A stretch of DNA of 64,000 bases from assembly GCA_947494145.1 (NCBI GenBank), contig CANLTZ010000013.1:1-64000 (forward strand), read 5' to 3'. Made by a program: the position numbers and the translations under genes. Under the pieces are notes generated by a model. It searched no databases, was not told the DNA's origin, and saw only the letters and a program-made list of their open reading frames with translations. This document shows positions 1-64,000 of the stretch, one piece after another (position 1 is the stretch's first letter; each line of letters starts with the position of its first letter). The DNA comes from an uncultured Jannaschia sp. Lineage in GTDB: Bacteria > Pseudomonadota > Alphaproteobacteria > Rhodobacterales > Rhodobacteraceae.

Positions 1-218
1 GCGCCATAGTGATCCAGCACGGCATCGAACAAATCCGCCTTGTCGCCGAAGGTGGAATAGAGCGTCGGACGGGACACACCGGTCGCCGCGGTCAACGCCC
101 CCAGGGACGCGCCGTCGTAGCCCAGACGCCAAAACGTCCGGGTCGCCGCTTCCAACACAGCGATCCGATCCACACTGCGCGGCCGCCCCCTGGCCTGCCT
201 CCCCGCTCCATCCGACAT
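1..218 (-). CDS. TetR family transcriptional regulator, N-terminal part (cut by window edge)
   Basis: The leftward frame starts at an ATG whose first base is 218 and leaves the window open. About 72 residues are visible. A basic start (RGRPRSVDR) is followed by a helix-turn-helix of TetR type, with GYDGASLGALTAATGVSRPTLYS and then FGDKADLFDAV, the classic 'YxxFxxKxxL' signature seen here as LYSTFGDKADLF. TetR proteins bind operators as dimers and usually repress nearby genes. It lies downstream of, and in the same direction as, the ABC importer genes, so control of that importer is possible but not shown. The ligand-binding half is outside the window. Confidence 0.85.
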   Translation of the reverse strand, partial: MSDGAGRQARGRPRSVDRIAVLEAATRTFWRLGYDGASLGALTAATGVSRPTLYSTFGDKADLFDAVLDHYG

Positions 219-600
219 TTATTTTACCGATCTGCGCATTGTTCGCTGCCATTTTCAGATAGTTGATTGGCTGACGTAAGGAGGGCCGAACTCATCTGAG
301 TTTGAGTTATGCAGCGGATTGTGTGTGCTGCAAGCGTCCTTGGCTGATGGTCGACCGCCTGGTCTTTGCCCGTTCCGGCAGGATGGTCTCGGCCGGTTTA
401 GACGTCGCCTTTGGCATCGGACCTCCGCCTGCCAGACGTAACGGTCGAGCCGATTGACGTGTTCGGACCACGTCTGCCGATGCGAACGGTCCAGTCGTCT
501 AGGAGACGCCGATAACCGAGACTGAGGCGAGGCGCATCGCGCGGCAGGCAGGGGCTTCGATAGGTCCAACCGGTCTTCCGCCACAAGCAGCCGTCAGCGC
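219..600. other. Intergenic stretch between TetR gene and ABC permease
   Basis: About 380 bases with no convincing coding sequence. Overlapping frames exist on the minus strand but their translations are arginine/proline-rich and match no family I know. An imperfect inverted repeat (aactca at about 289 with tgagtt at about 304) sits roughly 75 bases upstream of the TetR start. It is a candidate operator for autoregulation, which is inference only. Confidence 0.4.
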
Positions 601-1431
601 CTATCCCTTCACCGCGCCCGAGACCAGGGCCGACACGATCATTCGCTGCAACCCCACAAAGACGGCGACCGCGGGTACGACCGCTACTAGGCAGGCCGCC
701 GCCAAAAGCTGGGTGGTCGACGCGCTGACGGACCCCGCAAAGTTGAAGATCGCGACCGAGATTGGCCAATCCCCGTCCCGTTCCAGCAGGATGAAGGGCA
801 CCAGGAATTGCGACCAGTTCGTCACCATGGCCAGCACGAAGGCCGAGGCGAGGCCGGGCCGCGCCAGTGGCAGCGTGATGCGCGTCAGAACCTGAAGGCG
901 GGACGCCCCGTCGACAATGGCCGCCTCCTCGATCTCGACGGGGATCGCGTCGAAGGCGACCTTCAGCAGCCAGACCGCCAGTGGCATCCCGAGCGCGCCA
1001 TAGAGCGCGATTACCGAGGCGTGGAGGTTCAGCAAATCCATCGCCCCCATCCAGCGGTAGAGCGGCACTAGGATCACCAGCGGCGAGATCATCTGCACCG
1101 CCAGGATCGCCACCAGCGCGGCCTGCTTGCGCCGGAACTGAAGCCGACTGAACGCGTATGCCGCCGGGATCGCAAGTGCGACCGCCAGCGCCCCGCCCGC
1201 CGCCGACAACTTCAACCCGTTCCATAGATAGAGCAGGAAAGCCGGGTCGGAGAGGATGTGTCGGAAATTGCCCAGCGTCGGCGCGTCGGGGATCAGGCGC
1301 GCGGCCCCCAGATAGATCTCCGCCGGGGTGCGCAGCGACAGGCTCAACATCCATAGGAAGGGTGCCGCGAAGAACACTGCCAGAAGCGCAAGCCCCCCAT
1401 AGGTCGCGACGTCGCCCAATCGCGCCTTCAC
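601..1431 (-). CDS. Carbohydrate ABC transporter permease (MalG type)
   Basis: Inner-membrane permease of a binding-protein-dependent importer, 276 aa, about the usual length of MalG-type subunits. The first hydrophobic segment is at about residues 12-32, followed by alternating hydrophobic stretches and a clear EAA loop (EEAAIVDGASRLQVLTRI, then LPLARPG, at about residues 170-195) that docks the ATPase. Its ATG overlaps the stop of the upstream permease gene by four bases (ATGA), which indicates translational coupling. With the other permease and the binding protein it should form a sugar or polyol importer. The substrate cannot be read from the sequence, and no ATPase gene is visible nearby. 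Confidence 0.9.
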   Translation of the reverse strand: MKARLGDVATYGGLALLAVFFAAPFLWMLSLSLRTPAEIYLGAARLIPDAPTLGNFRHILSDPAFLLYLWNGLKLSAAGGALAVALAIPAAYAFSRLQFRRKQAALVAILAVQMISPLVILVPLYRWMGAMDLLNLHASVIALYGALGMPLAVWLLKVAFDAIPVEIEEAAIVDGASRLQVLTRITLPLARPGLASAFVLAMVTNWSQFLVPFILLERDGDWPISVAIFNFAGSVSASTTQLLAAACLVAVVPAVAVFVGLQRMIVSALVSGAVKG

Positions 1432-2315
1432 GCCGTCCGCCCCAGCCAGCCATGGATCACGGTCGCCAGCGCCATCGCGACGGCGAACATAATCAGCGCC
1501 AGGACGCTGCCGCCGGCGAGGTCCAGGTTGTAGAAGACCGTGTTGAAGGTGAAGAGCGCCAGCACCTCCGTCGCGCGGCCAGGCCCCCCACCGGTCAGGG
1601 CCAGTATCGAATCGAAGGTGTTCAGGGTCTGGACTGCGACCAGAACGGTATTGACCGCGATGGCCGTGCGCAGCAGCGGTAGCGTGATCGACCGGAATGT
1701 GCGCCAGGGCGATGCCCCGTCCAGCGCCGCCACCTCATAGATCACAGGGTCGATCGCCTTGCGCGCGGCGTAGAACACGATCATCGAAAACGCCGTGCCT
1801 TGCCACAGATTTGCGATCACCGCCGAGACGAGCGCCATGCCCGGATCGGACAGCCAAGCCACCGGACCTATCCCGACAAACCCCAGGAGTGAGTTGAGCG
1901 TGCCATAGGGCGCCTCATCGAAGAGCATCTGCCAGATCAACCCGTTGGCAATGCCGGGCACGACCCAGGCGGCCAGGACAAGCGTGCGAAAGGTGGTCAT
2001 ACCACGCAGGCCCCGCGCCTCGCCCCGCACGAGCGTCAGCGCGATGGCCAGGCCGAACGCTTGCAATGCGACCACGTTCACGGCCGTGAAGACGAAGGTG
2101 GTCACAAGGACTTCCGGCAGGGCCGGGTTGCCCAGCAAGGCGCGTATCGGGGCGGCCGTCCAGGAAGTCGGCGGTCGGATCAGGGTCGCATCGCTGAAGG
2201 CCAGACGGAAGACGTCGAGGACGGGCACCGCATAGAAGACCGCCAAGATGGCGACCGCCGGGACGAGCCAGGGCCAGGGGCGCCCGTCGGCGGGCGCCGG
2301 GCCGCGCTTCGTCAC
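1428..2315 (-). CDS. Sugar ABC transporter permease (MalF type)
   Basis: Partner permease, 295 aa from the GTG at 2315. I chose this start because it follows GAGG by eight bases and begins ten bases after the binding-protein stop; longer in-frame starts run back into that gene. The first membrane segment is near residues 14-32 (PWLVPAVAILAVFYAVP). The EAA loop reads YEVAALDGASPWRTFRSITLP near residue 200, and the TLNTFDSILALTGGGP stretch after it is typical of MalF/UgpA-like subunits. It forms the transmembrane pore together with the following gene. The GTG start is a judgement from spacing. Confidence 0.88.
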   Translation of the reverse strand: MTKRGPAPADGRPWPWLVPAVAILAVFYAVPVLDVFRLAFSDATLIRPPTSWTAAPIRALLGNPALPEVLVTTFVFTAVNVVALQAFGLAIALTLVRGEARGLRGMTTFRTLVLAAWVVPGIANGLIWQMLFDEAPYGTLNSLLGFVGIGPVAWLSDPGMALVSAVIANLWQGTAFSMIVFYAARKAIDPVIYEVAALDGASPWRTFRSITLPLLRTAIAVNTVLVAVQTLNTFDSILALTGGGPGRATEVLALFTFNTVFYNLDLAGGSVLALIMFAVAMALATVIHGWLGRTA

Positions 2316-2325
2316 GGACGTGCCC

Positions 2326-3612
2326 TCACTGCCGTTCGTAAGCGGCTTGTGCGGCGGCGAAAGCAGCATCAAGGGCGGCCTCGGGCTCTGCTGCGCCTGA
2401 CAGGACGTCGCCAAGCAGGATTTGGATCTGGTTGGAGATTTCGGGATAGATCGCCGCCCCGGGCCGCGCGACGCCGTTTTGCAGCGCCTCGGCGAAAAGG
2501 TTGAATTCCGGCCCCTCATAGGCGTCATAGGCATCATAAAGCGCCGCCGAAGTCGGCAGCAGTCCCTGATAGGCGTTGCCCGGCCCGGCATAGACTTCCC
2601 GCGCCATCTCGCCGCAAAGCGCGCGCTTGGCCGGATCCTCGCTCAACGCGGCGATAGCCCATCCACCGGTCCCTGTCGCGCGCTGGTCTTCGGTCGGACC
2701 GGGCAACTCGGAAACGGCCCAATTCGCGAACTGCTCGGGCGGAAGCGTCGTGCGCAATTGCCCGTACTGCCAGTTACCGCCGACAAACATTGCCGCCGAC
2801 CCGGCTGCCGCGGCGGCGTTGAATGCGTCGTAATTGGTGATCGAGGTGACGCGCTGCGGGGCCGCGCCGCTTTCGACCAGGCCCTGGTAGAAGCCCACCG
2901 CGTCGAGGAATTTCTGCCTGTTCTCACCCTCACCGAAAACGGGGGCGCCGGTCTCGTCGACCAGCCGACCGCCCTGCGCCCAGAAATTCGCCAGCCAGTC
3001 GAAGGCCGCGCCTTCCCAACGGCCCCCGTTGAACAGAATTCCCTCTTTCCCGGCTTCCGCCGCCGCCAGTGCGGCAACCTCGACCTCCGCCCACGTCGCG
3101 GGGGCGTCTGGGACGATGCTGGTGTCGCGATAAAGGACGCGCAGATCCGTGAACCACCACCAAGCCAGAACGTCGCCCGCGTCATTCGTGACGGCCTCGC
3201 GGACATAGGGAAACAGGTCGGCAACCTCCGCCTCCGAAAAGGTCTCATTCATCGGTTGCAGGACGCCCGTCTGCTCGAAAAGCGCAAGCTGGCTTGAATC
3301 GACCATGGCGCAGTCTGGGCCGCGCCCCGCTTGGGTCTGCTGCAACAGACGCGCCTGCTCCTGCCCGATATTGCCGGTCTGCAATTGTGTCTCGATCCGC
3401 CAGTCGGGACGTTCGCGAATGAATGCCGCAAACAACTCGGCGAAGGCCTCGGCTGTGGCCGCGTCCGCCGAATAGAGGTCATAGGGCGTCAGCCGGAACG
3501 TCATCACGTTTGGCGCGTCAGGCAGGCCGACGCGATCTCGGGTGACAAGATCCTGCGCGTGCGCGGCCAAAGGTGCGGCAGCAATTGCAGTGGCAAGGAT
3601 GATGGGTCTCAT
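2326..3612 (-). CDS. ABC transporter extracellular solute-binding protein
   Basis: Periplasmic binding protein of cluster B/family 1, 428 aa. It has a signal peptide (MRPIILATAIAAAPLAAHA, cleavage expected before Gln20) and the ordinary two-lobe layout. Recognisable segments are WRIETQLQTGNIGQEQARLL, a DCAMVDSSQL stretch, and late GGWAIAALSEDP, typical of sugar-binding proteins. It is the first gene of the importer operon, 10 bases ahead of the MalF-type permease. It delivers the substrate to the two permeases. Ligand identity is unknown. Confidence 0.9.
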   Translation of the reverse strand: MRPIILATAIAAAPLAAHAQDLVTRDRVGLPDAPNVMTFRLTPYDLYSADAATAEAFAELFAAFIRERPDWRIETQLQTGNIGQEQARLLQQTQAGRGPDCAMVDSSQLALFEQTGVLQPMNETFSEAEVADLFPYVREAVTNDAGDVLAWWWFTDLRVLYRDTSIVPDAPATWAEVEVAALAAAEAGKEGILFNGGRWEGAAFDWLANFWAQGGRLVDETGAPVFGEGENRQKFLDAVGFYQGLVESGAAPQRVTSITNYDAFNAAAAAGSAAMFVGGNWQYGQLRTTLPPEQFANWAVSELPGPTEDQRATGTGGWAIAALSEDPAKRALCGEMAREVYAGPGNAYQGLLPTSAALYDAYDAYEGPEFNLFAEALQNGVARPGAAIYPEISNQIQILLGDVLSGAAEPEAALDAAFAAAQAAYERQ

Positions 3613-4690
3613 GACGGTTCTTTCTACAGGGAGCTCAAAAACGGTAGGAGATGTATGATGTTATGATGACCTCAACGCTACCGGCGAGCGGATTGAGGTC
3701 GACCAGTGGGTAGAATGCCGCTGGAAGATCAGGCGCGATTTGGCGTTGGCGCTCCGGGGACATGCAAGCTGGGCCGTATCCGCGGCTATGTCTCTGGGTT
3801 CGAGCCTTGAAAGCGACAACCCGCCGCCCGCGTGTCACTGGTCGGGTTTCTGCCGGCCTGACCATCCATGTCCGCAAAATGCCCGCAGGGTGCAGTGGCA
3901 TGACGAAGGTCACGCGGGGCAGTAGACCCGCAGGACGGGCGAGCAGGACGTCGAGGGGGGTCTTTCGTGTCATTCGGCTCCCTTCGGCGCGCATGACGAC
4001 AATAGGCTGAGCGCGCCCGCCGGGTCGACCGCAAACAGCGAATGCGACGACACGAAGCACCGACGGTTGGACCGCCGGGTCGAAGACCGTCTTCTGCTGG
4101 TAACCGTGAACGGATTTGGCGCGGACAAAGTTTCAAGTTGGACCCCTTGCCGTTATACAGACAAGAATGGCCCCGCCGTTGAGCCGCAGTGGCGCGGCCG
4201 CGGGCGGGAACGTGTATTGACCAAGTCCAGGACGGGATCGTGTTGGTAGGTATCCAGACTTAGTGGAGCGACCGCGCATCGCGCTTCAGGCGCGCGCCCG
4301 TTAGGCGGGTACTGCCCTCGCCCATGTGAAGCCAAGCGCCAGAGAGGGGCGACGTCCACAGAGCGGCTCCCCAGCGATGGTCCTGCCCGTGGGCCGGGCT
4401 GCACGCCGGATGATCGTGCTCACCCCATGGAGCCTTGCACGGACCACTCCCGTTCTTGGCGAGGGCCAGCCCTAGAAGACGGGAGGCCCATTCGGGCCGC
4501 TCCCTTACGAGGGGATTGTTGCACGCGCGGCGTCAGCCCGGGAAGCATCCGTCGAGATGTCACACATAAACATGACGCGCGATTTCGTGACGATATCTGG
4601 AGGTCATCTGAAGCGGCGGATTTCTGGAAGGGCTAATGCAGTAGCCCCGTCCACTCACCTATTCCAAGGCGCCTTATGGACACAAAGTGG
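3613..4690. other. Long region without a convincing gene
   Basis: More than 1 kb between the divergent ends of the ABC operon and lpxK. Open frames exist on both strands, the longest a 141-codon leftward frame at 3635-4060. Their translations show no family signature, no good ribosome-binding site and an amino-acid make-up typical of random high-GC reading. No tRNA, terminator or insertion-sequence ends were recognised. The stretch looks like decayed or acquired DNA rather than a compact intergenic space, in contrast with the dense packing elsewhere. Confidence 0.45.
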
Positions 4691-4774
4691 TTTCCGAAAA
4701 CGCTCTGACATCGCATTAATATTGCACCGTTACTCGAAAAGCCGACGGATCAGATTTTTCGAGAAGTGCTATAA
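4691..4774 (+). repeat. Dispersed palindromic repeat, copy 1
   Basis: About 84 bases that match, in inverted orientation, the element at 33866-33950. Over the best 66 bases I count 13 mismatches (about 80% identity). It contains an inverted repeat with arms actcgaaaa and tttttcgaga flanking a short loop, able to form a hairpin. Its right end overlaps the lpxK stop codon, so it is the 3' end of that transcript and may act as a terminator or RNA-stabilising hairpin. Confidence 0.65.
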
Positions 4775-5722
4775 CTTCGCCAGCGCTGCTTCCAGCGCGG
4801 CGCTATCCTCGATCTCTAACCGCACGGGCAGGGTCAAAACCCGCCCACGCAAGGCAGGCGGCAGGCGTACCGCGTCTTTTTCGGTAGTCACCGGTTGGGC
4901 GGAAAGCTTGGCCGCCCGTTCGCCCAAGCGCTTGAGCAAAGCGGGCGACAGCGGCTGGTGGTCGGCCAGGGCTTCGGTCCCGCGAATGTCCGCGCCCAGA
5001 TCGCGGAGCGTCTGGAAGAACTTCTCAGGCCGCCCGATGCCTGCGAAGGCGAAGACGGGCAGGCCCTTCCACGTCATGCCGGTGGCCAGGGGCCGCAGAT
5101 GTCCCCTGATCTGTGGCGGTGCGCCCGGGGGCAAGGCCACCTCCCCCTCGCCAACCAGCAGCAGCAGATCGGCGCGGGCCAGGCCCTTGGACAGCGGCTC
5201 CCGCAAGGGGCCTGCGGGGATGATACGGCCATTGCCGAAACCGGTGGCCGCATCGACGACCAAGATGGACAGATCCTTCGCGGGGTCCGGGTTCTGGAAG
5301 CCATCATCCAATACGATCGCCTGCGCCCCCGCATCCACTGCGGCTACCGCGCCCGCCGCCCGGTCGCGCGCTACCCAACAGGGGGCGAAAGCGGCGTGGA
5401 GCAGTGGCTCATCCCCCACATGCGCGGCGCTGTGGCGGGCCGGGTCCACCTGCAACGGCCCCGCTTCAAACCCGCCATGGCCTCGGCTGACCACGTGGGC
5501 CGCGACGCCCCTAGCGGCCAACATCTGGACCAGGGCGATGACGGCAGGCGTCTTGCCCGCGCCGCCCGCCACCAGATTGCCCACACAGATCACCGGCACG
5601 TCCGCGCGCATCCCGGCCCTTGCCATCCGCCGCGCCGTGGCCGCCGCGTAGAGCGCCCCCAGCGGCGACAACAAGGCCGCCCGAAGACCGGGCGGGCGCT
5701 GCCAGAAGCGGGGTGTGCGCAT
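4769..5722 (-). CDS. lpxK: Tetraacyldisaccharide 4'-kinase LpxK
   Basis: 317 aa kinase that phosphorylates the 4' position of the lipid A precursor at the inner membrane. The P-loop-like segment reads [18 protein letters not shown] near residues 50-67, and further family signatures are [15 protein letters not shown] and [10 protein letters not shown] hydrophobic N-terminal stretch ([14 protein letters not shown]) fits membrane association. The start at 5722 (MRTPRFW) was chosen because it overlaps the waaA stop by one base and matches the family N-terminus; longer frames extend into waaA. The stop codon lies within a palindromic repeat. Lipid A assembly pairs it with the preceding Kdo transferase. 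Confidence 0.95.
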
Positions 5723-7011
5723 CAATCGACGCCGTCGAGCATCGCGAAGAGTAGGTCCATGGCCTTCTCGGTCACATCCGCCCCTTCGGAGCACACCTCC
5801 CACGCGGCATGGGCCATGCCCGCGGCCTGGTCGGGCTCCAAAACCTGGGTGACCGCGTCGCCGAGCGTGTCGGCGGTTACCAAACGCACCGCCCGGGCGG
5901 CGCGCAGGCGGTCGAAGATGTCGGCAAAATTGCCCACATGGGGCCCGTGCAGAATGGCGCTGCCCAGGGCGGCGGGTTCAAAGGGGTTGTGCCCGCCCAC
6001 ATCCACCAGCGACCCGCCCAGGAAGGTCACGGGGCACAGGCGATACCACATCCCCATCTCGCCCACGGTGTCAGCCACGTATATCTGCGTCTCGGCGCCG
6101 ATTTCGTCATCTGCTGAGCGCAGGGCCACCTTCCAGCCATCCCGTCGCAGGGTCGCCGCGATGTTGGGGCCGCGTTCGGGGTGGCGGGGCGCGATAATCA
6201 ACAGCAATTTGTGCCAGGATTTCAGCCCTTGAGCATGGGCTTCCGCGGCCAAGGCCTCCTCCCCCGGATGGGTCGAGGCAGCCAGCCAGCAGGGCCGCCC
6301 CGCCAGAAGCGCGGTCAGATGGCCGCGCTCGGCCTCATTATCGGGCAACGCGCCGGAGCCTTCCTTCAGCGTGCCAGTCACCTCAAGGCGCGTCTGGGAT
6401 AGGCCTAGCGCCAGCAATCGGTCGGCGGTGGCCTTGTCTTGGGCCTGCACGTGGTTGATGCGCGCCAGAAGCGATGTGGCCGCGCCCCGGGCCCAACGCC
6501 AACGACGAAACGAGGCATCGGTCATCCGTGCGTTGATCATGGCCACCGGCACCTCGCGAGAGGTGACTTCGTGCAGCATACCTGGCCAGATCTCTCCCTC
6601 GGCCAGCACCACCAGATCGGGGGTCCAATGGTCCAGAAAGCGCCGCAGCCAGGGCCGCACATCCAGAGGCACGTATTGATGCACAGTCCGTTCGGGTAAG
6701 CGCTCAGCCAGCACGGTTGCCGATGTCACAGTACCCGTGGTCAGCAGGAAGGATAGGTCCGGGCGTTCTTCGCCCATGCGGCGGATCATCTCTAACAGGG
6801 AGACGCTTTCCCCAACGCTGGCCGCATGGAACCAGACCAAAGGCCCATCGGGCCGTGGCAGGACGGATTGGCCCCGCCGTTCTGCCAACCGGTCGCCGTC
6901 TTCCTTGCCCTGCGCCAGCCTGCGCGCCAGGGTCTGTTCGCCGAAATTGGTGGCCCGGTCGGACCAGGCCAGATAGGCGGACAAGATCCGGGAACGCGGG
7001 CCCTTGGCCAT
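5722..7011 (-). CDS. waaA: 3-deoxy-D-manno-octulosonic acid (Kdo) transferase
   Basis: 429 aa GT-B glycosyltransferase that adds Kdo from CMP-Kdo to lipid IV-A. Family signatures are [11 protein letters not shown] near residues 58-68, [28 protein letters not shown] and the C-terminal [21 protein letters not shown] followed by GPHVGNF. The amino terminus lacks the strong anchor seen in enterobacterial WaaA. It is coupled by a one-base overlap to lpxK and preceded six bases away by a DUF4170 gene. The LPS-core role and gene order fit Rhodobacteraceae chromosomes. Confidence 0.95.
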
Positions 7012-7016
7012 GGTGT

Positions 7017-7259
7017 CTAGCCCAGTTCTTCGGTGGGCGAAGCCTCGGTTTCCTCGTCCCGAAGACGGTGAATATGGGCAATGAAATAGCGTATATGGGC
7101 ATCGTCCACGGTGCGTTGAGCCGCGCCCTTCCAGGCGTCATAGGCCGAGGCGTAGTCGGGATACATGCCGACGACGTCGATCTTGTCCACATCGGCAAAC
7201 TGGGTCGAGCCTGGGTTGACCAGTTCTCCGCCGAAGACGAGGTGCAGGCGTTGGACCAT
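7017..7259 (-). CDS. DUF4170 domain protein
   Basis: 80 aa soluble protein. The pattern VFGGELVNPGSTQFADVD, then VGMYPDYASAYDAWKGAAQ and YFIAHIHRL, is that of the DUF4170 family found in alphaproteobacteria. The ATG at 7259 follows AAGGAG with seven bases of spacing, which favours it over the GTG just before it. It lies immediately upstream of waaA in the same direction and is commonly found with this LPS group. Its biochemical function is unknown. Confidence 0.85.
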   Translation of the reverse strand: MVQRLHLVFGGELVNPGSTQFADVDKIDVVGMYPDYASAYDAWKGAAQRTVDDAHIRYFIAHIHRLRDEETEASPTEELG

Positions 7260-7526
7260 CACGTGGCTCCTTCATGTAGGTGTAGGTGCTTTCCTAACGT
7301 GTGGTGGGGGGAACTGGAATGGGGCTTAGGTTTGGAATTCACCGGGCTGCTTACAGCGACCAATGCTGGCTGCTCTACCCTGGACCGGAATGAAGCCCGC
7401 AGCGCGCCGGTCCATCGGTGGGCCGTCCCCCGGCCTGTCGATAGACGGGCTTGTCGGCGGAAGATTTCGACACGTCTTCAGATTTCCGGACCCTTTGCGA
7501 ACGAAAAAGTCACTGGTTCAGTCGAC

Positions 7527-8324
7527 TTATCCGCCCTCCCCACCCAGAGGCCAAACCAGCCGATCCAACAAAGCCCCTGCGATTGTGGGCGTCCCGGCCA
7601 CCACGCCGTTCACCTGGGGGTGCGGATTGTTGAAGCGCAGGTCTGCGCCGCTGCGGTCGGCCACGTGGCCACCGGCCTCGGCCACGATCAGGGCGCCGGC
7701 GGCGATATCCCATTCCCAGGCTTGGCGCAGGGTGATCATCGCATCGAAGCGGCCTTGGCCCACCAGGGCCAGGCGATAGGCAAGCGAAGACCGGAACGTG
7801 CGCTTTACCGGTGGGGTGCCGTCTTTCCAGTGGATGTCTTCGAAATTGGTCTTGGCGCCCAGCACCGTGGCGCCGTCCAGCGCGTCACGGCCCGAGGCAG
7901 TGATGGCACTATCGTTCAGTGTGGCCCCTGCGCCGCGCGCTGCGGAAAACAGCCGCTCCCGCACGGGCAGGTGGACAGCGGCGGCGATGGGCACGCCGTC
8001 TTCCACAATGGCCAGGGAATGGCTGAAATTGCCATGCCCGTCGATAAAGGCGCGCGTGCCGTCGATCGGGTCCACCACGAACACGCGACGCTTGTCCAGC
8101 CGCGCTGCATTGTCGGCACTTTCCTCAGACAGCCAGCCGTAATCGGGGCGCGCGGCCAGCAAACGGGCGCGCAGCATGGCATCGATTTCCAGGTCCGCCT
8201 CAGTCACGGGGCCTTGGCCATCGCCCTTGTCCCAGGTGGTGGGGTCTCGCTTGAAGTGGCGCAGGGCGATCTCACCTGCCGCGCACGCTGCCTCAACCAG
8301 AAGCGCGCGGTCAGCTTCCGGCAA
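7527..8324 (-). CDS. Inositol monophosphatase family protein, CysQ-like 3'(2'),5'-bisphosphate nucleotidase
   Basis: 265 aa Mg-dependent phosphatase. The metal-binding motifs are present: the WLSEESADN acidic site near residue 65, DPIDGTRAFIDG near residue 85, and the C-terminal WDIAAGALIVAEAGG. Sequence style is closest to CysQ/SuhB-like enzymes; the likely substrate is 3'-phosphoadenosine 5'-phosphate or an inositol phosphate, which cannot be settled here. The apparent start is TTG at 8324, preceded by GGAGG and overlapping the pmbA stop by 14 bases. This suggests translational coupling to pmbA. Confidence 0.85.
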   Translation of the reverse strand: MPEADRALLVEAACAAGEIALRHFKRDPTTWDKGDGQGPVTEADLEIDAMLRARLLAARPDYGWLSEESADNAARLDKRRVFVVDPIDGTRAFIDGHGNFSHSLAIVEDGVPIAAAVHLPVRERLFSAARGAGATLNDSAITASGRDALDGATVLGAKTNFEDIHWKDGTPPVKRTFRSSLAYRLALVGQGRFDAMITLRQAWEWDIAAGALIVAEAGGHVADRSGADLRFNNPHPQVNGVVAGTPTIAGALLDRLVWPLGGEGG

Positions 8325-9654
8325 TCGTCAGCCCCTCCACCAACAGCGATGGGACTTGGCGACCCACATGGGTCCGCGCGTCATTGGCGGGCACGATGCT
8401 GCGCAGCATGTCGCGCAGGTTGCCCGCCACGGTGCATTCATTGACCGGGTAGGCGATTTCGCCGTTTTCCACCCAGAAGCCCCCGGCGCCACGGGAATAA
8501 TCCCCCGTGGTGGCGTTGATCGACGACCCGATCATGGAGGTTACCAGAAGCCCCGTGCCCATCTGCGCCAGCAAGTCGTCGCGGCTGGCCGCGCCTTGGG
8601 TCAGTTGCACATTCGTCGACGCGGGCGACGGCGGTGACGATGCACGCCGTGTAGCATTGGCCGTGCTGGCAAGGCCCAGTTTGCGCGCCGTGGCCAGGTC
8701 CAGGACCCAGCCTTGCAAGACGCCGTCGGCCACGATGGCGCGCTTGGCACTGGGCAGCCCTTCCGCATCCACGGGGCGGGAGCCTGAGATGCGCGGCATG
8801 AGCGGGTCTTCGATCAGGTCCAGGCCCTTGGGCAGCACCGCCTCGCCCATGGCGTCGCGCAGGAAGCTGGCGCCGCGCGCGACCGCGCCGCCATTCACCG
8901 CGCCCAGCAGATGCCCAATCAAGCTGCCCGCCACGCGTTCGTCGTACAGAACGGGAAAGGCGCCGGTGGGGGGCTTCTTCGCCCCCGCCCGCGCCACCGT
9001 GCGTTCTGCGGCGATGCGGCCCACGGTTTCTGGGTCGTCCAGATCGGCGCGGTGGATCCGGCCATCACCGTAGTAGTCCCGCTCCATCCCGGTGCCTTCG
9101 CCGGTGATGGCGACGCAACTGAGCGACGTGCTGGTGCGGTGGTAGCCGCCGGAAAAGCCGTTGCTGGCGGCCATGAAGACACGGCGTTCCCCCGTTCCCG
9201 CCCCCGCGGCGCTAACTTGGCTGATGCCGTCATGGGCCAGGGCCGCGGCCTCGGCGCGGGCGGCCATGTCTTGCAGCGCGGCGGGCGACAGCATCTCTTC
9301 GCTGTCCACCAGGTCCAGCGCCGCCGCATCCCAATCGCGGGCCAATTGGTCCGGGTCCGCCAAGCCCACATGGGGGTCTTCCGGGGCTTCGCGGGCCATG
9401 GCCACGGCGCGTTCGGCCATCTGGGTGATCGTGGCGGGCGATACGTCGCTGGCCGACACGCAAGCCTGGCGTCGACCCAGCAAGACGCGCAGGCCGATCT
9501 CGATTTCTTCGGCGCGTTCGGCATGTTCCAGCTTGCCGCCCAGCACATCCACGGAGACGGAGCTGCCTTCAAAGGCCACGCAATCGGCCGCATCGGCGCC
9601 CGCGTTTTTTGCCGCGCGAAGCATGGCATCGGAAAGGTCGGACAGATCGGTCAT
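8311..9654 (-). CDS. pmbA: TldD/PmbA family metalloprotease subunit
   Basis: 447 aa from ATG at 9654 (MTDLSDLSDAML). This start gives the usual family length of about 450; an upstream in-frame ATG adds only ten residues. Family hallmarks are the N-terminal VDVLGGKLEHAERAEEIE, a glycine-rich middle, and the C-terminal GTGLLVTSMIGSSINATTGDYSRGAGGFWVENGEI, characteristic of PmbA. PmbA pairs with TldD to form a heterodimeric protease (microcin maturation, CcdA degradation in E. coli); PmbA itself lacks the zinc HExxxH of TldD. The downstream CysQ-like gene overlaps its end. Confidence 0.9.
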   Translation of the reverse strand: MTDLSDLSDAMLRAAKNAGADAADCVAFEGSSVSVDVLGGKLEHAERAEEIEIGLRVLLGRRQACVSASDVSPATITQMAERAVAMAREAPEDPHVGLADPDQLARDWDAAALDLVDSEEMLSPAALQDMAARAEAAALAHDGISQVSAAGAGTGERRVFMAASNGFSGGYHRTSTSLSCVAITGEGTGMERDYYGDGRIHRADLDDPETVGRIAAERTVARAGAKKPPTGAFPVLYDERVAGSLIGHLLGAVNGGAVARGASFLRDAMGEAVLPKGLDLIEDPLMPRISGSRPVDAEGLPSAKRAIVADGVLQGWVLDLATARKLGLASTANATRRASSPPSPASTNVQLTQGAASRDDLLAQMGTGLLVTSMIGSSINATTGDYSRGAGGFWVENGEIAYPVNECTVAGNLRDMLRSIVPANDARTHVGRQVPSLLVEGLTIAGS

Positions 9655-9729
9655 GGGACAGGCGCTCACGTCAGGGTTGCCCAATGGCAGGTAGCCCTGA
9701 CGTGCCGCCGTCTCAAGCCCGCGTCTGCG

Positions 9730-11208
9730 TCATTGCAGCGGCAACCCATTGGCGGTGATGCCGCCGCCTTCGGTGAATTCGATGGTGGATTGCAGTTGGT
9801 CTTCGCCCACTTGCTCTGCCACGGCGCCCGACATGCCCTTCACGAAGGCTGCCTGTTCAGCCGGTACGAAGCCCAGGGCCACCAGCTTGTCCACCAGCGC
9901 GAAGCCGCCATCAAGCGATAGCTCGATCGTGCCCACAGGCTCGGGCACGGGGGTGGAGACCGGGAAGTCCAGATCGCCCGTGCCGCGCAGCGACGCGCCC
10001 GCCAGATCAAGTTCCAGCGCGTTGAGCGTCAGGGACTTCAATTCACCCGGGGGGCCTTGCAAGGTGGCCAGGCCGTCCGGATCGCCGATCAGGTCCACAA
10101 GCATCCGCGCACCGCCCACCAGGTCCACGACCAGCGTGGCAGGGTCGCGGGGCAACTGACCCGTGGGATCGAACAGTGCCCAAAGCGTTTCGTCGATGAC
10201 GAGATCGCGAAGCACGACGTCCAGCCCGAAAGGTTTGGTATCTTCCGACACGCCCATCGGCAAGGTGAAGCCCAGGACGGTTTCGGCCATGGAGGCGTTG
10301 ATCGGCACCGGGAATTGCGGGACCTGCAGCGCCATCTGCGCGCCTTGGGACGAAAACGTCTCGGTCAGGCCATCGCCGTCGACGCCCACGAAGATCTCTC
10401 CGCCGGTCGATGAGGCGTCGAACTGGAATGGCCCGTCCAACGTGTCCGCCGTGATGGCCGTTTCCGAGCCGCCATGGCCAAAGGTGAAATCGAAATTGAT
10501 GCCCTCCAGGTTGAAGGCGCCGCCGTCTTCGGGAAGCAATCCAGGCAGCATGGTGCCCCCGCCGGTCCCAGTCAGCGCCGTCGCGACATAGCTGACGTCA
10601 AACGGTTCTTCCGCTTCCAGGTCGCTGGCGGAAACGGTCAAAGCCTCGGCGCTGAAGTCCTGGTTGATCGCAACCCCTTCGCCATCGGGCGAGGATGTAT
10701 AGGTCGTCGCGAGGTTCGTCATCTCCATGACCAAGGCGATCGGATCGGGGGCGTTGGGGCCTGCAATATCCTCGAATTCATAGCTGAAGCTGGCCGCGTT
10801 CATCACATAGGTGCGCACGTCGCCGTCTTCTGAGACGGTGAAGTCGAGCCCTTCATGTCGCATGATGAATGTCTGTTCGATCACCTCGCCCGCGCCCTCG
10901 GTGCGCGTGGTGGTTGTCATTTCCTCAGGAAGTTCGATGCGCAGGCTGCCGTCGCCCTGTTCGATCATCCGCAAGGTGCCGTAATTGGAGCTGCTGGATA
11001 GGTCTTCGCCGAAATCGAAGGTCATGGTCATATTGTCCAGCGTCAGCGTTCCGCCGGAATAGGTCTCATCGGCTGTCAGCGCCATGCCGAAGCTGCCATA
11101 TATCTCCTGCCAGTCGGCCCAGACATCAGGGGCAGACAAATCCGCCCAGGCGGACGGGGCGGTGGCAAGCATAAGGGCGGCGGCGCCAGCAAAGGCATGT
11201 TTCGGCAT
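9730..11208 (-). CDS. DUF2125 exported protein
   Basis: 492 aa. The N-terminal signal sequence MPKHAFAGAAALMLATAPSAWA is probably cleaved at AWA|D. The mature part is acidic and beta-rich, with repeated TLTLDN / GTLRM / GTGDLDFP patterns, and matches the alphaproteobacterial DUF2125 family in length and layout. It is a predicted periplasmic or envelope protein of unknown role. It precedes pmbA, separated by 75 bases. The role assignment is limited to the domain name. Confidence 0.8.
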   Translation of the reverse strand: MPKHAFAGAAALMLATAPSAWADLSAPDVWADWQEIYGSFGMALTADETYSGGTLTLDNMTMTFDFGEDLSSSSNYGTLRMIEQGDGSLRIELPEEMTTTTRTEGAGEVIEQTFIMRHEGLDFTVSEDGDVRTYVMNAASFSYEFEDIAGPNAPDPIALVMEMTNLATTYTSSPDGEGVAINQDFSAEALTVSASDLEAEEPFDVSYVATALTGTGGGTMLPGLLPEDGGAFNLEGINFDFTFGHGGSETAITADTLDGPFQFDASSTGGEIFVGVDGDGLTETFSSQGAQMALQVPQFPVPINASMAETVLGFTLPMGVSEDTKPFGLDVVLRDLVIDETLWALFDPTGQLPRDPATLVVDLVGGARMLVDLIGDPDGLATLQGPPGELKSLTLNALELDLAGASLRGTGDLDFPVSTPVPEPVGTIELSLDGGFALVDKLVALGFVPAEQAAFVKGMSGAVAEQVGEDQLQSTIEFTEGGGITANGLPLQ

Positions 11209-11282
11209 GGGGAAGGTTCCTATAGAAATGGGTCGAAGCTAGTTGATCTGACCCCGCGGGCGGGGTCAACCGGAGGGCCCAA

Positions 11283-12032
11283 ATGACTGACCTGACAGGC
11301 AAGACCGTCCTTATCACGGGCGCATCCCGTGGCATCGGGGCAGCGGCGGCCCGGGCCTATGCCGCCGCGGGGGCCAATGTGGCGCTTCTGGCCCGCGGCA
11401 CCGATGCCATCGCGGAACTTGCGGGCGAGATCGGAGAACAGGCCCTGGCTATTCCCTGCGACGTGGCCCGCTGGCACGAAATGGCCACGGCGGTGCAGGC
11501 CACGGTGGACACGTTCGGCGGGCTCGATGTGCTGGTGGGCAATGCGGGTGTTATCGATCCCATTGCGCCGCTCTCGGAAGGGGAGCCGGATGCCTGGGGC
11601 GCGGCCATCGATGTGAATTTGAAGGGCATCTATCACGGCATCCGCGCGGCCCTACCCGTCATGTTGGGCAGGGGCGGCGGCACCGTGATCACCCTGTCAT
11701 CGGGGGCTGCGCACCGCCCGGTCGAAGGCTGGTCGGCCTATTGCGCCTCCAAGGCGGGGGCCAAGATGCTGACTGACGCGGTCCATCACGAACATGGCCG
11801 CACGCTGCGCGTCATGGGGCTGTCGCCTGGAACAGTGGCCACCCAGATGCAGCGCGACATCAAGACAAGCGGCATTGGCCCGGTCGCCGCCCTGGAATGG
11901 GAGGCCCATATTCCACCGGAATGGGTGGCGAAGGCGCTTGTCTGGATGTGTGACGCTGCCGCCGACGATCTGCGCGGCACGGAATTGTCGCTGCGTGACG
12001 ACACCCTCCGCGCCAGGATCGGCCTTTCGTGA
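11283..12032 (+). CDS. SDR family NAD(P)-dependent oxidoreductase
   Basis: 249 aa classical short-chain dehydrogenase. It has a cofactor motif TGASRGIG at residues 12-19, NAG (VLVGNAGVIDP) near residue 88, and the catalytic set with YCASKAG (Tyr and Lys) near residue 155. It ends by a four-base overlap (GTGA) with an enoyl-CoA hydratase-like gene, so the two are probably co-expressed. The substrate is not predictable; a 3-hydroxyacyl or alcohol substrate would fit the partner. Confidence 0.88.
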   Translation: MTDLTGKTVLITGASRGIGAAAARAYAAAGANVALLARGTDAIAELAGEIGEQALAIPCDVARWHEMATAVQATVDTFGGLDVLVGNAGVIDPIAPLSEGEPDAWGAAIDVNLKGIYHGIRAALPVMLGRGGGTVITLSSGAAHRPVEGWSAYCASKAGAKMLTDAVHHEHGRTLRVMGLSPGTVATQMQRDIKTSGIGPVAALEWEAHIPPEWVAKALVWMCDAAADDLRGTELSLRDDTLRARIGLS

Positions 12033-12631
12033 TCCGGGTCGAAGATGCGGGTGGGCGCAGTGTTCTGATCATCGACCGGCCCGACCGGGCGAATTCCTTG
12101 ACGGCCGACATGTTGCAGGCCCTGGCTGAGGCGGTGGAGGCCCGCCCCGACGGTGCCCTGATCCTGACGGGGGTGGGCGACAAGGTCTTCAGTGCCGGGG
12201 CCGATCTGGAGGAGGCGCGCACGGGCCTCGCCACCTCACCGCTATGGGAGCGGCTTTCGGGCGCCATTGCGGTCCATCCGGGCCTCACCATTGCCGCGCT
12301 CAACGGCACAATGGCGGGCGGTGCCTTCGGGATGGCGCTTGCCTGCGACATTCGCCTGGCCGTACCGGGCGCGGCGTTTTTCTACCCGGTGGCCAAGCTG
12401 GGCTTCCTGCCCCAACCCTCAGACCCGCCGCGTCTGACCGCCCTGGTGGGCCCGGCCCGCGCCAAGCTTATTCTGGCGGCGGGGGCACGGCTGGACGCGG
12501 CGGAGGCCCTGGCTTTCGGTCTGGTGGACCGCATCGTGGACGACCCGCTGGCGGCGGCGCAAGAGATGACGACCTTTGACGCGTCTCATGTGGCGGCCAT
12601 CAAGGCCATGGTGCCGGGGTCACTGGCCTGA
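12029..12631 (+). CDS. Enoyl-CoA hydratase/isomerase family protein
   Basis: 200 aa from GTG at 12029, overlapping the SDR stop. Crotonase-fold signatures include RADRANSLTADM-like IDRPDRANSLTADML, GDKVFSAGADLEEAR (first oxyanion-hole region) and AALNGTMAGGAFGMALACDIRLA (second oxyanion hole). It is about 60 residues shorter than the typical 260 aa, because the C-terminal helical region used for trimer packing is reduced. It may be a hydratase, isomerase or related enzyme on an unknown acyl-CoA. Confidence 0.82.
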   Translation: MIRVEDAGGRSVLIIDRPDRANSLTADMLQALAEAVEARPDGALILTGVGDKVFSAGADLEEARTGLATSPLWERLSGAIAVHPGLTIAALNGTMAGGAFGMALACDIRLAVPGAAFFYPVAKLGFLPQPSDPPRLTALVGPARAKLILAAGARLDAAEALAFGLVDRIVDDPLAAAQEMTTFDASHVAAIKAMVPGSLA

Positions 12632-12634
12632 AGG

Positions 12635-12711
12635 CGGGGAGGGGGCGCTGCCCCCGCTTCGGCAAGCCGAAGCCCCCCGGGATATTTTTGCCAGGAAGAA
12701 GGGGCGGGCCT
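12635..12711 (+). repeat. Rhodobacteraceae-type intergenic hairpin repeat
   Basis: Two adjacent hairpins, gggggcgctgccccc and cttcggcaagccgaag, are followed by ccccgggatatttttgccag and a gaagaaggggc tail. The same arrangement occurs at 23360-23436 with few changes, and shorter relatives at 55162-55190 and 36790-36860. It sits directly after the enoyl-CoA hydratase stop. It may act as a 3'-end structure (terminator or RNA stability element) and is a repeated element in this group of bacteria. Confidence 0.7.
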
Positions 12712-13107
12712 TCAACCTCGCGGTGCCTGACAAGGCAGCGTGGTATCGTCGATTGCGTCCAGGAACGTGATTTTCGGTGGCTCGATCAGTTGCGCCATGA
12801 GCGTGTCGAGCGCGCCCGTAGCATCGCGCCAGGCCAGATAGGCCCGGTATTGCGTGAGCGATTCCCAGCTTTGGAGCAGTACAAAAGTTACGGGATCGGC
12901 GCGGTCTTGTGTCGTCCAACTATAGAGGAGCCCCGACGCCAGCCGCGTGGTCGGAATGACGGCGGGGCTTTGTAGATAGGTACTAAGCGCCTCCGCGTCG
13001 GAGGCACGCAGCTCGGTCATGACCAGAACGGGCCTGGCCCCTTCTGGCCTTTTGACGGCCGGGGGGCGCCGGTCGGGCTGCTCCGGGAAGGGGACGACAA
13101 CATTCAT
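12712..13107 (-). CDS. ABM-like (antibiotic biosynthesis monooxygenase fold) protein
   Basis: 131 aa from ATG at 13107, chosen because AAGGAAAG lies just before it; a start seven codons upstream is less well placed. The middle part ALSTYLQSPAVIPTTRLASG followed by FVLLQSWESLTQYRAYLAWRD resembles the ferredoxin-like ABM domain (substrate contacts, W-x-S-x-x-x-y-xxY pattern). Such small dimeric proteins act as quinol-type monooxygenases or have no known enzymatic role. The next gene leftward in the transcription sense is separated by the hairpin repeat. Confidence 0.5.
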   Translation of the reverse strand: MNVVVPFPEQPDRRPPAVKRPEGARPVLVMTELRASDAEALSTYLQSPAVIPTTRLASGLLYSWTTQDRADPVTFVLLQSWESLTQYRAYLAWRDATGALDTLMAQLIEPPKITFLDAIDDTTLPCQAPRG

Positions 13108-13155
13108 GTTTCTTTCCTTCCCTGACATGGCTCGGCCCGGCGTCCCCGCCTGATT

Positions 13156-13869
13156 TTATTCAGCCGCCTGTGCAGGATAGGTGGAAGCGATGGTTTCCAC
13201 CAGAAGTGCCCCAACGGCAGGGGCCGACGCTGGGTTCTGACCTGTGACCAATCTGTCGTCACTGACGGCATGGGACTGGAAATTGTCCACGCCTTCGAAC
13301 TTGCCACCCAGTTCGCGCAATCGCGTCTCTAGCGCGAAGGGCATCGCGCTTGTCAGTTCGACCGCCTCTTCTTCGGCATCGGTGAAACCGTTGACGCGCA
13401 CGCCGCTGACCAAGGGTGTGCCATCGGGGCGGGTCGCAGCCACCAGACCTGCGGGCCCGTGGCAAACCGCGCCGACGACGCCGCCTTTCGCGTGTATGTC
13501 GGAAACGATACGAGCAAGCGCGTCAGACGTGGGGAAGTCATACATCACGCCGTGTCCGCCGGGCAGGAAGATGGCATCCCAATCGTCAGCGCTGACGGTG
13601 TCGATCGCGGCAGTGGTCTTCAACGCGGCCATGGCATCTTCATCTTCCAAGAAGCGCGTGACGGCGGCGGGGCGTTCAGCCGGATCATCGGCCAAGCTGG
13701 TCGGATCATGGGGTGGACGACCACCTGCGATGGAAGCCAGGCCGACTTCGTGTCCGGCATCACGCAGCGCCCAGTAGGGCGCGGCCATCTCGTCAAAGTA
13801 GAAGCCAGTGGCGCGACCTGTGTCGCCCAGTTTGTCATGGGATGTGAGGGTGATGAGAATACGGGCCAT
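13156..13869 (-). CDS. DJ-1/PfpI superfamily (type 1 glutamine amidotransferase domain) protein
   Basis: 237 aa soluble protein. Key features are the PGGHGVMYDF stretch and the nucleophile elbow VGAVCHGPAGLV near residue 135, with Cys as nucleophile, plus a downstream VSGVRVNGFTDAEEE. The overall pattern matches HchA/YDR533C-like (class III glyoxalase/deglycase) proteins. It probably acts on methylglyoxal-type aldehydes or their adducts, by homology. It is followed leftward after 48 bases by the ABM-like gene. The exact activity is not settled by sequence. Confidence 0.85.
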   Translation of the reverse strand: MARILITLTSHDKLGDTGRATGFYFDEMAAPYWALRDAGHEVGLASIAGGRPPHDPTSLADDPAERPAAVTRFLEDEDAMAALKTTAAIDTVSADDWDAIFLPGGHGVMYDFPTSDALARIVSDIHAKGGVVGAVCHGPAGLVAATRPDGTPLVSGVRVNGFTDAEEEAVELTSAMPFALETRLRELGGKFEGVDNFQSHAVSDDRLVTGQNPASAPAVGALLVETIASTYPAQAAE

Positions 13870-13962
13870 GGGGGCCTCCTGTCGTTGCTGTCATTGTTGC
13901 AATGGACAGGTGGGGGCAAAAGTTCCTTAACACCAATCGCCCGTGCCGATAGTTCGGATCGG

Positions 13963-14865
13963 TCAGGCGAAGGCGTCTTCGATCCGGGCGCGGAACCACT
14001 TTTCCGCCGGGTCGGCATGGCCCGCTTGGCGCCACGCCAGGCGGTTGACGACGGGCGGGATGTTCACCGGACAAGGGTCCGCGGCCAGCGTGCCATCCGC
14101 CACCAGCGCATCGGCGACGAAATCGGGCACCGTGGTCACCATGTCGGTCCCGCGCAGGGTGGCGGGCAGCAAGGCGAAGCCGGGCAAGCCGATGGCCACG
14201 TGGCGCGACCGTTCCCCCAGGGCTTCGTCCACGAAGCCCGATAACTCGCCCGAGGGTGTCACCAGCGCGTGGGGCCGTGTGCAGAATGCGTCCAGCCCAT
14301 CCACGGGGGCGCTGCCCGCATCGCGCAGCACCAGCCAGGGTGCCCTGCGCAGCACCTTGATGCGCGCCAATGCGGGCGGGTCATGGCGCAGATAGGCGAG
14401 GGCCGTGCTGATTTCGCCGGTGGACAACATGCCCGGCAGGCTGCGGTAATCGCCGATGCGGATGATCAAGTCGCACTTGGGCGCTGCGTCGCGCAACACG
14501 GCGTTTAGCTTCGGCAGGATGGCAAGCGCGACGCCGTCGGTGCAGCCCAGCCGAAAGGTGCGTGCGTCTGTGGCCGGGTCGAAGGGGGTGGAGGCACCGA
14601 TGGCTGCCACGAGCGCATCCAGGTGCGGGCGCGCGGCTTCTTGCAGGGCCAGAGCGCGGGGTGTCGGTTCCAATCCCCGTCCCTGGCGGACGAGCAACTC
14701 GTCGCCCGTGATGTCCCGCAGCCGCGCCAAGGTACCCGATACCGTGGATTGTGCCAGGCCCAGCCGCGCCGCCGCCTTGGTGGTGGAGCGTTCCTCGATC
14801 AGCACCACGAGCGCGGAGATCAGGTTCAGGTCAAGCGCGCCAAGCGCCGTGCGGGTGAAAGCCAT
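13963..14865 (-). CDS. LysR family transcriptional regulator
   Basis: 300 aa, the usual LysR length. The winged helix is at residues 12-70 (LNLISALVVLIEERSTTKAAARLGLAQSTVSGTLARLRD), followed by ELLVRQGRGLEPTPRA, and then the periplasmic-binding-protein-like effector domain (about residues 90-300). It precedes the leftward DJ-1-like and ABM-like genes with only 93 bases to the former, and all three run in the same direction, so it may regulate them. The inducer is unknown. Confidence 0.9.
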   Translation of the reverse strand: MAFTRTALGALDLNLISALVVLIEERSTTKAAARLGLAQSTVSGTLARLRDITGDELLVRQGRGLEPTPRALALQEAARPHLDALVAAIGASTPFDPATDARTFRLGCTDGVALAILPKLNAVLRDAAPKCDLIIRIGDYRSLPGMLSTGEISTALAYLRHDPPALARIKVLRRAPWLVLRDAGSAPVDGLDAFCTRPHALVTPSGELSGFVDEALGERSRHVAIGLPGFALLPATLRGTDMVTTVPDFVADALVADGTLAADPCPVNIPPVVNRLAWRQAGHADPAEKWFRARIEDAFA

Positions 14866-14908
14866 GGCCCAGCTATACGATGTCGCAGGCTAAGGGGAAT
14901 GGGCGCGA

Positions 14909-15505
14909 TCAGTTTTGCAGGCCCCGGCGCTGCATTTCCAAAGGGATATTGAAGAGGCTCGCACCCAGGGACGTATTGGTCTGCATGTCGCCCAGCACCA
15001 CCGTGGTCTGGTTGCCGGTGTCGTCGGTGATGACCCATTGGCGCAGCGTGACCGGGGCGGGGGTGAAGACCAGTTGGATACGTCCGGCCTGCGGATTATC
15101 GGGGTCTTGCAAGGTGATGGCCGTCTGAGTGGCGTCGCCGCCATGGCCCACAACCATGCCCGACCGGCCCAGATCGACATTTTCGGCCAGAATGATGGAA
15201 AGGGGGGTTTGAGACAGCGGATATTGTTCGGGCGGGGTGTTGGAGACGGGGTCGAACACGGCCACCTGGCCGCCACCCGCGATCACGAGGCCCTTGTTGG
15301 GCGCGTCGTAGTCGAAGCGCGCGCGGCCCGGGCGTTGCAGGCTCAGATCCCCGGTGGACAGGCTGCCATCCCCGTTGATCTGTGTGAACTCCGCCTGGGC
15401 CGACCGGAAGGAGTTGAGATAGCGGCTGATATCGTTGACCGAGACTTCGGCCAAGGCGGGCAGGGCAAGCGAAGCGAAAGCTGTGGCGAGGGCGAGGATG
15501 CGCAT
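14909..15505 (-). CDS. lolA: Outer-membrane lipoprotein carrier protein LolA
   Basis: 198 aa from ATG at 15505. The signal peptide is MRILALATAFASLALPALA|EVS. The family pattern follows: ISRYLNSFRSAQAEFTQI, then GDLSLQRPGRARFDYD and VAVFDP, with late LRQWVITDD. LolA carries lipoproteins across the periplasm from LolCDE to LolB. A longer frame exists upstream but lacks the signal-peptide arrangement. In many alphaproteobacteria lolA lies next to ftsK; here ftsK is about 11.6 kb away. Confidence 0.88.
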   Translation of the reverse strand: MRILALATAFASLALPALAEVSVNDISRYLNSFRSAQAEFTQINGDGSLSTGDLSLQRPGRARFDYDAPNKGLVIAGGGQVAVFDPVSNTPPEQYPLSQTPLSIILAENVDLGRSGMVVGHGGDATQTAITLQDPDNPQAGRIQLVFTPAPVTLRQWVITDDTGNQTTVVLGDMQTNTSLGASLFNIPLEMQRRGLQN

Positions 15506-15763
15506 GGGGCGGCTCCGACGGTGACGTGTCTTTGGCTGACATATAGGGGTCGGTGGCGCGAAATGCCCAACGTTATGGGATAGCGCGGCGGCGCGGGGCG
15601 GTATCGGGCCGGGTTTGGGGGCTGCGTGTGTATGCGCCTCGACGTTGCGTTGGGCCACCTTCGGCACGGCTCGGCTCCCTTGGGCAAACGCCATCCTTCG
15701 GTGCCAATGAAGTCCCGCCCCTCATATCCTTGACGATAGAAATGGTTTATCCTCCCCGCCTAG

Positions 15764-16699
15764 ATGATCAAAAGCCAACTCACCCTCAAGCAGCTCGAAG
15801 CCTTCTCTTTCGTCGTCGACACGGGCACGTTTCGCGCCGCCGCCAGCGCGCTGGGCACCACGCAGCCCAATATCTCTGCTCGCATTGCGGCGCTGGAGGC
15901 CGCGTTGGGGGTAACGCTGCTGGACAGGGATGCGGGCTCCGTCCGGTTGACGGCCAAAGGTGCGGATCTGCTGGCCAAGACGCGGCAGGTGCTTTGGGCG
16001 GGCGAGGCCTTGTTGGAGGAAGCGGGGCGCCGTGACCTGATCACCGAACGGCTGCGCCTTGGTGTGACGGAATTGGTCGCCTGCACGTGGCTGCAAGCCT
16101 TCCTGCGGCGCATGAAGGCGGCCTATCCGAACCTACGTGTCGAGCTGCAAGTGGATCTGTCCACCCGGATTGATGAAAACCTGTCCGATGGGCTGCTGGA
16201 CCTCGCCTTTCAGACCGGGCCCTTCAAGACCGCTTTGACTGGGACCGCCCCCTTGGGGGTGGAAGGCTATGCTTGGGCGGCCAGTCCCGACCTTGCGGCG
16301 ACGCTCGGCCCCGGCCCCGATCTGGCCCGGCTGTTCGCCCATCCGGTGCTGACCCATGCCAAGCATACCCAGGCGGGCCTGGCGCTGCATGCGGTGGCCG
16401 AGGCGCGGGGATGCGATATCGGCCAGATCGTCCATTCCAGCGCCCTGTCGGCCTGCCTGCCCATGGCGTGCGAAGGGTTCGGCGTGGCCTTGCTGCCCGA
16501 GGCGTTGATCCGTGCGGAGTTGGGGAATGGGCGCCTCGTGCCGCTTGACTGCGATTGGCTGCCCGACCCACTTTCGTTCTTTGCCCGCTACCGCGCCGAT
16601 GCGGCGCCTCTTTTCGTGGTGCAGGCGGCGGGTTTGGCGGCGGATGCGATGTCGGAAGATATCAAAAATCTATCGCACCAAGTAAATCAATCGATTTGA
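15764..16699 (+). CDS. LysR family transcriptional regulator (probable regulator of the hydantoinase cluster)
   Basis: 311 aa. The winged helix is at residues 5-65 (LTLKQLEAFSFVVDTGTFRAAASALGTTQPNISARIAALE) and ends LLDRDAGSVRLTAKG. The effector-binding domain follows, with a GVTELVACTWLQ start. It is transcribed toward the hyuA/hyuB-like operon and ends 63 bases before it. It could be a first gene of the operon or its local activator, with the roughly 260-base divergent space before it holding its promoter. The effector is unknown. Confidence 0.9.
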   Translation: MIKSQLTLKQLEAFSFVVDTGTFRAAASALGTTQPNISARIAALEAALGVTLLDRDAGSVRLTAKGADLLAKTRQVLWAGEALLEEAGRRDLITERLRLGVTELVACTWLQAFLRRMKAAYPNLRVELQVDLSTRIDENLSDGLLDLAFQTGPFKTALTGTAPLGVEGYAWAASPDLAATLGPGPDLARLFAHPVLTHAKHTQAGLALHAVAEARGCDIGQIVHSSALSACLPMACEGFGVALLPEALIRAELGNGRLVPLDCDWLPDPLSFFARYRADAAPLFVVQAAGLAADAMSEDIKNLSHQVNQSI

Positions 16700-16762
16700 T
16701 TTCTTGCCGCTGCTTCGGCTTCTTGGACGCGACGCACCCATCCCGTCGAGCCGGAGGCCCAT

Positions 16763-18841
16763 ATGACATCCCCTTCAACCCGGCTCGGCGTGGATATCGG
16801 CGGCACCTTCACGGATATCGTGCTTGAAACAGGGGGGCAGAGTTTTTCCAGCAAGGTGCTGACCACCTATGCCGCGCCCGAAGATGCCATCATCGACGGG
16901 ATGCACCAGGTCTGCGCAAAGGCGGCCATCCGCCCTGCGCAGATCGACCAGATAATTCACGGCACCACGCTCGCCACCAATGCGCTGATCGAACGGCGCG
17001 GCGCCAAGACCGCGCTGATCACCACCGAAGGCTTCCGCGACGTGATCGAAATGCGGACGGAAAGTCGGTTTGAGCAATATGACCTGAACCTGACCCTGCC
17101 CGAGCCGTTGCTGCCCCGCCACCGTCGTTTCACCGTGCCCGGCCGGGTGGATGCACGGGGGCAAATTCTGGTCGACCTGACCCGCGCCGATGTCGAAGCC
17201 GTGGTGGACCAGGTCGCCCAGGGCGGTTTCGCATCCGTCGCCGTGGGCTTGATCCATTCCTATCTGAACCCCGCCCATGAACGGCTGGTGCGTGATGTCC
17301 TGGCGGAGCGGCTGCCCGATATCTCGGTTTCGATCTCGTCGGAAGTGTCGCCCCAGATGCGCGAATATGAACGCTTCAACACCGTGGTCGCGAACGCCTA
17401 TATCAAGCCGCTCATGGCGTCCTATCTGGGCCGCCTGGAAGATCGCCTGCGTGGCGAAGGCGCCGATTGCCCCATCTTCCTGATGCATTCGGGCGGCGGT
17501 ATCATCGGCGTGCAGGATGCCGCTCAGTTCCCCGTCCGCCTGGTGGAATCGGGCCCTGCCGGGGGTGCCGTCTTCGCCGCTCATATCGCGGCGCGCCATG
17601 GCATCGACAAAGTGCTCAGCTTCGATATGGGCGGCACCACGGCTAAGATCTGCTTGATCAAGAACCAGACGCCCAAGACCTCCCGCGTGTTCGAAGTGGC
17701 GCGGACCTACCGGTTCAAGAAGGGCTCCGGCATGCCGATTTCCATTCCGGTGATCGACATGGTGGAAATCGGTGCCGGCGGCGGGTCGCTGGCCCATGTG
17801 GATGCCATGCGCCAGATCCGCGTGGGCCCCGAAAGCGCCGGATCCGAGCCCGGGCCCGCATGCTATGGGCGCGGCGGTGACCGCCCTGCCGTCACCGATG
17901 CCGACCTGGTGCTGGGCAAGCTGGATGCCGATAACTTCGCCGGTGGATCCATCCAATTGCACGCCCCGCAATCGGAAGCCGCCCTAAGCACCCATATCGG
18001 CGCCACCCTGGAGATGGCGGCCCCCACCGCCGCCTTCGGCCTGGCCGAAGTGGTGGACGAAAACATGGCCAATGCCGCGCGCGTCCACGCCGTGGAAAAC
18101 GGCGAAGACCTGAGCGACTACACCATGATCGCCTTCGGCGGTGCCGCCCCCCTCCATGCCGGGCGGTTGTGCGAAAAGTTGGGCATTGCGCGCTGCCTCG
18201 TGCCGCCGGGGGCGGGCGTGGGCTCTGCCATCGGGTTTCTACGCGCGCCTTTCAGTTTTGAAGCCAACCGCTCCGTCTACATGAAGCTCAGCGATTTCGA
18301 CCCGGAAACCATCCAGGCGCTTCTCATGGAGCTCAAATCTGAGGCCACGGGCTTTGTGCGCGGCTGCGCACCCACCGGCCCCATCCTGGCCGAGTTCAAG
18401 GTCTATATGCGCTATACCGGCCAAGGCTGGGAAATCCCTGTCACGTTGACCGAAGCCCAGGCCATGGCCCCCGACCGCGCCACGTTCGAGGCCCGGTTCG
18501 AGGAAGACTACACCAAGCTATTCGGTCGCCCCGTTGCGGGGATGGATATCGAAATCACCGTCTGGTCCGTGAACGCCACCACACCGCCCATTCCCGTGGA
18601 CCCGGTCGCGGCGATGGAGGGCACGGCCCCCGCTGCGACCACGGGCACGCGCCCCGTCTTCGACGCCGCCGCATCCCGCTTTGTCGACGCCGCTCTCCAC
18701 GACCGCGACGCGCTCATCCCCGACCAGCGCGCGCCGGGTCCCGCCGCCATCACCGAGGCGGAAACCACCATCATCATCCCCGCCAGCCGGGACGCGATCT
18801 GCCAGCCCGATGGCTGCATCGACATGGTCACGAAGGGATAG
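16763..18841 (+). CDS. Hydantoinase/oxoprolinase family protein, subunit A (HyuA-like)
   Basis: 692 aa ATP-dependent amidohydrolase subunit of the 5-oxoprolinase/N-methylhydantoinase family. The N-terminal GVDIGGTFTDIVL nucleotide-binding motif, HGTTLATNALIERRGAKTALITTEGF, the central SFDMGGTTAKICLI and the C-terminal AFGGAAPLHA all match the HyuA layout. The protein works with the B subunit encoded next (3-base gap). Known members hydrolyse 5-oxoproline, N-methylhydantoin or carbamoylated compounds, or carboxylate acetone. The substrate here cannot be read from the sequence. Confidence 0.93.
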   Translation: MTSPSTRLGVDIGGTFTDIVLETGGQSFSSKVLTTYAAPEDAIIDGMHQVCAKAAIRPAQIDQIIHGTTLATNALIERRGAKTALITTEGFRDVIEMRTESRFEQYDLNLTLPEPLLPRHRRFTVPGRVDARGQILVDLTRADVEAVVDQVAQGGFASVAVGLIHSYLNPAHERLVRDVLAERLPDISVSISSEVSPQMREYERFNTVVANAYIKPLMASYLGRLEDRLRGEGADCPIFLMHSGGGIIGVQDAAQFPVRLVESGPAGGAVFAAHIAARHGIDKVLSFDMGGTTAKICLIKNQTPKTSRVFEVARTYRFKKGSGMPISIPVIDMVEIGAGGGSLAHVDAMRQIRVGPESAGSEPGPACYGRGGDRPAVTDADLVLGKLDADNFAGGSIQLHAPQSEAALSTHIGATLEMAAPTAAFGLAEVVDENMANAARVHAVENGEDLSDYTMIAFGGAAPLHAGRLCEKLGIARCLVPPGAGVGSAIGFLRAPFSFEANRSVYMKLSDFDPETIQALLMELKSEATGFVRGCAPTGPILAEFKVYMRYTGQGWEIPVTLTEAQAMAPDRATFEARFEEDYTKLFGRPVAGMDIEITVWSVNATTPPIPVDPVAAMEGTAPAATTGTRPVFDAAASRFVDAALHDRDALIPDQRAPGPAAITEAETTIIIPASRDAICQPDGCIDMVTKG

Positions 18842-18844
18842 AAC

Positions 18845-20554
18845 ATGGTCCAAGACCCCTCCTCCGTCGCTTATCAAGTCATGTGGAACCGCCTGATTTC
18901 CGTCGTGGAAGAACAGGCCCAGGCCCTTGTGCGCACGGCCTTTTCCACCTCCGTGCGCGAAGCGGGCGACTTGTCGGCGGGGGTCTATGACACCCATGGC
19001 AACATGCTGGCCCAGGCCGTCACCGGCACGCCGGGCCATGTGAACGCCATGGCCGATGCCGTGGCCCATTTCATCCGCCGCATTGGGCGCCAGAACATCC
19101 ATGACGGCGATATCTACATCACCAACGACCCGTGGGAGGGGACGGGCCATCTGCATGACATCACCATGGTCACGCCGTCCTTCCACAATGGTCTGCTGGC
19201 GGGGTTCTTCGCGTGCACCGCCCATATCGTCGATATCGGCGGGCGCGGCTTCGGGGCGGATGCGGCCAGCGTCTACGAAGAAGGCCTCTATATCCCGATC
19301 ATGAAATTCGCCGCCGGCGGCGCGGTGGATGATACCCTGCTGCGCATTATCCGCGGCAACGTTCGCGAGCCGGACCAACTTGTCGGCGACATCTATGCCC
19401 TGGCCACCTGCAACGAGATCGGCCATCGCCGCCTGACAGAGATGATGGTGGAATTCGACCTCGACCATCTGGATGGCATCGCGGCCTTCATCCTCGACAA
19501 TTCCCGCCGCGCCACGTTGGAGCGGATCGCCGCCCTGCCGCGTCAATCGGCCACCGGTGAAATGGTGGTCGATGGCTTCGACACCCCCATCACGCTGCGG
19601 GCCACGGTCACGGTCGAGGGCGACCGGATCATCACCGACTTCACTGGCACGTCCGGTTTGGACGAGAAGGGCATCAACTGCCCACTTGTCTACACCAAGG
19701 CCTATGCCTGCTACGCGTTGAAAGTCGCCATCGCGCCTGAAATTCCCAACAACGCCGCCTCACTCGCCCCGTTCGAGGTGACGGCCCCGGCGGATACCAT
19801 CGTAAACGCGCTTCACCCCGCGCCGGTGGCGCTGCGTCATATCGTGGGCCATTTCGTGCCCGATGTGGTGTTCAACGCCTTCGACCAGATCGTGCCGGGC
19901 CTCGTGCCCGCTGAAGGCGCAGGCTGTTTATGCAACTTCCAGGTCTCGCTGCGCCCGCGCAGCGATGGGCCCGCGCCCGAAGGCGCGCGCCGGTCCGAGG
20001 TGCTGACCTTCAATTCCGGCGGCTCGGGCGCACGGCCCTGCCATGACGGGCTCAACGCCACGGCCTTCCCGTCGGGCGTGATGACCATGCCCATCGAGGC
20101 CACGGAACATGCAGGCCCCGTCATCATCTGGCGCAAGGAATTGCGGCCCGATTCAGGGGGCGCGGGTAAGACCCGCGGGGGCCTGGGCCAATACATGGAG
20201 GTGGGCGCGCAGGAAGGTCATGAATTCGACATCCAGGCCATGTTCGACCGCGCCGATCACCCCGCCCTGGGCCGCCGCGGCGGCGCCAGCGGTGCGCCGA
20301 CCACCATCGCGCGTAGCGATGGCGCGACCATGCGCGCCAAGGGCAAGCAATTCGTGCCCCATGGCGCGCGTGTCGTGATGGCCTTCCCCGGTGGCGCAGG
20401 CTACGGCGACCCGTCGGAACGGCCCCGGGACCTCGTCAAACGCGACTTGGCGTTGGGTTACATCTCGCCTGAAACCGCCGCCCGCGATTATGGCCTCAGC
20501 CCCGAAGACATCGTCGCCGTGCACGACGCCGTCGCAAAGGGGGACGCGCCATGA
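18845..20554 (+). CDS. Hydantoinase/oxoprolinase family protein, subunit B (HyuB-like)
   Basis: 569 aa, typical for HyuB. Signatures are the N-terminal VMWNRLISVVEEQAQALVRTAFS, then LSAGVYDTHGNMLAQAVTGTPGHV, YITNDPWEGTGHLHDITMV and FACTAHIVDIGG, with late GSGARPCHDGL and SGGAGKTRGGLGQ. The start ATG lies three bases after the hyuA stop, and its TGA overlaps the next ATG (ATGA). The heteromer with HyuA is an ATP-dependent ring-opening hydrolase or a carboxylase-like enzyme. The LysR gene upstream and the oxidoreductases downstream complete the operon. Confidence 0.92.
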   Translation: MVQDPSSVAYQVMWNRLISVVEEQAQALVRTAFSTSVREAGDLSAGVYDTHGNMLAQAVTGTPGHVNAMADAVAHFIRRIGRQNIHDGDIYITNDPWEGTGHLHDITMVTPSFHNGLLAGFFACTAHIVDIGGRGFGADAASVYEEGLYIPIMKFAAGGAVDDTLLRIIRGNVREPDQLVGDIYALATCNEIGHRRLTEMMVEFDLDHLDGIAAFILDNSRRATLERIAALPRQSATGEMVVDGFDTPITLRATVTVEGDRIITDFTGTSGLDEKGINCPLVYTKAYACYALKVAIAPEIPNNAASLAPFEVTAPADTIVNALHPAPVALRHIVGHFVPDVVFNAFDQIVPGLVPAEGAGCLCNFQVSLRPRSDGPAPEGARRSEVLTFNSGGSGARPCHDGLNATAFPSGVMTMPIEATEHAGPVIIWRKELRPDSGGAGKTRGGLGQYMEVGAQEGHEFDIQAMFDRADHPALGRRGGASGAPTTIARSDGATMRAKGKQFVPHGARVVMAFPGGAGYGDPSERPRDLVKRDLALGYISPETAARDYGLSPEDIVAVHDAVAKGDAP

Positions 20555-21762
20555 AAACCCAGGTCCCCGCCCATGGCCGCTATGACATCGTCATCATCGG
20601 CGGCGCGATCATGGGCGCCTCTGCCGCGTGGTTTCTGAGCGATGACAAGGATTTCGATGGCAGCATCCTCGTGGTAGATCGTGACCTGAGCTATGAGAAC
20701 ACGTCCACCATGCACACCAATTCCTGCATGCGGCAGCAATTCTCGACCGAGTTGAACGTTCGCATCAGCCAATTCGCCGCCGATTTCGTCAAGAACCTGC
20801 GCCACCACATGGACGGCGATGACCGGGTGCCCGACCTGTCCATCCGGTCCTTCGGCTACATGTACCTGGCCGACAATGATGCCTTCGCCGACACCTTGCG
20901 CGAAAGCCAGCAGGTGCAAGTGGCTGCCGGGGCCGCGACCCAGCTCATGACGCGGGACCAGATCAAGGCGGCCTATCCGTTCTACAATGTGGACGACATC
21001 GTCCTGGGCTCCATCAATTTGGTGGATGAAGGCTTTTGGGATGCCATGGCGGTCTTCGATTGGTGGCGCCGCTCGGCCCGGAACCGGGGTGTGGAATATA
21101 TTGAAAATGAGGTCGTGGCGATCAACCGTAACGTCGCTGGCACGTGCATCGAAAGCGTGACGCTGAAATCGGGTGAGGTCATTGGCTGCGGCCAGGTCTT
21201 GAACGCCTCGGGTCCGCGCGCCGCACAGACCGCGCAGATGGCGGGCATCGCGCTGCCGGTCGAGCCGCGCAAACGCTATTCCTGGGTCTTCAAGGCCGAC
21301 AAACCGCTGGATCGCGACCTGCCGCTGACCATCGACCCGTCCGGGGTCCATGTGCGCGAAAACGGCGGCGGCACCTATCAGTGTGGCGGCCATTCCGACA
21401 TTGACCCGGGCGTGGACCCCGATGATTTCAACATGGATTTCACGCTTTGGGAATCCCATATCTGGCCAATCCTGGCGACCCGCATCCCGCAATTTGAGGC
21501 AATCAAGGTCCAATCCGAATGGGCGGGGCACTATGCGTACAACATGTTCGACCATAATGCGATTTTGGGGCCCCACCCTGATCTCGGAAATTTCTTCTTC
21601 CTCAACGGTTTTTCCGGCCACGGGCTGCAACAATCGCCCGCCATGGGCCGCGGCACTGCCGAGATCATGGTCCATGGCGCGTACCGCACACTCGACATGT
21701 CCGCCTTCCATTTCGACCGTATCCCGGCGGGCCGCAAGATCATCGAAAAGGCGGTGATCTGA
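20551..21762 (+). CDS. FAD-dependent oxidoreductase (DAO/glycine oxidase-like)
   Basis: 403 aa flavoprotein of the D-amino-acid-oxidase superfamily. A Rossmann start (DIVIIGGAIMGASAAWFL) near residues 12-30 is followed by a basic-acidic segment after VVDRDLS. Late GHYAYNMFDHNAILGPHP and FLNGFSGHGLQQSPAMGRG are typical of DadA/FOXRED1-like oxidoreductases acting on imino or amino acids. ATG overlaps the HyuB stop by four bases. It may oxidise an amino or N-methyl product of the hydantoinase step; this is inference from context. There is no hydrophobic signal, so it is cytosolic. Confidence 0.87.
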   Translation: MKTQVPAHGRYDIVIIGGAIMGASAAWFLSDDKDFDGSILVVDRDLSYENTSTMHTNSCMRQQFSTELNVRISQFAADFVKNLRHHMDGDDRVPDLSIRSFGYMYLADNDAFADTLRESQQVQVAAGAATQLMTRDQIKAAYPFYNVDDIVLGSINLVDEGFWDAMAVFDWWRRSARNRGVEYIENEVVAINRNVAGTCIESVTLKSGEVIGCGQVLNASGPRAAQTAQMAGIALPVEPRKRYSWVFKADKPLDRDLPLTIDPSGVHVRENGGGTYQCGGHSDIDPGVDPDDFNMDFTLWESHIWPILATRIPQFEAIKVQSEWAGHYAYNMFDHNAILGPHPDLGNFFFLNGFSGHGLQQSPAMGRGTAEIMVHGAYRTLDMSAFHFDRIPAGRKIIEKAVI

Positions 21763-21793
21763 TCCCGCCTGCCCCAATGAAAGCTATGATCCG

Positions 21794-22633
21794 ATGAAGA
21801 AACTCGTCCTGACCGGCGCCGCCGGGCGCCTTGGCTCCTACCTGCGGGGGCCGTTGGCGAAGATGTGCGACAGCCTAGTCTCGTCCGACATCGCAGAGGC
21901 GCCGACCACGCTTTTGCCCAATGAAACCTATGTCCAGGCCGACCTTACGGACCTGGATGCCATGGTGGCGCTTCTGGCGGGCGCCGACATGGTCGTCCAT
22001 TTTGGTGCCATCGGGGATGAGGCGCCCTTCGACGTCCTTTGGGGCCCGAACTTCGTGGGCGCCTACAATATCTGGGAAGCAGCGCACCGGAACAGCCTGC
22101 GCCGGGTGGTCTATGCGTCGTCCATCCACGCGGTGGGGATGCACAAGAAGACCGAGTTCATCGGCATCGACGCACCCCACCGGCCCGACACGTTCTATGG
22201 CCTGGCCAAGTGCTTTGCCGAAGATCTGGCCAGTCTTTATTGGGACAAGCGCGGTCTGGAAGCTGTCTGCCTACGCATTCTAAGCTGCGCCCAGGTGTCG
22301 AACCCCCGGGCCGTGGGCACTTGGCTCAGCTACGATGACCTGATCCAACTGGTTCAACGGGCCATCGACACGCCCACCACCGGTTTTTCCATCATCTACG
22401 GCGTGTCCAACAATGACCGCGCGCCGGTCGATAACAGCAAGGCCCAGCATCTGGGCTACCGACCCCGCGACAATGCGGAGCCCATGGCGGCGTCGATCTT
22501 CGAGGAGGCCGGCCCGCTCGACCCCCACGACCCGGCGAATACCCACCATGGCGGCCCTTTCGCCGCCGTCGAGCTGGGCCATAGCGGTGTGGCCCATCTG
22601 AACCTGAACCCCGACGACGTCGCAAAGGAATGA
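21794..22633 (+). CDS. NAD-dependent epimerase/dehydratase, uronate-dehydrogenase-like
   Basis: 279 aa extended-SDR-type enzyme. It has the LTGAAGRLGSYLR nucleotide motif at residues 5-17, HFGAI in place of the NAG region, and catalytic FYGLAKCFAED (Tyr and Lys) with YASSIHAVG before it. The closest family I recognise is bacterial uronate dehydrogenase, with long stretches that align to the Agrobacterium-type Udh pattern (for example YDDLIQLVQRAI, and VDNSKAQHLGYRPRDNAE). Udh oxidises D-galacturonate/glucuronate to lactones with NAD+. Here the cluster context suggests another substrate. ATG at 21794, 31 bases after the preceding stop. Confidence 0.85.
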   Translation: MKKLVLTGAAGRLGSYLRGPLAKMCDSLVSSDIAEAPTTLLPNETYVQADLTDLDAMVALLAGADMVVHFGAIGDEAPFDVLWGPNFVGAYNIWEAAHRNSLRRVVYASSIHAVGMHKKTEFIGIDAPHRPDTFYGLAKCFAEDLASLYWDKRGLEAVCLRILSCAQVSNPRAVGTWLSYDDLIQLVQRAIDTPTTGFSIIYGVSNNDRAPVDNSKAQHLGYRPRDNAEPMAASIFEEAGPLDPHDPANTHHGGPFAAVELGHSGVAHLNLNPDDVAKE

Positions 22634-22637
22634 CCAC

Positions 22638-23339
22638 ATGGACAAAGTCGCTTTGATCACAGCGGGCGGCAGCGGCATGGGCGCCGACAGCGCCCGCGCC
22701 CTGGCCGCCGATGGCTTCAAGATCGGCATTCTGTCATCCTCGGGCAAAGGGGAGGCATTGGCCCACGAATTGGGCGGCGTCGGCATCACCGGCACCAACA
22801 AATCGACCGAGGATCTGCAAAAGCTGGTCGACGCGGCCATGGCCCATTGGGGCCGCGTGGACGTGTTGGTGAACTCGGCCGGGCATGGCCCCCGCGCCCC
22901 GGTCTTGGAGCTGTCGGACGAAGACTGGCACGAAGGGATGGAGGTCTATCTGCTGAACGCCGTGCGCCCGACGCGGCTGGTCACGCCCATCATGCAGGCA
23001 CAAGGCGGCGGGGCGATCATCAATATCTCTACCTTTGCGGCGTTTGAACCGAACCCGGTATTCCCCACCTCAGGCGTGATGCGCGCCGGGTTGGCAGCTT
23101 TCACCAAGCTCTTCGCCGATAAATATGCTGCTGAGAATATCCGCATGAACAACGTCCTGCCGGGCTTCATCGACAGCCTACCCGAGAAGGAGGAATATCG
23201 GTCCCTGGTTCCTATGGGTCGCTACGGGAAATCGCTGGGCGAGATCGCAAGCGTCGTGGCGTTCCTGGCATCTGACGGCGGGGGCTACATCACGGGCCAG
23301 AACATCCGCGTGGATGGCGGGGTGACACGCTCGGTCTGA
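22638..23339 (+). CDS. SDR family protein lacking the YxxxK catalytic pair
   Basis: 233 aa short-chain dehydrogenase-like protein. Cofactor signature TAGGSGMG at residues 8-15, and VLVNSAGHGPRAPV. In the catalytic region, where most SDRs carry YxxxK, it reads PVFPTSGVMRAGLAAFTK, and a suitably placed Tyr and Lys are missing. The end is FIDSLPEKEEYRSLVPMGRYG, as in a small subfamily of atypical SDRs. It may therefore be a poor or altered oxidoreductase. ATG is five bases after the previous stop, and the gene is last in the operon. A hairpin repeat follows it. Confidence 0.82.
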   Translation: MDKVALITAGGSGMGADSARALAADGFKIGILSSSGKGEALAHELGGVGITGTNKSTEDLQKLVDAAMAHWGRVDVLVNSAGHGPRAPVLELSDEDWHEGMEVYLLNAVRPTRLVTPIMQAQGGGAIINISTFAAFEPNPVFPTSGVMRAGLAAFTKLFADKYAAENIRMNNVLPGFIDSLPEKEEYRSLVPMGRYGKSLGEIASVVAFLASDGGGYITGQNIRVDGGVTRSV

Positions 23340-23359
23340 TCGCGGCGCCTGGGCCGGGT

Positions 23360-23436
23360 GATGGGAGGGGGCTCTGCCCCCACTTCGGCAAACCGAAGCC
23401 CCCCGGGATATTTTTGCCAGGAAGAAGGGGGCGGTT
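23360..23436 (+). repeat. Rhodobacteraceae-type intergenic hairpin repeat, second copy
   Basis: Matches the element at 12635-12711 almost base for base. Hairpin gggggctctgccccc, then cttcggcaaaccgaag, then ccccgggatatttttgccag. In the second hairpin the base pair nearest the loop is lost relative to the other copy. It lies directly downstream of the SDR stop, at the end of the hydantoinase operon, and may be a transcription end structure. Confidence 0.7.
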
Positions 23437-23462
23437 TTCCCCCCGTTTCGTTGGGAAAGTCC

Positions 23463-24353
23463 CTATTTCTTGCGTTGGTCGGGATGCAGGGACGAGGCCA
23501 GGATGTGGTCTGCGCCGTGGATCACGTGTTGGGCGTGATGGACGATTTTAGGGTCCGGTGGCGTTGCCACTTCAAGATTCTTTCCCGGATAGTCGAAGTT
23601 TGACAGGAAGTGGCGCATGCAGGCCAGGCGCGCGCGTTTCTTGTCATCCGACAGGATTACCGTCCAGGGCGCATCGGCGGTGTCGGTATAGAAGAACATC
23701 GCTTCTTTTGCCTCAGTGTAGTCGTCCCATTTGTCCAGGCTGGCCCGGTCGATGGGCGAAAGCTTCCACTGTTTGAGCGGGTCGACCTTGCGCGATTCAA
23801 ACCGGCGGCGTTGTTCGGCCTGGGTAACCGAGAACCAGTATTTGAAAAGGTGGATGCCTGAACGCGTCAGCATCCGCTCGAATTCTGGGGTCTGACGCAT
23901 GAACTCCAGATATTCCGTAGGTTCGCAGAAACCCATCACTCGTTCCACGCCGGCGCGGTTGTACCAGGATCGGTCATAGAGCACGATCTCACCGGCCGTG
24001 GGCAAGTGTTTGATATAGCGTTGGAAGAACCATTGCCCGCGTTCCTCATCCGTGGGTTTGTTGAGCGCCACAACACGCGCCGCCCGCGGGTTCAGATGTT
24101 CGGTGAAGCGCTTGATCGTGCCGCCCTTGCCTGCTGCATCGCGGCCTTCGAACAGCATTACCACCTTCTGGCCGGTTTCCTGAAACCAAAGCTGGGCTTT
24201 CAGAAGCTCCACCTGAAGCGCGGCCTTTTCCTTTTCGTAGACGGCGCGGGCCAGTTTCCGGCCATAGGGATACTTGCGGCTTTCGATGGGTTTGCGCCGC
24301 CGCGGCGTTGCGGGTACGGCCGCCTTCGGGTCGATTGTGGTCTGTTCATTCAT
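23463..24353 (-). CDS. ppk2: Polyphosphate kinase 2 (PPK2)
   Basis: 296 aa. Walker A-like FEGRDAAGKGGTIKRFTE at about residues 65-82 and Walker B-region DRSWYNRAGVERVMGF near residue 125, followed by FMRQTPEFERML and W-S-V-TQAEQRRRF (lid region). Length and motifs match class I PPK2, which uses polyphosphate to phosphorylate nucleoside diphosphates (mostly GDP or ADP). It stands alone, facing the DUF4336 gene in a divergent layout, with a small direct repeat in the space between. Confidence 0.94.
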   Translation of the reverse strand: MNEQTTIDPKAAVPATPRRRKPIESRKYPYGRKLARAVYEKEKAALQVELLKAQLWFQETGQKVVMLFEGRDAAGKGGTIKRFTEHLNPRAARVVALNKPTDEERGQWFFQRYIKHLPTAGEIVLYDRSWYNRAGVERVMGFCEPTEYLEFMRQTPEFERMLTRSGIHLFKYWFSVTQAEQRRRFESRKVDPLKQWKLSPIDRASLDKWDDYTEAKEAMFFYTDTADAPWTVILSDDKKRARLACMRHFLSNFDYPGKNLEVATPPDPKIVHHAQHVIHGADHILASSLHPDQRKK

Positions 24354-24379
24354 GGCACTCTCCTCTGGCGGGGCCCCGG

Positions 24380-24418
24380 ATCTGCCTTGATGGACATTTC
24401 AGCGAAATCTGCCTTGAT
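24380..24418. repeat. Short direct repeat between ppk2 and DUF4336 gene
   Basis: The word atctgccttgat occurs at 24380-24391 and again at 24407-24418 in the divergent promoter space, 27 bases apart start to start. Such spacing on nearly the same helical face could serve as a regulator-binding site; nothing confirms this. It may also be chance or a small local duplication. Confidence 0.3.
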
Positions 24419-24490
24419 ATGAGTCAAGCGCGGCCGCGGTTCGGTGGCGTTGTTGTCTTTCGGACCCGACCCTGTCGAAAAGTGCGCCCC

Positions 24491-25174
24491 ATGCTCACGC
24501 CCTTCGGCCCCGAAATCTGGCTCGCAGACGGTCCAGTCGTGACCGGTGCCGCGGGGTTTCGCTTTCCCACGCGAATGGTTGTTATCCGCTTGGCCGATGG
24601 TGGATTGTTTGTGTGGTCGCCGGTCGCCTTGACGGCCCCGCTGTCTTCAGCCGTCTCCGCGCTGGGGCCCGTCAGCCATTTGGTGGCGCCGAACGACTTG
24701 CATCATTTGGCGCTGGGGGATTGGGCCCAAGCTTTCCCGTCGGCGCGCGCGCATGGGGCGCCGGGGCTGGCGGCCAAGCGGCCCGATTTGCGGCTTGATA
24801 CCACGCTGGGGCCATCTCCAGATGATGCCTGGGCGGGGCAGGTGGATCAGGTGGTTTTCGCTGGCAACCGCATCACGACAGAGGTGGTGTTCTTTCACCG
24901 CGCCAGCGGCACCGCTATTTTCACCGATTTGCTGCAACAGATGCCTCCTGGCTGGTATTCTGGCTGGCGGGGTCTGGTGGCGCGGCTTGACCTGATGATC
25001 GGCGACGCGCCGCAGGTGCCGCGCAAGTTCCGCTTGGCCTTCAGCGACCGGGCGGCTGCGCGCGGGGCACGGGATGCGGTGTTGGACTGGCCGGTAGATA
25101 GGCTGGTCATTGCCCATGGTCCGACGGCCGCAGCCGGGCACGAGGCAATCCGTCGAGCCTTTGCTTGGCTTTGA
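24491..25174 (+). CDS. DUF4336 domain protein (metallo-beta-lactamase-like fold)
   Basis: 227 aa from ATG at 24491. The VSHLVAPNDLHHLALGDW stretch near residue 75 and the later VFAGNRITTEVVFFHRASGTAIFTDLLQQ pattern are those of DUF4336. The family is related to metallo-beta-lactamase-fold proteins but lacks the full metal site, and its function is unknown. It runs convergently with nothing nearby and is followed by a 146-base gap before the uncharacterised paralogue A. No signal peptide is visible. Confidence 0.75.
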   Translation: MLTPFGPEIWLADGPVVTGAAGFRFPTRMVVIRLADGGLFVWSPVALTAPLSSAVSALGPVSHLVAPNDLHHLALGDWAQAFPSARAHGAPGLAAKRPDLRLDTTLGPSPDDAWAGQVDQVVFAGNRITTEVVFFHRASGTAIFTDLLQQMPPGWYSGWRGLVARLDLMIGDAPQVPRKFRLAFSDRAAARGARDAVLDWPVDRLVIAHGPTAAAGHEAIRRAFAWL

Positions 25175-25320
25175 AGGGCGGGCGGTCGATGATGCGTAGT
25201 TAACATCCTCATAATACCTCCAATTTCGCATGTTTCGGCCCGATGAGAGCCGCGTTTACGTTGTCTTTACCAGGACCCCAGCGCCGCAATGCCGGCTGCC
25301 AGAATCCTGCCGGAGACGCC

Positions 25321-25926
25321 ATGCAAAGCCTTGATCGCGCCTTTGTCCCTGAAGTTATGTTGTCAATCCTATGGATGCTGCACCAGCCCAATCGTCAGGC
25401 CCCACAGTCAGACTGCGCCGCAATGTTTCGAGTCGATACCAGCTTCCGCCGGGGCGCCTCCTTCGCGGGGCTGCATCCTGTTGCACCCGCCGAAAACCCG
25501 CAGGATGCCGATTGGCAGCCGGTGCAGGCATGGCTGGCCCGCATCAATGTCATTTCTGTACCGGGCGAGCCGGACGAGATGGGCCTGTGGCGATGCCACA
25601 TCCTGCACCCATCAGACGGCGTGATCTCCATCCTGCGATCCCGGGACGATATGCCGGACTGGCTGCCCCATGCCGTATTGCGGGTCTTCCTGGACGCCGC
25701 TGCGCAGGCCGAGCATATCCTGGGCTATGACCTCTGGGGCGAACCCTGGCTTGCCCCCTTGCCCATGGGTCCCGAGCCGCTGGAGGTACCGCCACACTTT
25801 CTGGCGCCGATGGAGGCCTTGCGCGCCTGTGGCTATTGCGAGGCGACGCGGCGCAAGGGTGTGCTGCTGTGGACCGAGAAGGTCGCCCCCCATATGGAAG
25901 CATTGGGGTTTTGGCCTGACGGGTAG
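25321..25926 (+). CDS. Uncharacterised protein, paralogue A of a local two-gene family
   Basis: 201 aa from ATG at 25321, preceded by GGAGACGCC (good ribosome site). I do not recognise the family. It aligns along most of its length to the C-terminal half-removed paralogue at 26172-27059: the shared pattern is (D)W-P-VLRVFL-AA-A-L-Y-WG-P-A-LP, then P-HF-P-EAL-A-G(C/Y)C...KG...W-E...PHMEA. Charge is balanced; there is no signal peptide or membrane segment. It ends about 36 bases before an ftsK-like relic on the opposite strand. It is about 90 residues shorter than paralogue B. Confidence 0.7.
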   Translation: MQSLDRAFVPEVMLSILWMLHQPNRQAPQSDCAAMFRVDTSFRRGASFAGLHPVAPAENPQDADWQPVQAWLARINVISVPGEPDEMGLWRCHILHPSDGVISILRSRDDMPDWLPHAVLRVFLDAAAQAEHILGYDLWGEPWLAPLPMGPEPLEVPPHFLAPMEALRACGYCEATRRKGVLLWTEKVAPHMEALGFWPDG

Positions 25927-25961
25927 GGGGCGAAACGGAGCCCTGGCGGCCCCCAGCTTTC

Positions 25962-26076
25962 CCCAGGGTCGGGCAGCAGGATGTCGTTCTTGCCGGTGTG
26001 GATGACGGCGTCGTTGTCTTCCTGTTGGACCATCAGCCGCTCGGCCTTGTTGTCGTCGATGGCGAGCTTGCCCTGG
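25962..26076 (-). pseudogene. Decayed duplicate of the ftsK 3' end (C-terminal DNA-recognition domain)
   Basis: Leftward-reading relic whose translation KLAIDDNKAERLMVQQEDND, continuing to [12 protein letters not shown], aligns with the true FtsK end ([20 protein letters not shown] through [12 protein letters not shown]). One three-codon deletion keeps the frame. By eye about three quarters of the bases match over 115 positions. The stop codon is missing: reading continues past PDPGE into ESWG. It is not attached to the rest of ftsK and lies between the two paralogous genes. It points to an old duplication. Confidence 0.75.
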
Positions 26077-26171
26077 ACAGCTGGCAGCTTGAAAGTCTTC
26101 GGCACGCATTGCGTCCCAGACTGGACGGACCCAGCCAAAGAAGTGTCAGAAACTTCTGCGACGCATCCGGT

Positions 26172-27059
26172 ATGTCGAATCTCCATCAAAAAACCAACGC
26201 TTGGGTTCGCGCGTGCCTACACACGGTTTTCTGGATGAACGTCGTGCAGTCGTCCCGCTATGACGATTCCGCCTTGGCGTCAGGCACGCTGACACCAAGG
26301 CCGGATGTGGTGGCTGGTGATCGATATCAGAGCTATGGTCTTGAGACTGAGTTTGACTGGCTGATCGAGCGAGACTTCCAACGCATTGAGCGCTGGTGCC
26401 GCGATGAGGGGTTGATCCACATCCCAGACGACCCCGACGATATGAGCCTTTATCACGTTTCGATCTCGTGCAGCCCATCGAAGTTGTCCGAGGCTCTCTT
26501 AAGGATCGACGGGTTTGAAGACTGGATGCCGGAGACCGTGCTGCGGGTCTTTTTGTGGGAAGCTGCGTCGGCTGACCGACTGCTGACCTACGGTTATTGG
26601 GGCGATCCATACTTCGCTGCCCTTCCGACCACGCGAGATCCTACCCGGATGCCCGAACACTTTCGGCGTCCTTTGGAAGCGCTGGCAGCGGCGGGCTTTT
26701 GCAGCATCGGCGCGAAGGGCAGCTTTCGATGGCTCGAACCGATTGAGCCGCACATGGAAGCAGCACAGGTCTGGGTCAATGGTGCCTGTCAGAAGGAGGC
26801 GAGACGGCAGACCCTTATCCGCATCTGGGACACCATGCCCCTAGATCTGAAGAAGCCCTTCCTGGAAAGCGGAGCCGGTCTGGACGTGCTGTTGCTTGCG
26901 GCGCTCCTGGGGAGGTTTCATGCGGGTGACAGTTGGACCTATCGGCCGGGCGACCGACTTCCGCGCGGCGACGATATGCGCCTGGACATTCCGACGGCCA
27001 AGGAATTCGGCGCGATGTATCGCTTGGAAGGTTTGCCGGGTTGCCCACCGCCAAAGTAA
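26172..27059 (+). CDS. Uncharacterised protein, paralogue B of a local two-gene family
   Basis: 295 aa from ATG at 26172. This start was chosen because it lines up with the start of paralogue A (both M-x-x-L then a short hydrophobic stretch ending W-M); a longer frame would run backward across the ftsK relic. No known domain is recognised. Shared core with paralogue A: WMPETVLRVFLWEAA, YGYWGDPYFAALP, MPEHFRRPLEALAAAGFC and PHMEAAQVW. It adds a C-terminal region of about 90 residues (FLESGAGLDVLLLAALLGRF). It is convergent with ftsK, 62 bases apart. Confidence 0.68.
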   Translation: MSNLHQKTNAWVRACLHTVFWMNVVQSSRYDDSALASGTLTPRPDVVAGDRYQSYGLETEFDWLIERDFQRIERWCRDEGLIHIPDDPDDMSLYHVSISCSPSKLSEALLRIDGFEDWMPETVLRVFLWEAASADRLLTYGYWGDPYFAALPTTRDPTRMPEHFRRPLEALAAAGFCSIGAKGSFRWLEPIEPHMEAAQVWVNGACQKEARRQTLIRIWDTMPLDLKKPFLESGAGLDVLLLAALLGRFHAGDSWTYRPGDRLPRGDDMRLDIPTAKEFGAMYRLEGLPGCPPPK

Positions 27060-27121
27060 GGATTGGCATAGACTGAAGATCAGGCTTGCTGGTTTGGTCG
27101 GGATGCAAGTTTGGCGCAGCC

Positions 27122-29923
27122 CTACTCCCCCGGGTCGGGCAGTAGAATGTCGCGCTTGCCCACGTGGTTGGCAGGGGTGACGGCGCCATTGTCTTCCATC
27201 TGTTCCACCAGACGGGCGGCCTTGTTGTAGCCGATGCCCAGCTTGCGCTGGATGTAGGAGGTGGAGCATTTGCGGTCGCGGGCCACGATAGCCACGGCCT
27301 GGTCATACAGCGCGTCTTCCCCGCCCGTATTGCCCCCGGTCAGGCCCAGCACAGCGTCGATGTCGGACGACTTTTCGTCATCCGGCCCGTCAAGCACGCT
27401 GGCCGCGTATTCGGGTGGCCCGAAGCTCTTGAGGTGGTTGACGATTTCCTCGACCTCCTCGTCCGAGCAGAAGGGCCCGTGGACGCGGGTGATCTTGGAG
27501 CCACCGGCCATGTAGAGCATGTCACCCATGCCCAGCAGTTGTTCTGCCCCCATCTCACCCAGGATGGTCCGTGAATCGATCTTGGACGTCACGTGGAAGC
27601 TGATCCGGGTGGGGAAGTTGGCCTTCACCGTGCCTGTGATCACATCCACCGAAGGGCGCTGCGTGGCCATGACGAGGTGGATGCCCGAGGCGCGGGCCAT
27701 TTGGGCCAGGCGCTGAATACAGGCCTCGATCTCCTTGCCGGCGACCATCATCAGATCGGCCATCTCGTCCACGACAACGACGATATAGGGCAGCTTTTCG
27801 GGCACGGTTTCTTCGGTCTCGAAGACGGGCTCTCCCGTTTCCTCATCAAAGCCGGTCTGCACCGTGCGAGAGAACATCTCTCCCTTGGCCAAGGTTTCGG
27901 CCACGCGGGCGTTATAGCCTTCGATGTTGCGCACGCCCATCTTGGACATCTTGCGGTAGCGTTCCTCCATCTCGCCCACGGTCCATTTCAGGGCGACGAC
28001 GGCTTTCTTGGGGTCCGTGACGACGGGGGACAGCAGGTGCGGGATGCCATCATAGACGCTGAGTTCCAGCATCTTCGGGTCGATCATGATCAGGCGGCAT
28101 TCCTCGGGCGTCAGCTTGTAGAGAAGGCTCAGGATCATGGTGTTGATCGCCACCGACTTGCCCGAGCCCGTGGTGCCCGCGATCAAGAGGTGGGGCATCT
28201 TGGCGAGGTTCGCGACCACGGGCGCGCCGCCGATATCCTTGCCCAAGGCCAGGGGCAGCGCCATGGAGCTGTCGCCGAAATCGCGGCCCGACAGGATTTC
28301 GCGCAGCACCACCTTTTCGCGCCGTTCATTGGGCAGTTCGATGCCGATGACGGAGCGCCCGGGGATGGTCGAAACCCGGGCCGATAGCGCGGACATCGAC
28401 CGCGCGATGTCGTCTGCCAACCCGATCACGCGCGATGCTTTCAGCCCCGCTGCGGGCTCCAATTCGTACATGGTGACGACGGGGCCGGGGCGGACGGAGA
28501 CGATTTCGCCCTTTACGCCGTAATCGTCCAGCACGGCCTCCAGCATCCGGGCGTTCTGCTCCAACGCATCGTCGCTCAGGTGATGGCGTTCAACGGTCGA
28601 CGGGTCGGTCAGGAGGGCCAGCGGTGGCTTTTCATAGGCGGCGGTGGGTTCTTCGAATTGCAGCGCAGGCTGCGCCTCGGCCCGGGCCTGCTTCGACGGC
28701 TGGACGGGCTTGGCCTGGGGCTGCACGACCTTGCGGGCGAAGGTCGGGATGGATGGGGCGGGTGTTGGCACAGCGGCTATCTCGGGCCCCAAATCTTGCT
28801 CGATCTCAACCTCCGGCGCGGCCGCAATGGCGGCATCGGCGGCCTGGAGGGCGGCGCTCAGCACCGGCTCCGCCCGCTCGGTCGGGTGGGCATGGGGTGT
28901 GGGCGACAGCGTGGGCTCCACCCGGTCCGTCGGGGTCAAGGGCGGCTCAGTCCGGGCGGTGAGGGCCGGTTCCGCTGTACGCGGGGTCTGGAGCGCCTGG
29001 GTGATGTTCGCACGACGCACACGGGTGCGCACCGCGCTGGCGATGCGTGCGCGGACGCGATCTTCTTCGGGCGCGTCGGCGTCGAAGGGTGCCGTATCGG
29101 ACGATGCATCGCCCATGCCGCGGCCCGGCAGCCAGGACAGAAGACCCGGGCGCGGGGCCTCCGGCTCTTCGATCAGGGGGGCGTCCAGGTCTGGCGCATC
29201 GGGCGCGGCCCGGCGGGCGGCGGCTTTTTCGCGCAGGGCAGCGGTGCCTTTTGCGGTACCTTTGGCCGTGACTTGGGCCGCCTGCCGCGTCAGCACCCGG
29301 CCCAGGGCCATGGCGCTTCCAAGTCCCGCCAGGAAGAAGACCAACGCCTTGCGCATGTCGTCGCGGGTGAAGCCCAACACCCAGGCGCCCGTCAGCACCG
29401 CGGCGCCCGCAATCACGAAGGAGAAGAGTTTCAGGCCCACAGCCCCCGGCACGGGTAAAATCTGCAACAGCGCGCCGAGGCCCATATCACCAAACAGACC
29501 ACCCATGCCGAAATCGTGGCTCCAATCGCCCGGCGGCACCAGCGATGCGGAATAGAGCGACAGGATCAGCACCCAACCGGGTACGAACAGCGCGCGCGGC
29601 AGGGCGCGTTCCGACCCGGCATGCATGGCGAAACGCATCCCCCAGACAATCAGCCCTGCCCCCAAGCCGAGTGCCCCATGGCCTAGGATCAGCACCATGG
29701 GCCCGGCCAGCGATGCGCCGAACAGGCCCAGCCAGTTGCGCGGCGGCGCATCGGTGGCGGCCAGCCAGCTTGGGTCTTCGGGATGATAGGTCAGCAGCAT
29801 GACGGCAATGGCCAGCCCCGCCAGCGCCATCAACAGGCCCAGCCCTTCGCGCCCCCGGCGGGCCAGGCTGATCTGCATGTTGCTGTCGATGAGGGGATCG
29901 CGTTGCCGCACCTGATAGGCCAT
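27122..29923 (-). CDS. ftsK: DNA translocase FtsK
   Basis: 933 aa. Four N-terminal membrane segments (first near residues 28-46, [17 protein letters not shown]) are followed by a proline/alanine-rich acidic linker (about residues 250-420). The motor has Walker [18 protein letters not shown] around residue 585 and Walker [14 protein letters not shown] about 130 residues later, plus [13 protein letters not shown]. The terminal winged-helix DNA-recognition part ends DILLPDPGE. It segregates chromosome dimers at the septum with XerCD. ATG at 29923 (a TTG codon precedes) follows AAGAGGAT. Its own 3' end is duplicated at 25962-26076. Confidence 0.96.
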
Positions 29924-29933
29924 CAAAATCCTC

Positions 29934-31118
29934 TTATGCTTGCAGGCGGTCGCGCAGGCGGGTCAGGCCGCGGACCGTCTCGTCAAAGGGCGCGACCAGG
30001 GCCACGCGGATATATTTGTCACCCGGGTTTCCGGCAGCCGTGTCGCGCGCCAGGTAAGCGCCGGGCAGAACCTTGACGCCGGTTTCGCGCCACAGCGCGA
30101 GCGTCATTTCTTCGCCATCCATGCCTTCGGGCGTGGGCAACCACAGGAAGAAGCCCGCCTGGGGGATGGGGGCGGCGTTGCCGAGGATGTCGCGGGCCGC
30201 GTCGAATTTCGCCGCATAAAGCGCGCGGTTTTCGTCCACATGGGCCTCATCCGACCAGACAGCAGCGGCGGCCATCTGCAGCGGCAGCGGCAGGGGGGCG
30301 CCAGCATAGGCGCGCAACTGCTTCATGCGGGCGATGTTGCCGGGGCCGGAGACCGCGAAGCCTGACCGCAGGCCCGCCAGGTTGGACCGTTTGGATAGCG
30401 AGTGGAACGCCACGGCCCTTTCGGGGTCGGCGCCGGTTTCGCGCACGGCTTCCAGAATGCCCGTAGGGGGCTTGCCGCGATAGATTTCAGCGTAGCACTC
30501 ATCGGCGAAAATCTTGAAGTCGTGCTTTTCCGCCAGCGTCAGGAGCGTGCGCCAATAGGCCATGTTAGCCACCGCGCCCTGCGGGTTGGCTGGCGAGCAG
30601 ATATAGACAATGGCAGTGCGGTCCAGAAGGGCGGGGTCAAGACTTGCGAAATCGGGCAGGTGCCCGGTTTCTTCGGTGGCATTCACGTAGACCGGGTCCG
30701 CGCCCACCGACAGCGAGGCGACGGCATAGACCTGATAGAACGGGTTTGGCGTCAGGATGGCGGGGCGCTGGCCGTTCTTCTGCTCGGGGCAGAGCGCCAT
30801 GGAGGTATTGTATAGCCCTTCGCGCGTGCCGTTCAGCACGAGGATATCGCGCATCGGATCCGCGTCGTAGCCATAGCGACGTTTCAGCCAACCGGCGCAG
30901 GCCTCCAACAATTCGGGCGCGCCGTCATTGGGCGGATAGGACATGAACCCAGCTTGATGGCGGGCGATGACCTCGCCGACGAAGGCCGGGGGCGCATGGC
31001 GCGGGTCCCCGATGGTCATCTGAATCGGGTCATCACCCGGCGCCATGTCGCCAAGCAAAGTCCGCAGACGCGGGAACGCATATTCGGGCAGTTCGGAGAA
31101 CCGCTGCGGTGAATTCAT
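29934..31118 (-). CDS. PLP-dependent aminotransferase (class I/II, DapC-like)
   Basis: 394 aa fold-type I enzyme. [11 protein letters not shown] near residue 34, the NPFYQVY turn, an [10 protein letters not shown] signature, DECYAEIY, and the PLP-lysine region [16 protein letters not shown]. It resembles succinyl-diaminopimelate/LL-DAP aminotransferase-type proteins; the substrate is not proven. Its end lies 11 bases before the ftsK ATG in the same direction, so the two may be co-transcribed. The amidase gene upstream runs in the same direction. Confidence 0.88.
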
Positions 31119-31227
31119 CGCCTGTGCCTCGATACGGGTGCTCTGACGGCCCCGTTTCGCCTATCGTAGCAAAGGCATGGCCCGGGGGTCCAACGAAAAG
31201 GTCAGCCGGGCCAGGTCTGTGTGGCTT

Positions 31228-32553
31228 TCAGGTCAGCGCCTCTTCCATGGCCGCACCCAGGCGCAGCAGCCGTTCTTCCTGCATGGGTGGCGCAAGCGCC
31301 ATGACACCGCACATGGGCACGCCCGTGGGCAGGGTCAGGCCACACAGGCCCAGCACGTTGCCGACACGGGTGTTGCGCAAAGCCATCAGGTTTTCCGCCG
31401 TGTAGTAGTCCGTATCGTCCAGCAGGCGCTGGCGGTCGGGTGGCAGAATCGCGCTGGTGGGCAGCAAGACGGCGTCATACCCTGCCGTGGCCTTTAGATA
31501 GGCGTCTTGGGCGGCGGCGCGCTTGCGCTGCGCGTCCAGCACGTCGCTGGCGGGCACGTCGCGGCCCTGGCGGAAGCGTTCCAAGATGTTGGGAAACATC
31601 AAATGTGGCGCCGCTTCGATCTTGTCGCGCCAGATGGCATAGGCTTCGGGCGCAAACAGCAGCGGGGTCAGGTCCATGGCATCTGCCACGGGCTGAATCT
31701 CCGCATGTTCGATCTGGGCGCCCACATCTTGGAAACGCTCCAAGGCGTGGTTCAGGGCGGCCCGGGGGGCATCGCGGCTGGTTTCCGTATAGTCGGCCAG
31801 AACCAGCAGGCGTTTGCCTTGCATCGTCGCGCCTTTCAGGTCGGCGGGTGTGCCGCCTTCCAGCAGCGCCAGCGACAGGGCCGCATCTTCCACCGACCGG
31901 CAAAGCGGGCCGATTGTGTCCATCGTCTCCACCAGGGGGACGGCGCCGGTGCAGGGGATGCGGTAGAGCGTGGTCTTGAGCCCCACCAGATCGTTCCAGG
32001 CTGACGGGTTGCGCACCGACCCGCCGGTGTCGGAGCCCACGCCCATGGCAGAAAGCCCAAACGCCACCGATGCCGCCGCCCCCGAGGATGAGCCGCCGGG
32101 AACCAGCTTCGCATCGTGGACATTGGGCGGGGTGGCGGTGATCGGGTTGAGGCCCAGGCCGGAAAAAGCCAGCTCGCTCATATGGGTCTTGCCCAGGCAG
32201 ACTGACCCGCCCGCCGTGGCCGCGGCCAGAACGGCGGCGTCGTCGCGCGGCACGCGACCCCGCAGAAGCGCGCTGCCGGATTCGGTGGCAACACCCGCAC
32301 TGTCGAACAGGTCTTTCCAACTGATGGGCACCCCATCCAACGGACCACGCCGCAGGCCGCGCTTGGCGCGCTTGGCGGCGGCACCGGCTTCGGCGCGGGC
32401 CCGGTCACGGGTGACGGCGCTGAAAATGTCGTCGCGATGGGGACTTGCGTCGATGGCGGCAAGATAGGTGTCGCACAGGTCTTCGGCGTCGATTTCGCCC
32501 TGAGCGATGCCGCGCCCCAGCGCACCTGCGCCCATCCACAGCCAGTCCTGCAT
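31228..32553 (-). CDS. Amidase (amidase signature family)
   Basis: 441 aa from the ATG at 32553, which follows GGAGG by five bases (M-Q-D-W-L start); another ATG five codons upstream lacks a good ribosome site. The Ser-cisSer-Lys hydrolase core is clear: Lys in GVPISWKDLFDSAG, then VPGGSSSGAAASVAFG and SDTGGSVRNPSAW. It hydrolyses an amide (amino-acid amide, indoleacetamide-like or glutamyl type) that cannot be specified. It faces the ubiH-like gene across 75 bases. Confidence 0.92.
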   Translation of the reverse strand: MQDWLWMGAGALGRGIAQGEIDAEDLCDTYLAAIDASPHRDDIFSAVTRDRARAEAGAAAKRAKRGLRRGPLDGVPISWKDLFDSAGVATESGSALLRGRVPRDDAAVLAAATAGGSVCLGKTHMSELAFSGLGLNPITATPPNVHDAKLVPGGSSSGAAASVAFGLSAMGVGSDTGGSVRNPSAWNDLVGLKTTLYRIPCTGAVPLVETMDTIGPLCRSVEDAALSLALLEGGTPADLKGATMQGKRLLVLADYTETSRDAPRAALNHALERFQDVGAQIEHAEIQPVADAMDLTPLLFAPEAYAIWRDKIEAAPHLMFPNILERFRQGRDVPASDVLDAQRKRAAAQDAYLKATAGYDAVLLPTSAILPPDRQRLLDDTDYYTAENLMALRNTRVGNVLGLCGLTLPTGVPMCGVMALAPPMQEERLLRLGAAMEEALT

Positions 32554-32628
32554 CGCCACCTCCGTCATATCGTCGCGGCGGACGCTAGACGGTGCGCGGT
32601 GGTTGGACAATGGGCGGGGCGGCGTCCT

Positions 32629-33846
32629 ATGTCCCGTGTGATGGAACGTGACGTGATAATCGTGGGTGGCGGGCTCAACGGGCCGCTGACGGCATTGGCG
32701 CTGGCCCAGGCCGGTTTGCGCAGCACATTGCTCGATGCGCGGCCTCGGGCGGATTTCGACGACCCGGCCTTTGACGGCCGCTCCTATGCGATGGCGCTGG
32801 GGTCGGTGCGGGTGCTGCGGGCCTTGGGGCTTTGGGACGGGTTGGAAGACCACGCCCAGCCCATGACGGCCATCCGCGCCAGCGATGGGCGCGCGGGCGA
32901 AGGCGCCTCGCCCCTGCATCTGGCATTCGATGCGGCCGAAATCGGCCAGCCCTATATGGGCCAGATGGTCGAAGACCGGCATCTGCGGCCCGCGCTGTTG
33001 GCTGCCTGCGATGCTGATCCGCGCATCGAGATGCGCTTCGACACCGAGGTGACGGGGCAGGAAGCCGACGGCCCCCTTATCCGCGTTGAGGCGGGTGAGA
33101 TGCTGGAGGCCGCGTTGCTGTTGGGCTGCGACGGACGCGCCAGCGGTACGGCGAACCGCGCGGGTATCAAGCGCATGGGCCGCGCCTACGGCCAATCGGC
33201 GCTGGTCTGCGCGGTGGAACATGCAAAGCCCCATAATGGCGTGGCGCATCAGTTCTTCATGCCCGCCGGGCCCCTTGCCATCCTGCCGCTGAAGGGCAAC
33301 CGGTCAAGCCTGGTCTGGACTGAATCCGATGCCACGGCCGCTGAGTTGAACGCCTTGCCCGAGGCGGACTACCTGGACATCCTGCGGCCCCGCATGGGCG
33401 ATTTTCTGGGCGATATCGCGCTGGCGGGGACGCGCCATACCTATCCGCTGGCGCTGACGCTGGCCGCGTCCTTCATCGCGCCGCGCCTGGCTCTGGTGGG
33501 CGATGCGGCCCATGGCATCCACCCCATTGCGGGACAAGGGCTGAACCTGGGCGTGCGCGACGTGGCGGCACTTGCCCATGTGCTGGGCGATGCGCGCGCG
33601 CGCGGCGAAGATATCGGCACGCCCCCGGTGTTGGAGCGATATCAGCGCTGGCGCCGCTTCGACACGGCGGCCATGGGCTATGCGACGGACGCAGTGAACC
33701 GTCTCTTTTCCAACGATAACCCCATCCTCCGCGCCGGGCGGCGTATCGGCATGGGGGCGATTTCGGCCATGCCTCTAGCGCGCCGTCGCTTCATCCGCGA
33801 AGCGGCGGGGCTGACGGGTGACTTGCCGCGATTGATGCAAGGGTAA
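32629..33846 (+). CDS. ubiH: UbiH/UbiF/VisC-type FAD-dependent hydroxylase
   Basis: 405 aa from ATG at 32629 (an ATG four codons later is also possible). The dinucleotide-binding start DVIIVGGGLNGPLTALAL near residues 8-25 is followed by the family GD motif PRLALVGDAAHGIHPIAGQGLNLGVRD at about residue 285. The enzyme hydroxylates a ubiquinone precursor ring with FAD and NAD(P)H. The exact carbon is not readable. A palindromic repeat lies just downstream. It is divergent from the amidase gene. Confidence 0.85.
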   Translation: MSRVMERDVIIVGGGLNGPLTALALAQAGLRSTLLDARPRADFDDPAFDGRSYAMALGSVRVLRALGLWDGLEDHAQPMTAIRASDGRAGEGASPLHLAFDAAEIGQPYMGQMVEDRHLRPALLAACDADPRIEMRFDTEVTGQEADGPLIRVEAGEMLEAALLLGCDGRASGTANRAGIKRMGRAYGQSALVCAVEHAKPHNGVAHQFFMPAGPLAILPLKGNRSSLVWTESDATAAELNALPEADYLDILRPRMGDFLGDIALAGTRHTYPLALTLAASFIAPRLALVGDAAHGIHPIAGQGLNLGVRDVAALAHVLGDARARGEDIGTPPVLERYQRWRRFDTAAMGYATDAVNRLFSNDNPILRAGRRIGMGAISAMPLARRRFIREAAGLTGDLPRLMQG

Positions 33847-33865
33847 GGGCGCGTCTTTCCCCGAC

Positions 33866-33981
33866 CTATAGCGGTTCTCGAAAAACCTGAAGCATCAGCT
33901 TTTTGAGAAACGGTGCAACATCAGTGCGATGGCGGGACGTTTTTCGGAAATGCTGATTCAGGTTTTCCGAAAACCGCTTTA
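33866..33981 (+). repeat. Dispersed palindromic repeat, copy 2 (inverted relative to copy 1)
   Basis: The reverse complement of 33866-33950 matches 4691-4774 at about 80% in its best 66 bases. Two inverted repeats are visible: ttctcgaaaaacctga pairing with tcagctttttgagaa, and tttttcggaaa pairing with ttttccgaaaa. It lies between the ends of the convergent ubiH-like and Trm112-like genes and could serve as a bidirectional transcription end. Copy number elsewhere in the genome is unknown. Confidence 0.65.
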
Positions 33982-34073
33982 ATGCGCGCGTGAGCGGTGA
34001 TTTGAAACGATCGGCGCCACGCCGAAACATACCCCAACCAAACGAAGATCCGAGCCGCGCCGACGTACAACTC

Positions 34074-34253
34074 TCAATCCAGCTTGCGGGCCTCATCGAC
34101 CAGCATGATCGGGATGCCACCGCGGATCGGGTAGGCGAGACCTGCGGATTTTGAGACCAGTTCCTGCCTCTCCGCATCCCAGGTCAGGGGGCCGCGGGTT
34201 TGGGGGCAGACGAGTGCTTCCAACATCCGCCGGTCGTGGGTCGGTTCGGTCAT
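34074..34253 (-). CDS. Trm112/UPF0434 family small zinc-type protein
   Basis: 59 aa from ATG at 34253. The pattern [23 protein letters not shown], then [22 protein letters not shown], matches the UPF0434 (Trm112-like) family; only one of the cysteines of the zinc site seen in some members is present. Related proteins help stabilise methyltransferases. It overlaps the upstream Lon-like gene by four bases (ATGA), so they are coupled. Its target is unknown. Confidence 0.85.
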
Positions 34254-34891
34254 TGTAGCGTCTCTTCCCCGCCGCCGCGCAGCGCAAATTCCATCAGCGT
34301 CACGACGGTTTCGCGCCGGGTCGCCAGGCTGGGGGCTTCCAGCAGGGCCTGCTTTTCTTCCGGGTCGAAGGGGCAGAGCATGGAAAGCGAGTTGATCAGC
34401 AACTCCTCCTCGGCATCCTTGAGGCTGTCCCAATCGGTCGAAAGTTCCTGATCTTCGAAATAGCGGCGCAGCAGGTCCAGAAAAGCAGGCCGGTCGAAGC
34501 CGTCATCCACTTCCGCACGACCCAAGTCGCGGTCGAAGCCCGTCCAGCTTACATCGGCCTGAAGGTAAGGCTGGAAGCCCGACACTTCGCGCGTGATCCG
34601 AAAGCGCGACACGCCGGAAAGGGTGACCATGTAGCGGCGATCTTCTGTTTCCGACAATTGGGTCAGGCGCCCGGCACAGCCGATGGATTGAAGCTCCCTC
34701 CCGTCGCCGCTCTTTTGGGCGCGGGGCTGGACCATGCCGATCAGGCGGTGGTCCGCCTTCAGCGTGTCGTCGATCATCTGAAGATAGCGCGGCTCAAAGA
34801 TATGGAGCGGCAGGCGAGAGCGGGGCAGCAAAAGCGCCCCGGGCAATGGGAAGACGGGGATCGTCTCTGGCAGGTCCGATGCGCGGTACAT
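34250..34891 (-). CDS. LON peptidase substrate-binding domain protein
   Basis: 213 aa. [32 protein letters not shown] and the following IGMVQPR are the Lon N-terminal domain signature; there is no ATPase or protease part. Such stand-alone Lon-N proteins occur widely in alphaproteobacteria and probably act in protein recognition or redox-linked turnover. It sits between a thioredoxin/TPR gene and the Trm112-like gene, all leftward with small gaps or overlap. Confidence 0.88.
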
Positions 34892-34918
34892 AAAAGGCCA
34901 GCTAGCCCGATGGTTCGA

Positions 34919-35824
34919 TCAGGCAAAGATCATCGACGAAAGCCTGCGACGACCCTTGATGGCAACGGGGTCCTTAGGCCCGGCGGCATCGAAAATGGTG
35001 AAAAGCTGGGTGCGCGCGGCGCCATCGTTCCAGTCGCGGTCGCGGCGGAAAAGCTCCAGCAATTCTTCGACGGCGGCTTCTGCATCGTCGTTCGCCAGAA
35101 GCGCTGCAGCCAGGTCGAAGCGCGCCTGATGGTCATCGGGGTCCGCGTCGACCTTGGCGCGTAGTTCGGCAGCGGGCCCAGCGGACTCGGCCTGACGGGC
35201 CAGGGCGAGTTGGGCGCGGGCGGCTTCCACCTCGGCGGAAGCGGCGATGGCGTCGGGGGCATTGGCCACCAGCGCATCGGCTTGGTCGAGTTCTTCTAGC
35301 GCGACATGGGCGCGGATAAGCCCGCCATAGGCGGCGGCGTTTTCGGGTTCTTCGCCCAGAATGGCCGCGAAGGTCTGCGCGGCATCCACGGCCGCGCCTT
35401 CGCCCAGCATTTCCTCGGCGGCCATGATGGCGTCGCCCAGGCCGCCGTCATCGGTATTGAGCGCGGCGACACGGTCCACGAAGGCCTGCACTTCGCCTTG
35501 GCTTACAGCGCCCTGGAAGCCATCCACCGGCTGGCCCTGGAAGAAGGCATAGACCGTGGGAATGGACTGGATGCGAAGCTGGGCAGCGATCTGTTGGTTC
35601 TGGTCCACATCGACCTTGGCCATCTTCACCTTGCCCTTGGCTGCGGTGACAGCGGCTTCAAGCTGGGGGCCCAGCGTCTTGCAGGGGCCGCACCAGGGGG
35701 CCCAGAAATCGACGATCACGGGCGTTGTCTGGCTGACCTCGACCACGTCGGCCATGAAGGTGGCTTCGGTGACATCTTTGATGAGGTCCGGGTCCTGCGC
35801 GGGGGTCTGGCCGAATTCGAGCAT
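34919..35824 (-). CDS. Thioredoxin-TPR co-chaperone (YbbN/CnoX family)
   Basis: 301 aa: a thioredoxin domain (about residues 20-125) with active-site WAPWCGPCK, then a tetratricopeptide-like region rich in alanine (about residues 130-290). This matches YbbN-type proteins, some of which keep thioredoxin activity and others act as holdases. Both active-site cysteines are present here. It is the first of three leftward genes with the Lon-N protein and Trm112-like protein. Cytosolic; no signal peptide. Confidence 0.9.
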   Translation of the reverse strand: MLEFGQTPAQDPDLIKDVTEATFMADVVEVSQTTPVIVDFWAPWCGPCKTLGPQLEAAVTAAKGKVKMAKVDVDQNQQIAAQLRIQSIPTVYAFFQGQPVDGFQGAVSQGEVQAFVDRVAALNTDDGGLGDAIMAAEEMLGEGAAVDAAQTFAAILGEEPENAAAYGGLIRAHVALEELDQADALVANAPDAIAASAEVEAARAQLALARQAESAGPAAELRAKVDADPDDHQARFDLAAALLANDDAEAAVEELLELFRRDRDWNDGAARTQLFTIFDAAGPKDPVAIKGRRRLSSMIFA

Positions 35825-35925
35825 GGGTCGCTCCGAGAGGGGTGCAGTTTCTTGCGGTTCGGGGCTGATCTAAGGGTCCGCGTCGGGCGGGGCAAGCGTT
35901 GGCGGTGGCGATGGTTGCCCTAACG

Positions 35926-36720
35926 TCACGTGTCTAGGTCGAACGTGGCGAAGACGGGCGCATGGTCCGAGGGTTTGTCCCAACCGCGCACATGGCGCAG
36001 CACGCGGCTGGAATGCGCGGCATTGGCGATGTCGGGCGTGGCCCAGACATGGTCAAGCCGTCGGCCCTTGTCGGACGTGTCCCAACTTGGCGAGCGATAG
36101 GACCACCAAGAATAGAGATTGCCTTCGGGAATGTCTTTGCGGGTGATATCCACCCAGGCGCCCGCGTCCTGGGTCTTGCCTAGGGTTTCGACTTCGATGG
36201 GGGTGTGGCTGACCACCTTGAGAAGCTGTTTGTGCGACCAGACATCGTCTTCGCGCGGTGCGATGTTCAGATCCCCCACCAGGATGGATTTGGCAGGTTT
36301 GTCGGCGTGGAAGGTGTCGCGCATGGAGGCGAGGTAATCGAGCTTCTGGCCGAACTTGACGTTCTTTTCCCGGTCCGGGACATCGCCGCCCGCCGGGACG
36401 TAGAAATTGTGGATCGTCACGCCATTTTCCAGGCGGCCGGCAATGTGGCGTGCATGGCCCAGATCGGCATGATCGTCGGCGCCCGCTTCCTCCAACGGGA
36501 GCTTCGACAGGATGGCCACGCCGTTATAGCCCTTCTGCCCTCGTGCCACCCGCCATTTGTATCCCAACGCCTCGAATGCCTCGGTCGGGATTTTGTCCAC
36601 CGGGGATTTGCATTCCTGAAGGCACAGGATGTCCGGGGATTCCTCTGACATCAGGCGCGTCACAAGAGTTTCGCGCAGACGGACGGAGTTGATGTTCCAG
36701 GTGGCAAGGGTGAAGGGCAT
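35926..36720 (-). CDS. xthA: Exodeoxyribonuclease III
   Basis: 264 aa from ATG at 36720, the start that begins with the family motif. The endonuclease-exonuclease-phosphatase fold shows the key motifs ATWNINSVRLR, ILCLQECKSP, VGDLNIAP and the C-terminal SDHAPVFATF. It repairs abasic and 3'-blocked DNA ends. Longer leftward frames run upstream into a gap and are not supported by a start signal. A hairpin-repeat relative lies upstream, between this gene and the end of an MFS transporter. Confidence 0.94.
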   Translation of the reverse strand: MPFTLATWNINSVRLRETLVTRLMSEESPDILCLQECKSPVDKIPTEAFEALGYKWRVARGQKGYNGVAILSKLPLEEAGADDHADLGHARHIAGRLENGVTIHNFYVPAGGDVPDREKNVKFGQKLDYLASMRDTFHADKPAKSILVGDLNIAPREDDVWSHKQLLKVVSHTPIEVETLGKTQDAGAWVDITRKDIPEGNLYSWWSYRSPSWDTSDKGRRLDHVWATPDIANAAHSSRVLRHVRGWDKPSDHAPVFATFDLDT

Positions 36721-36789
36721 GGCGGGTCCCGCAGGTTTGAGGTTGCCCCCGTCTACATCGCGGGTGGGCGCGGTGCATGTGGTTTCTGG

Positions 36790-36860
36790 TGTGGGGGCTT
36801 TGCCCCAGTCTTCGCGCGGTGATGCCTTCTCCAAAAGTATTTTGGGCAAGATTAGGGGGG
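36790..36860 (+). repeat. Diverged copy of the hairpin plus 'tatttttg' repeat
   Basis: A gggggctttgcccc hairpin followed, after about 30 bases, by aaaagtattttgggcaagat, the same arrangement as the elements at 12635 and 23360 but diverged. It lies just after the stop of the leftward MFS transporter and upstream of the xthA start. It shows that the element is found at several places in this window and in different degrees of decay. Confidence 0.45.
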
Positions 36861-38054
36861 TCAGAGCCGCTCGATAGGGAGGCGTCGGGCAGCAAGTATC
36901 AGGGCAGCAAGGGCGATGACGCCGCCGATGGCATAGGTGCCCAGGACGGCGCGGATGTCTTCTTCGGGCATCAGGCCGATTTCCGTGGTGGAGGCAGCGG
37001 CGACCCACAGCGTTGCAGCGAAAAGCACGCGGCCCGCCAGACTTTGCAACGAAAGATAGGTGGCGCGGCTGTCATCGGCCAGAAGCGGTTGGATCCGGGC
37101 CAGAAGGAAGGGCCGCGCCAATGCATCGGGGACCATGCGCGCCAGAAGCAGCAGGATGGCCAGGGGGCCCGTTGCGATGGCCAGGGCCCCGGGCAGGGCG
37201 ACTTGCAGCGCGAAGGCCGAAAGCAGGATGGCCGTCAGGCCGATTGCGCTGCGCAGGCGCGGGGCGAAGATGGACACCAGGAGGGAGAGGGACATCATCG
37301 CGGCGGTGACCCCGCCCGCCACCAGGGGCGCTTCGGACGCGAAGGGTGTGTCGGCCAGGGCCTGCAGGATGAAGGGTTGGCCGAAGACGAAGGGGGTGTG
37401 ACTGAACGCGTACATCAACGTCGCCAGCGCCAGCAGCCAGGTCAGCACCGGATTCGTCAGCGCCGCTTTCAGCGTGGCAAGGCGCAGATGGGGCGCGGTT
37501 TCGCGGCGGCGGGGCGGGTCGCGGAAGGCCCAGGCAAGCGGGACCAGCAGGGCAAAGGCCAGGGCGGATGCGATATAGGGAAAGCTGAGGTCGAAGCGCG
37601 CCAGAATCCCGCCGGTGATGGCCGACAGGGCCAAGGCGGCGAAGCCTGCGCGCCAAGCGCGGAGTTCCTGGCGCTCGATCTCGCCCTCGCGGTCTTCGGC
37701 GGCGAGCGATTCGTAAAGCAGCGCGCTGTCGGTGCCGGAAGCAAAGGCCGCCTGGGCGCCCAGCAGCAGTTGCGCGGCGGCGAACCACACGAAATCGCCG
37801 CCCACGGCCTGCATCGTCGCCGTGGCGAAGCCCGCGGTGGCGGAGATGATTAGCGTGCGGCGGCGGCCCCATTGGTCCGACAGCCAGCCCGACGGCACTT
37901 CCAACACGGTCGTGGCCACATCGTAGATCGCATACATCAGGATGGCTTCGGCGGCCGAAAGCTCAGCTTGGATATAGAGAAACCAAGCCGCCTGCCAGAA
38001 GATCAGACCAGACAGGAACTTGTACCAGGGGAAAAGGGTGATGTTGCGGTTCAC
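36861..38054 (-). CDS. MFS transporter
   Basis: 397 aa with about 12 hydrophobic segments; the first is near residues 10-30. The conserved loop-2 motif appears as GWLSDQWGRRRTLI. The family role is secondary transport, often drug or metabolite efflux; the substrate is unknown. The start is GTG at 38054, with no strong ribosome site and only 10 bases after the end of the DUF2461 gene upstream, which suggests coupled translation. It is the first of two unrelated MFS genes in this region, the other at 38777 being on the opposite strand. Confidence 0.85.
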   Translation of the reverse strand: MNRNITLFPWYKFLSGLIFWQAAWFLYIQAELSAAEAILMYAIYDVATTVLEVPSGWLSDQWGRRRTLIISATAGFATATMQAVGGDFVWFAAAQLLLGAQAAFASGTDSALLYESLAAEDREGEIERQELRAWRAGFAALALSAITGGILARFDLSFPYIASALAFALLVPLAWAFRDPPRRRETAPHLRLATLKAALTNPVLTWLLALATLMYAFSHTPFVFGQPFILQALADTPFASEAPLVAGGVTAAMMSLSLLVSIFAPRLRSAIGLTAILLSAFALQVALPGALAIATGPLAILLLLARMVPDALARPFLLARIQPLLADDSRATYLSLQSLAGRVLFAATLWVAAASTTEIGLMPEEDIRAVLGTYAIGGVIALAALILAARRLPIERL

Positions 38055-38064
38055 GGTGGCGGGG

Positions 38065-38724
38065 TCAAAGACGCTCTGCCAGGAAGCTGCGGAAGGGCAG
38101 CAGGCGTTCGGTGCAATCGGTCAGGGCCGCCACCAGGCCGTCGCCCGTGTCTCGCCAGCCCGCGGGCAGGTCAACGCCAAGGGCGAGGGACTTGCGCTTG
38201 AGCAAGCCGCCCTGGGGGTGGTCCGCGTCATAGGGCTTGGGCACCCGTTTCAACGGCGGCGGCCCGATCCTGATGATGCGCGCCCCGCTCGCCTCGATGA
38301 TATCAGAGAGTGGCGCGCCCCATGCGTCGACCATGGCGCGATAGCGGATCAGGGCCTCTTTGTCGAAGCCGGGGGTGCCGCAGCCGAAGGTGGTGCTGTC
38401 GGGCTCAATCCCGAAATAGAAGCTGGGGGCCAGATCGTCGGCGTCGGCACTGGCCCAAAGCAGCGCCAGATGCGTCTTGTAGGGCGACTTATCCTTGGAA
38501 AAGCGCACGTCGCGGTGGATGCGGAATAGTTTCGCCGTGTGGGGTGCGCCGGTCATGCGGCTGATCTCCTCGGCCATGATCTCGCCCAGCAATTTGGCGG
38601 GGGCTTCTACATCGGCTTTCCACTTGGCTTTGCGCGGCTCGAACCAATCCTTGGTGTTGTTCTGGGCCAGCTCGCGGCAGAAGGCCTGCGTGCGGTCCAG
38701 GAAGTCGGTGAAGCCGTCGGACAT
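38065..38724 (-). CDS. DUF2461 family protein (TIGR02453)
   Basis: 219 aa. TIGR02453/DUF2461 pattern: FTDFLDRTQAFCRELAQNNTKDWFE near the N-terminus, then RIHRDVRFSKDKSPYKTHL and YFGIEPD. The family function is unknown. Its TGA is 10 bases from the GTG of the MFS gene, so both are in one transcription unit. The ATG at 38724 is the plausible start; no signal peptide is seen. Confidence 0.85.
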   Translation of the reverse strand: MSDGFTDFLDRTQAFCRELAQNNTKDWFEPRKAKWKADVEAPAKLLGEIMAEEISRMTGAPHTAKLFRIHRDVRFSKDKSPYKTHLALLWASADADDLAPSFYFGIEPDSTTFGCGTPGFDKEALIRYRAMVDAWGAPLSDIIEASGARIIRIGPPPLKRVPKPYDADHPQGGLLKRKSLALGVDLPAGWRDTGDGLVAALTDCTERLLPFRSFLAERL

Positions 38725-38776
38725 GGGTCTTGCCTTCGCATCGAGTCGCCCGGCAAGCTACCGCAGGAGGTTCCCC

Positions 38777-40051
38777 ATGTCCCTGTCTCTTGTCCGGTCG
38801 AACCGGAACTTTCGCTGGCTCATGTCGGCCAGCGCGGTCAGCAACCTGGGCGATGGGGTGTCGGCGGTGGCCTTTCCTTGGCTTGCTTCGCTAGTCACGC
38901 GGGACCCGGTGCTGATTTCGCTGGTGGCCGTGGCGGGACGCGCGCCTTGGTTTCTGCTGGCGCTGCCTGCGGGGGTCTGGACCGATCGGGTGGACCGGCG
39001 GGCATTGATGGTGCGGACAGACCTGTTCCGCTGCCTGCTGACCCTGGGCATCGTGGCGTTGGTGATCGCGGCGCCCCCGCCGGTGGAAGACCCCACCGTG
39101 ATGATTGCCGCGCTGGCCGCGGTGGCTTTTCTGCTGGGCGCGGCGGAGGTGCTGCGCGACAACGCCGCCCAGACCGTGCTGCCCGCCGTGGTGAAGGGCC
39201 CCGAGCTTGAGGCCGCCAATGGCCAGCTTTGGTCGGTGGAGCGGGTCATGGGCGCCTTCGTGGGTCCGCCGCTGGCCGGGCTGCTGATTGCACTGGCGCT
39301 GCCGGTGCCCTTTGCCTTCGACGCGCTGACCTTTGCCGCGGCGGCTGCGCTTATCTGGCTGATGGTCATCCCGGCCCGCGTTGCCCCTCCGCGCGTCGGT
39401 TTCTGGGTCGAACTACGCGCCGGGCTCGCCTGGATATGGGGGCATGTGATGATCTGGCGCCTGGCGATCCTGCTGGGCTGCATCAACGCGGTGGCCATGG
39501 CGTCGCTGACGATGCTGGTTCTGTTCAGCCAAGAGGTTTTGGGCCTGGGCGCATTGGGCTTCGGCATCTTGCTGACCTGCGGCGCGGCTGGCGGGGTGCT
39601 GGGCGGGCTGGTCGCGCCGCGTGTGGCTTCATGTCTGGGCGCGACGCGCAGCCTGTGGGTCGCGCTGGTGCTGCTGACCTGCTGCTACGCGCTGATCGGG
39701 GTGGCGGGGGCGGCCTGGGTCGTGGCCCTGGCGCTGTTTCTTGAGGCCTGCGGCGGGATGCTTTGGAACGTGGTCACGGTGAGCTTCCGGCAACGGACGA
39801 TCCCCGATGCGCTGCTGGGTCGGGTCAATAGCGTCTATCGCTTCTTCGGCTGGGGGATGATGCCCCTGGGCGCCTTGGCCGGTGGCTTTGCCATGGCATG
39901 GTTGGAGCCGTCTTTGGGGCGAGAAGCCGCGTTGCGCGCGCCCTATTTGGGCGGGGCGGGCATCATGGTGATGCTAGGGGTGGTCGCGGTGCTGGCGTTG
40001 CGGTTGCCGGGGGGGGCGTCGGGTTTGAAGGCGCGCTTTCGCGGGGGTTGA
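38777..40051 (+). CDS. MFS transporter (enterobactin-exporter-like EntS/MFS_3 type)
   Basis: 424 aa from ATG at 38777, right after a strong GCAGGAGG ribosome site. About 12 hydrophobic segments; the N-terminal SNRNFRWLMSASAVSNLGDGVSAVAFPWL and GVWTDRVDRRALMV fit the MFS_3 family that includes EntS. The centre AANGQLWSVERVMGAFVGPPLAGLL is a family hallmark. Export substrate is not inferable. It is divergent from the DUF2461 gene. Confidence 0.88.
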   Translation: MSLSLVRSNRNFRWLMSASAVSNLGDGVSAVAFPWLASLVTRDPVLISLVAVAGRAPWFLLALPAGVWTDRVDRRALMVRTDLFRCLLTLGIVALVIAAPPPVEDPTVMIAALAAVAFLLGAAEVLRDNAAQTVLPAVVKGPELEAANGQLWSVERVMGAFVGPPLAGLLIALALPVPFAFDALTFAAAAALIWLMVIPARVAPPRVGFWVELRAGLAWIWGHVMIWRLAILLGCINAVAMASLTMLVLFSQEVLGLGALGFGILLTCGAAGGVLGGLVAPRVASCLGATRSLWVALVLLTCCYALIGVAGAAWVVALALFLEACGGMLWNVVTVSFRQRTIPDALLGRVNSVYRFFGWGMMPLGALAGGFAMAWLEPSLGREAALRAPYLGGAGIMVMLGVVAVLALRLPGGASGLKARFRGG

Positions 40052-40224
40052 GTGGTTGCGCTTCCGTCGTTCGTCGAACTCGTATTTTGTGAACGTCTGT
40101 CTTCAGGGCCTTTCTGTCCGGGCGCAAGCGGGTCCATTGACGGGCTGGGGGCGGCCCGGTGCCTTTTGGGCTTGAGTTCGGTCCAGGGCGCAGCGGGGAT
40201 GTCGCCGTCACGGATTCTGGTCTT

Positions 40225-40629
40225 TCACTGCACGTCACCGGTGGAGGCCGCTGCAACGGTATCCTGGCTGAAGACGTTCACCCACGCCCCGCCGTGATTG
40301 CGCCAGATGGAGGAGACATACATGACTTCAGGTATATCGCCCGCAGCACGCCGAAACGTGGCGCGGTAAGATAGCAGCGCGAAGCCTGGGCCAAGGGCGC
40401 GGGCATGCGGGTCTGTTAGGTCATAGTCGTGGATCGTTGGGCCACCCGCCAGTTGCGCGACATGATCGTCGCGACCTGCAAAGCCATCGGAATAGACGCC
40501 CAGGAAGTCGGGTGCCAAGGCGGCCTGATCGGCTTGGGCGTCGCCGTTGCGCAAAGCGTCCCACACCGATCGTTCCAACCGCAACAAGGTGTCGCAAAGG
40601 GCCGTATCGGTCGGATCAAGCTTGGACAT
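40225..40629 (-). CDS. Nuclear transport factor 2-like (DUF4440/SnoaL-fold) protein
   Basis: 134 aa from ATG at 40629, preceded by GGGGGGAAGAC. The predicted cone-shaped NTF2-like fold is suggested by LLRLERSVWDALRNGDAQADQAALAPDFLGVYSDGFAGRDD and the C-terminal SSIWRNHGGAWVNVFSQDT. Function unknown. A strong hairpin with a T-run separates it from the response regulator gene upstream, so it probably has its own promoter between that terminator and its start or is read through weakly. Confidence 0.75.
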   Translation of the reverse strand: MSKLDPTDTALCDTLLRLERSVWDALRNGDAQADQAALAPDFLGVYSDGFAGRDDHVAQLAGGPTIHDYDLTDPHARALGPGFALLSYRATFRRAAGDIPEVMYVSSIWRNHGGAWVNVFSQDTVAAASTGDVQ

Positions 40630-40650
40630 GTCTTCCCCCCAAGCCGCAAC

Positions 40651-40680
40651 AAAAAATGGGCCGGACGCATGCGCCCGGCC
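40651..40680 (-). terminator. Rho-independent terminator after the response regulator gene
   Basis: On the minus strand, the stem ggccgg-gcgcatgcgt-ccggcc (40659-40680) is followed directly by CATTTTTTG (T-run at 40651-40656). Stem length, GC content and T-run are as expected for intrinsic termination. It is about 130 bases after the stop of the OmpR-type regulator and just ahead of the DUF4440-like gene. Confidence 0.8.
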
Positions 40681-40813
40681 AAGTCCAACAGGGAGGTTTG
40701 CATCCCTAGTCACCGGGGATGCGGCGGTATCCTTAATCTATGTCTCGAAATTCGTTAACGTAAGGTTAATTTCGAGATCGGCGGCGGATTGGCTGCAAGC
40801 CGTGACACCTTCG

Positions 40814-41500
40814 TCACGCCATGAGCCGATAGCCGCCGGACTCGGTCACAAGAAGGCGCGCATTTGACGGATCTGGCTCAATCTTTTGGCGCAGACGGTA
40901 AATATGCGTCTCTAACGTGTGGGTGGTGACACCCGCATTATAGCCCCAGACCTCATGCAGCAGCACGTCGCGCGCCACCGTCCCGTCATTGGAGCGGTAG
41001 AGGAATTTAAGGATGTTGGTCTCTTTCTCCGTGAGGCGGATTTTCTTGTCCTCCTCGGTGACCAGCATCTTGTGAGCGGGTTTGAACGTGTAGGGCCCAA
41101 GCGTGAAGACGGCGTCCTCCGATTGCTCATGGGTGCGCAACTGGCTGCGGATGCGGGCGAGCAGAACCGGGAACTTGAAGGGCTTAGGGATGTAGTCGTT
41201 GGCACCGGCATCCAGACCCAAGATCGTGTCCGCATCGGTGTCATGGCCCGTCAGCATCACGATGGGGCATTTCACGCCCTGCTTGCGCATCAGGCGGCAC
41301 AATTCCCGCCCATCGGTGTCCGGCAGACCCACATCGAGCACGATCAAATCATAGAGCTGTTCTTTCGCGCGGCTCATGCCCGTCGCGCCTGAATCGGCTT
41401 CGAAGACGTCGAAGTCTTCCGTCATCACAAGTTGTTCGGCGAGTGCGTCACGCAGATCGTCGTCATCATCAACAAGTAGGATTTTCTTAAGGTTGGCCAT
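40814..41500 (-). CDS. OmpR/PhoB-type response regulator
   Basis: 228 aa. Receiver domain (residues 1-120) with phospho-accepting Asp in LIVLDVGLPDTDGREL and switch region through PKPFKFPVLLARI. A winged-helix output domain follows (LTEKETNILKFLYRSNDGTVARDVLLHEVWGYN and THTLETHIYRLRQKIEPD). No histidine kinase gene is adjacent, so it appears to be an orphan in the local map. Target genes are unknown. The transcript is ended by the terminator at 40651-40680. Confidence 0.92.
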   Translation of the reverse strand: MANLKKILLVDDDDDLRDALAEQLVMTEDFDVFEADSGATGMSRAKEQLYDLIVLDVGLPDTDGRELCRLMRKQGVKCPIVMLTGHDTDADTILGLDAGANDYIPKPFKFPVLLARIRSQLRTHEQSEDAVFTLGPYTFKPAHKMLVTEEDKKIRLTEKETNILKFLYRSNDGTVARDVLLHEVWGYNAGVTTHTLETHIYRLRQKIEPDPSNARLLVTESGGYRLMA

Positions 41501-41665
41501 TGCGGTGCCTCGTCTCTTCCGTCGACCATATTGGTGCCCGGTGACGCATCGTCAGGGAAGACTTCGCCTGTCGGCTCACGACGACGTGTCGCCAAGGGCG
41601 GGTTTGTTTCATAGATGAAGGGGGGAAGACGCGCTCTGCCGCCGATTTGTTACAGGGGAACACAT

Positions 41666-42712
41666 GTGTCGCTAAGTCCCGGACCTTCGGAACTGGTCGC
41701 GCGAGCGCGTGCGGACCTGCGTGTGGGCCTGCCTGTGGCGGTGGGCGACGTGGTGCTGGCCTCGGCGGAAACCGTGGGCGCCGCGCGTTTGGCAGGGCTG
41801 CGAGACGGCGGTGATCTGGTGCTGGCGATCAGCGGTCGCCGGGCCGAAACGCTCAAGGCCCGCGCCTATGACGGCGACGTGGCCCGCATTGCAGTGCCAG
41901 CGGGGGCCGATCTGGCTTGGATACGCGCTGTGTCTGACCCCGCCGATGACTTGCGGCATGCCATGAAAGGCCCGTTCCGCACCTTGCGGGACGGCGCTGC
42001 CGGACCCTGGCGCGTTGGGGTGGATCTCGCGAAGTCGGCGCAATTGCTACCCGCCGTTCTGGGCACCCGGATGCCGGTGCCACCCGGCATTACCCATCTG
42101 TCGCCCGACATGGTCGTGACGCCTGACCCTGTGCCATCGGAGGTGTCGGCGGCCCGCGTGCCCCTTGCCGTCCATCGGGCGGGCCGCGTCCACGTGTTCC
42201 GCGAGGGCGATGGCGGGGAGGAGCATTATGCTATCGAGATAGGCGCCGTGGACCGCGCGGCGCCGGTGCTGGTCCGCCTACATTCGGCCTGTTTCACAGG
42301 CGATGTGCTGGGTTCACTGAAATGCGATTGCGGCCCGCAACTGCACGCCGCCATGGAGGCGATGGCCCAGTCGGGTGGTATCCTGCTTTACCTCAACCAA
42401 GAGGGTCGGGGGATCGGGCTTGCCAACAAGATGCGCGCCTATGATTTGCAGGATCAGGGGTTCGACACTGTCGAAGCAAACCACCGCCTGGGCTTCGAAG
42501 ATGATGAGCGGGATTTCCGATTGGGGGCCGGTCTGTTGCAGCGCCTGGGCGTGGATACGGTGCGCTTGATGACGAACAATCCGCGCAAGCTTGCCATGAT
42601 GGAAAAGCACGGTGTGAAGGTGGCGGCGCGCGTGCCGCTTCATGTGGGGCGCGGTGCCGAGAACGCGGCATATCTGGACGTGAAACGTGCCAAGTCTGGG
42701 CATCTAGAGTGA
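41666..42712 (+). CDS. ribA: GTP cyclohydrolase II
   Basis: 348 aa from GTG at 41666, preceded by AGGGGA. The enzyme domain is C-terminal: zinc-binding CFTGDVLGSLKCDCGPQL near residues 205-222, then LLYLNQEGRGIGLANKMRAYDLQDQG. It converts GTP to the first riboflavin precursor. An N-terminal extension of about 150 residues replaces the DHBP synthase seen in fused RibBA proteins; it looks like a decayed or unrelated domain and is common in this group. It precedes an L,D-transpeptidase gene, with about 130 bases between. Confidence 0.93.
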   Translation: MSLSPGPSELVARARADLRVGLPVAVGDVVLASAETVGAARLAGLRDGGDLVLAISGRRAETLKARAYDGDVARIAVPAGADLAWIRAVSDPADDLRHAMKGPFRTLRDGAAGPWRVGVDLAKSAQLLPAVLGTRMPVPPGITHLSPDMVVTPDPVPSEVSAARVPLAVHRAGRVHVFREGDGGEEHYAIEIGAVDRAAPVLVRLHSACFTGDVLGSLKCDCGPQLHAAMEAMAQSGGILLYLNQEGRGIGLANKMRAYDLQDQGFDTVEANHRLGFEDDERDFRLGAGLLQRLGVDTVRLMTNNPRKLAMMEKHGVKVAARVPLHVGRGAENAAYLDVKRAKSGHLE

Positions 42713-42842
42713 CCGGGGCGGGACCCAGGCATTGCCTGGCCGCTGCGCGCCTGGATGCAGGCCCATGCGGAGGCCGTCGGCGGCGCGTCTTTGTCGTGGA
42801 CGCGTGCAATCGGGCCAAGCTGGCCAACGGGCGGTGCGGGCT

Positions 42843-43343
42843 GTGACACCCCATGATCTTGTCGTGACGCCCATGGGGGTGCGATTTCGGGGGCGGCTCT
42901 TCCCTTGCACTTTGGGCCGCGGCGGGATCGTTTCTGACAAGCGCGAAGGGGATGGCGGAACGCCAGCTGGGGTGCATCGCATCGTTGGCATGCTCTACCG
43001 GCCCGACCGCATGGGGCGGCCTGCTGATTGGGCCGTCCCGATCCGTCCCGGCGATCTGTGGTGCGATGCGTCAGGCCACGAGGACTACAATTTGATGGTC
43101 CGTGCCCCCTTCGCCGCATCCGCCGAGGTGCTGCGCCGGGCCGATCCGCTTTATGATCTGGTCATCCTGACGGACTGGAACTGGCCGCATGCTGAGGTAG
43201 GCCGGGGCAGCGCTATCTTCCTGCACCGCTGGCGGCGACCGGGCTATTCGACCGAGGGCTGCGTCGGGTTTGACCCGCATCATCTGCGCTGGATTGCCGG
43301 CAAGATCAGCTATGAGACGCAGTTGATCGTGCCAAGGCCCTGA
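42843..43343 (+). CDS. L,D-transpeptidase family protein (YkuD domain)
   Basis: 166 aa from GTG at 42843; other starts (GTG earlier in the frame or the ATG ten codons later) are possible. The YkuD-type signature is the late HRWRRPGYSTEGCVGFDP, containing the His and catalytic Cys (GC) used in cross-linking peptidoglycan or attaching proteins to it. The N-terminal VVTPMGVRFRGRLFPCTLGRGG and KREGDGGTPAG follow the short DUF-type L,D-transpeptidases of alphaproteobacteria. No clear signal peptide, so location is uncertain. Confidence 0.8.
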   Translation: MTPHDLVVTPMGVRFRGRLFPCTLGRGGIVSDKREGDGGTPAGVHRIVGMLYRPDRMGRPADWAVPIRPGDLWCDASGHEDYNLMVRAPFAASAEVLRRADPLYDLVILTDWNWPHAEVGRGSAIFLHRWRRPGYSTEGCVGFDPHHLRWIAGKISYETQLIVPRP

Positions 43344-43411
43344 GGTCTGGTTTCAGTCACAGGTCATGAAGGTGCCGGGCTGCGCGTGGCGTCAGGCCCA
43401 CCGACGGCAAC

Positions 43412-44071
43412 TCAAGTGGCCTGCGGCACACGCTCTCCAAAGATGGCGGACCCCACGCGGATATGGGTGGCACCGAAGGCGATGGCTTCCTCGAAATCGG
43501 CGGACATGCCCATGGACAGCCCGGTGAGGCCGTTGCGTGCGGCGATCTTGGCCAAGAGCGCGAAGTGCAGCGATGGGGTGTCTTCTACGGGCGGGATGCA
43601 CATGAGGCCCATGATGGGCAAGTCCATGGCACGGGCCTCGCGGATGAAAGTATCGGCCTCGGACGGCGGGATGCCCGCTTTCTGGTCTTCCTCGCCTGTG
43701 TTGATCTGAATGAAGAGGTCCGGGCAGCGCCCGATCTCTTGCGCCATATCCGCCAGACGGCGCGCGAGCTTGGGGCGGTCAAGGGAGTGGATGGCGTGGA
43801 ACAATTCCATCGCAGAGCGGGCCTTGTTGGACTGGAGGGGCCCCAGAAGGTGCAGTTCGACGCCCTGATAGATGTCCATCCAGGCAGGCCACTTGCCCTG
43901 CGCTTCCTGGACGCGATTTTCACCGAAGATCCTGTGCCCGGCCTTCAGTACGGCTTCGACGCGGTCGGGCGGCTGTACCTTCGAGACGGCAATGAGCGTG
44001 ACTTCCGCCGGTGAGCGATCAGCGGCGGCGCAGGCCTGGGCGACGCGGTCTTGGATATCGGGCAAAGGCAT
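43412..44071 (-). CDS. YggS family PLP-dependent enzyme (PLP homeostasis)
   Basis: 219 aa TIM-barrel protein with the PLP lysine in LIAVSKVQPPDRV near residue 30, then FGENRVQEAQGKW, ELHLLGPLQSNK, IQINTGEEDQKAG and GLSMGMSADFEEAIAFGATHIRVGSAIFGER. These are the YggS/PROSC hallmarks. It buffers free pyridoxal phosphate. The gene is leftward and separated from the porin by a strong terminator. Confidence 0.94.
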   Translation of the reverse strand: MPLPDIQDRVAQACAAADRSPAEVTLIAVSKVQPPDRVEAVLKAGHRIFGENRVQEAQGKWPAWMDIYQGVELHLLGPLQSNKARSAMELFHAIHSLDRPKLARRLADMAQEIGRCPDLFIQINTGEEDQKAGIPPSEADTFIREARAMDLPIMGLMCIPPVEDTPSLHFALLAKIAARNGLTGLSMGMSADFEEAIAFGATHIRVGSAIFGERVPQAT

Positions 44072-44107
44072 GGGCTGGCTCCGGTAAGGCTGGAATGCGA
44101 CGGTGCC

Positions 44108-44140
44108 AAAAAGAAAAGAGCGGGCGCAAGGCCCGCTCTT
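44108..44140 (-). terminator. Rho-independent terminator of the porin gene
   Basis: A perfect ten-base stem AAGAGCGGGC with GCCCGCTCTT (44116-44125 and 44131-44140), a five-base loop, and the minus-strand T-rich tail TTCTTTTT at 44108-44115. It lies just after the leftward porin stop and upstream of yggS. The strength fits a highly expressed porin gene. Confidence 0.88.
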
Positions 44141-44162
44141 TCCGAAAACTGATCCGGTGGGA

Positions 44163-45158
44163 TCAGAAGTTCATGCGCAGACCGAACGAGAACTGGTCGA
44201 TGTCGCCGAAGGGCGTGTCGCTGTAACCGTAACCGGCCTGGATAGCAGCACCGCCACCCAAGTCGTAGCCAGCAGACAGACCGATGCCTTCGAAGTCACC
44301 GAGATCGGTGTCGAACTCACCGTAGTTGGCCGACAGCGAGATCGGGCCGGTCGTGTAACCAACGCCGACGCCGTAGTGGCTGTCGAAGTCAGCGACTGCA
44401 AACCCGAGGTCGTCAACATCGACGAACGTATCGTCGAAGTCCGTGTACTGGGCACCGATGGTGAAACCGTTGGCCAGTGATGCGTTGACCGAGACACCAA
44501 ATGCCTCCGCGTCGTCACCTTCCTGGTAGGCTAGGCCGATGTTGAACGTCACACCGTTGAAGTCGCCGTTGTAGCGGCCACCAACACCCCAAATTTCGTC
44601 GCCGTCGCCATCATCTTCCTGCTCCAGCGAGAAAGCGATGCCGAACTGTCCGAAGGAGTAATCATAGCGCAGGATCTGGCCGTCGCCTTCGAGACCGTCA
44701 AGAATGCCGTTGCCGTTGTAGCCAAAATGCGACGTTTCGTCGTCAGCCAGCGAGCCACCATTGAAGGTAACTTCCGTCAGGGCCCAGTCGAGCGCGCCGT
44801 CGGTATCACCCATGGTGATCGTACCGAAGCCACCGGACAAGAACAGCGTTTCGCCACCCTGGTCGCTTGGATCGAAGGCGTCGCCATCATCAGACTCGTC
44901 GAGGTCGATCGTAGCGCCGAAGGTCAGGCCGCCATCGGTGACGCCGGACATGGTGAAGGTCACGTCGATGTCCGTGAAGAACTGGACTTCGCCGTTATCT
45001 TCTTCTGCGTCAAAACCGTCACCGAACCCGTCAGGCGTCAAAGTGATCTCGTCAATCAGGAAGATACCCATTTCGGCGTTGCCCGAGATGGTGATGTCGG
45101 CCGCTGCTGCGCCCGTGAAGGCAACCAGCGCGGTCGAAGCGAAGAGAACTTTTTTCAT
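44163..45158 (-). CDS. Outer-membrane porin (Rhodobacteraceae type)
   Basis: 331 aa from ATG at 45158, after AGGGAAAACT. The signal peptide MKKVLFASTALVAFTGAAA is followed by ADITISGNAEMGI, and the protein ends with aromatic beta-strands and Phe (QFSFGLRMNF), the outer-membrane assembly signal. The mature barrel is very acidic, with many Asp/Asn-Gly turns (DESDDGDAFDPSDQG; DEDDGDGDEIWG-like loops). This fits general porins of marine relatives and diffusion of small solutes. A longer upstream frame lacks a signal peptide and was rejected. Confidence 0.93.
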   Translation of the reverse strand: MKKVLFASTALVAFTGAAAADITISGNAEMGIFLIDEITLTPDGFGDGFDAEEDNGEVQFFTDIDVTFTMSGVTDGGLTFGATIDLDESDDGDAFDPSDQGGETLFLSGGFGTITMGDTDGALDWALTEVTFNGGSLADDETSHFGYNGNGILDGLEGDGQILRYDYSFGQFGIAFSLEQEDDGDGDEIWGVGGRYNGDFNGVTFNIGLAYQEGDDAEAFGVSVNASLANGFTIGAQYTDFDDTFVDVDDLGFAVADFDSHYGVGVGYTTGPISLSANYGEFDTDLGDFEGIGLSAGYDLGGGAAIQAGYGYSDTPFGDIDQFSFGLRMNF

Positions 45159-45443
45159 AGTTTTCCCTCGTGTTTCAATTCGTCCCCACCACGGGAATCG
45201 CGTTGGGCGTGTTCGTCGTTTCCACCATCGGACCCTGACCCGCAAGGAAGCCCCCCGAAACGTGCTGGTTTTCGCCCTCTCCATGGTGCTTTCGTGCCAC
45301 AGTGATGAAGGGCCTGCCCAAGTCTTGCCAAACAGGGCCCAAGGCTGTTGCGGGCCTGCGTCGGATGGCCTTGTTCAGGCGGGCATTCATAGGCTAGTCA
45401 GGCCTTCATGAGCGGGCATAGTGGCACAAGCGGGGAACGCGAC

Positions 45444-45950
45444 ATGGGCGGCAAGATGATGCTGCGGGGAATTGTGGCAATTGCGGCATTGGCTGTCCTG
45501 ACAGGCTGCGGCGACCGTGAGATGTTCGGCCAGACGCGCGAGGACCGGATCGCCAACCAGGAAAACCCTGCGACCATCGCGCGGGCGCAGCGCGACAGCT
45601 CCAACGTGTCGTCCGTCTTCGACCTGTTTGAAGACCGCGACGATCCCAATGTCACGTTGGAGGTAAACCGCTATCTTTGGGCGGCATCGCTGGATGTGCT
45701 GTCTTTCATGCCGGTTCAAAATGCCGATCCGTTTTCGGGGATCATCCAATTCGGTTTCGGCACGCCGCCGGGTGGGGGTCGCGCCTATCAGGCCACCGTT
45801 TATGTCCAGGACCCCGCGCTTGATGCCCGCAGCCTCATCGTGGCGCTTCGGACCCGCAACGGGGCCGTTAGCCGTGAGACGCAGCGGGCCATCGAAGATG
45901 CGATTTTGACACGCGCGCGTCAGCTTCGGATCCGCGACAGCGGTCTCTAA
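45444..45950 (+). CDS. DUF3576 lipoprotein
   Basis: 168 aa from ATG at 45444 (GGGGA eight bases before). Lipoprotein signal: MMLRGIVAIAALAVLTGCG, lipobox VLTGC with acylated Cys. The mature part with VNRYLWAASLDVLSFMPV and the DPFSGIIQFGFG turn is typical of DUF3576, an alphaproteobacterial family of unknown role in the envelope. It is followed by leuS after about 80 bases, the usual place for it in Rhodobacteraceae. Confidence 0.85.
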   Translation: MGGKMMLRGIVAIAALAVLTGCGDREMFGQTREDRIANQENPATIARAQRDSSNVSSVFDLFEDRDDPNVTLEVNRYLWAASLDVLSFMPVQNADPFSGIIQFGFGTPPGGGRAYQATVYVQDPALDARSLIVALRTRNGAVSRETQRAIEDAILTRARQLRIRDSGL

Positions 45951-46031
45951 CATCCGGCCCTGCCGGAACGCATAGCCTGAGAAGAAAGCCCGCGCCGCGC
46001 CACCGCTGGGCGCATGCCAAGGACCACATCC

Positions 46032-48590
46032 ATGACCTACGACCCCTCCGCCATCGAGGCGAAATGGCAGGCAGCCTGGGCCGATACAGAGCTGTTCAAG
46101 GCCGTGCGCGATGCGCGGCCGAAATACTACGTGTTGGAAATGTTCCCCTACCCGTCGGGGCGCATCCATATCGGGCACGTGCGCAACTACACTATGGGCG
46201 ACGTCATCGCGCGGTATAAGTCGTCCTGCGGGTTCAGCGTGTTGCACCCCATGGGGTGGGACGCGTTCGGGATGCCCGCGGAAAACGCTGCCATGGCGTC
46301 GGGCGGGCATCCGAAGACTTGGACCTACGACAATATCGACGTGATGCGCGGGCAGATGAAGCCCCTGGGGCTGAGCATCGACTGGTCGCGCGAATTCGCC
46401 ACCTGCGATCCGGACTATTACGGGCAGCAGCAGGCGCTGTTTCTGGATATGCTCGACGCCGGGCTGGTCTATCGCAAGCCCGCCATCGTCAACTGGGACC
46501 CGGTGGACATGACCGTCTTGGCCAATGAGCAGGTCATCGATGGCAAGGGCTGGCGTTCGGGCGCAGAAGTGGAGCGGAAGGAGCTGACGCAATGGGCCTT
46601 CGCGATCTCCGACATGGCCGAAGACCTGCTGGATAGCCTATCCAAGCTGGACAAGTGGCCTGAGAAGGTCCGCCTGATGCAGGAAAACTGGATCGGGAAG
46701 TCGCGAGGTCTGCAAATGACCTTCAAGCTGTCCGCGCCCACCCACGGGCATGAAGGGATCGAGGTCTACACGACGCGGCCCGACACCCTGCGTGGCGCGT
46801 CCTTTATTGCCGTCGCGCCGGAGCATCCGCTGGCCAAAGCTCTGGCCGAAGATGACGCCGAACTGGCGGCGTTTGCAGCGGATGTGCGCAAGGGCGGCAC
46901 GACCGAAGAGGCGTTGGAGAAGGCCGAAAAGCGCGGCTACGACACCGGCCTCACGGTCGAGAACCCGCTGGGCGGCACGCTGCCCGTTTGGGTCGCGAAT
47001 TTTGTGCTGATGGATTACGGCACCGGCGCCATCTTCGGCTGCCCGGCCCATGACCAACGCGACCTGGATTTCGCCATTGCATACGGTTTACCAGCAGACC
47101 CAGCTTTCAAGCCTGTGGATGCAGACGCCCTGGAGATAGCAGGTGAAGCCTACGTTCCGTCAAAAACAGAAGTTGTTCACTACCACTTCGATAAACCGTT
47201 CCCTTTGAAAGATAAAAGGGACTTCGCGACCGGACAGGAGGCTATCGACGCCGCCATCGACTGGGCCGAAGCCCAAGGCATCGGCACCGGCAAGACCCAA
47301 TTCCGCCTGCGCGATTGGGGCCTGTCGCGCCAGCGCTATTGGGGCTGCCCCATCCCTGTCGTCCATTGCGACACATGTGGCGTGGTGCCGGAAAAAAAGG
47401 AAAATCTGCCGGTTACGTTGCCGGATGATGTGACGTTCGACGTGCCCGGCAACCCGCTGGACCGGCACCCGACCTGGCGCGACGTGCCTTGCCCTAAATG
47501 CGGGGCAGCGGCGAAGCGCGAGACAGATACGATGGACACTTTCGTTGACAGTTCATGGTATTTCGCCCGCTTCACGGCACCCCATGCCGCCACGCCCACC
47601 GATCTGGACGATGCCGCCTACTGGATGAATGTGGACCAGTATATCGGCGGCATCGAGCATGCGATTTTGCACCTGCTCTACAGCCGGTTCTTTGCCCGCG
47701 CCATGGGCAAGACGGGCCATCTGCCCCAGGGCACCGAAGAACCCTTCGACGCGCTGTTTACCCAGGGCATGGTCACGCATCCTGCCTATGTCACCAAGGA
47801 TGACAGGGGTCGCGCGGTCTATCACCTGCCCGAGGAGGTGGATGTTTCAGCCCGCACGCTGCGCGCCTCCGGTGAGGCCGTCGATATCTTGCCCGCGATC
47901 AAGATGTCCAAGTCGAAGCGCAACGTCGTCGACCCCCAGGACATCATCGCGCAATATGGGGCCGATACGGCGCGCTGGTTCGTCATCTCCGACAGCCCGC
48001 CCGAACGGGATTTCGAGTGGACACCCGAAGGCGCCGAGGCCGTCCACAAGCACCTGCGCCGTGTCCATCGTCTGGCAGAAGACATCGCCCGTGCCGACCG
48101 TTCTGCCAACACCGCAGATGCGGACCTGGCCCGCGCCACGGCACGCGCCATCCACGAAGTAACCCAAGGCATCGAGGGCTTCGCCTTCAACAAGGCTGTG
48201 GCCAAGCTCTATGAGTTTTCCAACACGCTCAACAAATCGGATGCCGGGGCGGATGCGCGGCGGGACGCCATGAAGGTGCTGGCCCAGTTGATGGCGCCCA
48301 TGGTGCCCCATCTGGCCGAAGAGCTTTGGACGATGATGGGCGGCGAAGGCTTCGTGATGCGCGCGCCCTGGCCCAAGGCCGACCCGGCCCTGCTAGTGGA
48401 TGATACGATCACGCTGCCCATTCAGGTCAACGGCAAGAAGCGCTCCGAAGTCGTGGTGGCCAAGGATGCCGCCAAAGACGTGATCGAGGCTTTGGTGATG
48501 GAAGACGCGGCGGTGCAGCGTGCGTTGAATGGCGGTGCGCCGCGCAAGCTGATTGTCGTGCCCGGGCGGATCGTCAATGTGGTGGTCTAA
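46032..48590 (+). CDS. leuS: Leucyl-tRNA synthetase
   Basis: 852 aa from ATG at 46032 (AAGGACC before it). Signatures: [13 protein letters not shown] at residues 46-58, the editing domain with the [13 protein letters not shown] pattern, and [12 protein letters not shown] at residue 624. Attaches leucine to tRNA-Leu. Bases at about 47080-47230 inside it are of clearly lower GC and different codon use (AAA, TTA, GTT, GCA, ATA codons), unlike its neighbours; the reading frame is intact. Its stop overlaps lptE by 14 bases. Confidence 0.97.
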
Positions 48591-49044
48591 GGCCCTTCCA
48601 ATGGTGGCCTTGCTGGCCGCCTGCGGCTTCACCCCGGTCTATGGGCCGGGCGGCGAAGGCGGGGTGTGGCGCAATGCAGTGCTGGCGACCGAGCCCGACA
48701 CCGACTTCACTTTCGCCTTCGTGCGCCAGTTCGAGGAGCGGTTGGGTCAGCCCGTCGCCCCCGCTTTCACGCTGGGCTACGATATCGCGATCGATGCGCA
48801 GGGCCTTGCTATCGATGGCTCCAACAATGTGACGCGCTTCAACGTGGAAGGCGTGATCGACTGGGCCGTGCGCCCGGACGGCGCCGATATCCCGATCTTG
48901 ACGGGGACCGAGACGGCCTTCGTGTCCTATTCTGCCAGTGGTTCACCGCTTGCCGTTCTGGAGGCCAAGCGCGATGCGGAGCGGCGGCTGGCCGTCGTCT
49001 TGGCGGACCGTGTCGTGGCGCGGCTGCTGGCCGAAGCGCCGTGA
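48577..49044 (+). CDS. lptE: LPS assembly lipoprotein LptE
   Basis: 155 aa from ATG at 48577, overlapping the leuS end. Lipoprotein signal peptide with lipobox [15 protein letters not shown] (acyl-Cys at about residue 16). The rest follows the LptE pattern: a central [15 protein letters not shown] and the C-terminal [19 protein letters not shown]. LptE plugs and helps to assemble LptD at the outer membrane. Standard order leuS-lptE-holA is kept, with a four-base overlap (GTGA) to holA. Confidence 0.9.
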
Positions 49045-50021
49045 ACCTGCGCGGCGCGGCCGCCGCGCGCTTCTTTGCCAAGCCCGATCCCGGCACCGCC
49101 GGTGCGCTGATCTATGGCGCCGATGCCATGCGCGTGGCGCTGAAGCGGCAGGAATTGATCGCCAACCTGACCGGCCCCGCCGCCGAGGAAGAAATGCGCC
49201 TGACCCGCCTGGCGGGCGCCGATTTGCGCGGCGACCCGGCGGCGGTGCTCGACGGGCTCAAGGCCGTTGGTTTCTTCCCCGGCCCGCGCGTCGTTTTCGT
49301 CGATGCGGTGGGTGAGGCGCAGGGCGCGCCGGTTCTGGCCGCGTTGGACGGCTGGGCCGAGGGCGACGCGGCTTTGGTGGTCACGGCGGGTGCGCTCAAT
49401 AAGACGTCGAAGCTGCGCAAGGCGTTTGAGACACACCCGAAGGCCGCTGCCATCGGTCTTTATGATGACCCGATGGGTCGCGAAGAGATCGAGGCCGCGT
49501 TGGCCTCCGAAGGAATCGACCCCACGCCCGAGGCGCGGCGCGACATCGACGCGCTGGCCACGCAACTGGACCCGGGCGACTTTCGCCAGACCCTGACCAA
49601 GATTGCGCTTTATGCCGGGGGTGCGCCGGTGGATGCCGCCGCCGTCGCCGCCATGGCGCCTGCTACGGTCGATGCCGAAACCGATGAAGTGATCGCGGCC
49701 GCCGCCGATGGCCGGGCCGCGTCCATCGGGCCGCTGATGCAGCGCCTGGCGGGGCAAGGCGTGGCGCCGGTGACACTTGCCATCTTTGCGACGCGGACGT
49801 TCCAGCAACTCCACGGTATCGCTTGCGGCACAGCGCAGCCTTATGGGCCCCGCCGCGACGCGCTGTCCCGGCAGGCCCGCGCTTGGGGGGGCAAACGGTT
49901 AGAGTCGGCCTTGGCGCTTCTGATGGAGACGGACCTCACGTTGCGCTCCTCCTCCCGCGCGCCGCAGATGGCGGTGATGGAGCGGGCCTTGATCCGGCTG
50001 GCCATGATGGCGCCGCGGTGA
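49041..50021 (+). CDS. holA: DNA polymerase III delta subunit
   Basis: 326 aa from GTG at 49041, overlapping the lptE stop. HolA layout: ALIYGADAMRVALKRQEL at the start of the ATPase-like fold, GDAALVVTAGALNKTSKLRKAFE near residue 105, and the late RLAGQGVAPVTLAIFATRTFQQLH, a delta C-terminal hallmark. Delta opens the sliding clamp during loading. Longer upstream frames overlap lptE and lack start signals. The next gene is a glutathione S-transferase 24 bases away. Confidence 0.9.
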   Translation: MNLRGAAAARFFAKPDPGTAGALIYGADAMRVALKRQELIANLTGPAAEEEMRLTRLAGADLRGDPAAVLDGLKAVGFFPGPRVVFVDAVGEAQGAPVLAALDGWAEGDAALVVTAGALNKTSKLRKAFETHPKAAAIGLYDDPMGREEIEAALASEGIDPTPEARRDIDALATQLDPGDFRQTLTKIALYAGGAPVDAAAVAAMAPATVDAETDEVIAAAADGRAASIGPLMQRLAGQGVAPVTLAIFATRTFQQLHGIACGTAQPYGPRRDALSRQARAWGGKRLESALALLMETDLTLRSSSRAPQMAVMERALIRLAMMAPR

Positions 50022-50045
50022 CAAGATCGGGCGAAGGGGACCAAA

Positions 50046-50630
50046 ATGTACAAATTGCACGGACAGATCAAAAGCCGCGCGCTGCGCCCGCTTTGGCTGC
50101 TGGAAGAACTGGGCGTGCCCTTCGAATGGGTGCCCGTCGATCCCCGTTCGCCCGAGGCATTCAAGCTGTCGCCACTGGGCAAAATCCCGGTGCTGGAAAC
50201 CGACGATGGGCCCGTCTTCGATTCTGTCGCCATGATGACCATGCTGGCCGACCGCCATGGCGCCTTCACCAACGCGCCCGGCAGCTATGCCCGCGCGTGC
50301 CAGGATGCGCTGACCAACACGATCAATGAGACTTTCGATGCGGTGCTTTGGGATTATGCCAAGCACAGTTTCGTGCTGCCCGAAGATCAGCGCGTGCCCG
50401 ACGTGAAACCGTCGCTTCACTGGCAATTTGGACGCTATGCAGAGGTCATGGCGGATCTCATCGAGGGGCCGTTCGTTTTGGGGGAGGAACCCGTGATCAC
50501 CGACATTCTGCTGGCCCATTGCTGCGGCTGGGCCGCGGGCCTGAAGATGGAGCTTCCGCCCGGTCTGCGCGATCACATGAACAGGATGCGGGCTCGCCCG
50601 GCTTTCCGCAGGGCGCTTGCCCATGGCTAA
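50046..50630 (+). CDS. Glutathione S-transferase family protein
   Basis: 194 aa. The N-terminal thioredoxin-like fold (MYKLHGQIKSRALRPLWLLEELGVPFEWVPVD) and the cis-Pro loop LGKIPVLETDDGPVFDSVAMMT are typical; an all-helical C-terminal half follows (GEEPVITDILLAHCCGW, the N-capping box). The substrate cannot be inferred. It overlaps the next gene by eight bases (ATG at 50623), so it is translated with the tetronate-type operon. Confidence 0.88.
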   Translation: MYKLHGQIKSRALRPLWLLEELGVPFEWVPVDPRSPEAFKLSPLGKIPVLETDDGPVFDSVAMMTMLADRHGAFTNAPGSYARACQDALTNTINETFDAVLWDYAKHSFVLPEDQRVPDVKPSLHWQFGRYAEVMADLIEGPFVLGEEPVITDILLAHCCGWAAGLKMELPPGLRDHMNRMRARPAFRRALAHG

Positions 50631-51471
50631 GGTGGGGGTTTGGGGGCTGGGCTCCATGGGGCTTGGCATGGCGCAAAGCCTGGTGCGCGCGGGCCATGCG
50701 GTGGCGGGGCACGACCCGCGAGGCGTGGTGTTGGAGGGTGCGGTGGACGTCGCGGTGCCCGACATGGACGCCGCCGTGATCGTGGTGCTGAACGCGGCGC
50801 AGACAGAAAGCGTGCTGTCCGATATCTTGCCCGACCTGCACCCGGGCGCGGTCGTTCTGGCCTGCGCCACGGTGCCACCGGATTTCGCCCGGGCGATGGC
50901 GGCGCGCTGCGCGGATGCCGGGGCGCTGTATCTGGATGCACCCATTTCGGGGGGCGCGGCCAAGGCTGCGCAAGGGGCGCTGTCGATCATGGCCTCCGGC
51001 AGCGCGGATGCCTTCGCAGCGGCCCGCGATGTTCTGGAGGCCATGGCCGAGACGGTCTTTGAGTTGGGGTCCGAGCCCGGTGCAGGCTCCGCCATGAAGG
51101 CGGTGAACCAGATGCTGGCGGGCACCCATATTGCCGCCATGGCCGAAGCCATGGTCTTTGGCATGACCCAGGGCGTCAGCCCCGAGACCTTCCTGAAGGT
51201 CATCCCCGCCTGCGCAGGCACGTCCTGGATGTTGGAAAACCGCGGCCCGCATATTCGCGATCACGACTACGCCCCCCGGTCGGCTGTGGATATCTGGCCC
51301 AAAGACTTGGGCATCGTGGCGCAGATCGCCGAAAGCGCGGGCATGGATATGCCATTGGTACAGGCCGCCTTGGCGCAGTTCCGCGCCGCATCCGAGGCGG
51401 GGCTGGGCGGCGAAGACGATGCCGCGGTGGCCAAGATCTATGCCGCCCAAGCCAAGGTCGACCTGCCGTGA
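50623..51471 (+). CDS. ltnD: Beta-hydroxyacid dehydrogenase, L-threonate dehydrogenase-like
   Basis: 282 aa from ATG at 50623. VGVWGLGSMGLGMAQSLVRAGHAV is the cofactor fold, DAPISGGAAKAAQGALSIMASG the substrate signature, and SAMKAVNQMLAG contains the catalytic Lys. The 3-hydroxyisobutyrate dehydrogenase superfamily includes threonate dehydrogenase LtnD. The assignment follows the neighbours, an OtnC-like aldolase and an OtnI-like isomerase. It converts a C4 acid such as L-threonate to a 2-oxo acid, as inferred from homology. Confidence 0.82.
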   Translation: MAKVGVWGLGSMGLGMAQSLVRAGHAVAGHDPRGVVLEGAVDVAVPDMDAAVIVVLNAAQTESVLSDILPDLHPGAVVLACATVPPDFARAMAARCADAGALYLDAPISGGAAKAAQGALSIMASGSADAFAAARDVLEAMAETVFELGSEPGAGSAMKAVNQMLAGTHIAAMAEAMVFGMTQGVSPETFLKVIPACAGTSWMLENRGPHIRDHDYAPRSAVDIWPKDLGIVAQIAESAGMDMPLVQAALAQFRAASEAGLGGEDDAAVAKIYAAQAKVDLP

Positions 51472-52115
51472 CCGAGGCCGCCCTGCGCGAGCAGCTGTGC
51501 ACCCTGGCCGCGTCGCTGTTTGCGCGGGGGCTGACCCATGGCTCCACCGGCAATATCTCGGCCCGGACGGAGGATGGCGGCCTGCTTGTGTCGCCGACGG
51601 GGACGAGTTTCGGTCGGCTCGACCCCGCGCGCTTGTCTCGATTCGATGTAGGCGGGCGCCATGTGGATGGCGACCTGCCCACCAAGGAAATGCCGCTGCA
51701 CGCCGCTTTCTATGACACGCGCGGCACGGCGGGGGCGGTGGTGCATCTGCATTCCTGTCATTCGGTCGCGCTGTCGTTGCTGCCCGACGCCGATGCCGAC
51801 GACTTCCTGCCGCCGCTCACGCCCTATGCCGTGATGCAGCTTGGCCGCGTGAAGCTTCTGCCCTTCTTCCTGCCTGGCGACCCGGCCATGGGTGACGCCG
51901 TGCGCGGGCTGGCGGGTAGACGCAGCGCGGTCATGTTGGCCAATCACGGCCCTGTCGTTGCGGGCCGTGATCTTGCTGCCGCCTGCAACGCGGTGGAGGA
52001 GTTGGAGGCCACGGCCAAGCTGGCGCTGATGACGCGCGGCATGGGCGCCGTGGGGTTGTCGCCGGATCAGGTGGCCCAAGTGGTGGACCGGTTCGATGTG
52101 GAGTGGGACGCATGA
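51468..52115 (+). CDS. otnC: Class II aldolase/adducin family protein, OtnC-like decarboxylase
   Basis: 215 aa from GTG at 51468, overlapping the previous stop. LTHGSTGNISARTEDGGLLVSPTGTSFG and the zinc-binding HLHSCHSVALS (His residues in H-L-H) are the class II aldolase core. In the tetronate pathway OtnC decarboxylates 3-oxo-tetronate 4-phosphate to dihydroxyacetone phosphate. A phosphorylated substrate needs the kinase OtnK, which is not encoded in this operon. The fold is certain; the precise substrate is inferred. Confidence 0.8.
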   Translation: MTEAALREQLCTLAASLFARGLTHGSTGNISARTEDGGLLVSPTGTSFGRLDPARLSRFDVGGRHVDGDLPTKEMPLHAAFYDTRGTAGAVVHLHSCHSVALSLLPDADADDFLPPLTPYAVMQLGRVKLLPFFLPGDPAMGDAVRGLAGRRSAVMLANHGPVVAGRDLAAACNAVEELEATAKLALMTRGMGAVGLSPDQVAQVVDRFDVEWDA

Positions 52116-52861
52116 GGTTCAGCGCCAATCTCGGGTTTTTCTGGACCGACCGGCCCTTGCCCGACGCGATCCGCGCTGCCGGGGCGGCAGGCTTCGACGC
52201 GGTGGAGATGCACTGGCCCTATGACACGCCTGTGGATGCCGTGCGCGCCGCCTTGGACGAGACCGGCTTGCCCTGCCTTGGCCTTAACACGCGGCGGGGC
52301 GACACGAATGGGCTGTCGGCGATACCCGAAAAGGCCAATGCTGCCCGTGCCGCAGTGGATGAGGCCGTGGCCTATGCCCGCGCCATCGGGGCGGGCGCCG
52401 TCCATGTCATGGCGGGCATCACGGATGCGCCCGGGGCCGATGCGGCCTTCCGTGCCACGCTGGCCCATGCCTGCGACAGCGCGCAGGACCTGACCATCCT
52501 GATCGAACCGCTCAATACACGCGACGTGCCGGGCTACTTTCTGACAGCGACCGATCAGGCGGTTGCGGTTATCGAGGCAGTCGCGCGCCCGAACCTGAAG
52601 CTCATGTTCGATTGCTACCATGTCCAGATCATGGAAGGCGACTTGACCCGCCGCGCCGCCGCCCTGCGGGACCATATCGGGCATATCCAGTTCGCGGGGG
52701 TGCCCGAGCGTGGGTGCCCCGATGAGGGAGAGGTCGCCTATGGGCGCCTGCTGCCCGCCTTGCGCGACATGGGTTGGACGGCGCCGATTGGGGCGGAATA
52801 CAAGCCCGGCGGCGACACGGATGCCTCGCTCGGGTGGTTGGCCGATTACCGCGCGCTGTAG
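52112..52861 (+). CDS. otnI: Hydroxypyruvate isomerase family protein, OtnI-like 2-oxo-tetronate isomerase
   Basis: 249 aa TIM-barrel, start ATG at 52112, overlapping the previous stop by four bases. The hydroxypyruvate isomerase/OtnI signatures are FDAVEMHWPYDTP, LGLNTRRGD (substrate loop), IEPLNTRDVPGYFLT and KLMFDCYHVQ. OtnI converts 2-oxo- to 3-oxo-tetronate, which fits after the dehydrogenase; hydroxypyruvate isomerase itself is the alternative. Confidence 0.82.
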   Translation: MRFSANLGFFWTDRPLPDAIRAAGAAGFDAVEMHWPYDTPVDAVRAALDETGLPCLGLNTRRGDTNGLSAIPEKANAARAAVDEAVAYARAIGAGAVHVMAGITDAPGADAAFRATLAHACDSAQDLTILIEPLNTRDVPGYFLTATDQAVAVIEAVARPNLKLMFDCYHVQIMEGDLTRRAAALRDHIGHIQFAGVPERGCPDEGEVAYGRLLPALRDMGWTAPIGAEYKPGGDTDASLGWLADYRAL

Positions 52862-54006
52862 CGCGCCGCGGCGCGGCCCGCCCAGGCGCCGGTGGCGAGG
52901 CAGGCGGTCAGAAGATAGCCGCCCGTCGGTGCCTCCCAATCCAGCATTTCACCTGCCGCGAAGATGCCGGGCCGGTGGCGCAGCATCAGGTTTTCGTCCA
53001 GCGCGTCCCATCTGAGCCCGCCCGCCGTGCTGATGGCTTCGTCCATGGGGCGCAGACCGATGGCAGGGATGGGCAGGCATTTGATGAGGGCGGTAAGGTC
53101 GGCGGGCAGAGGCTGCGCCGCTTCGCGGAGCAGCGCAATCTGGACAGGTGTGAGCCGCAGGGCCTTGCGCAGGTGGTTGGTCAGGCTGGCTTTGCCCCGT
53201 GGGGTCAGGCGGTCGCGAACCTGCGCGTCGGTCAGGTCGGGTTTCAGGTCGATGGTCAGCTGCGCCCCTTGGCGCAGGGCAGGGCTGAGGGGATAGAGCG
53301 CGCCGCCTTCCAACCCGTGCCGCGTAAGGACCACCTCGCCACGGCTGGAGGTGTCGGCGGCGGAGAGTTGGATGTTCTTGAGGGGGGCGCCGAAGTGCCG
53401 CTCCATATGCTGGGACCAGGGAACGGAGAGGCCCACATTGGAGGGCGCAAAGGACGCGACGTGGCCACGCAGCCCGTCCAGCTTGGCCCAGGCCCCGTTA
53501 GAGCCGAGGCGCCGCCAAGACGCGCCGCCCATGGCCAGGATGCAGGCATCGGCATGGACGTTGGGCGCATTGTCGAAGGTCAGCGCCGCGCCATCCCAAC
53601 CCGTCCAATGAGTGCGGCGGTGCAGGGTCACGCCGGCATTGTCGAGCCGGGCAAGCCAGGCGCGCAACAGGGGGGAGGCCTTCATGGCGTCGGGGAAAAC
53701 CCGACCGGTGGAGCCCACGAAAGACGGTTGGCCCAGCCCGTCCATCCAAGCGCGTATCTCTGCCGGGCCGAAGGCCGCAAGCATGGGGCCCAGGCGGTCG
53801 CAGCCATAGGTTTCGGCAAAACCGTCAGCGATTTTCGTGATGTTGAGTCCTGACTTGCCCGCCATCAGAAACTTGCGCGCGGGCGACGGCATCCGGTCGA
53901 AGATATCCACCTCCGCCCCCGTTTGTGCGGCGGCTTCAGCGGCCATCAACCCTGCTGGGCCTGCGCCGATGATGGCGATGTTTGTCGAAAGCGGGTTGTG
54001 CTCCAT
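52846..54006 (-). CDS. TIGR03862-type NAD(P)/FAD-dependent flavoprotein
   Basis: 386 aa from ATG at 54006; a second ATG four codons upstream is possible. IAIIGAGPAGLMAAEAAA is the FAD motif, FLMAGKSGLNITKIA the family hallmark, and late EMLDWEAPTGGYLLTACLATG also matches the HI0933-like/BaiN family. The reaction is unknown. It converges on the otnI gene with 16 bases of overlap at the ends, and its start overlaps the start region of a divergent HNH gene. Confidence 0.85.
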   Translation of the reverse strand: MEHNPLSTNIAIIGAGPAGLMAAEAAAQTGAEVDIFDRMPSPARKFLMAGKSGLNITKIADGFAETYGCDRLGPMLAAFGPAEIRAWMDGLGQPSFVGSTGRVFPDAMKASPLLRAWLARLDNAGVTLHRRTHWTGWDGAALTFDNAPNVHADACILAMGGASWRRLGSNGAWAKLDGLRGHVASFAPSNVGLSVPWSQHMERHFGAPLKNIQLSAADTSSRGEVVLTRHGLEGGALYPLSPALRQGAQLTIDLKPDLTDAQVRDRLTPRGKASLTNHLRKALRLTPVQIALLREAAQPLPADLTALIKCLPIPAIGLRPMDEAISTAGGLRWDALDENLMLRHRPGIFAAGEMLDWEAPTGGYLLTACLATGAWAGRAAARYSAR

Positions 54007-54361
54007 GTCTGGTGCCATGGGGCAGGATATTCCCGAAGGCAACGCGATTGATCCGGAAAGCGGGCTGCCGCTTTGTGCGCTTTGCGAGCGGCCGATCCCG
54101 CCCAGGGCGCGGCAGAGCCTGCACCACCTCGTGCCGAAGCTGCGCGGCGGCAAGGGTGGGCCGATCGTGCTGATGCACCAGATATGTCACAATGAAATCC
54201 ACGCCAGCGCTTCGGAGGCGGAGTTGGCGCGCCTTTGGAGCACGCCTGAAGACTTGCGGCGCCATCCCCGGTTGGAGAAGTTCATCCGCTGGGTCCAGAA
54301 GCGCCCGGCTGACTTTCATTCGAAGAGGCCGGGCGCGCGGAGGGGCTGGAGGCGGAGGTGA
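54005..54361 (+). CDS. HNH endonuclease-like protein
   Basis: 118 aa from ATG at 54005 (ATG at 54017 is an alternative). HNH-fold pattern: CALCERPIPPRARQSLHHLVPKLRGGKGGPIVLMHQICHNEIHA, with a CxxC metal pair, HH and the final N-E-I-H. The C-terminus ends in basic residues. Stand-alone small HNH proteins of this kind are found in alphaproteobacterial genomes with unknown target. The start lies on the opposite strand to, and overlaps, the flavoprotein start by two bases. Confidence 0.8.
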   Translation: MSGAMGQDIPEGNAIDPESGLPLCALCERPIPPRARQSLHHLVPKLRGGKGGPIVLMHQICHNEIHASASEAELARLWSTPEDLRRHPRLEKFIRWVQKRPADFHSKRPGARRGWRRR

Positions 54362-54384
54362 TCTGCGCGGCTAGGAAGGCGCCC

Positions 54385-55008
54385 TCATTTCGCAAAGGGC
54401 GCGGCATCCCCCCAGATTTCCCGCACGCGCTCGTCGCGCCCGCAGCGTTCGCGGTAGCGCAGGTAAGCCACATTCTTGGGCACGCCGACGCCCACGGATG
54501 TCACGGCCAAGCGGTCGCCGCTTTTGTAGTAATCCTGGTGGAAGTCATCGACCGGATAGAAGGCGCCTGTATCGAGGATAGGGGTGACGATTTGGCGGCC
54601 CAGTTCGGCTTCGGCGGCGGCGATGGCGTCCTGGGCGATGGCGCGCTGGCGGTCATTCTCGACGAAGATGGCCGTGGTGTATTCGTGGCCCCGGTCGCAG
54701 AATTGCCCGCCCGCATCGAACGGGTCGATGGAGCGTAGGAACATATCCACGATCTGGCGATAGGTGATGCGGCGTTCGTCGAAATCGAAGCGGACGGCTT
54801 CGATATGGTTGCCGCTGCGCAGGTAGCGCGGGTTCAATGTAGTGCCGCCCGTCAGGCCCGAGACGGCATCGCCCACGCCAGTCACGCTTTCGAAATCGGC
54901 TTCGACGCACCAGAAGCAGCCACCGGCTAGGGTCGCCGTTTCGGCCTTGGCCGCCAGCGGCGCAGCGAGTGAGAGTGCCGCGAGAACGGCGAGGCGGATC
55001 GGTGTCAT
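54385..55008 (-). CDS. msrA: Peptide-methionine (S)-S-oxide reductase, exported
   Basis: 207 aa. Signal peptide MTPIRLAVLAALSLAAPLAAKA followed by ETATLAGGCFWCVEADFESVTGV, with the GCFWC active-site motif at residues 30-34 (nucleophile Cys31). The rest follows MsrA (FCDRGHEYTTAIF, VTPILDTGAFYPVDDFHQDYY). The signal peptide makes it a periplasmic repair enzyme for oxidised methionine. Only the standard MsrA domain is present. Confidence 0.93.
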   Translation of the reverse strand: MTPIRLAVLAALSLAAPLAAKAETATLAGGCFWCVEADFESVTGVGDAVSGLTGGTTLNPRYLRSGNHIEAVRFDFDERRITYRQIVDMFLRSIDPFDAGGQFCDRGHEYTTAIFVENDRQRAIAQDAIAAAEAELGRQIVTPILDTGAFYPVDDFHQDYYKSGDRLAVTSVGVGVPKNVAYLRYRERCGRDERVREIWGDAAPFAK

Positions 55009-55161
55009 GGATGGCTCCTGATGTGGATGTCTTCCGGGGTCACAAGGTGGTGGTTTGGATGTGAGGCGCAACGCATGGGGTGGTCGCGTTTGCGTGAAGT
55101 GCCGTTTGGGAAGGGTGCGGGCCTGTCCCTTTGGCTTCGCGTGTCGGACCGTTGGATAAAT

Positions 55162-55190
55162 GAGTATTTTTGCCAGGATGAAGGGGGCGG
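55162..55190 (+). repeat. Short relative of the 'gatatttttgccaggaagaagg' repeat
   Basis: gagtatttttgccaggatgaagggggcgg matches the core of the elements at 12635 and 23360, but the flanking hairpins are missing. It lies between the msrA start and the end of the methyltransferase gene, both leftward, so it may be a worn copy. Confidence 0.55.
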
Positions 55191-55209
55191 TGGCTTTCTG
55201 GGCTTTCCG

Positions 55210-55956
55210 TTAGCGGGATGTGATCAGGCGATATCCAAAGTCCTGTGTAGCTTCTTGTAGAAGCGCGCCGTAGCGTCGACCCCATTCGCCGGTGGCGAGG
55301 TCTTGCTCTAGGCGAGCAAGCGGGGCGGAGACATCGCCGATGGCCCAGAAGGATGAGATCGCCTGGCGCACCTTCGGGTTCAGATAAGCGGCGGGTCTGC
55401 GCCAATAGGCGCATAGGAACCCGTCGGTGCAATCGTGGGGGATCGGGACTGGTGTGATGTCGACAGGGCCGAGCATAGCTGCGTAGTCCGACATCTGTGG
55501 CATTTGGGCGTCATCCAGTTTCACCAGTTCGGGGATGTAATCGGCAAGCCAGAAGCCACGATGAGCCGGGTCGAAAGTCAGGATGACGATTGGCCCTCGG
55601 CTGACGCGTCGCATTTCGCTCAGGCCCATCCGGATATCCTGCCAATGATGGACAGTCAGCGTGGCCATGGCGGCGTCGAAGCTGTCATCGTCGAAGGGCA
55701 GGTCTTCGGCGCTGGCTTTTACGACCGGGGCGGCGCCAGCAGGGCGCTGCCGGATCATCTGGGCAGATGGCTCGACGGCGGTGACATCTCGGTCATTGGG
55801 CTCGTATGACCCTGCGCCCGCGCCCACGTTTAGGACGGTGCGAGCGGGCCCCAGGCCCGCGTGGATCTGCGCCGCGATCCGAGGGTCAGGTCTGCGCAGG
55901 TCTGCGTAGTTTAGACCGATCTGGTCGTATTTGGCATCCATGTGGCTGGATACCAT
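55210..55956 (-). CDS. Class I SAM-dependent methyltransferase
   Basis: 248 aa from the ATG at 55956 (AAGG about nine bases before); an ATG five codons later is also usable. SAM-binding motif I reads VLNVGAGAGSYEP, motif II is VVKASAEDLPFDDDSFDAAM, and the motif-III region is VILTFDPAHRGFW. The family includes UbiE-like and other small-molecule methyltransferases; the substrate is not inferable. It lies 6 bases from the end of the AbrB-type membrane protein gene. Confidence 0.85.
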   Translation of the reverse strand: MVSSHMDAKYDQIGLNYADLRRPDPRIAAQIHAGLGPARTVLNVGAGAGSYEPNDRDVTAVEPSAQMIRQRPAGAAPVVKASAEDLPFDDDSFDAAMATLTVHHWQDIRMGLSEMRRVSRGPIVILTFDPAHRGFWLADYIPELVKLDDAQMPQMSDYAAMLGPVDITPVPIPHDCTDGFLCAYWRRPAAYLNPKVRQAISSFWAIGDVSAPLARLEQDLATGEWGRRYGALLQEATQDFGYRLITSR

Positions 55957-55962
55957 GGTGGG

Positions 55963-56955
55963 CTAGCCTTGCCCAAGGCGCAGCCATCGGAAAACCAGGG
56001 GTGCGCAGGTGATCACGATGACGATGCGGGCCAGGTGGTGCATGACGACATAGGTGACGTCAGCGCCGGCCACGATGGCCATGACGGTCATTTCCGCTTG
56101 GCCCCCCGGCGAAAACGCCAGGATCGCATCGAGGGAGGAGGCGAGACCCATCAGGTAGACAGCCTCTGCAAAGACAGCGGCGATGGCGGCCAGGATCAGC
56201 CCGTGGCCCAGACCGGCGATCAGGATGCGGCGGACCTCGGCCATGGTGATGCCGGAATATTTCACACCCACGACCATGCCGATGAAGAATTGCGCGACCT
56301 GGATGGCCTCGGCCGGGGGGCGGTTTTCGATGATGCCGCCCAAGGCCAGGGCGCCCGCCAAGATCATAGGGCCTAGGATGGAGGCGCCGAAGAGGCCGAC
56401 GCGCTTCGCGATTTGCCAGCCAGCCAGGCCCGCCACGGCCATGATCAGAAGCTCCGCCCAGCCATAGGCGGTGACCGGCGCGCCGGGGGCGCCCGTCAGA
56501 TCGATGCCGTAGGCCAGCGTTAGGATAGCAGGGACGATGGTGACGATCAGCAGGACGCGGGTGGCGTGCAGAAGCGATAGCGCACGGGCATTGCCGCCTG
56601 CTTCTTCGCCGAACGCCAGCATGTCTTGCAGGCCACCCGGCATGGCGGCGTAAAAGGCGGTGGGCGCGTCGAAGCCGCAGATGCGGCGCAGGTAGGGGTA
56701 GCCTGCAACGCCGGAGACGATCAGGAAGAGTGGCGCCAGCACCAGGCTGAGCGCCATGGACGGAAGCTGGCCGATCAGGGCGGGAGAGAGAGAGGCGCCG
56801 ACCGCCACGCCCAGGACAGTGCGCATGGCGTCGGTCAGCGTCGTCCAGGTCGCCAGCTTGACGCCCAGAAGCGCCGCGAAAAGCGACGCAAAGAGCGGCC
56901 CAAGAAGGAAGGGCAACGGCAGCGACAGGGCGCGGAACACCACCACACCCGCCAC
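55963..56955 (-). CDS. AbrB family membrane protein
   Basis: 330 aa with about ten hydrophobic segments. Two related halves each carry a PLP-LLGP start: SLPLPFLLGPLFASL at the N-terminus and a later VGLFGASILGPMILAGAL; GGLQDMLAFGEEAGGN is the inter-repeat signature. This is the AbrB duplication family (TIGR03082), of unknown function. The true start is uncertain: the visible one is GTG at 56955, but the first hydrophobic segment seems to begin further upstream, near the argG end, so the gene may begin within it. Confidence 0.8.
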   Translation of the reverse strand: MAGVVVFRALSLPLPFLLGPLFASLFAALLGVKLATWTTLTDAMRTVLGVAVGASLSPALIGQLPSMALSLVLAPLFLIVSGVAGYPYLRRICGFDAPTAFYAAMPGGLQDMLAFGEEAGGNARALSLLHATRVLLIVTIVPAILTLAYGIDLTGAPGAPVTAYGWAELLIMAVAGLAGWQIAKRVGLFGASILGPMILAGALALGGIIENRPPAEAIQVAQFFIGMVVGVKYSGITMAEVRRILIAGLGHGLILAAIAAVFAEAVYLMGLASSLDAILAFSPGGQAEMTVMAIVAGADVTYVVMHHLARIVIVITCAPLVFRWLRLGQG

Positions 56956-56990
56956 ACAGATGGCGAACGTGGTGGCGAGCCGGAAGATGA

Positions 56991-58211
56991 CTAGCCCTTC
57001 ACGCGCTTGTTGCGATTGGCCACCAGTTTCAGGCGCAAGGCGTTGAGGTGGATGAAACCCTTAGCATCGCGTTGATCGTAGGCGCCCGCATCTTCTTCGA
57101 AAGTGACGTGGGCTTCCGAATAAAGGCTGTGGTCGGACCAGCGGGCCACGGTTCGGGCGCTGCCTTTGTAGAGCTTCAGGCGGACGGTGCCGGAGACGTG
57201 TTCCTGGCTTTTGTCGATCAGGGCTTGCAGCATCTCGCGTTCGGGCGAGAACCAGAAGCCGTTATAGATCAGCTCGGCATAGCGGGGCATGATGCTGTCC
57301 TTCAGATGGCCCGCGCCCGCATCGAGTGTGATCTGCTCAATGCCGCGATGGGCTTCCAGCAGCAGCGTGCCACCTGGCGTTTCGTAGATGCCGCGGGACT
57401 TCATGCCCACAAAGCGGTTTTCCACCAGATCGAGGATGCCGATGCCGTGCTTGCCCCCCAACTCGTTGAGTTTGGTCAGGACGGTGGCGGGCGACATAGG
57501 CGTGCCGTTGATGGCCACGGCATCGCCCCGCTCAAAGGTGATTTCGACCATTTCGGGCGTGTCGGGCGCCTCTTCGGGGCGGGTGATGCGTTGCAGAACG
57601 TAGTCTGGGGCTTCCTCAGCCGGGTCTTCGAGCACCTTCCCCTCGGACGAGGTGTGCAACAGGTTCGCATCGACCGAAAACGGAGCTTCGCCCCGCTTGT
57701 CTTTGGCGATAGGGATTTGGTGCTTTTCGGCGAAGTCGATCAGCTTCGTTCGGCTGGTCAGATCCCAAAGGCGCCAGGGCGCGATGACCTTGATGTCGGG
57801 GTTGAGCGCATAGGCGGCCAGTTCGAAGCGTACTTGGTCGTTGCCCTTGCCGGTGGCGCCATGGGCCACGGCGTCGGCGCCTTCTGCGGCGGCGATTTCC
57901 ACCAGCCGCTTGGAAATGAGGGGGCGCGCGATGGAGGTGCCGAGCAGGTAGAGACCTTCGTAAAGTGCATTGGCGCGGAACATGGGGAAGACGAAATCGC
58001 GGGTGAATTCTTCGCGCAGGTCTTCGATATGGATGGACGTGGCGCCCATCATCTCGGCCTTCTTGCGGGCGGGTTCCAATTCTTCGCCTTGGCCCAGATC
58101 GGCGGTGAAGGTCACGACCTCGCAGCCGTATTCCGTTTGCAGCCACTTCAGGATGATCGAGGTATCCAACCCGCCAGAATAGGCGAGTACGACTTTCTTG
58201 GGCGCGTCCAT
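56991..58211 (-). CDS. argG: Argininosuccinate synthase
   Basis: 406 aa. ATP-pyrophosphatase motif [18 protein letters not shown] near residues 6-24, then [21 protein letters not shown] and a [13 protein letters not shown] substrate loop. The enzyme joins citrulline and aspartate in arginine synthesis. It starts a leftward set ending with the AbrB-type gene and, after a small gap, the methyltransferase. It is divergent from the membrane protein gene at 58342. Confidence 0.97.
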
Positions 58212-58341
58212 GTTCCCTCCGGCATATTTGGGTCGGGGTTAGGCCCGTTCGGCGCCACCCGCAAGCCCGTGGCGCCCGCCTGCGTTGACGGCACTGGGGC
58301 GCCGCCTTACGGCTGAGCCACCCAACCCCGGAGGATGTGTC

Positions 58342-59100
58342 ATGCTCGGCTGGAAGCTGTTCCTGCGCGCGATCAACCTGATCTTGGACAATCTGGGCGC
58401 GGCCCTTCGGATCAGCGCGCTGCCTTACGGCATCGCCGCGGCGGTGGCGATTTGGGTTGCCGTCAGTTGGCCGGAATATATCGGCGTGGTGCAGTTCGAC
58501 CCCGAAGACCCGCCGCCTGCTGATTTCGCCCTGGCCAAACTGGTTGAACTCATGGTCGCGCTGATCGCCTACCTCTGGGTTGCCGTGGGCTGGCACCGCT
58601 ATGTGTTGTTGGAGGAGGGCGGCTATGGCTGGGTTCCCCCGTTCCGCGGCGATCTGGTTTTGGGCTATCTTGGGCGATCATTGTTGGTGGGGCTGGCGGT
58701 GGTTGTCATCATGTTGGCGGTTGCGACGATGATCATCGTTTTGCTGGCCCCAATCTTTGGGGCGGCCATGCAGACATTCGCCTATGCGGTCGCGTTCTTT
58801 GTCGCGATGATTCTTTTCTACCGGTTGGGCGTCGTGCTGCCCGCGGGGGCGGTGGGGCGCCGCATGACCTTTGGCGAAGCCATGGGCGTGACCCAGGGCC
58901 ATTCGCGCACTGCCGCATTGCTGGCGCTGCTCACGCTTGCGTTTTCTCAGCTGTTGCAGCTGCCCACGTCGCTGGATGGTGGCGGCGGGGCGATCACGGT
59001 GGTCTACCAAGTGGTGGTGCAATGGATCGGCCTGATGCTGGCGGTGGGAACCCTGACCGCGCTTTACGGCGTGGTGGTGGAGAAGCGGCCCGTTGACTGA
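58342..59100 (+). CDS. Hypothetical multi-pass membrane protein
   Basis: 252 aa from ATG at 58342, behind GGAGGATGTGTC. About five hydrophobic segments: LRISALPYGIAAAVAIWVAV near residue 20, then LMVALIAYLWVAVGW, LVGLAVVVIMLAVATMIIVLLAPI, TFAYAVAFFVAMILF and IGLMLAVGTLTALYGVVV. The N-terminal FLRAINLILDNLGAALRIS and central HRYVLLEEGG are found in alphaproteobacterial membrane proteins of unknown role. It overlaps ilvA by eight bases, which suggests coupled expression. Confidence 0.75.
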   Translation: MLGWKLFLRAINLILDNLGAALRISALPYGIAAAVAIWVAVSWPEYIGVVQFDPEDPPPADFALAKLVELMVALIAYLWVAVGWHRYVLLEEGGYGWVPPFRGDLVLGYLGRSLLVGLAVVVIMLAVATMIIVLLAPIFGAAMQTFAYAVAFFVAMILFYRLGVVLPAGAVGRRMTFGEAMGVTQGHSRTAALLALLTLAFSQLLQLPTSLDGGGGAITVVYQVVVQWIGLMLAVGTLTALYGVVVEKRPVD

Positions 59101-60325
59101 TTTCGTAGCCCGGGCCGAGGCCGCCGCCCAAGCCATGCGCGCGCTGTTCGCGCCCACACCGTGTCAGCGCAACGATTACCTGTCGGACCGGTTCGGAGCC
59201 GATATCTGGCTCAAGCGCGAAGACTTGACGCCTGTCCGATCTTACAAGTTGCGTGGCGCGTTCAATGCGATGCGCAAGATGGATGGCGGGCGCGTGGCCT
59301 GCGCATCGGCGGGCAATCATGCCCAAGGGGTGGCCTGGATGTGCCGCCATCTGGGGGTCGAGGGCGTTATTTTCATGCCGGTCACGACGCCTGGGCAGAA
59401 GGTGGACAAGACGCGGCTATTCGGCGGGGAGCGGGTGGATATTCGGCTCGTGGGCGACTTCTTCGACGACACGTTGGCGGCGGCGCAGGCCTTTTGCGCT
59501 GAGACGGGGACGCGATTTCTGTCGCCCTTCGACGATGACGACGTGATCGAAGGGCAGGCCTCGGTTGCCGTCGAAATGGTGGAGCAGATGGACGGGTTGC
59601 CCGACCTGATTGTGATGCCGGTCGGCGGTGGCGGGCTTTCGGCGGGGATGCTGGCCTATCTGCGGGCCCGCGGGACAGTGCCGGAGATGCGCTATGTAGA
59701 GCCTTTGGGCGGGGCCAGCTTGTCGGCGGCCTTGGCGGCCGGGCATCCAGTGAAGTTGGAGAGCCTCGACAACTTTGTCGATGGCGCCGCGGTCGCACGG
59801 ATCGGGGATCGCCCCTTCGATGTGCTGCGCCAGGTGCCGCCGCAGCATGTTCTGCGAGTCCCGGAGAACCGGATCTGCATCACCATTCAAGAGCTTCTAA
59901 ACACCGAGGGCGTGGTGTTGGAGCCTGCGGGGGCCCTGTCCATCGATGCGCTCCGTGATTTGGGGCCCGAAATTTCGGGGCGGCGGGTCGTTTGCGTGGC
60001 AACGGGCGGCAATTTCGATTTCGAGCGATTGCCGGATGTGAAAGAGCGAGCGATGCGGTTTGCGGGGCTGAAAAAGTACTTCGTGCTGCGTATGCCACAG
60101 CGACCCGGTGCCTTGCGCGACTTTCTGGAGATATTGGGACCCGATGATGACATCGCACGGTTTGAGTATCTTAAGAAATCAGCGCGGAATTTTGGGACCG
60201 TTTTGATCGGGATTGAGACGTCTGAACCCGCTGCGTTCGCCAGGCTAGAGGCGCGCATGGGGGAGTTGGGCTTCTCGTGGCGCGATTTGACGGGCGACCC
60301 GATGCTGGGCGAGTTGGTCATCTAG
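59093..60325 (+). CDS. ilvA: Threonine ammonia-lyase (deaminase)
   Basis: 410 aa from a TTG start at 59093 (the only codon that fits the family N-terminus and overlaps the preceding stop). Catalytic PLP Lys is Lys52 in VRSYKLRGAFNAM; SAGNHAQGVAWMC and PVGGGGLSAGML follow. A C-terminal ACT-like regulatory part (about residues 325-410) with FVLRMPQRPGALRDFLEILG makes it the biosynthetic type feedback-inhibited by isoleucine. It makes 2-oxobutanoate. Confidence 0.93.
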   Translation: MTDFVARAEAAAQAMRALFAPTPCQRNDYLSDRFGADIWLKREDLTPVRSYKLRGAFNAMRKMDGGRVACASAGNHAQGVAWMCRHLGVEGVIFMPVTTPGQKVDKTRLFGGERVDIRLVGDFFDDTLAAAQAFCAETGTRFLSPFDDDDVIEGQASVAVEMVEQMDGLPDLIVMPVGGGGLSAGMLAYLRARGTVPEMRYVEPLGGASLSAALAAGHPVKLESLDNFVDGAAVARIGDRPFDVLRQVPPQHVLRVPENRICITIQELLNTEGVVLEPAGALSIDALRDLGPEISGRRVVCVATGGNFDFERLPDVKERAMRFAGLKKYFVLRMPQRPGALRDFLEILGPDDDIARFEYLKKSARNFGTVLIGIETSEPAAFARLEARMGELGFSWRDLTGDPMLGELVI

Positions 60326-60477
60326 CTTAATTGGTAGGTGGTTCTGTCTTGGTCGCTGCACGTATCCCGGTGCTTAGGTTGTCCTGCTGGTGAAGCTGAA
60401 TTCGCTTCGTCATGGGAGGGCTTTGTTGTCGTCGCGTTGCCGATTGTCCGAGTCTTTGTGCGCGGACCCTGCTTAAG

Positions 60478-60504
60478 CCCGCTGAATGCCGGGCCTTCAG
60501 CGGG
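60478..60504. terminator. Hairpin between convergent ilvA and Hpt genes
   Basis: Perfect nine-base stem: cccgctgaa (60478-60486) pairs with ttcagcggg (60496-60504) around a nine-base loop. It lies in the space between two convergent genes and could end transcription of either. There is no T-run, so intrinsic termination is less certain than at 40651 or 44108. Confidence 0.45.
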
Positions 60505-60513
60505 GTCGGAACT

Positions 60514-60831
60514 TCAAACGGTCATCAACCCTTCTTCCAGTTGGGCGCGGGTGCGGTTGATCAGTTCGACCATATGCGCGACTTCGATGTCTTCGCCGCG
60601 ATTTGACTTTGCCTCGGCTTCTTCGGCCAGCAGTGCGATGCCACGCAGCCCGATATTGAGCGCACCACTCCGCAGGAAGTGCATGGCGCGTGAAACTTCT
60701 TCCGGTGGCAAGCCTTCTGCCAATCGGTCTACGGTCAGCATAGCTTCGTCGAGAAAGACAGCGGCAATAACCTGCACGTCTTCCAAGCCGATTTCGGCTG
60801 CCAATTCATTAATGCGCGTCTTGTCAATCAT
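60514..60831 (-). CDS. Hpt domain protein (histidine phosphotransfer)
   Basis: 105 aa, all-helical. Phosphoacceptor-type motif AMHFLRSGALNIGLRGI near residue 50 with the His followed at +3 by Arg and then S/G-A-L-N-x-G (matches HxLKGxxxxxG in modified form). The flanking helix LDEAMLTVDRLAEGL is typical. Alone, it can act as a phosphorelay shuttle. It faces, across about 130 bases, a response regulator fused to a PP2C phosphatase, its likely partner. No histidine kinase is nearby. Confidence 0.75.
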   Translation of the reverse strand: MIDKTRINELAAEIGLEDVQVIAAVFLDEAMLTVDRLAEGLPPEEVSRAMHFLRSGALNIGLRGIALLAEEAEAKSNRGEDIEVAHMVELINRTRAQLEEGLMTV

Positions 60832-60958
60832 GTCCTCTTGTCGCGTGGCGGCGTGAAGGAAGTGTAAACTCCACCCATCGGAATGGGCTCAATTTGAACG
60901 TTCATTCCCTGTTAAAGATCGGCTGGTCATAAGCGGGAATTATGTTCGGAATCATGCC

Positions 60959-62242
60959 GTGAAACATGTACGCCCGCAGGAAGTGGAACTGCCTCGCCCG
61001 CAAGCCCGATTACAGGTGCTTGTGGTCGATGACAGCGCCGCGCAGCGCCAATTGTTGAAGTCTGTCTTGGGCCGCATGGGGCTTGATGTGATTGCCGTCG
61101 AAGGTGCGGCGCAGGCCCTGCATCTTTGCATGTCAGATGAAGGCGCAGACATCCGCATGGTGCTGAGTGATTGGCAGATGCCGGGCATGGATGGACCGGA
61201 TTTCTGTCGTGCCTTTCGGCAATTGGCGCGCGATGACTATGCCTATTTCATCTTGATGACGTCGGAAACAGATCGATCCGTCAAGGCGCGCGGGCTTGAG
61301 GCGGGGGCCGACGACTTCGTTACAAGGCCGCTCGACATGGCCGAGCTGCGGGCACGTATCAAGACGGGGCAGCGCATCTTGGATATGCAGGAAGCGTTGT
61401 TGCATCGAAATCATGAAGTGCGAACAACGCTGGCGGATCTGACCGCACTACACGATGCGCTCAACCGCGATCTGGCCGAAGCACGGGGTTTGCAGCGGGC
61501 ATTTTTGCCGCCACGAAAACTTCGCATGGAGGGAAGTGAGCTATTTCTGCGGCTCGTCACATCTGGCCAGATCGGCGGTGATCTGGTGGGCTATTTTCCG
61601 ATTTCCGACCACCAAATTGCGCTCTATTCCGTTGATGTGTCGGGACATGGAATCGCGTCTGCATTGCTAACCGGACGCCTTGCTGGCCTTTTTTCCTGGA
61701 CCTCGCGCCGTGCGAATATCGCATTTCGAGACGACGGATGTACGGTCGACCCGCCGGATTGTGTCATGACGCGGCTTAACGAGTTCATGCTGCAAGACCT
61801 AACATCTGACATCTACTTTACGGCTGCACTTGCCTATGTCGATACGCGGACCGGACGGGTCGATTTTTGTCAGGCGGGCCACCCGCATCCCTTGATCCGC
61901 CGGGCGTCGGGGGAGGTGGAGAGGGTGGGCAACGGCGGCATGCCGGTCGGTTTGATTCCCGAGGCGCAATTTGAGTGTCATAGGGCGACACTGCGCCCCG
62001 GGGATTGTCTGCTGGCCTATTCGGATGGTCTTACGGAATGCGTCGACACTTGGGGCGAGATGCTGGACGAAGAGGGGTTGATGACGTTGCTATCGACCGC
62101 ACCTGCCGGCACCGAGGACGCCGTCGCCCATATCGAAGCCGCCTTGCGAGACCACGTGGGCATACAGGATTTCGAGGACGACATCTCGATGCTCTGCTAC
62201 CGGTTTGACCATCCGGGTCTAGCGATGGAGCTTCGTGAATGA
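60959..62242 (+). CDS. Response regulator fused to a PP2C (SpoIIE/RsbU-type) phosphatase
   Basis: 427 aa from GTG at 60959. Receiver domain (about residues 18-140) with phospho-Asp in VLSDWQMPGMDG and downstream TSE and RPLDMAELRARI. A coiled linker with repeated LHDALNRDLAEARGLQRAF (about 165-185) leads to a PP2C-type phosphatase: GGDLVGYFPISDHQIALYSVDVSGHGIASALLTGRLAG, with metal-binding Asp residues. Such fusions dephosphorylate anti-anti-sigma proteins to control stress or other sigma factors. No anti-sigma gene is within view. The start codon is weak, so a later one is possible. Confidence 0.88.
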   Translation: MKHVRPQEVELPRPQARLQVLVVDDSAAQRQLLKSVLGRMGLDVIAVEGAAQALHLCMSDEGADIRMVLSDWQMPGMDGPDFCRAFRQLARDDYAYFILMTSETDRSVKARGLEAGADDFVTRPLDMAELRARIKTGQRILDMQEALLHRNHEVRTTLADLTALHDALNRDLAEARGLQRAFLPPRKLRMEGSELFLRLVTSGQIGGDLVGYFPISDHQIALYSVDVSGHGIASALLTGRLAGLFSWTSRRANIAFRDDGCTVDPPDCVMTRLNEFMLQDLTSDIYFTAALAYVDTRTGRVDFCQAGHPHPLIRRASGEVERVGNGGMPVGLIPEAQFECHRATLRPGDCLLAYSDGLTECVDTWGEMLDEEGLMTLLSTAPAGTEDAVAHIEAALRDHVGIQDFEDDISMLCYRFDHPGLAMELRE

Positions 62243-62792
62243 CGCTGGGAACATGTGGCGCGGGATGAGGTGAGTGCGTCATGGGTTCTGGCGCCACTTT
62301 AGGGTCAGGGAAGAGTGCGGGTTTCCTCTGCCAGTTCTGGAACGCGTATTTGGGTCGCCAAGGAGGGCCACGAAGGTGACATGCCGACCGATTTTGACTT
62401 GCCTCAGCGGGTGCAAGATCGGACCGACCTAAGGTCAGCGGCTTGTTGTTCTGATACGGTGTCGAGGGCCTTCTGAACAAACTTGCCAGCGCCAGCTCGA
62501 CCATGCGGAACAGATTTTTCGTCAGTTTTCTTTTCAGTATGGCCGGTCGCTCGGCCGGACTGCCTTCAGGCGCCTGGCCCCGTTCTCGCCCGGTCATAGC
62601 CGCGTCCAATATTGACGCGCCTATTTCTCCAAGCGGACGGGAAACGGGCGTTAGGACCAGGAAACTTCAAGAGCCTGCCCCACGTTCCCGAGCCTGCATG
62701 ACCCATGGCCAAGCCGTCGCCCCCATGTCGTCAGATGTTGGAACTTGCGGTCGCGCGTCCTGACGTCATCCCCGGGGGCGAACGTGCCAGCG
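62243..62792. other. Gene-free region between phosphatase and NUDIX genes
   Basis: About 550 bases. Short frames on both strands (up to 86 codons on the plus strand at 62503-62763) lack family signatures, ribosome sites or normal composition. A T-rich stretch (cagatttttcgtcagttttcttttcag at about 62510-62537) stands out from the surrounding GC-rich sequence. No tRNA or insertion sequence end was recognised. It may be decayed coding sequence. Confidence 0.4.
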
Positions 62793-63266
62793 TCACAGAT
62801 GATGCCGAACCGCATCCCGCAGAAAACGCCGGTCGCCCGGATTGCCAAGGGTCTTCATCGCCTCAACCGGGCTTGCCCAGAAGGCGCGATGCCCCGGCTC
62901 CAGCGGTGGGCCGCGGCGAAGACCCGGCTGCGCCAGGTAGATATGGCAGATCTTCTCGGCGTGGATGGCGTATTCAGGCATCCAGACGAAGCGGCGGAAC
63001 GCGCCAAGTCGGGGGCCGACAATGCAGCTATAGCCCGTTTCCTCGAACACCTCACGGGCCAAGGCCGTGCGAGGCGATTCGCCAGGGTCGATGCCGCCGC
63101 CCGGCAGTTGGATGTCAGGCTCGGGTGCGGTTTGCTCGGTCAAAAGAATGCGTCTGGCGCGCATCAATATGGCATAAGCACCCGGTCGAGAACGATATTT
63201 TTGGCCTGCCAAACGTCTGCCGCCGATCGTCGGAATCACTGCCCTGCCCCCTTGCCCCATGCGCAT
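62793..63266 (-). CDS. NUDIX hydrolase
   Basis: 157 aa from ATG at 63266 (ATG two codons later also possible). Complete NUDIX box GGGIDPGESPRTALAREVFEETGYSC at about residues 58-83 (G-x5-E-x7-REUxEExGU). The substrate loop is general and the specific nucleotide or dinucleotide cannot be predicted. It is divergent from the hslO gene, 118 bases apart. Confidence 0.9.
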   Translation of the reverse strand: MRMGQGGRAVIPTIGGRRLAGQKYRSRPGAYAILMRARRILLTEQTAPEPDIQLPGGGIDPGESPRTALAREVFEETGYSCIVGPRLGAFRRFVWMPEYAIHAEKICHIYLAQPGLRRGPPLEPGHRAFWASPVEAMKTLGNPGDRRFLRDAVRHHL

Positions 63267-63384
63267 ACCTGACCTGCGGCCACCGCCGACTTGCGTCCCA
63301 TGGCACGGCGCCTATCTAGGGGGCAAAGAATGCTGGCCCGGGGTGGTTTTCAACACGCGGGCCGCGAAGCCAAGGAATCCCGCC

Positions 63385-64000
63385 ATGACCGATGCGACAA
63401 CCCATCTCTGGGACGACACTGTCTTGCCGTTTCAACTGGATGCCTCCGACATCCGTGGCCGTGTGGCACGGCTGGACGGGGTTCTGGAAAGCGTGCTGTC
63501 TCAGCACGACTACCCGCCTGCCATCGAAGCGCTAGTGGCCGAAATGGCGCTGCTGACCGCCTTGATCGGGCAGACCGTCAAGCTGCGCTGGAAACTGTCA
63601 TTGCAAGTACGTGGCGACGGACCCGCGCGATTGATCGCCACCGACTACTATGGCCCCACCGAAGATGGGCAGCCCGCACGCATCCGCGCCTATGCCAGCT
63701 ATGACGCGCCGCGCCAGGCCGAGATGACGCTGGCGGGGGCGCAGCCCTTCGATCTGGTCGGCAAGGGATATTTCGCGATTCTGATCGACCAGGGCCAAGG
63801 GACGGAGCCGTATCAGGGCATCACGCCCATTGCCGGGGGCTCGCTTTCGGCCTGTGCGGAGACCTATTTCGCGCAGTCGGAGCAGATCCCGACGCGGTTT
63901 GCGCTGTCCTATGGCCGCTCGACCGAAGCCGGGCGGGCCGAGAATTGGCGCGCGGGCGGCGTGATGTTGCAGCACATGCCCAAGGCATCGCCTTTCGCGA
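63385..64000 (+). CDS. hslO: 33 kDa redox-regulated chaperone Hsp33 (cut by window edge)
   Basis: 205 codons seen, from ATG at 63385 (AAGGAATCCCGCC upstream) to the window end. The N-terminal WDDTVLPFQLDASDIRGRVARLDGVLESVL and LIATDYYGPTEDGQPARIRAYASYD, with IDQGQGTEPYQGITPIAGGSLSACAETYFAQSEQIPTRFAL, are the Hsp33 core. The C-terminal zinc-binding cysteines that sense oxidation lie beyond the window and could not be checked. Confidence 0.92.
   Translation, partial: MTDATTHLWDDTVLPFQLDASDIRGRVARLDGVLESVLSQHDYPPAIEALVAEMALLTALIGQTVKLRWKLSLQVRGDGPARLIATDYYGPTEDGQPARIRAYASYDAPRQAEMTLAGAQPFDLVGKGYFAILIDQGQGTEPYQGITPIAGGSLSACAETYFAQSEQIPTRFALSYGRSTEAGRAENWRAGGVMLQHMPKASPFA

What the first reader, a model, noticed from the sequence alone, without database searches (positions are those of the whole stretch)
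25962..27252. Decayed duplicate of the ftsK 3' end between two paralogous genes
Seen directly: on the minus strand, 25962-26076 translates as KLAIDDNKAERLMVQQEDND through [12 protein letters not shown], aligning with the ftsK C-terminus (27129-27252) including a three-codon deletion and no stop. Inference: either a tandem duplication of the block [unknown gene plus ftsK 3' end], or an element that used the ftsK 3' end as insertion site and left a target copy. The same-orientation direct repeats enclose paralogue B, which fits either model. A functional role for the relic, such as an anti-sense or recombination site, is open.
Basis: partly seen in the sequence, partly recalled or inferred. Interest (0 to 1): 0.75.

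Follow-up and report, generated by a model that had tools for sequence, protein, structure and literature searches.

The report
Displaced ftsK tail beside inserted gene
Next to the cell-division gene ftsK of a marine bacterium (genus Jannaschia) lies a decayed copy of the gene's last 40 codons, most likely the old gene end pushed aside when foreign DNA carrying an extra gene and a fresh ftsK end recombined in; it is an informative fossil of gene acquisition rather than a working part.

Summary
Minus-strand 25959-26078 is the last 40 codons of ftsK (78% nt identity, one in-frame 3-codon deletion, stop lost). It is neutrally decayed: 27 differences fall 7/9/11 on codon positions. The insertion model is right in outline, but no integrase was seen among the neighbouring genes scanned, and a second case breaks at a different codon. 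That case (G164, another genus of the family) has the ftsK tail repeated 688 bp downstream around a lone ORF; its two tails differ by 15 synonymous and 1 nonsynonymous change, so they are diverged orthologues brought together, not an in-situ copy. Best explanation: homology-facilitated illegitimate recombination. Linear DNA carrying [ftsK end + new gene] paired in ftsK on one side, joined illegitimately inside the resident ftsK end on the other, and displaced the old tail. Closest precedent: Vibrio T6SS immunity arrays. A and B belong to a rare family of unknown function. Two of 394 family genomes sampled show such a tail copy. Ordinary in kind, informative as a footprint.

The parts
25959..26078 (-). 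relic: displaced last 40 codons of ftsK (3-codon in-frame deletion, stop lost)
   Evidence: alignment and codon-position counts; genome searches
27122..29926 (-). intact ftsK; its 3' end 27125-27253 is the partner of the relic
   Evidence: PF01580, PF13491, PF17854 and PF09397 matches
26172..27059 (+). gene B, 295 aa, family of unknown function, between the two ftsK ends and convergent with ftsK
   Evidence: ORF, start chosen from the alignment; no Pfam, NCBIfam or PADLOC match and one insignificant PHROGs match
25321..25926 (+). gene A, paralogue of B (201 aa from this start; 25243 is an alternative start), lacking about 80-90 C-terminal residues of its homologues, convergent with the relic
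   Evidence: alignment; A versus B
25927..25958 (.). join between truncated A and the relic end (32 bp after A's stop)
   Evidence: sequence
26079..26171 (.). inferred illegitimate join (B upstream sequence to the inside of the old ftsK end) and B leader
   Evidence: homology to ftsK stops at about 26078; join inferred
27060..27121 (.). 62 bp between the convergent ends of B and ftsK
   Evidence: sequence

Best explanation
A linear piece of chromosomal DNA from a close relative, carrying gene B and the 3' end of that relative's ftsK, entered the cell. It paired with the resident ftsK by homology on one side. Its non-homologous end, beyond B, was joined illegitimately inside the last ~120 bp of the resident ftsK. 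The incoming ftsK end became the working end of the gene, B was gained, and the old ftsK tail was pushed outward next to gene A, where it decayed. Shown: the duplicated tail, its neutral decay, the A/B/ftsK order, the great difference in divergence between A/B and the relic, and a second, fresher case in another genus whose two tails differ almost only synonymously. Inferred: the direction of transfer, that the current tail is the donor's, and the carrier (gene transfer agent or natural transformation).
For: Relic and ftsK share the C-terminal GE, seen in 0 of the 19 congener tails listed, so the donor was this lineage or close kin. A/B divergence far exceeds relic divergence and the flanks are unlike. 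G164 tails over 53 codons: 15 synonymous and 1 nonsynonymous difference, 0 of 4,000 neutral simulations as low; they are closer to each other (14 of 147 bases) than either is to any of 36 other tails compared (nearest 21). The insert there is one ORF found in 1 of 244 genomes searched, its own. Breakpoints differ between the two cases and no integrase was seen. A GTA marker (PF13547, E 6.9e-139) is in the own genome. PMC5361080 proposes the same mechanism for Vibrio arrays (passages and section 13 read).
Against: In the window itself the relic is too decayed to show the synonymous signature: its 7/9/11 pattern fits an in-situ copy equally well. Divergence of the own ftsK from 13 congeners shows no clear jump at the boundary; only the last 22 codons stand out (positions 1+2 0.091 against 0.024 among congeners, position 3 0.462 against 0.326), and the GE ending is part of that, so no donor segment is plainly visible. 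No strain with only [A, ftsK] or only [B, ftsK] was found. By local search A is the closest relative of B found (39% and E 9.6e-30, against 32% and 1.6e-22 for J. aquimarina), as a duplication would also give, though in the full alignment all four homologues stand at 30%.
Confidence: 0.55

Rival explanations
1. Tandem duplication of [X gene + ftsK 3' end] in this lineage, after which A and B diverged very fast, for example under diversifying selection.
For: The unit X-then-ftsK-end occurs twice in the same order and orientation; A is the closest relative of B by local search; the relic pattern fits an in-situ copy.
Against: A and B share 44% nt and 31% at codon position 3, while the neutral relic keeps 78%; upstream and downstream flanks share nothing above shuffles. 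Positions 1 and 2 are better conserved than position 3, so A and B evolved as constrained genes, which would be slower than the relic. In the full alignment A is no nearer to B than the other homologues are (30% each).
Confidence: 0.2
2. Site-specific integration of a small mobile element at the ftsK 3' end, its integrase since lost; the relic is the displaced attB side.
For: Displacement of a gene 3' end is typical of such elements (recalled); some Streptococcus ICEs use the ftsK 5' end (PMC4701971, passages read).
Against: No recombinase was seen in the 1.2 kb segment or among the neighbouring genes scanned; the second case has another breakpoint and a 0.5 kb insert holding one ORF without a Pfam match; repeats of ~120-160 bp are longer than the 12-54 bp given for streptococcal ICEs with a site-specific tyrosine integrase; 0 of the 29 genomes behind L004-L032 had a second tail match.
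Confidence: 0.12
3. Campbell-type single crossover of a circular molecule carrying B and an ftsK end into ftsK, without a recombinase.
For: Gives the same repeat order around B (inference from the order seen).
Against: It leaves a direct repeat that should recombine out again; no circular source was found (no plasmid DNA match). It differs from the best explanation only in the form of the incoming DNA.
Confidence: 0.1
4. The relic is retained for a function, such as a small protein or an antisense or regulatory stretch for A or B.
For: Open frame of 127 aa, in-frame deletion only.
Against: Neutral codon pattern (456 of 4,000 simulations have as few nonsynonymous changes); 2,145 of 4,000 neutral simulations also lack stops; no Pfam match; no Rfam match.
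Confidence: 0.03

Closest known systems
Homology-facilitated illegitimate recombination (Acinetobacter, Streptococcus and Pseudomonas work, as cited in PMC5361080; those papers not read)
   Same: One-sided homology anchor and a non-homologous join, bringing in foreign DNA beside a resident gene.
   Different: Here it is read from a natural footprint at a core division gene, not from an experiment; the illegitimate join is too old to inspect for microhomology.
Orphan immunity-gene arrays with displaced effector 3' ends in Vibrio cholerae T6SS loci (PMC5361080)
   Same: A new module inserts, the old gene end is shifted outward and the old cargo gene is kept beside it.
   Different: The anchor is a housekeeping gene that stays intact, and the cargo genes A and B have no proven immunity role.
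Integrative elements that use ftsK as a site in Streptococcus (PMC4701971)
   Same: ftsK serves as the insertion target.
   Different: Those use the 5' end and a tyrosine integrase with short repeats; here it is the 3' end, with no recombinase seen and long repeats of differing length.

Membership tests
Homology-facilitated illegitimate recombination footprint | foreign segment bounded on one side by homologous sequence, with duplication or displacement of the resident copy | tested here: met
   ftsK end present twice around B; that B is foreign rests on its rarity (3 of 60 relatives match, own genome included) and is inference
Homology-facilitated illegitimate recombination footprint | the two copies are diverged orthologues (synonymous differences) | tested here: inconclusive
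   met in G164 (15 synonymous, 1 nonsynonymous), not resolvable in the window, where decay dominates
Homology-facilitated illegitimate recombination footprint | microhomology at the illegitimate join | not testable with these tools
   neither parental sequence of the join is available
Tandem duplication | whole unit duplicated with like age along its length, flanks included | tested here: not met
   A/B 44% nt against relic 78%; flanks at shuffle level
Site-specific integrative element | recombinase gene in the element | tested here: not met
   none in A or B or in the neighbours scanned; loss cannot be excluded
Site-specific integrative element | constant breakpoint | tested here: not met
   43 against 53 codons before the ftsK stop
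Immunity protein family (for A and B) | match to a known immunity profile | tested here: not met
   no Pfam, NCBIfam or PADLOC match; only the neighbour of a J. aquimarina homologue is Imm11

The most novel reading that the evidence does not exclude
The ftsK 3' flank is a recurrent landing place in Rhodobacteraceae where single orphan genes of rare families are gained with a fresh ftsK end from kin, stacking alternative alleles (here A and B as former alternatives at one locus) and leaving the displaced ftsK tails as dated markers of each gain, possibly driven by gene transfer agents.
Probability: 0.2. Interest if true: 0.6.

Novelty: new member of a known kind. Interest (0 to 1): 0.4.

Why it matters
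Single genes gained without a mobile element rarely show how they came in. A displaced end of a conserved gene records which side paired by homology, where the illegitimate join fell, and (through its synonymous and neutral changes) how far the donor was and how old the event is. Two independent cases at the same core gene make the idea testable by counting such tails across genomes.

Tried and rejected
Tandem duplication: judged unlikely on A/B divergence and flanks. Site-specific integration: no recombinase seen and no constant breakpoint. Foreign origin of the current ftsK end: no clear jump in divergence, only a somewhat more diverged last 22 codons. Other genomes with extra tail matches: besides the own genome and G164, 6 of 394 family genomes had two or more matches; in all 6 the extra matches are gamma-like domains inside other open frames. 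Plasmid DNA like the A-B segment: no match. Viral contigs encoding a close relative of B: no match to its patterns. Structure of B from 3 sequences: mean pLDDT 61.8, 0 PDB matches at E 0.001 or better. E. coli ftsK tail: 5,383 places in 5,375 records, against 5,380 places for the motor region; I did not inspect the few extra places, so this neither supports nor excludes tail copies there. The genome-contig scan for the A/B family used a single pattern and found one locus, so the family's spread is under-sampled. In the listing about a thousand characters around L015-L017 were cut; one search repeats the neighbourhood count (28 of 29 loci, L031 dropped because its tail motif was not found). Slips: the ftsK end was taken one base too long, so its printed translation is out of frame (the alignment is not affected); one search was out of register and was redone; the gene map is mechanical and shows some antisense frames (L049, L051).

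Full report
Setting. The window lies in a genome of the genus Jannaschia: its congener G016 holds a contig (C39) of the same length, 10,357, as the record titled Jannaschia aquimarina GSW-M26 contig 39, with the same homologue of B on it. ftsK occupies 27122-29926 on the minus strand with all FtsK domains. In 20 of 28 relatives whose ftsK end could be placed, lolA lies within 1.5 kb downstream; ppk2 lies there in 4; one or the other in 21 (15 of the 19 congeners); A or B in none (29 loci given, L031 dropped). In the window lolA (14912-15694) is 11.4 kb from ftsK, and the interval holds a LysR gene, hydantoinase A and B, an FAD oxidoreductase, an epimerase, an SDR, PPK2, a DUF4336 gene, A, the relic and B. 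The flank is therefore a variable place.

The relic. Minus-strand 25959-26078 carries the last 40 codons of fts[41 protein letters not shown] against [43 protein letters not shown]. Local score 123 against at most 35 in 500 shuffles. Differences by codon position are 7, 9 and 11 of 40 each, while ftsK of this genome and of 13 congeners differ by 0, 0-1 and 10-14 over 38 of these codons (the last two were left out of that count). By pathway counting the relic pair has 17.2 nonsynonymous and 9.8 synonymous differences against a neutral mean of 19.8 nonsynonymous. So the relic has evolved like non-coding DNA. It keeps the GE ending that ftsK has here and that 0 of the 19 congener tails listed have, so it comes from this lineage or close kin. 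Its third-position distance to ftsK (11 of 40) is about that between congeners (10-14 of 38), so the event is old.

Genes A and B. They are paralogues with no Pfam, NCBIfam or PADLOC match and one insignificant PHROGs match for B. Over 200 aligned codons they share 31.5% aa and 44% nt (positions 1, 2 and 3: 48, 53 and 31%), with no similarity above shuffles in their flanks. That is far more divergence than the relic shows, so one tandem duplication of [gene + ftsK end] cannot explain both unless A and B evolved faster than neutral DNA. A lacks about 80-90 C-terminal residues present in B, J. aquimarina and two Roseibium homologues. The family is rare: with B as query, 3 of 60 relatives and 7 of 394 family genomes match, the own genome included; apart from the own genome and J. 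aquimarina the matches are weak (E 7e-5 or worse). Two Roseibium plasmids hold 25% identical homologues. The J. aquimarina homologue lies beside an Imm11 immunity gene (PF07791) and near a SIR2-domain gene, which hints at a conflict-related role but does not show one.

A second case. With the last 45 residues of ftsK as query, 377 of 394 family genomes match; 8 have more than one match, the own genome included. Re-searching the other 7: in 6 the extra matches are gamma-like domains inside other open frames; G164 has a true copy. There (L078) the ftsK tail, 53 codons plus stop, is repeated 688 bp downstream (89% over 167 nt), and the gap holds one main ORF of 161 aa with no Pfam match, found in 1 of 244 genomes searched, its own. 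The two tails differ at 16 bases over 53 codons: 15 synonymous and 1 nonsynonymous, against a neutral mean of 11.9 nonsynonymous (0 of 4,000 simulations as low); the stop codons differ too (TGA, TAA). Over 49 codons the two differ at 14 of 147 bases, while the nearest of 36 other tails compared, a Jannaschia, is 21 away and the three other species of its own genus are 23-27 away. Two working ftsK ends of close but distinct origin were thus brought together by recombination.

Mechanism. The simplest account of both cases is homology-facilitated illegitimate recombination: incoming DNA with [ftsK end + gene] pairs in ftsK, its far end joins inside the resident ftsK tail, the gene is gained and the old tail displaced. 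In the window this also explains why A faces the relic as B faces ftsK: A would have been the resident neighbour and B the donor's neighbour of ftsK. The missing stop of the relic and the short A could come from one later deletion (inference). [quoted passage not shown] The Vibrio precedent is PMC5361080 (passages and section 13). Searches for prior notice: Jannaschia with ftsK gives 0 papers; ftsK with island terms gives, among 37 papers of which 12 were listed, streptococcal ICEs that use the ftsK 5' end. I saw no report of displaced ftsK tails in these searches (listings mostly), which cover openly licensed papers only.

Limits. The window alone cannot separate an in-situ copy of the tail from a donor's tail; the G164 case carries that point. 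No donor or intermediate strain was seen. The frequency (2 of 394, drawn at about one genome per genus, matches at E 0.01 or better) is a rough lower bound.

Noticed in passing
L071, L072, L074, L075, L076: FtsK gamma-like DNA-binding domains occur in non-FtsK proteins of Rhodobacteraceae; in these five they share a C-terminal part resembling DUF2312/GapR (name recalled, not tested). Related matches occur in Rhodobacter phages.
   Followed up: partly
L044:4052-9573: J. aquimarina homologue of B sits beside an Imm11 immunity gene and near a large SIR2-domain protein, a possible conflict or defence island.
   Followed up: partly
window 15764-23336: A block (LysR, hydantoinase A and B, FAD oxidoreductase, epimerase, SDR) separates lolA from the ppk2-ftsK side; 15 of 19 congeners keep lolA or ppk2 within 1.5 kb of ftsK.
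   Followed up: partly
window 25998-26171, + strand: The open frame of B runs upstream through the relic in antisense, so automatic gene calling could give B a false N-terminus of 58 residues.
   Followed up: yes
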